A stretch of 21,982 bases of DNA from a virus. A program made the position numbers and the translations under genes. Below the pieces are notes generated by a model that made no database searches, was not told the origin of the DNA, and saw nothing but the letters and a program-made list of their open reading frames with translations. The stretch spans positions 1-21,982 of the IMG/VR virus record IMGVR_UViG_3300030110_000670, one strand, 5' to 3'. Below are positions 1-21,982 of this stretch, one piece after another (positions within the stretch are counted from its first letter, which is position 1; each line of letters begins with the position of its first letter).

Positions 1-1256
1 GATTTATTTCGCATAACCTGAACTATTTCATCTAACTTAATATTAGATAATCTAATTTTAGCATTTCTTAATTTAGCTGCTTTTTCTTTTTTTAACCTCA
101 TAACTACGTACTCAGGTTGGTTTATTCTTGTTGAAATTATAGAATAAATTATATAAGCATACATTGCATCTTCTGCCATTTTTGGAACTCTACTGTCTAA
201 ATCATAAGCTAAACCGTCTGATATGTATTCAAAAACAATCATTAAATTAGCTAAATTACTAGAAAAAGATAATTTGTTTTCTCTTTCATTTATATTAAAC
301 CAACCGTTCATTTGTGAAGCAGATGGTTCTAATCCATATCTTTGACCATAACCATATCCAGTTCCAAGTCCCCAGCCATAACCATAACCATACCAGTCTG
401 GGTCTATGCCACCACTAATATCAGCATTAGTTAAATTGTTATCTATTAATGTCGTGTTGGCCTTATGCCATCTTTCTTGAGTTATTGAAGTTCCTTCTAA
501 ATCATTACCAAAATTATCAGTAGTAGGTATACCATCATCATCTTGTAAGTATGTATAATAAGGACTTATTGTTATATTATTTGTTGGATATATTATATGT
601 TTAACACCTAAATCATCTACCCATGAACACCTAACATAGTTGACAAAATCTTGAGGTAAAACTATAGTTAAACCAGGAGGTATAGTTAACTCTGAAGATT
701 TAATACTTTTTAAAGTATCATAACTAAATTCTTGCATTGCTCTTTTAGCATGAAAAATTACATCTGTTCTTTTTACATCTGAAATTAATTTATCTTTACC
801 TACGTAACCTACTAAAAAATTATTTACTACATCATTTAATTTTAAATACTTATAACCACCATAGTTATCCTCTACAACTTCACCGTATGCTTTTTCAGCG
901 GCAGTATTACCATACTTACCACCTGTTAACATTTTTAACTGTACTACGATAAAAACATTAGCACCTGGGTTTCCAGTTATAGTTACTATGTTATTTGCTA
1001 AGGTATATGCTGAAGTGTATTCAGACCAAGTACCTGGTGTACCTAAAGAACTTGTGTATATTTTAAAATTATTTAAAGAATAATCACTTGAAGTAGGGTC
1101 ATAATTACCAAGATACAAGTCTGTATCAAATGTTGTAATAAGCTTTTGTCCAGCTGTATTACCTGCATCACCTCTAAAGTTTTGTGAACCTGAGTAATAT
1201 TGCTGTGCTGTTTCGTTTATTAACCCGTTATTAGGTGGTTTTATTACGCTTGCCAT
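1..1256 (-). CDS. Virion structural (neck/tail) protein, C-terminus cut by window edge
   Basis: An open frame begins at an ATG at 1254-1256 (protein starts MASVIKPPNNGLINET) and stays open to the left edge, so the last residues are missing; about 418 codons are visible. The spacing of 6 bases from the upstream gene and the AT-rich leader support this start. A central Gly/Tyr-rich tract (around residues 285-306, WYGYGYGWGLGTGYGYG) is followed by a region rich in charged residues (KKEKAAKLRNAKIRLS). Its position after capsid and 305-residue structural genes suggests a neck, adaptor or tail-tube component. From memory, similar Gly/Tyr-rich proteins occur in many uncultured marine phage genomes, where they are annotated only as structural. 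The exact role is unknown; structural assignment is inference from context. Confidence 0.65.
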   Translation of the reverse strand, partial: MASVIKPPNNGLINETAQQYYSGSQNFRGDAGNTAGQKLITTFDTDLYLGNYDPTSSDYSLNNFKIYTSSLGTPGTWSEYTSAYTLANNIVTITGNPGANVFIVVQLKMLTGGKYGNTAAEKAYGEVVEDNYGGYKYLKLNDVVNNFLVGYVGKDKLISDVKRTDVIFHAKRAMQEFSYDTLKSIKSSELTIPPGLTIVLPQDFVNYVRCSWVDDLGVKHIIYPTNNITISPYYTYLQDDDGIPTTDNFGNDLEGTSITQERWHKANTTLIDNNLTNADISGGIDPDWYGYGYGWGLGTGYGYGQRYGLEPSASQMNGWFNINERENKLSFSSNLANLMIVFEYISDGLAYDLDSRVPKMAEDAMYAYIIYSIISTRINQPEYVVMRLKKEKAAKLRNAKIRLSNIKLDEIVQVMRNK

Positions 1257-1262
1257 AATTTA

Positions 1263-2180
1263 TTATTGTTTTTCATTTATTTCATTAGCTGCTAGCTCTT
1301 GAGATGCAGCTTGTACTATCATAGGATCTTTTATTGTAATACCAGCATATTTTAATATTTCTAATATTACTGTGCTTTGCTCTGAAACATCTAGTTCAAA
1401 ATCAACAGAACTTGTAGGATCCCATACATAATATCCAGTTGTTGAAGTAAAGTTCCAAATTACATCTGCTGGTTTTCTTATATATGACATTGTTACATCT
1501 GATGAAATAGTTTGTGGATATATTATTACTTTATAATCTTCATACACATATACAGGAAAGTATTCAGAAGGTTTAGTAATAGTAGACATGTTCATTTGAG
1601 CTAACTCATTTCTTTGAACTGATTGCACTTCTTTATCATCTTTATATAATACAGTTCCTAATTTGTAAAAGTCTTTTGGATATAATGTTATCAATAAAGT
1701 TGATCCTGCGGCTATAGAACCAGCTGTTAAATTAAATACACCGCCAGTTATATTGTAATTAGTGTAAGAAACTCCGTTAAGAGTTACTACTACGCTGCTA
1801 GTTTCTACTTGTGATTGTGTTATAGTTGTAAGTGTATAAGCGGTTTGCGTATTTACTGTAGCAAAGGTTTGTGTACCGCTTGCAACTCCTGAAGAAGATG
1901 GAGTTGTAAAATAATTAGGAGTGCTAACCACGTAAGCTGCACTTCCTAATACTCTAAATATTTCTAGTTTTTCTTGAACTGTTTTATATCTGTCACCATA
2001 CTCACTTTCATTTTGTGGTACGCGCATTTGTTGATTTAATGTTTCAAAATAACTTTCAAATATTTCTAATTGAACTTGAGTAGCAATTTTATTAAACTCG
2101 TCAGGAGTTAAATAACCTCTTTGTTCTTTATTTATTATTAGTAAGACTGTTTTGTAAACTTTATCTACGTTTATAGCCAT
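1263..2180 (-). CDS. Probable head-tail connector / tail structural protein
   Basis: A 305-residue protein that I cannot tie to a named family. The N-terminal about 85 residues look helical and charged (YKTVLLIINKEQRGYLTPDEF at the front). A Ser/Thr/Val-rich, beta-looking segment follows at about 95-165 and a mixed domain with many aromatic residues closes the protein. The middle could be an inserted beta domain. It lies between the 265-residue gene and the edge gene, downstream of the capsid protein, in a block that usually encodes connector, stopper or tail-tube proteins in podovirus-like phages. The start ATG has no Shine-Dalgarno sequence but is preceded by an A/T-only run that is also the tail of the upstream hairpin. 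Assignment rests on position only. Confidence 0.6.
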   Translation of the reverse strand: MAINVDKVYKTVLLIINKEQRGYLTPDEFNKIATQVQLEIFESYFETLNQQMRVPQNESEYGDRYKTVQEKLEIFRVLGSAAYVVSTPNYFTTPSSSGVASGTQTFATVNTQTAYTLTTITQSQVETSSVVVTLNGVSYTNYNITGGVFNLTAGSIAAGSTLLITLYPKDFYKLGTVLYKDDKEVQSVQRNELAQMNMSTITKPSEYFPVYVYEDYKVIIYPQTISSDVTMSYIRKPADVIWNFTSTTGYYVWDPTSSVDFELDVSEQSTVILEILKYAGITIKDPMIVQAASQELAANEINEKQ

Positions 2181-2198
2181 TTAATTTTTTTTTAAAAT

Positions 2199-2229
2199 TA
2201 TAGTGCAGGGCCAAAAGACCCTGACTATA
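2199..2229 (-). terminator. Hairpin after the 265-aa gene, likely terminator
   Basis: On the minus strand the sequence folds as TATAGT CAGGGTC, loop TTTT, GGCCCTG C ACTATA: a 7-bp upper stem with one G-U pair and a 6-bp lower stem with a single bulged C. It is followed by ATTTT and an A-run. It lies just after the stop at 2249 and before the next start at 2180, as expected of an intrinsic terminator or processing hairpin. Confidence 0.65.
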
Positions 2230-2248
2230 TTATTATAATTACAGGTAT

Positions 2249-3046
2249 TTATAGTTTTTTATCTATAGATTTGTAAATTTCTACACCTTCATCTGTTTTG
2301 AAAAACGCAGCCATTGCTGAGTACGGGTTTTCATCAAAAGGAACATTCATAAGTTTTCTATTATTAGAAGCCCATGAAAAAGATCTTTGATCTTGAGATA
2401 ATTTTATAATACCAACTTCAGTTGCTCTAATAGCTACATTTCTTAATTGAACATTTTCATCTTGTACTAAATCTATAAACAAAACAGGTTTTGATCTAGC
2501 AAATATAAGTAAATCTCTTCTTAATTCTTTAGAAGACATTGAGTTTACTTTTGATCCTATTTCAACACGAAGTATTGCTTCAGCTATATCTATATCTATT
2601 TCTCTAGCCATATTCAAAGCTGTTACTTGTAAATCAAGTAATGCTAATTCGTCTGTTGCTTCTTCTACAGCATCAAACTCTGAATAAATATTTTTTCTAG
2701 CTGGATGATATAATGATAACAACTTTTGTAAGTTTTGTTTTTCTTTAGGAACCATCAATACACCTTCTTTAAAAACAATATGACCTAATGTAGCCTCACC
2801 TTTTTGTTCATCAACAAAAGGAGAATCTTGATTTGTAGCATATCTTAATTCTCTTTGACTACCTTTTTTTTCATCAAAATATAACAAAGAGTGTTTACTG
2901 GTATGTTTTGATGGTATTGTAAATGTTAAAGGCGATTTATTATCCTGAAGATAATACCTTCTATCTTTTATTTCCCAACTTGGTTTAGTTGGTTTTTTTG
3001 GAGGTGCAACCTCTACAATTTTTTCTGCTGTTTCTTTTTTTGACAT
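2249..3046 (-). CDS. Conserved-looking phage structural-module protein
   Basis: A 265-residue protein with a Lys/Pro-rich start (MSKKETAEKIVEVAPPKKPTK), a mixed alpha/beta first half (WEIKDRRYYLQ, LLYFDEKKGSQRELRYAT, HIVFKEGVLMVPKEKQ), and a helical, acidic second half (about 120-215). No catalytic motif is visible. It directly follows the capsid gene and its terminator, and it has its own leader identical for 30 bases to that of the scaffold gene, which suggests comparable expression control. In related marine phages I recall similar proteins at this place without a function. A head-completion or connector role is possible but unproven. Confidence 0.6.
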   Translation of the reverse strand: MSKKETAEKIVEVAPPKKPTKPSWEIKDRRYYLQDNKSPLTFTIPSKHTSKHSLLYFDEKKGSQRELRYATNQDSPFVDEQKGEATLGHIVFKEGVLMVPKEKQNLQKLLSLYHPARKNIYSEFDAVEEATDELALLDLQVTALNMAREIDIDIAEAILRVEIGSKVNSMSSKELRRDLLIFARSKPVLFIDLVQDENVQLRNVAIRATEVGIIKLSQDQRSFSWASNNRKLMNVPFDENPYSAMAAFFKTDEGVEIYKSIDKKL

Positions 3047-3070
3047 AATATAATATAATTAAATAATTAA
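3041..3070 (-). repeat. 30-bp leader repeat, copy 1 (start of 265-aa gene)
   Basis: Read on the plus strand it begins TGACATAATATAATATAATT and continues AAATAATTAA. An identical 30-base copy is at 5761-5790. Both copies include the first five or six coding bases (ATGTCA on the minus strand) and the 24 bases before the ATG. It contains no Shine-Dalgarno motif, so it is probably a translation-initiation or expression leader. Confidence 0.75.
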
Positions 3071-3079
3071 AAGGTATAT

Positions 3080-3095
3080 GGGCGCCGAAGCGCCC
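3080..3095 (-). terminator. Strong UUCG hairpin after the capsid gene
   Basis: On the minus strand: GGGCGC TTCG GCGCCC, a perfect 6-bp all-GC stem closed by a C(UUCG)G tetraloop. AAAGG before and CCTTT after it can extend the stem after a small internal loop, and a T-rich stretch follows. In an AT-rich genome this is unmistakable. It sits 18 bases after the capsid stop codon and probably terminates or protects the abundant capsid mRNA. Confidence 0.85.
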
Positions 3096-3112
3096 TAACC
3101 TTTATAAATCAA

Positions 3113-4555
3113 CTACACACCTTTGAATAATACAAAGTTGTTAGCTGCTTGAGTTACTAGACATCTTTCTGATAAGAAGTTAACTTCCATAGCATCAAGA
3201 GTAGAAGTATAAGCACCGCCAACAGAACCTGTTAACCATGATTTCATTCTTCTATCATCAGCTTGAGAAGCTCTATATCTTACATGTAAGAAAGGTCTTC
3301 TGATATTTGTTCCAAGAATTTGGTCATAAACAGTTGAAGTTCCTGCAGGTACTAATACACCTTCAATTGAACTTACACCTGTCATAGCACCTCTTGTAGA
3401 AGCATCGTTTAAGTATTTCCAGTCAGTTTTGTAGAAGTCATAAGAACCTCTTCTAAATCCAGAAAAACCTAAATTTAAAGCCATTTCTTCAGAATTTTCA
3501 AATAGACCAAATGCAGTACCACCAGCATATCCACCTGAGATTTGCGCTAGCATATCATCAAAGTCAAGAGCTGTTTGTCTTTGTAAGAAAAGCATGTTTT
3601 CTTCAATTGCACCTTGTGTATCTAAGTTCTTAAGAATAGCATCAAATGAATCGATACCTGCTGAAGCAGTAAAGCCAGTGTTTACATTACCTCTATCTTC
3701 AATAGCAGCAAATAAACCTTGTGTACCTTTAGTAAGCGCTTTAATAGCAGCACCACCGTTAGCACTTAATTCACCTTCAACCATAGACATTTCTAGGTAG
3801 TCTTCAAATCTAAGTCTTGTTTCAGACTCAGCTTTTAAGTACCATAAATATCCAGATGTTCCGTCTTCAGTAGCAACTTCAACCCAGCCAATTTGAGCTG
3901 TATCAGAACCAGACACAACATATTTGCTTCTGATAATGATTGGTGAATTGTTATACTGTTGGAACGCAGGGTCAACACTAATGTATTGATCGCCAGTTAC
4001 AGCACCTGCTGTGTCTGAAGCATTGCTTACAGACTGACCTTTTTGTACGTCAGAACCGTAAACAAAGATCTTACCAGTTGCAGCAAATCCTTGTAAATCA
4101 GCCGCTGTGTAAGGAAGAACGTTTAATACACCTGTAGCAGTATTACTAGCAGATACATAAGCTTTAATTTCTTTACCAGCTGCATCCATAATAACGATAG
4201 TACTCTTAGGAGATACTACGTTTTTTACTGTAGCAGTTACAGTAATTGTAACAGTGTTTACACCTGCACCATTTCCGATAGCAATACCATCATATGCAAT
4301 GTGTAACCTGTTTTGCTCAGACCAAATAACCTGATCGGAAGTCATAGGCATTTCTGCACCTACCATTCTCAAGAATCCTGATAACGTTCTGTTTCCATAA
4401 CGCTCAACTTCTTGTTCGTAGATTTCAGGAAGATACTGTTGCGCAAAATCCGCAAAATTATCTCCAGCCTTATCATTCCACTGTAAATAGTTACTGTTAA
4501 GTAACTCTTGTTTTTGTGATGGGACAATTTTCCCAAATTGTGGAGCTAAACTCAT
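3113..4555 (-). CDS. Major capsid protein (probable)
   Basis: A 480-residue protein following portal and scaffold genes, the canonical place for the major capsid protein. The composition is balanced and the gene is distinctly richer in GC (sampled lines 30-43%) than most neighbours, as often seen in highly expressed virion genes. A helical N-terminus (residues 1-90; FADFAQQYLPEIYEQEVERYG) precedes a Thr/Val/Ala-rich beta segment at about 96-190 that looks like an inserted domain. The C-terminal half contains a segment rich in Phe/Gly/Arg (FGLFENSEEMALNLGFSGF) and ends FVLFKGV. No Shine-Dalgarno sequence; leader is AATTAGAAATG. A strong hairpin terminator follows. HK97 fold is expected from established knowledge of tailed phages, but I cannot verify the fold here. 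I recall a resemblance to crAss-like and marine podovirus capsid proteins. Confidence 0.82.
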   Translation of the reverse strand: MSLAPQFGKIVPSQKQELLNSNYLQWNDKAGDNFADFAQQYLPEIYEQEVERYGNRTLSGFLRMVGAEMPMTSDQVIWSEQNRLHIAYDGIAIGNGAGVNTVTITVTATVKNVVSPKSTIVIMDAAGKEIKAYVSASNTATGVLNVLPYTAADLQGFAATGKIFVYGSDVQKGQSVSNASDTAGAVTGDQYISVDPAFQQYNNSPIIIRSKYVVSGSDTAQIGWVEVATEDGTSGYLWYLKAESETRLRFEDYLEMSMVEGELSANGGAAIKALTKGTQGLFAAIEDRGNVNTGFTASAGIDSFDAILKNLDTQGAIEENMLFLQRQTALDFDDMLAQISGGYAGGTAFGLFENSEEMALNLGFSGFRRGSYDFYKTDWKYLNDASTRGAMTGVSSIEGVLVPAGTSTVYDQILGTNIRRPFLHVRYRASQADDRRMKSWLTGSVGGAYTSTLDAMEVNFLSERCLVTQAANNFVLFKGV

Positions 4556-4566
4556 TTCTAATTGTT

Positions 4567-5766
4567 TTAATTGTTAAATTTTCTTGTTTTTATTCTAAGT
4601 TTTGAAGCATCAGAGCCACTTATTGCTTTAACTTTAATACCACCAACAAAAACATCTCCTGAGCTTTCTTTTCTAGGTTCAGTACTTAAATTTTTAGTTT
4701 TAGCAACTAAATCTTTAGTAGCATCTGCCTTTCCTTGCTCGTAAAAATGTTTTGCAATAGTATCAGAATTTCTAGCCGCATACATGGCTTTGTGGTATCC
4801 CTGTGGATCAACTAACATACCATCTTTGTCTAAGAACGTCTTTACAAAATTTGTAATGTCTATTTGATTTTCCACTATTTCGTTAGGATTTCTTACTCCG
4901 TACCTAAATTTTTTCTCACCTACTTTAAAATCAAAACCTTTGAATTCATCAGTAAAAGTATCTTTAGTTACTTTTTGAAAAACCTCTCTCTGTTGAGATA
5001 GTGTTTTCTGATCTTCGTTGTAACGGTTGAAAAAATCTATAGCTGCTTGCTGATCTTTGTTTACGTTTGATTTCAACTTGATTTCATCGTAATACTTAAT
5101 TTTAAGATCATTTAAATAGCTTTTAGCTTTTCCAACTTCTTCTTTATGCGCGAGCTGTTTCTTTTTAATATCTCGCTCTTCGTCAACATCTTCATTTATT
5201 TTAAAGTTATCTTCTAATAAAAAATTAACTTCTTCATAAGTTAAATGTGGACGAGTATTTTTATAATATTCTCTTAACAACGCTTCGTTATCTATGTTGT
5301 CATAATCAGCGTTTAATCGAACGTAATCCTCAACAGTTCCTCCAGTTTCTTCCATAAATGAAACTAGCTTATCTACATTTTCAGGTAATTGTCTTAATGG
5401 TTGTTCTACTTTTTTAGTTTGTTCAACCTCTTTTTTTACCTCTTTTTCCTTATCTTCTTCTGTTACTGGTATTTCTTCAATAACATTCTCAACGGTGTCT
5501 TCGTGTGTTTGTCCCACTTCTTGCAGTCCCACCTCGGATCCTTCTTCGCGTAACACGCTGCTCTCTGTTTTTTCGTCTTGAATGGCATCTTTATTTTCTT
5601 TTTTTGTTAAATCAATTTTAACAGGTTCATCAGCTTTTTTAACTGCTGCTAAATCAATTTTTACTGTTTCTTCAGGAACACTAAGTTTTTTAGGTATTCT
5701 TTTCTTTTTAACTTTAAAGTCACCTTCCTGTTTAACAGGTTCATTTGTTTTTGTTTTTTCTGACAT
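4567..5766 (-). CDS. Scaffold-like protein between portal and capsid genes
   Basis: A 399-residue, strongly charged protein. Residues 1-130 are low complexity and Lys/Glu-rich, with a repeated VKIDL (ETVKIDL and EPVKIDL). The middle (about 130-270) is helical with coiled-coil character. The C-terminus ends in a basic tail (SKLRIKTRKFNN). An acidic or coiled body with a short basic C-terminal tail, coded between portal and major capsid genes, is the usual picture of podovirus scaffolding proteins, whose basic tail binds the capsid protein. No protease motif was seen, so a protease-scaffold fusion is unlikely. Start ATG carries the 30-base leader shared with the 265-residue gene. Function is inferred from position and composition. 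Confidence 0.7.
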   Translation of the reverse strand: MSEKTKTNEPVKQEGDFKVKKKRIPKKLSVPEETVKIDLAAVKKADEPVKIDLTKKENKDAIQDEKTESSVLREEGSEVGLQEVGQTHEDTVENVIEEIPVTEEDKEKEVKKEVEQTKKVEQPLRQLPENVDKLVSFMEETGGTVEDYVRLNADYDNIDNEALLREYYKNTRPHLTYEEVNFLLEDNFKINEDVDEERDIKKKQLAHKEEVGKAKSYLNDLKIKYYDEIKLKSNVNKDQQAAIDFFNRYNEDQKTLSQQREVFQKVTKDTFTDEFKGFDFKVGEKKFRYGVRNPNEIVENQIDITNFVKTFLDKDGMLVDPQGYHKAMYAARNSDTIAKHFYEQGKADATKDLVAKTKNLSTEPRKESSGDVFVGGIKVKAISGSDASKLRIKTRKFNN

Positions 5767-5790
5767 AATATAATATAATTAAATAATTAA
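5761..5790 (-). repeat. 30-bp leader repeat, copy 2 (start of scaffold gene)
   Basis: Identical over 30 bases to 3041-3070; it spans the first codons (Met-Ser) and the leader of the scaffold-like gene. On the minus strand the leader reads TTAATTATTTAATTATATT then ATATT before the ATG. Confidence 0.75.
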
Positions 5791-5798
5791 TAAATAGT

Positions 5799-8213
5799 TT
5801 ATCTAGGTTCAAATTGCTCTAGATCAAAACCTCCTAAAGAATCAAAACCAGCAGATTCAAAATCTGTAGGTAAAGCATTGTTTTGTCTCTGTTGTATTAA
5901 TTGAGACTCTTGTGTGCCTTGCATTTTAATTCTTTTATCTTTTCTACCTTCTATCTCTCTTTCTTTTGTTGTTTCAGCTTCAGCTTTAATTCTTGCTAAC
6001 TGCATGTTATAACCAAACTCTTCAGCCATTAATTCTTTTTTAATACTTGCTTCTGTTTGCATTCTTTGTATTTCAAATTGAGATTTAGCTTGTTCAATCT
6101 GAACTTCTGTTTCAGCTAATGCTTGTTGTTTTTGCATTTCAGCTAAAGTTGCTTGTTCAGCCGCTTGAGCATTTGCTTGAGATTGAGCTTGTATATTAGC
6201 TTGTTGAGCAGCTTGATCTTTTTCTAATTTTTGTTTACGCTTTTGTTTTAATAATTGATTAGCAAGTTTTAAGTTTTTAACTTGTCTCACATCAATAGCG
6301 TCATCTAAATCAATTCCTCCTGATGCTAACGCAACTTGTATGTTTTGTTCTAATTGAGCTTTAGCTTCTTCGTCTGGTTCTAATTCTAAGAATATTCCAA
6401 AATCTTGTAGATTTTTTTCTTGTAATTCTTCTAATGTACCTGTATTATAAGCTGATATTGAATCTATTAAAGCTGCTCTAGTTAAAGGATATTGAAGAAC
6501 ATCTGCTATTCTTAAAGAAACATTTTCACATATTCTTAATGTTAAGTATAAACTTGCTTTCATTAAGTGTCTTAAAGCCGTGTTTGAATTAGCAGCTGCT
6601 ATTTTTTGTAAACCTACTAAAGCTTTTACATCAGGAGTACTAGCATCTGTAGCTTCATTTAATCCGGTCACATCTCTTATCATTTGTAAATAGTATTGAT
6701 AAGTTTGAATTAAACTACCAATTTTTTGACCACCTGAAGATGTTTGAAGTTCTTGAATAGGTACTTTAGCTCTATTAATATCTCCTTCTTGAGTCATAGA
6801 TCTACCAACTATACTACCAGTTTGGAAATACATGTTTAATGCTTCTGCTGGGTTATAATTTGTACCATTACCTAAATCAACCTCTGCTAAACCATCAACA
6901 TCAACAAAAACACCATCTGGTACCATTCGAGATAAAACTTGTTGAAGCTTTAAATGGGTTAACTGTATCATATCAGCAAAACCAGTAATACGACTTACTG
7001 TAGACTCAATCATACCTTTGTATAATTTAGGAGCACATATACAATAATTCATATTTACTCTACTAATGTTTGAATTAGGTCTAGTCATGTTTTCTGACAA
7101 TTTCCAGTCTAACATCATTTCATGACCTAATATTTTAGCCCCTGTGTATAATACCTCTATTGACCTTCCAACTCTTTCAAAATTTTGATTAGGTTCTGGA
7201 TTAAAAGTATCTGGCTTTTCTAGTGCTTTTTGTAAACCTTGTTCTGTTTGTTTTATTTTAAAAACTTGATTAGTATAAGTTTTATATTCAAAATACAACA
7301 CCTGAACTTGATTGTAAGAATCTTGCTGTGCATAAAAATTTCTAGTATAATTTGCATTACCAGGAAATTTTTGTATTTTTTCTAATTCTTGATCTGATAA
7401 CCATGGAAATTGTTTTTTAACCTCAACTAAACTAAGTGATTTAACTTCTCCAACATAATATATATCTTCAAAATTTGGATCATCAGTATAAGAATAAACT
7501 AAATTAGCTGGATCTACATAGTCAATATCTATTCCATTTGATAAATTAAAACTTGTTTTAGTAGCACCTATACCTATAACTGTTAAGTCTTCAATTAATC
7601 TTCTTTTTACTAATTCGTATTTATTAGCTTGTAAAACATTGTCTATAGCTTCTTCTTCTGCTATTTCTATAGACTGTTTATAGCTTAACTGCATATGCAA
7701 ATCTAAATCTTCTTGAGTTTCTGGAATATTATTAGGGTCAGCAGAGTTAAAGAAATCCATACCTGTAGCTTCTTTTGTAGCTTGTATCATTTCTTTAGCA
7801 TACATATCTCTCATGATAGCGTCTGCATATTTTGTTCTTTGCTTTAATGATTCTGGATCTTGAGCAAAAGCTTTTATATCAAAAATTCTTTGAGACATTC
7901 CGTTTACTATTATATCTACAAATTTAGGTATAATAGGTACTGGTTTCCAGTCTAAGTTTAAATAAGATAAATCTCCATTAACTGCTAATTCATCTTTATA
8001 TTTTTGTACAGGTTGTTCGCCTCTTGCGTAAAGTCTTAGTCTATGAAAGTTTAACCAACTATTTTGGTATCTGTTTCCCATACCACCTCTATCTCCAGAA
8101 AACCATTCGCCTTCAATAGCTCTACCGACAGCATAACCGTATTCCATCGTTTGCTTTTCCTCATCTGGTACCACCTGACTAGGAAATGAACCTGCGTAAT
8201 TGTATGTTATCAT
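5799..8213 (-). CDS. Portal protein (probable), podovirus-like with long helical barrel
   Basis: An 804-residue protein immediately after the large terminase, the usual place for the portal. The N-terminal region (about 1-120; WLNFHRLRLYARGEQ, NLDWKPVPIIPKFVDIIVNG) has the flavour of the portal clip and wing region of podovirus-like phages. Residues about 647-760 form a long Gln/Ala/Glu/Lys-rich coiled coil, comparable to the helical barrel seen in P22-type portals. The last 40 residues are Asp/Phe-rich. The total length is within the range of large podovirus portals (roughly 700-800). The ATG follows the terminase stop without any spacer (TAA then ATG within AAATAAATG), suggesting coupled translation. 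I recall similarity to crAss-like portals, but this has not been tested by a search. Confidence 0.82.
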   Translation of the reverse strand: MITYNYAGSFPSQVVPDEEKQTMEYGYAVGRAIEGEWFSGDRGGMGNRYQNSWLNFHRLRLYARGEQPVQKYKDELAVNGDLSYLNLDWKPVPIIPKFVDIIVNGMSQRIFDIKAFAQDPESLKQRTKYADAIMRDMYAKEMIQATKEATGMDFFNSADPNNIPETQEDLDLHMQLSYKQSIEIAEEEAIDNVLQANKYELVKRRLIEDLTVIGIGATKTSFNLSNGIDIDYVDPANLVYSYTDDPNFEDIYYVGEVKSLSLVEVKKQFPWLSDQELEKIQKFPGNANYTRNFYAQQDSYNQVQVLYFEYKTYTNQVFKIKQTEQGLQKALEKPDTFNPEPNQNFERVGRSIEVLYTGAKILGHEMMLDWKLSENMTRPNSNISRVNMNYCICAPKLYKGMIESTVSRITGFADMIQLTHLKLQQVLSRMVPDGVFVDVDGLAEVDLGNGTNYNPAEALNMYFQTGSIVGRSMTQEGDINRAKVPIQELQTSSGGQKIGSLIQTYQYYLQMIRDVTGLNEATDASTPDVKALVGLQKIAAANSNTALRHLMKASLYLTLRICENVSLRIADVLQYPLTRAALIDSISAYNTGTLEELQEKNLQDFGIFLELEPDEEAKAQLEQNIQVALASGGIDLDDAIDVRQVKNLKLANQLLKQKRKQKLEKDQAAQQANIQAQSQANAQAAEQATLAEMQKQQALAETEVQIEQAKSQFEIQRMQTEASIKKELMAEEFGYNMQLARIKAEAETTKEREIEGRKDKRIKMQGTQESQLIQQRQNNALPTDFESAGFDSLGGFDLEQFEPR

Positions 8214-10424
8214 TTATTTTATTATTTTTGAAATATGTCCTTTATTACTGTATTTTTTAAAACCTAAAGGTTTTGGAGTTAATTCTCTTTTAAATATAGG
8301 TTTATACATGTTTTTATTACAACCCATAATAGCTAAACCAGAACTAATAGAAGCATCATGCTTTGTTCTATTGTTTATATCAAATTTAGCCCAATCCTCT
8401 AATGTTTTTTGAAAATAAGTATCACCATATCTTCCACCTAAATTACCAATGTAAGTTTCTATATATGATTCTATAGCGGCAGCATGTGCCTGTTTAATAT
8501 CTTCGCTAGAATTAGGTATACCACCTATTTCTCTTTCAGTTACAGAAAGTTTTATTAACAACTTATCAGGTCTATTCATAGAAAAACCTCTATAACCTCT
8601 TCTTTTAAAATGATACAAAAGTCTAGGTTTGTTATTTTCTGCAAGTATTGGCATACCATAAAACACACAAGCCATTAAAACATCTTCAAAAAATATTTCA
8701 GCAGTTTGAGGTCTTGATATATATTCTAAAAAAAACATATTTGGTGGTACGTTTTCCATAGAAAATTTTGTAAGTCCGTGTAATGCTCCATTTGATCCTC
8801 TTGAATCTACTGTTCCAGATATATCATAAGGATCACATCCAAAACAACCAGTATGTTCATTACCTGGGTATCTTATACCGTTTTTCATTACAACATTGTT
8901 TTGTAGATTTATAGGAGGAACCCATGATATATTAAATCTACCATTGTTGTTTGGCATAAATATAACCTTAGTATCTTTTACACCGTTTTCCCATTGAAAA
9001 GAACCTTTAGTTACCATTTTATAACTTTCACAATCTTCATTAAAATCTATTTGTTCATAAATTTTAACTAGATTAAATAGTGATGACTTTGATTCATCTC
9101 TAAAAGCATGCTGTGTAGTTCTTGGAAATTGTCTATAAAATTCGTTTAAAGCGTTTTGATCTTGCTTTAATCCTTCAACTTCATTTTGCCAGTACTCAAT
9201 AACTCCAATTTCAATTTTGTCTCCTTTGGGCCCAAGTGTGGGGTTGCTAGGTGTGTCGAACACAGGTAATCCATAAGAATCAATGTATCCTTCGTAGTTC
9301 CATTCCATAGGAATGAACAAAGAATAGAGTCCCGAACGAGTCTGTCCGTTGGCGTTTCGTTGCGTAACATTTGAGTCATCGTATAATTTTTTAAAGTTTT
9401 CACCACCTTTATCTAAAGAGTTTGATGTTGAACCCATCATACACTTACCAATAATTCTACTACCTAATCTTAATGTGGTTTTAGTAACCCTCCAGTTGTT
9501 GAGGATGTTGTTTGGCTTTTCCCATTTACCTGATTCATCATGAACGAGAAGTTTGAGTTTCTCTCCATCGTAGGAGTTATCACCTGTGTTTTTCCAGTCG
9601 ATTGTGGTGTCCAAACCTTGTAGCTCCTCGGCTGATTCGTTGGTTTCGAGCTTACGTCTGGTAAATTTACTTGCTGGTACACGGTAGGCAAGTTCGGTCT
9701 TTGGACGGTCCATTCCATCCTGGATAGGTTTGAAAAAGAAGGGATAATTAACCGATATTGGAACCACTTTGTCTGTGAACATTTTCTTTGCATCAGGACC
9801 GGACTTTGATAATACACCATACCTACTGTCTGAGGATATGGTTGCCAAGTTAACCACCTCTCCTGAGGCCATAAACGAAAACCCAGAACGTCTGTTTTTA
9901 AGGTAACACATCCCGTAGCATCGGGTATCTGCTTTGCAAGCTTCCCAGAAAATAAAGAATAATCTATTTGCTTCCCGAAAGTCTGGTGCCCCGACGTCAA
10001 TTTTAGACCACTGCAAGTACATGTAATGAGTACCAGTAATGTAAGTAGGATTTTTTTTATTATAAAACCAAAAACCTTCTTCTCTACGAGTAAACTCTTT
10101 ATCAATGTAATCATACCATTTTTCTTTAAAATCTTCTGGATACTGCCTCCAATCAAAAACAGTTTTTATTTTTGATAATATTTTAGGATATTCAGTTTTT
10201 TCCCATTTATTTTTAGTAAAACTATGTATTTCTTTTTTTTTAGGTAAAGCTATTTTTAAATCTTGTATTTCATAAATATCACCTATTTCACCAGTTTTAC
10301 TAATAACTATAACATCGTGTTCCTTGTTGTAACCATATTTCCACTTTTTGTTTTTATTATTTCTTTTTACAATATGTGGTTTAATATAATTTTCTAGTAT
10401 TTTATATAAAGTTTGAGTATACAT
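8214..10424 (-). CDS. terL: Terminase large subunit (packaging ATPase-nuclease)
   Basis: A 736-residue two-domain DNA-packaging motor. A Walker A-like segment lies at about 176-183 (KNRRSGFSFMASGE; it lacks the classical GxxxxGK[ST], as in several phage terminases that use an Arg/Lys-rich variant). Walker B is LLVHDE at 292-297 with the acidic pair Asp296-Glu297, and the coupling motif is GSTSN at 331-335. The nuclease domain begins near 500; metal-binding candidates are Asp531 and Asp534 (FGCDPYD) and Asp690 (KHDASISSG), typical of the RNase H-like terminase nuclease. The extended N-terminus (1-135) is Lys-rich. The start ATG overlaps the previous stop as TAATG. A GC-rich patch covers residues about 136-415, the ATPase domain, unlike the rest of the gene. 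Confidence 0.92.
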   Translation of the reverse strand: MYTQTLYKILENYIKPHIVKRNNKNKKWKYGYNKEHDVIVISKTGEIGDIYEIQDLKIALPKKKEIHSFTKNKWEKTEYPKILSKIKTVFDWRQYPEDFKEKWYDYIDKEFTRREEGFWFYNKKNPTYITGTHYMYLQWSKIDVGAPDFREANRLFFIFWEACKADTRCYGMCYLKNRRSGFSFMASGEVVNLATISSDSRYGVLSKSGPDAKKMFTDKVVPISVNYPFFFKPIQDGMDRPKTELAYRVPASKFTRRKLETNESAEELQGLDTTIDWKNTGDNSYDGEKLKLLVHDESGKWEKPNNILNNWRVTKTTLRLGSRIIGKCMMGSTSNSLDKGGENFKKLYDDSNVTQRNANGQTRSGLYSLFIPMEWNYEGYIDSYGLPVFDTPSNPTLGPKGDKIEIGVIEYWQNEVEGLKQDQNALNEFYRQFPRTTQHAFRDESKSSLFNLVKIYEQIDFNEDCESYKMVTKGSFQWENGVKDTKVIFMPNNNGRFNISWVPPINLQNNVVMKNGIRYPGNEHTGCFGCDPYDISGTVDSRGSNGALHGLTKFSMENVPPNMFFLEYISRPQTAEIFFEDVLMACVFYGMPILAENNKPRLLYHFKRRGYRGFSMNRPDKLLIKLSVTEREIGGIPNSSEDIKQAHAAAIESYIETYIGNLGGRYGDTYFQKTLEDWAKFDINNRTKHDASISSGLAIMGCNKNMYKPIFKRELTPKPLGFKKYSNKGHISKIIK
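9181..10020. other. GC-rich patch inside terL (ATPase domain)
   Basis: Counting GC in 60-base rows gives about 42% over these 840 bases (351 of 840), against 28% in the row before (9121-9180), 25% in the row after (10021-10080) and 20-23% in rows 9001 and 10201. A short dip to about 31% lies at 9361-9480. Codon choice changes with it: the ILNNW segment uses ATC, CTC and AAC codons rare elsewhere in the window. The patch corresponds to residues about 136-415 of the terminase. Confidence 0.8.
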
Positions 10425-10702
10425 TATTTAGATCTTCCTTCTGCAAAACCTTTAAAAGTTTTATCTTTTTTAACTTCTTCTTTAGGTTTATCTTCTAACA
10501 TATTTTTTTCTTCTTCAATACGATTAAGTATTTCAAAAGCATCAAATATAGCTAGCTTTTTAGTAGCAGCTGCGTTTTTTAATCTATCAGCTGTTATATC
10601 ATCTCCACTGTCTACTATTGGTTCTTTAGCAACTTTAATTAGCTCTTCAACCGCGACTTGCCCAGCTTGGATTATACTCTTCTTGGTCTCCTTTGTTTTC
10701 AT
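10424..10702 (-). CDS. Small protein before terL; possible terminase small subunit
   Basis: A 92-residue, highly charged, mostly helical protein (MKTKETKKSIIQAGQVAVEELI, then ADRLKNAAATKKLAIFDAFEILNRIEEEKNML). Its stop overlaps the terL start (TAATG), and it overlaps the upstream gene by 56 bases, so its start may be internal to that gene; the ATG at 10700-10702 is the first Met of the frame. Genes for terminase small subunits usually sit here and encode DNA-binding helical proteins, but this one is shorter than most and no helix-turn-helix is obvious. I recall similar proteins before terL in uncultured marine phages. Terminase small subunit is therefore a guess from position. Confidence 0.55.
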   Translation of the reverse strand: MKTKETKKSIIQAGQVAVEELIKVAKEPIVDSGDDITADRLKNAAATKKLAIFDAFEILNRIEEEKNMLEDKPKEEVKKDKTFKGFAEGRSK

Positions 10703-11252
10703 ACTTAATTACAATATCATTAGATTTCATACAGTATAAACGTTCGTTTTCTATAATAAATTCCCATTCACCATAGGGAGTGTAACCAATTAAGTCTCCT
10801 GGGTGTATTTCTTTACTCTCTAACGAACTATTACCATATTTTAATACCCCTATAAGTTTTTGTTCTTTTTCACCGCTTAAAATTGAATTATTTTTTAATG
10901 GCTTTACAAAACACCTATCATTAAAACTTTTCCAAGTTTCATTGTTTTTATATAAATATATTTGATCAGGTTGACAAAAGTACATGTTGTCTTTAAACCA
11001 AGATCTACTTTTTTTTTGTTTACCTTTAGTATCGTAAAAAATTCTAAAAACATTTTGATGAATCACTACTGTGTCTCCTACAGATATTCCAGTATAATAA
11101 GCTAATGGACATGCTTTAACTATAGCCTGTCTATTAACAAATTTAAAACTTTCTACTTTAGTATTTAAAATTAGTTTTTTATCTTTTACTTGAACAACAT
11201 TATTATATGTTTCACCCAGGGGTTCTACGATAAAATCATATAAACTTTTCAT
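10647..11252 (-). CDS. Tandem GroES-like (double co-chaperonin domain) protein
   Basis: A 201-residue protein that I read as two GroES-like folds. Domain 1 (about 5-103): FIVEPL strand, a loop with the hydrophobic tripeptide LIL (27-29), RQAIVKACP, VGDTVVIHQNVFRIF, and YFCQPDQIYLYKN. Domain 2 (about 109-186): DRCFVKPL, a shorter loop, LIGVLKYGN, PGDLIGYTPYGEWEF, and LYCMKSNDIVIKYEN. Each follows the order of E. coli GroES (DRVIVKR; IVL mobile loop; GEVLAVGNG; VGDIVIFNDGYG; VLIMSESDILAIVE). The two halves also align with each other. Chloroplast Cpn20 is the known precedent for tandem GroES domains. The gene overlaps its neighbours on both sides, between small unknown proteins and the terminase, and far from the groEL/groES cassette. 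It may aid capsid or terminase folding, or may use the fold structurally. Confidence 0.68.
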   Translation of the reverse strand: MKSLYDFIVEPLGETYNNVVQVKDKKLILNTKVESFKFVNRQAIVKACPLAYYTGISVGDTVVIHQNVFRIFYDTKGKQKKSRSWFKDNMYFCQPDQIYLYKNNETWKSFNDRCFVKPLKNNSILSGEKEQKLIGVLKYGNSSLESKEIHPGDLIGYTPYGEWEFIIENERLYCMKSNDIVIKYENKGDQEEYNPSWASRG

Positions 11253-11479
11253 TAGTACTCTAAATCATACTCAACAGATATAGCCATGTTAGAATTAAAT
11301 TTTTTCCATGCAAGTACCTCGTTGTTTTTCTTTATATAAATATTATAAGAATTATCTTCAGGTTCTAAAATAATATAAGATATTATATGGCCACCATACA
11401 CTTGCTGTCCAACAGCATAGTGCATAGCGTCATTTTTATAATCAGAACCAATACTTATTTTTCTAATATTACTTGTCAC
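11252..11479 (-). CDS. Small unknown phage protein
   Basis: A 75-residue protein (MTSNIRKISIGSDYKNDAMHYAVGQQVYGG and onward) with beta-strand character and a C-terminal VEYDLEY. Its stop overlaps the start of the tandem GroES-like gene (TAATG) and its start overlaps the coiled-coil gene by 11 bases, so the three are translated as a unit. I recall small proteins with KISIGPDYK-type beginnings in many marine phage genomes, always without known function. No enzymatic motif, membrane segment or signal peptide is visible. Confidence 0.6.
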   Translation of the reverse strand: MTSNIRKISIGSDYKNDAMHYAVGQQVYGGHIISYIILEPEDNSYNIYIKKNNEVLAWKKFNSNMAISVEYDLEY

Positions 11480-11726
11480 CTTCTTTTTCCTCTTCTATAT
11501 TAGAATAAGTACCATCAGATAAATTAATGTTTATTTTTCCATACTCATCTTCTAGTTCTTTTTTAGTTTCTTCAATAACTTTAGACAAGTCATTAATTTT
11601 TTGGTGCACATTATGTTTTTGAACATCTAAAACACCTAGTGATCTTAGCATGTCACTAAGTTCAACTTGTTGTTTATTTATTTTTTCTAACTGTTCTTCA
11701 GTAATTTTTTTAACTTCTTTACTCAT
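11469..11726 (-). CDS. Small coiled-coil protein
   Basis: An 85-residue acidic protein. Two predicted helices (about 5-30 and 38-64) around a short turn near LGVLDVQKH have heptad-like Leu/Ile/Val spacing, suggesting a helical hairpin or coiled coil. A short beta segment (YGKININLSDGTY) follows and the tail is Glu-rich. The ATG is preceded by an AATTT-type leader similar to that of groEL. It overlaps the next gene by 11 bases. The shape superficially resembles prefoldin or tail-chaperone coiled coils, and it lies upstream of the tandem GroES-like gene, but no family can be assigned. Confidence 0.58.
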   Translation of the reverse strand: MSKEVKKITEEQLEKINKQQVELSDMLRSLGVLDVQKHNVHQKINDLSKVIEETKKELEDEYGKININLSDGTYSNIEEEKEGDK

Positions 11727-11758
11727 GATTTTAATTTAATTTAATTGTTATTGTTTAT

Positions 11759-12352
11759 TTATTGTAGCAATACTACATCTCCTGCAGTAGTGCCGGTACT
11801 ATTCAGTGATTTATAAGCAAATGGTATTGCTCCTTGACCAGCTGTTACTTTTATTGTTGACTCAGATTCATCTGATGCTAATACACCTACTATATTACCT
11901 GCTGTTCCTCCTACGTATATAGAAACACACTCATTATTCCAGTATTTTGTAGATATAGGAAAATCAAGTTGAGCAGCTTGTAAAGTAACGGTAACTACAC
12001 CTGATATTGGGTTTTGACCATCACCTCCTAAAGGTGCTAATGCCGCCGCGTTAAATACAAATGTTTCACCAACTAAAGCTTTATTATATGCTTTTGGTCC
12101 AACGTATGTAGCTTTAACACTATTAACAGAAGCGTTAGGCGTGCTAGAGTCAGTAGTTAATGTAAATTGATAATCTGTAGATTTAACATATGCTGTTCCG
12201 CTAGAAGGAACACATATAGCTGTTTGTGAAGCCGCTAAATTAGCGCTAGTATTACCGCTAAGATTTAAAGCGGTATCTTCTTTTACTGTACTAGCAACAA
12301 AAGGTATTGCTTTAGTTGCGAAATCACTTTGATTTGCTGTATAATTTCCCAT
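11759..12352 (-). CDS. Ser/Thr/Ala-rich probable virion protein with MGNY start
   Basis: A 197-residue low-charge protein rich in Ala, Thr, Ser, Val and Gly, almost certainly beta-structured (LNLSGNTSANLAAS, GVVTVTLQAAQLDF, VSIYVGGTAGNIVGVLAS). This composition is typical of decoration proteins, fibre pieces or receptor-binding proteins. The N-terminus MGNYTANQSDF matches MGNYSGNHPRF of the His-rich protein at 15876-16442, and the first 16 coding bases differ at one position, so the N-terminal peptide is probably a shared signal or derives from duplication. The leader AACACAAAAATAATG is shared with the genes at 16505-16798 and 16866-17078. A virion role is inferred from composition. Confidence 0.6.
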   Translation of the reverse strand: MGNYTANQSDFATKAIPFVASTVKEDTALNLSGNTSANLAASQTAICVPSSGTAYVKSTDYQFTLTTDSSTPNASVNSVKATYVGPKAYNKALVGETFVFNAAALAPLGGDGQNPISGVVTVTLQAAQLDFPISTKYWNNECVSIYVGGTAGNIVGVLASDESESTIKVTAGQGAIPFAYKSLNSTGTTAGDVVLLQ

Positions 12353-12364
12353 TATTTTTGTGTT

Positions 12365-12823
12365 TTATTTTTGTTTAAATATGTTACTTGCTTTTTCTGT
12401 TGTGCGTCCACCAAAATAGGCTAAGACGACTGACATCATTATTTTTTCGAAAGTATCATTCCATAATTCATTTATATGAAACGGTAGCGTTTCTATACTG
12501 TCTAAAATTCCTGCCATTGAAAATATAACAATACACCATACTAATACTAGTGGGCGTACATTTTTACTTAGCCATGAATCAGACATAGAATCTGCTTTCC
12601 ATCTTGACGTAATAGCTTCTATTTCCTTATTCTGTTGTTCAAATATAATTTGTTGTAATTTAACTTTATCATCCGCAGGTGCATCTGATTTAGTTATAGC
12701 TTCAATAGCTTCTCTTGGTGATGTAACACCTTGTAATACGTTTCCTAATGTAGGGTTGATTACAGAAGCTGCGCCAAATAATAATTGACCAACAGTTGTA
12801 TCTTTAAATTTCTTTTTTGACAT
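12365..12823 (-). CDS. Holin of the GTA 3TM type
   Basis: A 152-residue protein with an amphipathic N-terminus (LLFGAASVINPTLGNVLQGV), a charged middle (KLQQIIFEQQNKEIEAITSRWKADSM in two parts), then SWLSKNVRPLVL leading into a hydrophobic segment at about 91-108 and a second at about 127-138 before YFGGRTTEK (136-144). The W-x-x-D-x-x-S-D-S-W-L-x-x-x-x-R-P region and the terminal YFGGR-x-x-E-K signature are those of the holin superfamily first named from gene transfer agents (Pfam family GTA_holin_3TM). It would permeabilise the inner membrane at the end of infection. No endolysin is recognisable in the window. No Shine-Dalgarno sequence precedes the ATG. Confidence 0.8.
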   Translation of the reverse strand: MSKKKFKDTTVGQLLFGAASVINPTLGNVLQGVTSPREAIEAITKSDAPADDKVKLQQIIFEQQNKEIEAITSRWKADSMSDSWLSKNVRPLVLVWCIVIFSMAGILDSIETLPFHINELWNDTFEKIMMSVVLAYFGGRTTEKASNIFKQK

Positions 12824-12852
12824 TTTTTATAATCACTTAATTTACAGTGTTT

Positions 12853-14262
12853 TTACTTTTTCTTTTTTGATGCGTTTATTACCATAGGTTTTGTGCCTGA
12901 GCCTATTCCTCCACCTGCATCATGAATATTATAAAACTCTTGCATAAATTCTATATCTTCTTCTGGTATATAATCTCTATATTCATCAGGTGTAAAATAA
13001 AAACGATCATATAGTTTTAAACCACCACCACCTAAAGCTTTAGCACCTCTATTTAATAATTGTGCTCTTTGATAAGCTCTAGGATCAATGTTATCATCAG
13101 GGTTTTCACCCCACTTATCCTTATAACCTCCGCGGCCATGTACTTGGAAATCCCACACATCTTGTATACCTGCATAAGGTAAGTTATTGTCTGTGCTTAA
13201 TCCAGCAGCCATAGCGCCATAATCTACACCCAGCATATTACTTACCGCACCACTTTCTTTACCACTACCATAAAATGTTTTACCTTTATATAAATCACTA
13301 AAAGCATTGTTTAAGTTATTTTTATTTGCAACACCTTCAAAACGCAGGTTTGATTTTTCGTCAGACTGAACTATGTTTGATTCATCAGCATAATTTTGTA
13401 TATACTCAGGTGTTTGCGTCATTATGTAATCTATAAAATAAGGCATATTTTGCCTACGAGTTCTATTAGCAAACTTATTATAAGTTTTATCCCATTCTTC
13501 ATCTGAAGCATCTAGTGGTACTTGAGTAGAATACATCTCCGCCGCTTCATCTTTTTGGTTTAAACCTTTATCAAAATCATCACCTTTAACACTATAGCTG
13601 TCTTTAATCCAAGGGTATTTTTCTGATTTAGCTGTATAAGGAGAAGGTTTTAAACGCGGATCTATTTCACCTAAAAAAGCTTTGTTTATATTTAAAGGTT
13701 CTGGTCTCCATTGAGTCCACTCAGCACCTCTATATTCTTCATGAGGATCCAGTGAACGCTCATCATCATTATCTCCAGTATTAAGTAAATTCTTCCCAAA
13801 ATACTTATTTATTGCTTCGTTGATATTAAAAGCACCTGCACCTCCACCAGAAGCTTGCATAGCTAAATCCATAACATTTCTTGAAAAATCTGGAAACTTC
13901 TTTGTTAAATAATCAGTTATACCAGGATTATTATATGCAATTTGCATAACTTTATCTAAAACACCGACATCTCCAGGATTATTTTTTTCCCATTCACGAA
14001 GTTGTTTGTTTAAATTTGGATTTATATTAATACTAGCATTATATTCTTCTGGATTTCTAGGATCTGGTAATTTACTTATATCTTGTAATGTAGCTTTTTG
14101 ACCCTTGTTTAATACATCTGAATATATTGGACGCGAAGGGTTTCGTGAATCTAAGTCATGATCTTGTTTTAAAGGAGATATTACTCTACCATCACGACCT
14201 AATGTTCTTTGACTGTTGGTTGTGTGTTTATTTGTAAAAGGATTTTTTACTTTAAAAGCCAT
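12853..14262 (-). CDS. Unknown 469-aa protein with MAFKxKNP N-terminus
   Basis: A polar, probably partly disordered protein. It begins MAFKVKNPF and carries SPLKQ at about 29-33, a start shared with the next gene upstream (MAFKLKNPL, then TPLKQ). It is rich in Asn, Asp, Tyr and Gly, with a Gly-rich patch near 136-143 (ASGGGAGAF), another near 408-415 (KALGGGGLK), and ends in a basic tail ASKKKK. No catalytic motif was seen. Its start overlaps the previous stop (TAATG). The company of two HExxH proteins with the same N-terminal peptide suggests a joint role, perhaps as internal or minor virion proteins, but this is inference. Confidence 0.55.
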   Translation of the reverse strand: MAFKVKNPFTNKHTTNSQRTLGRDGRVISPLKQDHDLDSRNPSRPIYSDVLNKGQKATLQDISKLPDPRNPEEYNASININPNLNKQLREWEKNNPGDVGVLDKVMQIAYNNPGITDYLTKKFPDFSRNVMDLAMQASGGGAGAFNINEAINKYFGKNLLNTGDNDDERSLDPHEEYRGAEWTQWRPEPLNINKAFLGEIDPRLKPSPYTAKSEKYPWIKDSYSVKGDDFDKGLNQKDEAAEMYSTQVPLDASDEEWDKTYNKFANRTRRQNMPYFIDYIMTQTPEYIQNYADESNIVQSDEKSNLRFEGVANKNNLNNAFSDLYKGKTFYGSGKESGAVSNMLGVDYGAMAAGLSTDNNLPYAGIQDVWDFQVHGRGGYKDKWGENPDDNIDPRAYQRAQLLNRGAKALGGGGLKLYDRFYFTPDEYRDYIPEEDIEFMQEFYNIHDAGGGIGSGTKPMVINASKKKK

Positions 14263-15458
14263 TATGAATACATTTGTTTATTTTGTTCTATATCACCTAA
14301 CATCTCTTTACCTGATAATTGATTCCATTTAGTAATACCTGGAGTTTTTTGTTCTTTACTAGCCATTGTATTAATAGCTTCTAAAAGTTTTTCTGGGTCA
14401 TAATAAAACATAGAATCATTTGAATGTAAGTCTTTATCCTGCATCCATTTTTTTAACGTAGGCATATTAATTTGATCCCCATATTCTAAACCCGCTTTAT
14501 CAAAAGCTCTTATTCTAAAATCTTGAAAATTAGCATGACCTTCAACTCCACTTCTCAAATACTCTGTTAAATCTCTATTATCACTACCAGGCCCCTCTGT
14601 TGGTCTTACAGGTTCTCCCAGTGTTCTATTAAAGTATGGTGTACCCATTTCATCAGCACCACTTGCGTGCAGCATTTCATGCTCTATTATACTTGGATCA
14701 TTACCGGAAACAGTTATTGTACCTCCTCCTTGATCAATATTGTGATGGTACCTAGGCGCACTATATCTACCTGCATCAAGCATAGAGCTCTTCTTTTTTA
14801 TGTTTGTATGTAAAGCCGTATTTTTAATAGCCTCTAAATCTCTATTGTCTACTTTTTCTCCTGTTCCAAAATACCATTGCTCAAGTGCTCTTTTTTGAAA
14901 TTCTGGATCTTCAAACCTTTGTGCAAAATTTTGTTTAGCTTTTTGAGAGATTTCTGCAAAAGCATCAGCATTATACTCTCCTGTAGGATTTATAGGATCA
15001 TACAAGTCTTCAGGTGTTTCCAAGTCATAGTTTAAACCTCTATATTCTGCGTTGCTAGCTGTATCCATTCCACCAACAAGAAATTTAGGATTTCCATCTT
15101 TATCATACTCTGAGCTTATTATTTTTTTACTCCCTTCAATAGGTTTAAAATCTTCATCACGCTTACTGTTCCAGAAATATTTTGTAGATGCTGGGTATCT
15201 GGTACCCATAATATTTGTTACGGGTTGAAAAGTTGGATCTTCTTTTTTATTATAAGGATCTTTTTTAGTGTAACGTGATCTTATTAATTCCTTTTTCACG
15301 TTAGGATCTTCTGTAAACGGACCTATAAATGGATTACGTACATCATCTATAATTACAGTTTCATTAGGATCTATTGGTGGAGCTGGTTGAGGTCCAAACT
15401 GTTCTTGATGATTTTGTTTTAATGGTGTTTTTAAAGGGTTTTTTAATTTAAAAGCCAC
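14262..15458 (-). CDS. Putative zinc metallopeptidase (HExxH), MAFKxKNP N-terminus
   Basis: A 398-residue protein with HEMLHASG at 260-267: His260 and His264 are zinc ligands and Glu261 the catalytic base of the HExxH metallopeptidase pattern. A downstream acidic ligand is expected; Glu306 in the SGVEGHANF segment is a candidate, about 42 residues beyond His264, a spacing seen in gluzincins. The first 250 residues are polar and probably flexible. The start is GTG (CAC at 15456-15458 on the plus strand), overlapping the TAG of the gene before it by one base; the reading MAFKLKNPL from this GTG matches the sibling proteins and confirms the start. It may process virion proteins or act on the cell envelope; substrate unknown. 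Confidence 0.65.
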   Translation of the reverse strand: MAFKLKNPLKTPLKQNHQEQFGPQPAPPIDPNETVIIDDVRNPFIGPFTEDPNVKKELIRSRYTKKDPYNKKEDPTFQPVTNIMGTRYPASTKYFWNSKRDEDFKPIEGSKKIISSEYDKDGNPKFLVGGMDTASNAEYRGLNYDLETPEDLYDPINPTGEYNADAFAEISQKAKQNFAQRFEDPEFQKRALEQWYFGTGEKVDNRDLEAIKNTALHTNIKKKSSMLDAGRYSAPRYHHNIDQGGGTITVSGNDPSIIEHEMLHASGADEMGTPYFNRTLGEPVRPTEGPGSDNRDLTEYLRSGVEGHANFQDFRIRAFDKAGLEYGDQINMPTLKKWMQDKDLHSNDSMFYYDPEKLLEAINTMASKEQKTPGITKWNQLSGKEMLGDIEQNKQMYS

Positions 15459-15820
15459 TATGAATTATTATAAGCTTTTTGCTCCCATTTAAATCCTGGC
15501 CAACCTTCAGGTTTCCATTCACCTTCATACTTTATTTTACCGTCTTTACGAGCATATGATTTTCCATCATATATTAATTCATTATCATTGTAGTCTAAAC
15601 CTTTAGCGCCATCTGATGCTCTATAATCTTTTATATCTTGTAAATGAATTAACTCGTGGTTAATAGTATCTTCTTGTTGAGCTGGAGACATTTCTCTATC
15701 AACTAATATACTACCATTTTTTGTGGCAACACCTAATGTTCCTTCTTCCATCTCCATGTTGTATATAGGTGTGTTTAATGTACACGTGCAATAAGGTGCA
15801 CCTTTCATTTTAAATGCCAT
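15458..15820 (-). CDS. Small putative zinc metallopeptidase (HExxH), MAFKxK N-terminus
   Basis: A 120-residue protein starting MAFKMKGAPYCTC. It contains INHELIHLQD, with His55, Glu56 and His59 forming an HExxH zinc site. A Glu in the C-terminal KWEQKAY (Glu113) could be the third ligand. The body before the site (GTLGVATKNGSILVDREMS) reads as a beta-hairpin edge typical of compact minigluzincins. Similar short HExxH proteins recur, to my memory, in uncultured marine phages. A two-Cys CTC motif at 11-13 is unexplained. The stop overlaps the GTG of the next peptidase gene. Alone it would be a minimal peptidase or an inactive zinc-binding module; both remain possible. Confidence 0.62.
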   Translation of the reverse strand: MAFKMKGAPYCTCTLNTPIYNMEMEEGTLGVATKNGSILVDREMSPAQQEDTINHELIHLQDIKDYRASDGAKGLDYNDNELIYDGKSYARKDGKIKYEGEWKPEGWPGFKWEQKAYNNS

Positions 15821-15836
15821 AATATTTTTTTATAAC

Positions 15837-15858
15837 AGCCCCGGTAAAAACCGGAGCT
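15837..15858 (-). terminator. Hairpin after the His-rich gene
   Basis: On the minus strand: AGCTCCGGT TTTT ACCGGGGCT, a 9-bp stem with one G-U pair and a four-T loop, just after the stop of the His-rich gene. What follows (GTTATAAAAAAATATT) lacks a clear U-tract, so it could be a weak terminator or an mRNA-processing/stability hairpin ahead of the metallopeptidase operon. Confidence 0.55.
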
Positions 15859-15875
15859 TATTATTTTAAAGAATC

Positions 15876-16442
15876 CTATTTATGTCCTGGACCACAATGT
15901 CTAAGCATCGAAGGTCTACCACCTAATTTAGGTGCTACACCATGATTTTTTCCATGCTCTTTAGCAGGGTGAGATACATTACCTTTCATGTAATCTCTAT
16001 GTGTTGCAGATTGATCTTCGTGAGATGAACCGCTATGCCCATGATAACCTTTGTCAGTACCTTTATAGTTTGCATAATCTATATGAGTAGCTGATTGATC
16101 ACGTTTCATGGATCCATGTTTTTTAACTGGATAATCCAATTTTTTATTTGGTACGTCAAAACCTAAACTTCCATCTTTATCTCCAACATATGATTTACCT
16201 GTAAGATTCATGTCATCACTTAATACCGGATTTGACAAGTCTTCACTCATCATTGCTGGGTGCGGGTGCGCATGAGAACCTTTATCTGTGTCATAATTTT
16301 TAGCTGGATGATGAGTTTCATCATTTTCTAAATAATGTAATCTAGCAGAAGCTGTAAGATCTTTATCGTGTGCCATCTTAGCGTCGTAATGCTCTTCTTG
16401 TCTTTTTGAAAAACGAGGATGGTTTCCTGAATAATTTCCCAT
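15876..16442 (-). CDS. His-rich repetitive protein with MGNY start
   Basis: A 188-residue hydrophilic protein in which about 20 residues are His (around 11%). Internal repeats are visible: DQSATHIDY at 115-123 and DQSATHRDY at 143-151, HPAK at 45-48 and 158-161, TDKG at 52-55 and 129-132, and SHAHPHP at 56-62. It ends with LRHCGPGHK, related in style to PLQHCG in the protein at 17565-18254. No membrane or catalytic domain is seen, so it is probably disordered. His clusters may bind zinc or other metals, which is interesting beside the two zinc peptidases. N-terminal MGNY matches the protein at 11759-12352. Function unknown. Confidence 0.58.
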   Translation of the reverse strand: MGNYSGNHPRFSKRQEEHYDAKMAHDKDLTASARLHYLENDETHHPAKNYDTDKGSHAHPHPAMMSEDLSNPVLSDDMNLTGKSYVGDKDGSLGFDVPNKKLDYPVKKHGSMKRDQSATHIDYANYKGTDKGYHGHSGSSHEDQSATHRDYMKGNVSHPAKEHGKNHGVAPKLGGRPSMLRHCGPGHK

Positions 16443-16461
16443 TTTTTTAGTTTTAATAAAA

Positions 16462-16483
16462 CCCTGCTAGAAAACTAACAGGG
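16462..16483 (-). terminator. Intrinsic terminator after the 97-aa gene
   Basis: On the minus strand: CCCTGTTAG TTTT CTAGCAGGG followed immediately by TTTTATT. The 9-bp stem has one mismatch, and the T-run follows as expected of a Rho-independent terminator. It lies 22 bases after the stop codon of the 97-residue gene. Confidence 0.82.
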
Positions 16484-16504
16484 AATTATGATTAATAATT
16501 TAAG

Positions 16505-16798
16505 TTAAGCTACAACGATTGCAGTTACTTTTACACCTGTAGTATTTTGTACGATTGACATAATACCGCCTGGGTTAGCAGTAACAGCTGAAATAAATTG
16601 ATCAGCCCACTCTTTACCTTTTCCAGTAGTTGTGAATAAATAACTTTTTCCAGAGTCAGTATAAACTGTCCACTTGTTAGCGTCGCCGCCTCCGTTTGCC
16701 AATCCTTGGAATACAGATACAACGCCACCAATTAAAACGTCTGATGTTTGGTTAGCAACATTTACGTCTGCTGCTTTAATTTTAATGTAATTTGCCAT
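16505..16798 (-). CDS. Small GC-richer probable virion protein
   Basis: A 97-residue protein (MANYIKIKAADVNVANQTSD) rich in Val, Ala, Gly and Thr, with a probable all-beta first half and a small helical stretch at about 63-75. Its GC content (42-50% in sampled rows) is far above that of its neighbours and resembles the capsid gene, suggesting high expression. It stands alone between a repeated leader at 16799-16865 and a strong terminator at 16462-16483, so it may be an independent high-level transcription unit. A capsid decoration protein or other abundant virion component is the best guess. The second frame inside it (16531-16731) is a shadow. Confidence 0.65.
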   Translation of the reverse strand: MANYIKIKAADVNVANQTSDVLIGGVVSVFQGLANGGGDANKWTVYTDSGKSYLFTTTGKGKEWADQFISAVTANPGGIMSIVQNTTGVKVTAIVVA

Positions 16799-16865
16799 AA
16801 TTTTTGTGTTAATGTTTGTGTTAATGTTAAATGTTAATGTTGAGTTTTATACAGCTCTCTTACTG
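16799..16865 (-). promoter_or_regulatory. Repetitive leader of the 97-aa gene
   Basis: The 67-base spacer holds a 12-bp tandem repeat, TTTGTGTTAATG at 16803-16814 and 16815-16826 on the plus strand, followed by TTAAATGTTAATG. On the minus strand this reads as repeated CATTAACA units ending AACACAAAAATTATG at the start codon. A TATAAA lies farther upstream on that strand. No Shine-Dalgarno sequence. It is a probable expression leader; promoter assignment is weak. Confidence 0.4.
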
Positions 16866-17078
16866 TTATCCTTTTGCAAGTTGAGTTATAGGTCCTGCTT
16901 TATACGAACAAGGAGCTTTTAATACTTCTTTACCGTATATACCTGAACTTAAACCTTCACCATGAGGTCTACCTACTTGATCTAGTGGACCATCCCATAT
17001 ATGAGATTCACCTACTATACCAACTTTACTTCCTGGTTTTAATTTTTCCATTGCTGGATCATATTTTTTATGATTCAT
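16866..17078 (-). CDS. Small unknown protein
   Basis: A 70-residue protein (MNHKKYDPAMEKLKPGSKVG) that is Gly- and Pro-rich, with VGIVGESHIWDGPL and SYKAGPITQLAKG. Its start follows AACACAAAAATTATG, the leader shared with the genes at 16505-16798 and 11759-12352. The gap to the previous gene is only 10 bases, filled entirely by this leader motif. No recognisable domain; it may be a minor virion protein by association with its neighbours. Confidence 0.5.
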   Translation of the reverse strand: MNHKKYDPAMEKLKPGSKVGIVGESHIWDGPLDQVGRPHGEGLSSGIYGKEVLKAPCSYKAGPITQLAKG

Positions 17079-17088
17079 AATTTTTGTG

Positions 17089-17565
17089 TTAAACTGGTTT
17101 GTATAATTGTTCTAATTTATTTTGAGGTTGCTCTACACTTGACATTACCTCGTTTATTACTTCATTTTTAAACTCTGACTTATTAGCAGGATTTATTTCT
17201 GATGAAAAAGTGTTAACAGATTCTTTTGCTTGATTAACATTTTCTACTAAAGGTTTGCCTGAATTTATAGCATTTTGTTGCATAACTCCTTTCGATGCAT
17301 TCCCTAATAATTTATTTCCTTGCATACTTAATCCAGAAAGATTTAAAGTATCATTTGATCCTTGATTCCAATGCGTATTATTTGGTAAATATGTTGGAAC
17401 AAAAGCGTTTGGATTTTGCGCTGATTGAGAAGTTCTATCCATGTTGCCAGATAAAAAACTTTCAGGAGTAGCAAATTGTTGATAATTTGTATTGTTTAAA
17501 AAACTTTCATGAGGAAGCATTTTTACTGGAGGTACTTTGTACGATATTTTTCTTCTTCTTGCCAT
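17089..17565 (-). CDS. Unknown Asn/Gln/Ser-rich protein
   Basis: A 158-residue low-complexity protein with a basic start (MARRRKISYKVPPVK) and a body dominated by Asn, Ser and Gln (FATPESFLSGNMDRTSQSAQ and similar). The repeats HESFL and PESFL are visible. No catalytic or membrane motif was found. Its start overlaps the preceding stop (TAATG) and it belongs to the run of small disordered proteins between the chaperonin cassette and the terminator at 16462-16483. Function unknown; an internal or minor virion protein is possible. Confidence 0.5.
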   Translation of the reverse strand: MARRRKISYKVPPVKMLPHESFLNNTNYQQFATPESFLSGNMDRTSQSAQNPNAFVPTYLPNNTHWNQGSNDTLNLSGLSMQGNKLLGNASKGVMQQNAINSGKPLVENVNQAKESVNTFSSEINPANKSEFKNEVINEVMSSVEQPQNKLEQLYKPV

Positions 17566-18254
17566 TATAACCAGTTTTTAGGGTTTATTTTATCTATTAT
17601 ATTTCCTCCTGCTCTAGCATTTTGATTGTCTTGGAAATTTTTCATTTTTTTTCTTAATCTCGCCTCTTTAGCAGTCTTACCTTTATCTACAGCATCATCT
17701 ATTCTTGCTTGTATAGATTTTTCATTTCTTTTATTAAATCCAAATTTGTTTTTATGTTCACCCGTATCTTTCTTTAAATTTTCATCGTCCATAAAGCTAT
17801 ATGGATTTATAGTATTAGAGTTATCATTAGCGTTAGAAGACGTGGTTGATTGAGGATTTGAATAACTACCAGAATTAAAATTTTGAATATTTGGAGATGG
17901 AAGGTTAACACTTGAACCCATGCTAGAACTTCCGGCAGGAACATTTCCATGATAACTTTTACTAGTTGGATTTAATTGATTTTTAATTTGATTAATAACA
18001 TCCATAGCATTGTAAGCAGCTTTTGATGCACCGATAGATATGTTTTTAACTGGATGCGATCTAAGTTTTTCAGCCTTGTTATAACTAACATCATTACCTA
18101 CAGTACCAGGACTATTCATGGAACGCATTTTATTCCAACCACCTGAATGCATCATATCACTACCACAGTGTTGCAATGGATGCGGCATTGCTCTATCTTC
18201 TGCATTGCCAAACATTTTTAATGCTGCATCTATTTCTTTATTTTTAAAACCCAT
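17565..18254 (-). CDS. Unknown disordered protein with MGFK start
   Basis: A 229-residue protein, polar throughout. It starts MGFKNKEIDAALKMFG, similar in form to the MAFKxK proteins, and contains PHPLQHCG at about 25-32, comparable to LRHCGPG of the His-rich protein. The centre is Ser/Asn-rich (about 103-147) and the C-terminus is a charged helix (RNEKSIQARIDDAVDKGKTA) followed by a basic patch. It sits immediately after the winged-helix-like gene with a one-base gap. No domain identified; probably an unstructured virion or morphogenesis protein. Confidence 0.52.
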   Translation of the reverse strand: MGFKNKEIDAALKMFGNAEDRAMPHPLQHCGSDMMHSGGWNKMRSMNSPGTVGNDVSYNKAEKLRSHPVKNISIGASKAAYNAMDVINQIKNQLNPTSKSYHGNVPAGSSSMGSSVNLPSPNIQNFNSGSYSNPQSTTSSNANDNSNTINPYSFMDDENLKKDTGEHKNKFGFNKRNEKSIQARIDDAVDKGKTAKEARLRKKMKNFQDNQNARAGGNIIDKINPKNWL

Positions 18255-18255
18255 T

Positions 18256-18702
18256 TTATCTATTTTTATCTGTATTAACGTTATATATAGAAGTTCTTAA
18301 AACTTTATTACTATATGTATTTTTTCTCATTATAATGTTTCTTCTTTCACTAGTTGGTATATCTTCATGACCTAACATTATTTTGTAAATTTTATTTATA
18401 AGTCTTCTGCATTTAAAAGAAGTTTTATAAATATTATACTTTTGTGTAGTTCTATTTCTTTTTCTCCATACATTTATCCATTCTTCTTTAATCAATTTGT
18501 TCCATCTTTTTTTATTCCAACTATAAGAATATGAACCTTTTTTAAAATCACTTATTTTAAATAAACTAATACAATCTAAGTATATTAATAATTCTAAGTC
18601 AGCATCATTTAAGCCGTTGTTCTTACAAGCCCATTTGCGTATTATACGGTAATGTTTAAGTAGATTTAGATTTTTTAAATCATCTACGTCTAGCCTTTTC
18701 AT
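18256..18702 (-). CDS. Basic winged-helix-like protein, possible DNA-binding regulator
   Basis: A 148-residue strongly basic protein (many Lys, Arg). The order of elements suggests a MarR-like winged helix: DADLELLIYLDCISLFKISDF (helices), SWNKKRWNKLIKEEWINVW (recognition helix and first wing strand), RKRNRTTQKYNIYKTSF (wing) and RRLINKIYKIMLG (C-terminal helix). The tail (SERRNIIMRKNTYSNK) is basic. Its start overlaps the groES stop by four bases (ATGA), so it is translated together with the chaperonins. It could be a late-gene regulator or a DNA-packaging accessory (small-terminase-like) protein. I recall comparable proteins in marine phages without a proven function. Confidence 0.55.
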   Translation of the reverse strand: MKRLDVDDLKNLNLLKHYRIIRKWACKNNGLNDADLELLIYLDCISLFKISDFKKGSYSYSWNKKRWNKLIKEEWINVWRKRNRTTQKYNIYKTSFKCRRLINKIYKIMLGHEDIPTSERRNIIMRKNTYSNKVLRTSIYNVNTDKNR

Positions 18703-18962
18703 AAAACAACGACAACATCTTGTGATTTTATAACATGATATGTAGTATCTTCAACTTCAATTTTATGACCTGCGTGTCTATCAAAATAAATAACATCATT
18801 TTTATTTAACCCATTTATTTCGTCACCTACAGATAATATTTTAGCTTTAGTATACCTAACATCTTCTTTGTGTTTTTCAGCAAGTAACAAACCACCTTTT
18901 GTTTTAGTAGTTCCTTGTTTAGCTTTTTCTATTATTAAATTTCTACCTATTGCCTTCATCAA
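18699..18962 (-). CDS. groES: Co-chaperonin GroES
   Basis: An 87-residue GroES: IGRNLIIEKAK (first strand), the mobile loop TTKTKGGLLLAEKHKEDVR with hydrophobic tripeptide LLL at 25-27 that contacts GroEL, AKILSVGDE (dome-base strand), LNKNDVIYFDRHAGHKIEV, and the closing VIKSQDVVVVL. Length is close to bacterial GroES (about 97) but the N-terminal and roof parts are shortened. It would cap the GroEL ring with ATP. Start ATG lies within the groEL 3' end (20-base overlap), and its stop overlaps the next gene by ATGA. A second GroES-like protein lies at 10647-11252. Confidence 0.9.
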   Translation of the reverse strand: MMKAIGRNLIIEKAKQGTTKTKGGLLLAEKHKEDVRYTKAKILSVGDEINGLNKNDVIYFDRHAGHKIEVEDTTYHVIKSQDVVVVL

Positions 18963-20499
18963 TTCTTAAATTATTAATTACACAATCTGTAGATAAAATA
19001 GTAGTAGCTACTGAAGCTGCGTTTTTTAACGCACTTTTAGTTACTAGTAAAGGATCTATAATTCCAGCATCAACCATATGTACAATCTCTCCATTTAATA
19101 CATTTGTTCCATATCCATCTTTAGCTGGTAACATTATTTCTTCTACACCAGCATTTAATAAAATAATTTTATATGGAGAAATTATTGAAGCTGTTAATAT
19201 TTTTTCACCTTTATTTTTTTCATCTACTCTCATAGCTGCGTTTAATAAAGCTACTCCACCACCCGGCACAATACCTTCTTTTATCGCAGCTTTAGTTGCA
19301 CAAATAGCGTCTTCTGCTCTGTCAAGTTTTTCTTTTAACTCTACTTCAGAATTAGCACCTATTTTTACAACAGCTATTTTAGCAGCTAACCTTGCTAGTC
19401 TTTTTTCTAAACTTATAAGTTTTTCAGGAATCTTACAAGTTTTTAATTCTTTTTTTAATTCTTTAATTATAGATAAAGTTTCAGGTTTTGTTTCTTGAAT
19501 TTGTATTATTGTTTCATCAAAACTTGTAATACTTTTAGAACAACTTCCTAAAAAGTTAATATCTATAGTTTCCATGTTATCTCCTAAGTCTTCATTTATA
19601 ACAACAGAATTAGTTAATAAAGCAATATCATCTAATATTTGTTTTCTATTTATTCCTAAAACCGGAGCATCAATCACGTTAACCTTTATATTACCTTTAG
19701 TTTTATTCATAGCTAGTGCTGTTAAAACTTCAGGTTCTAAATCACCTATAATTAAAAGTGGTTTTTTATTTTTAATTACATATTCTAGTACACTTTGTAT
19801 TTGTCTAATACTAGATATTTGAGAATCAATAATAAGAACAGCTGGGTTATCTAATTCAGCTGTCTTTTTTTCTTTATTAGTTATAAAATGAGGACTAGTA
19901 ATTCCTTTTGGATATTGAGCTCCATCTATAATTTCTACTTTTGTTTCTCCAGATTCTGAAACTTCCATCATAACTACACCTGTTTTGTCTACTTCTCTAA
20001 AAGCATCAGCAATTAATTTTCCTAAAACATTATCATTATTTGTAGATATAGTAGCTACATTATCCAGCATTTTATCTTGTACTGGTATAGATACAGTGTC
20101 TAAATATTTTAAAACTTTTTCAACAGCTGTGTTTATACCTTCTTTTATTTCTCTTACATTTTGTTTATCTAAAACACTGTAAGCTTGTTTAAGTATAGCG
20201 TGTGCTAATACTGTTGCGGTTGTTGTACCATCTCCAGCTTCTTGTACGGTTTTTTTAGCTGCTTGTTTTAAAAGAGTTGCACCCATGTTTTCAACAGGAT
20301 CTCTTAATATTATATTTTCAGCAACAGTAACTCCGTCTTTTGTAATAATAGGATTACCTCCAGCATCTTCAAGTATTACACATTTACCGCTAGCCCCAAG
20401 AGTGGAGCTAACAGCATTTGTGAGTTTTTCAATACCTTCAAATATTTTTGTCTTAGCTTCGTCACCAAAGTTAAGATTTTTAACTATCATATTTGACAT
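18943..20499 (-). CDS. groEL: Chaperonin GroEL (HSP60), phage-encoded
   Basis: A 518-residue HSP60. The nucleotide site is preserved: AGDGTTTATVLAH at 88-100, catalytic Asp397 in AEDAICATKAA (E. coli Asp398), and PGGGVALLNA at 412-421. The equatorial, intermediate and apical domains are all present, and the KPLLIIGDLEPEVLTAL segment is typical of the apical domain. Unusual: the apical substrate/GroES face differs from E. coli (GYLSPYF becomes GITSPHF at 199-205; the conserved APGFGDRRK becomes APVLGINRK at 278-286), and the C-terminal Gly-Gly-Met tail is absent, ending CVINNLRIDEGNR. The protein folds phage and perhaps host proteins with ATP. Leader is an AATTT pentamer run. groES overlaps its end. 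Confidence 0.95.
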   Translation of the reverse strand: MSNMIVKNLNFGDEAKTKIFEGIEKLTNAVSSTLGASGKCVILEDAGGNPIITKDGVTVAENIILRDPVENMGATLLKQAAKKTVQEAGDGTTTATVLAHAILKQAYSVLDKQNVREIKEGINTAVEKVLKYLDTVSIPVQDKMLDNVATISTNNDNVLGKLIADAFREVDKTGVVMMEVSESGETKVEIIDGAQYPKGITSPHFITNKEKKTAELDNPAVLIIDSQISSIRQIQSVLEYVIKNKKPLLIIGDLEPEVLTALAMNKTKGNIKVNVIDAPVLGINRKQILDDIALLTNSVVINEDLGDNMETIDINFLGSCSKSITSFDETIIQIQETKPETLSIIKELKKELKTCKIPEKLISLEKRLARLAAKIAVVKIGANSEVELKEKLDRAEDAICATKAAIKEGIVPGGGVALLNAAMRVDEKNKGEKILTASIISPYKIILLNAGVEEIMLPAKDGYGTNVLNGEIVHMVDAGIIDPLLVTKSALKNAASVATTILSTDCVINNLRIDEGNR

Positions 20500-20525
20500 A
20501 ATTTAATTTAATTTAATTTAATTTT
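20500..20525 (-). repeat. AATTT pentamer run, leader of groEL
   Basis: The 24-base gap before groEL consists of about five copies of AATTT (plus-strand sense), giving AAATTAAATTAAATTATG on the coding strand. Shorter versions lie upstream of the genes ending at 11726 (11727-11745) and 21145. It provides an unstructured A/T leader and no Shine-Dalgarno site. Confidence 0.6.
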
Positions 20526-20811
20526 ATTTAAAGGTTTTAACGACTTTAGGGCCTTTTAAAAAATCTACTTTTTTAGCATAATGCTCTACTGATCCATCAA
20601 TAGCGCTTTCTGCTCCTTCCATAGTTTCTCGCCTTGTAACGTCGTTCCAAGTATCTTCATTTGGATCTTGGTATTCAGTTTGATAAAAACCGTTTGGTAA
20701 TTGGGTTATTCTCCAGTTCTTTTTTTCTGAAAGATGTTTCCAAAGGTTAATGGTTTCTTCTGAAATTTGTGGTTGACTATTCCACGTTCTAGTCTGATAA
20801 TAAAACGTCAT
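20524..20811 (-). CDS. Small unknown protein upstream of groEL
   Basis: A 95-residue charged protein (MTFYYQTRTWNSQPQISEET) with aromatic and Glu-rich content and a helical C-terminal half (RRETMEGAESAIDGSVEHYA). No motif recognised. It shares a transcript direction and an AT-rich leader with groEL, whose ATG is 24 bases away, so it may belong to the chaperonin operon. Nothing indicates its role. Confidence 0.5.
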   Translation of the reverse strand: MTFYYQTRTWNSQPQISEETINLWKHLSEKKNWRITQLPNGFYQTEYQDPNEDTWNDVTRRETMEGAESAIDGSVEHYAKKVDFLKGPKVVKTFK

Positions 20812-20896
20812 AATTTTGGTTTTAAGTTTATATTTGGTTTATTGCTCTACCCGAGCCGGGTGTATTACTATTATTACTGGTTTTAAGTGTAATTTA
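20812..20896 (-). promoter_or_regulatory. 85-base spacer with small hairpin and 11-bp direct repeat
   Basis: Contains ACCCG AGC CGGGT at 20849-20861, a 5-bp GC stem with a 3-base loop and no U-run after it on the minus strand, and TGGTTTTAAGT twice (20817-20827 and 20878-20888) flanking it. It separates the small gene at 20897-21145 from the gene before groEL and could be a weak terminator or an operator for the chaperonin operon. Low confidence. Confidence 0.35.
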
Positions 20897-21145
20897 CTAT
20901 TTAGATATGTCTACTTTTTGACCAAGTAGTTCTTTTAAGTTTTTTTGGCCTTTTGTTTTAATTTTTTTAAGCAACCATTCTTCTAAAGATTTATCTTCTA
21001 TTTTATCTTTTTTAGTTATATTTTTAGTTCCTTTTATAAAAGCCATTTGGTTAAATTCATTGTGAGCTATATATTTATAATCTACACGTACTATTTTACC
21101 TTTTTCTTTTATTATATCCTGTATCTTTAAATCGTATCTATTCAT
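20897..21145 (-). CDS. Small Lys-rich unknown protein
   Basis: An 82-residue basic protein (MNRYDLKIQDIIKEKGKIVR) with about a quarter Lys. First half probably beta (IVRVDYKYIAHNEF, MAFIKGTKNI), second half helical (LEEWLLKKIKTKGQKNLKELL). The C-terminal EWLLKKIKTKGQKNLKELLG resembles a short helix-turn-helix-like amphipathic pair, but no family can be named. Start lies in an AATTT-type leader. A nucleic-acid-binding role is only suggested by charge. Confidence 0.5.
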   Translation of the reverse strand: MNRYDLKIQDIIKEKGKIVRVDYKYIAHNEFNQMAFIKGTKNITKKDKIEDKSLEEWLLKKIKTKGQKNLKELLGQKVDISK

Positions 21146-21150
21146 GTTAT

Positions 21151-21645
21151 TTAATTTAATTTTAATGGTTCTTTAGTATATTCTCTTCCTTTAGGATCAA
21201 ATTTTTCACACATCCAAAAAAGTCCATCAGACTTCCATTGACCATGCCATCTTGGAGCGCCCTCATGTGCTTTACAGTCATGTTTTGCAAACTCCCATAT
21301 TCTACTGGAGTTATCTTTTATTTCGTTTAAAGATTTTACATAGTATAAATCAAAAGGTCCTAATTTTGCAGCTTCTTCCATTAATGGAATTAAATCATCA
21401 CCAATTGTTCCTGTTATACAAATATCTATATCAGTTGTTTTCCAACCTTGCAAAAGACCTCCAACTAAATATAATTCGTATCCGTCCCAATCTAGTTTTA
21501 ATAAATCTTCTAAACAACCTTTATATAAATTATCATCTGTGCTTTCCATCCAAGGAATAAATGTGTATCCTCCATTTACATATCTTGTTTCTCCATCTGT
21601 TTTAAGATTCAGGTCTTTTATATCTATATTTTCAAAATATCCCAT
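21151..21645 (-). CDS. Putative minimal nucleotidyltransferase (Pol beta-type fold)
   Basis: A 164-residue protein. The stretch ELYLVGGLLQGWKTTDIDICITG shows the nucleotidyltransferase pattern: Gly62-Gly63, then Asp72-Ile-Asp74 as the metal-binding pair, and a third carboxylate candidate Asp99 in FDLYYV. Spacing matches the hG[GS]-x(8-12)-DhD rule of the Pol beta-like superfamily. The C-terminal part (HDCKAHEGAPRWHGQWKSDG) has several His and Trp that could bind zinc or a substrate. It might transfer a nucleotide to RNA, tRNA, a small molecule or a protein; related minimal enzymes act in toxin-antitoxin and antibiotic systems. Start ATG is 2 bases from the preceding gene's stop. Function is unproven but the fold call is reasonable. 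Confidence 0.6.
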   Translation of the reverse strand: MGYFENIDIKDLNLKTDGETRYVNGGYTFIPWMESTDDNLYKGCLEDLLKLDWDGYELYLVGGLLQGWKTTDIDICITGTIGDDLIPLMEEAAKLGPFDLYYVKSLNEIKDNSSRIWEFAKHDCKAHEGAPRWHGQWKSDGLFWMCEKFDPKGREYTKEPLKLN

Positions 21646-21646
21646 A

Positions 21647-21982
21647 TTATATATCGTAATCTGTTAATTCTATTGCTACACCAAAAGAAACACCTGACCA
21701 TGTTTTACTTGATGCGCTTTTTTGATAAGCAAATGATAATTCATCTCCAGCAGAAAATGTATTAGAAGATGTTGGACTCCATTCTATTTTACTACTTGAT
21801 ATAGTTAATTCACTACTACTTGCTTGTTGAGAGCCATTTACATATAAAAACAATTGAGTTGTAAAACTACTACTTGGAGAACCACTTACGTTTTTCATAA
21901 CAATTTTAGTGAGTTTTCCAGCGTAAGGCATAGTTATATAATGATAATAAGTTTTAGAAGAAACTGTAGCTTCATTGTTATT
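21647..21982 (-). CDS. C-terminal end of a fibre-like structural protein (N-terminus off window)
   Basis: A frame open to the right edge, encoding at least 111 residues and ending FGVAIELTDYDI at the stop at 21647. The Met at 21929-21931 is probably internal because no stop lies upstream of it: the reading continues back through KTYYHYIT and EATVSS. The visible part is Ser/Thr-rich with alternating strands (QLFLYVNGSQQ, KIEWSP, ELSFAYQKS), typical of C-terminal domains of tail fibres or receptor-binding proteins. MPYAGKLTKIVMKN begins the final beta domain. The product is probably much longer than what is seen. Confidence 0.6.
   Translation of the reverse strand, partial: NNNEATVSSKTYYHYITMPYAGKLTKIVMKNVSGSPSSSFTTQLFLYVNGSQQASSSELTISSSKIEWSPTSSNTFSAGDELSFAYQKSASSKTWSGVSFGVAIELTDYDI

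Follow-up and report, generated by a model that had tools for sequence, protein, structure and literature searches.

The window, i.e., the whole analysed stretch of 21,982 nucleotides, is an IMG/VR fragment encoding a terminase large subunit (TerL), a portal, a major-capsid-type structural protein, GroEL, and GroES (Table 1). Three adjacent genes on the minus strand, named here genes 1, 2, and 3, have one base in common between each neighbouring pair and begin with MAFKxK-type peptides, as the first-pass annotation had described. With a fourth gene they share the start M-A/G-F-K/R-x-K, and in two of them a second element, [ST]PLKQ, is present. The relatedness of the fourth gene, previously a matter of appearance, is supported by its orthologs, which start MAFKNN (L097), MAFKNK (L225), and MSFNNK (L098) and continue, in L097 and L225, with PHPL[KL]HCGSDMMHS (PHPLKHCG or PHPLLHCG). 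The PLKQ noticed earlier in two proteins belongs to genes 2 and 3 (in the latter MAFKVKNPF...ISPLKQ), and [ST]PLKQ proved to be the stronger of the two elements and the more widespread. Between genes 2 and 3 the N-terminus is the sole match (E 0.007), with no homology of bodies. The DNA upstream of the three genes has nothing in common. Inside the scaffold-like gene, an MPFKTK ORF resembles the tag, but it was set aside as a different thing.

Table 1. Features of the window (strand and description where assigned)
Feature	Position	Strand	Description
Gene 1	15458..15820	-	120 aa; MAFKMKGAPY...NTPIY tag; HELIH; predicted small HExxH/E gluzincin-like metallopeptidase
Gene 2	14262..15458	-	398 aa; GTG start; tag MAFKLKNPLKTPLKQNH; HEMLH
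Gene 3	12853..14262	-	469 aa; MAFKVKNPF-(linker)-QRTLGRDGRVISPLKQ; body of unknown function
Fourth member	17565..18254	-	229 aa; MGFKNK...PHPLQHCGSDMMHS; ortholog-supported
Hypervariable late cassette	12365..18254	-	bounded by the 18256-18702 gene and a holin-like gene
Cassette-boundary gene	18256..18702	-	conserved; KHYRIIRKWACKNN family; ortholog of phi40:1 gp78
His-rich protein	15876-16442	-	HPAK repeats; conserved LHYLENDE block; hypervariable in relatives
70-aa family	16866-17078	-	VGESHIWDGPLD...GPIT core; clade-specific
Coiled-coil-like late protein	11469..11726	-	85 aa; near TerL
cpn10-like protein	10647-11252	-	adjoins TerL; second to GroES
TerL	8214..10424	-	phrog_6681, E 4.7e-164; clade marker; untagged
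Scaffold-like gene	4567-5766		contains the 41-aa ORF
41-aa ORF	5463-5588	-	MPFKTKKQRAACYAKKDPRWDCKKWDKHTKTPLRMLLKKYQ; +1 frame within the scaffold-like gene
Major-capsid-type virion structural protein	3113..4555	-	phrog_13704, E 1.6e-89; untagged
GroES	18699-18962		
Phage GroEL	18943..20499	-	adjoins the cassette; untagged

The HExxH motif, attributed to two of the three proteins, is found in genes 1 and 2 only. Among 60 homologs of gene 1, residues F3, H55, E56, H59, and E113 are invariant, and M1, P9, and P18 are at least 90% conserved. In the AF2 model of this protein (pLDDT 89), residues 1-18 have lower confidence and no secondary structure. The fold matches IrrE/PprI and minigluzincins weakly (best PDB match E 0.048), comparison of the window protein with curated families gave M78 below the cut-off of 22 (12.9 bits, E 0.099), and the best match reached by any of its homologs, DUF6782, was also below the Pfam cut-off (E 0.00098). 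These sequence features indicate that gene 1 encodes a conserved gluzincin-like metallopeptidase; it has HExxH and a distal Glu likewise to the minigluzincin/IrrE-PprI/DUF6782 metallopeptidases, although the family and fold matches are weak, and differs from them by the additional N-terminal tag. For gene 2, the description as an HExxH protein holds in the window but not throughout its family, in which the E and the last H are kept and the first H not always (GEEISH in L097, TEELTH in L132). Its layout comprises the tag, a disordered linker, and a C-terminal metallopeptidase-like domain; in the model (mean pLDDT 49) the N-terminal 160 residues are disordered and the core is poorly modelled. 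For genes 2 and 3, phage isolates yielded no direct homologs. The PHROG/Pfam names of tagged proteins are nearly all unknown, DUF6321 being the only one assigned.

With a genome of ~60-70 kb, the phage is podovirus-type and related to Elemovirus and Callevirus. The closest deposited genome by TerL is MW202828 (64%), followed by Flavobacterium elemo phages (45%), with Maribacter phage Panino and Cellulophaga phages also near; the long relatives are contigs of 61-67 kb. The tail module of one of these, the clade member G043, contains a crAss-type muzzle domain (PF25731, E 8.2e-9), crAss_MUZ and crAss_MUZ_C being found among its late proteins (fetched as L233-L236). The tag-bearing clade consists of uncultured marine Bacteroidota phages. 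Its TerL was also seen in MAG bins (L249-L267) labelled Woesearchaeota, Desulfobacteraceae, Aliivibrio, Maricaulis, or Pelagibacter; Bacteroidota bins are frequent among them too, and the odd labels likely reflect binning contamination. Two further observations concern the relatives: the cpn10-like gene is present in all six flavobacterial-type relatives examined, and the 41-aa ORF, a candidate overlapping gene, is conserved there in seven distinct versions.

Recurrence of the N-terminal peptide on unrelated bodies

Loci of the clade were gathered via TerL (80) and via the small HExxH protein (80), giving 159 loci, and proteins were clustered on residues 31 onward. Cassette genes were defined as those between the 18256-18702 family or chaperonin genes and holin or TerL; they form 145 mutually unrelated clusters, for each of which one representative was counted. 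Gene starts were simple ATG calls, the loci are partly fragments, in which cassette bounds are approximate, and some contigs are present twice, a duplication that family weighting takes out of the statistics. In residues 1-40 of the 145 representatives, 54 occurrences of the motif [STN]P[LFIVM][KNHRQ] were counted, compared with a mean of 4.4 and a maximum of 12 in 500 shuffles; 53 of them begin within residues 1-30 and almost none beyond. Looser clustering gave 38.6/116 vs. 3.6 by shuffle, and the reversed motif was found 3 times. The motif was picked after inspection of the data, which the shuffle and reversed-motif controls and the blind scan described below address. Starts of the type M[AGS]F[KR]x[KRNQ], weighted by family, amount to 12.9/145 in the cassette vs. 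0.0/81 elsewhere.

Across all loci, 166 distinct proteins with MAFK-type starts (e.g., MAFKMKGSPMQRNFGIGVSPIKQ, MAFKMKGSPLQVRKTKEGAALKRWF, and MAFKMKGAPYKKGISPACKTAAK) group into 43 body clusters that show no detectable similarity among themselves, although two or three of these (L163, L081) seem to be truncated genes or wrongly called starts instead of tags. The loss of similarity in relatives, which the first-pass annotation had named as evidence against its idea, was observed neither in sister phages nor in the clade nor in the blind scan. The small HExxH gene is the most frequent tagged gene. The number of tagged genes per genome reaches about ten; in G073, four MAFKMK genes and a tagged HExxH gene lie inside 6 kb. 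The 70-aa family also has an SPLK tag at the start of some members (e.g., MKKSPLKMLEDK in L007). The median pI is 9.45 for tagged bodies vs. 5.19 for other same-strand clusters; basic charge was nevertheless rejected as a tag-specific feature, the untagged cassette proteins being nearly as basic (p = 0.16). No mention of MAFKMK was found in the literature searched.

Tags confined to a single clade and to late accessory genes

The tag occurs in a single clade and there in late genes only, and core and non-virion late proteins are without it. When the 2.9 million viral contigs of the whole IMG/VR set were scanned blind with a DNA pattern for MAFKMKG[SA]P, 56 stretches matched, and all 45 records checked encode the clade TerL (72-93% identity); the same pattern had zero matches in 84,980 prokaryote genomes. 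TerL relatives with no more than 71% identity (the MAG contigs L258, L259, L261, L262, and L267) are without the tag, two motif matches in L267 being rejected as tags because they belong to a core family. Seven tagless relatives, including crAss001, gave 5/325 genes by the same broad definition, i.e., background, and the tag is absent from the isolates with virion proteomics. It is a simple sequence marker of the clade. In four near-complete contigs, the tag is borne by 19 of the 171 TerL-strand genes, as against none of 123 on the opposite strand (p = 3.5e-5), and no tag was found on TerL, portal, capsid, GroEL, GroES, holin, or endolysin genes. The restriction to the late strand, together with the untagged core, points to a label of accessory proteins and not to a general feature of late genes.

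The tagged genes of relatives cluster in the hypervariable late cassette. In the relative phi40:1, gp77 and gp80, which lie close on either side of gp78, are MS/MS-confirmed virion proteins, and in the region corresponding to the cassette gp69, gp77, and gp80 are small proteins, structural by MS/MS annotation. Most clade homologs of gp80 are without the tag, only that of L254 starting MKGSPIK, so they were dropped as proof of tagged virion proteins and the tag is not a requirement of every virion protein. A proposed relationship of gp77 to the family at 16505-16798 was likewise discarded (phmmer E 0.002 to one member, with no support from hhalign). The 85-aa coiled-coil-like protein is encoded by 76 of the 85 clade loci (about 90%) with at least 2.5 kb upstream of TerL and was not found in any of seven tagless relatives; from this distribution one may speculate that it is a candidate reader of the tag.

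Selection on the peptide and its proposed function

It is the peptide that is under selection. Among the Ser codons of the SP element, TCN is used in 39 families and AGY in 10, and all four Ala codons occur at position 2; this variation of synonymous codons indicates selection at the peptide level. The gene trio is syntenic in the closest relatives, where the gene 2 tag is identical at 14/17 (L097) to 16/17 (L227) positions, i.e., 82-94%, whereas identity in its C-terminal body is ~33% and no alignment is obtained for residues 18-173. The better conservation of the tag than of the body in these sister phages argues for constraint on the tag. In gene 3, the elements are kept in L097, L225, L227, and L182, with the whole protein 33-41% identical there; L195 has the diverged tag MIKIKNPF...NSPVKQ. 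The elements are separated by a few residues in gene 2 and by about 18 in gene 3, and this variable spacing suggests that they behave as two separate pieces joined by a flexible spacer. Families of the DUF6321 and KGKGRNF types, which in the clade start MAYKQSPFF or MAYVQ..SPLLR, also exist in pelagiphages and cyanophages; with most of those phages the match does not begin until about residues 10 to 33, the tag staying outside.

We consider it probable, at roughly 60%, that the tag is a virion-loading (cargo) sorting peptide carried by exchangeable late accessory proteins. According to this proposal, the tag would be a short unstructured peptide of two elements, M-[A/G/S]-[F/Y]-[K/R]-x-[K/R/N] followed, at a distance of 3 to ~20 residues, by [S/T]-P-[L/F/I/V]-[K/N/H/R]-[Q/H/N], which the clade would attach to exchangeable, often basic late accessory proteins, metallopeptidases included. 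A capsid-, scaffold-, or portal-side component would bind the tag during assembly, and the tagged proteins would thereby be loaded as virion cargo, with delivery together with DNA being possible. The virion location, the binding to an assembly component, and the injection of tagged proteins are what we infer. The preference for virion loading is based on indirect grounds, i.e., the precedent of the T4 capsid-targeting sequence (CTS), the crAss001 cargo, and the MS/MS-detected phi40:1 proteins of the corresponding region. A broader version is more tentative and, in our opinion, possible rather than probable: a modular loading code of the clade's own, read by a clade-specific assembly factor, may turn almost any late protein into injected cargo, while the phages exchange a rapidly changing set of proteins that act on the host, some of them metallopeptidases, under an invariable label. 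Should the tag indeed load virions, injected cargo could be recognised from N-termini alone in widespread uncultured marine Bacteroidota phages, and dozens of family-less proteins would become candidate early-infection proteins.

Other functions of the tag have to be weighed against this. It might dock late proteins to another phage partner (GroEL/GroES, an assembly site, or the envelope) and not to the virion, in line with the tags being on the late strand only and with the cassette adjoining phage GroEL/GroES in the clade. We regard this as unlikely: GroEL is present too in tagless relatives (elemoF, MW202828, Panino), the tag is without signal peptide or membrane segment, and the core proteins that would need folding help are untagged. 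The tag might also be a propeptide or a maturation-protease site removed during assembly, possibly by the small HExxH protein, which bears the tag itself and is encoded by the most frequent of the tagged genes; T4 and giant phages do apply prohead proteases to packaged proteins. Yet in L010 the cassette is complete and four of its genes are tagged, but an HExxH gene is missing, which led us to reject the HExxH protein as a general reader or processor of the tag, and no prohead protease family was detected among the 48 late proteins of G043. We consider this reading improbable too; it would be compatible with loading.

Explanations that deny the peptide a function fare worse. The hypervariable cassette, with its evident gene exchange, and the close similarity of the tags within the single genome G073 could suggest a functionless remnant, i.e., a 5' gene segment spread among late genes by recombination. 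The constraint on the gene 2 tag in sister phages speaks against it, as does a motif that is degenerate yet position-specific on many unrelated bodies, making such an origin very unlikely. A nucleotide-level signal of late genes (translation start context), with the peptide as a by-product, would agree with the position of the tag at the start codon and with its A/T-rich codons, but it is already largely refuted by the synonymous variation in Ser and Ala codons, by upstream DNA that is not common, by a second element that begins anywhere between residues 3 and 33, and by TerL, MCP, and other late genes without the tag.

Comparison with known systems

Encapsulin cargo-loading peptides are short tags on unrelated cargo that dock inside an HK97-type shell of bacterial nanocompartments. 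In this the clade tag, as proposed, would resemble them, but they are usually C-terminal. The giant phages phiKZ/SPN3US have many diverse packaged and ejected head proteins with cleaved propeptides; those of SPN3US are cut by the phage prohead protease gp245, whereas none was detected among the late proteins of G043. The virion of crAss001, a podovirus-type phage of Bacteroidota, holds megadaltons of cargo (PMC10172136). This cargo, however, is made up of large proteins few in number (gp45-gp50), and the clade tag is absent from the first three.

The internal proteins of T4 are highly diverse and have only a conserved CTS in common, and this CTS packages foreign proteins too (PMC3012670). As with the T4 CTS, a short conserved N-terminal peptide stands in the clade on diverse, otherwise unrelated late accessory proteins. 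The differences are a two-element motif with S/T-P-L-K, another lineage and genome size, and the number of tagged genes per genome. The TerL and MCP relatives are Elemovirus/Callevirus-type podoviruses, outside the T4-like phage lineage, and we know of no sequence resemblance between the T4 CTS and the clade tag. Of the targeting idea in the first-pass annotation, the common N-terminal address on unrelated late accessory proteins is strongly supported, and packaging in the capsid and injection stay putative. With the different lineage, and no prohead protease found among the 48 late proteins of G043, the clade tag would work like the CTS without being a member of the T4 system. If it loads virions, the tag would be an independent counterpart of the CTS and a transferable means of placing proteins inside phage heads.
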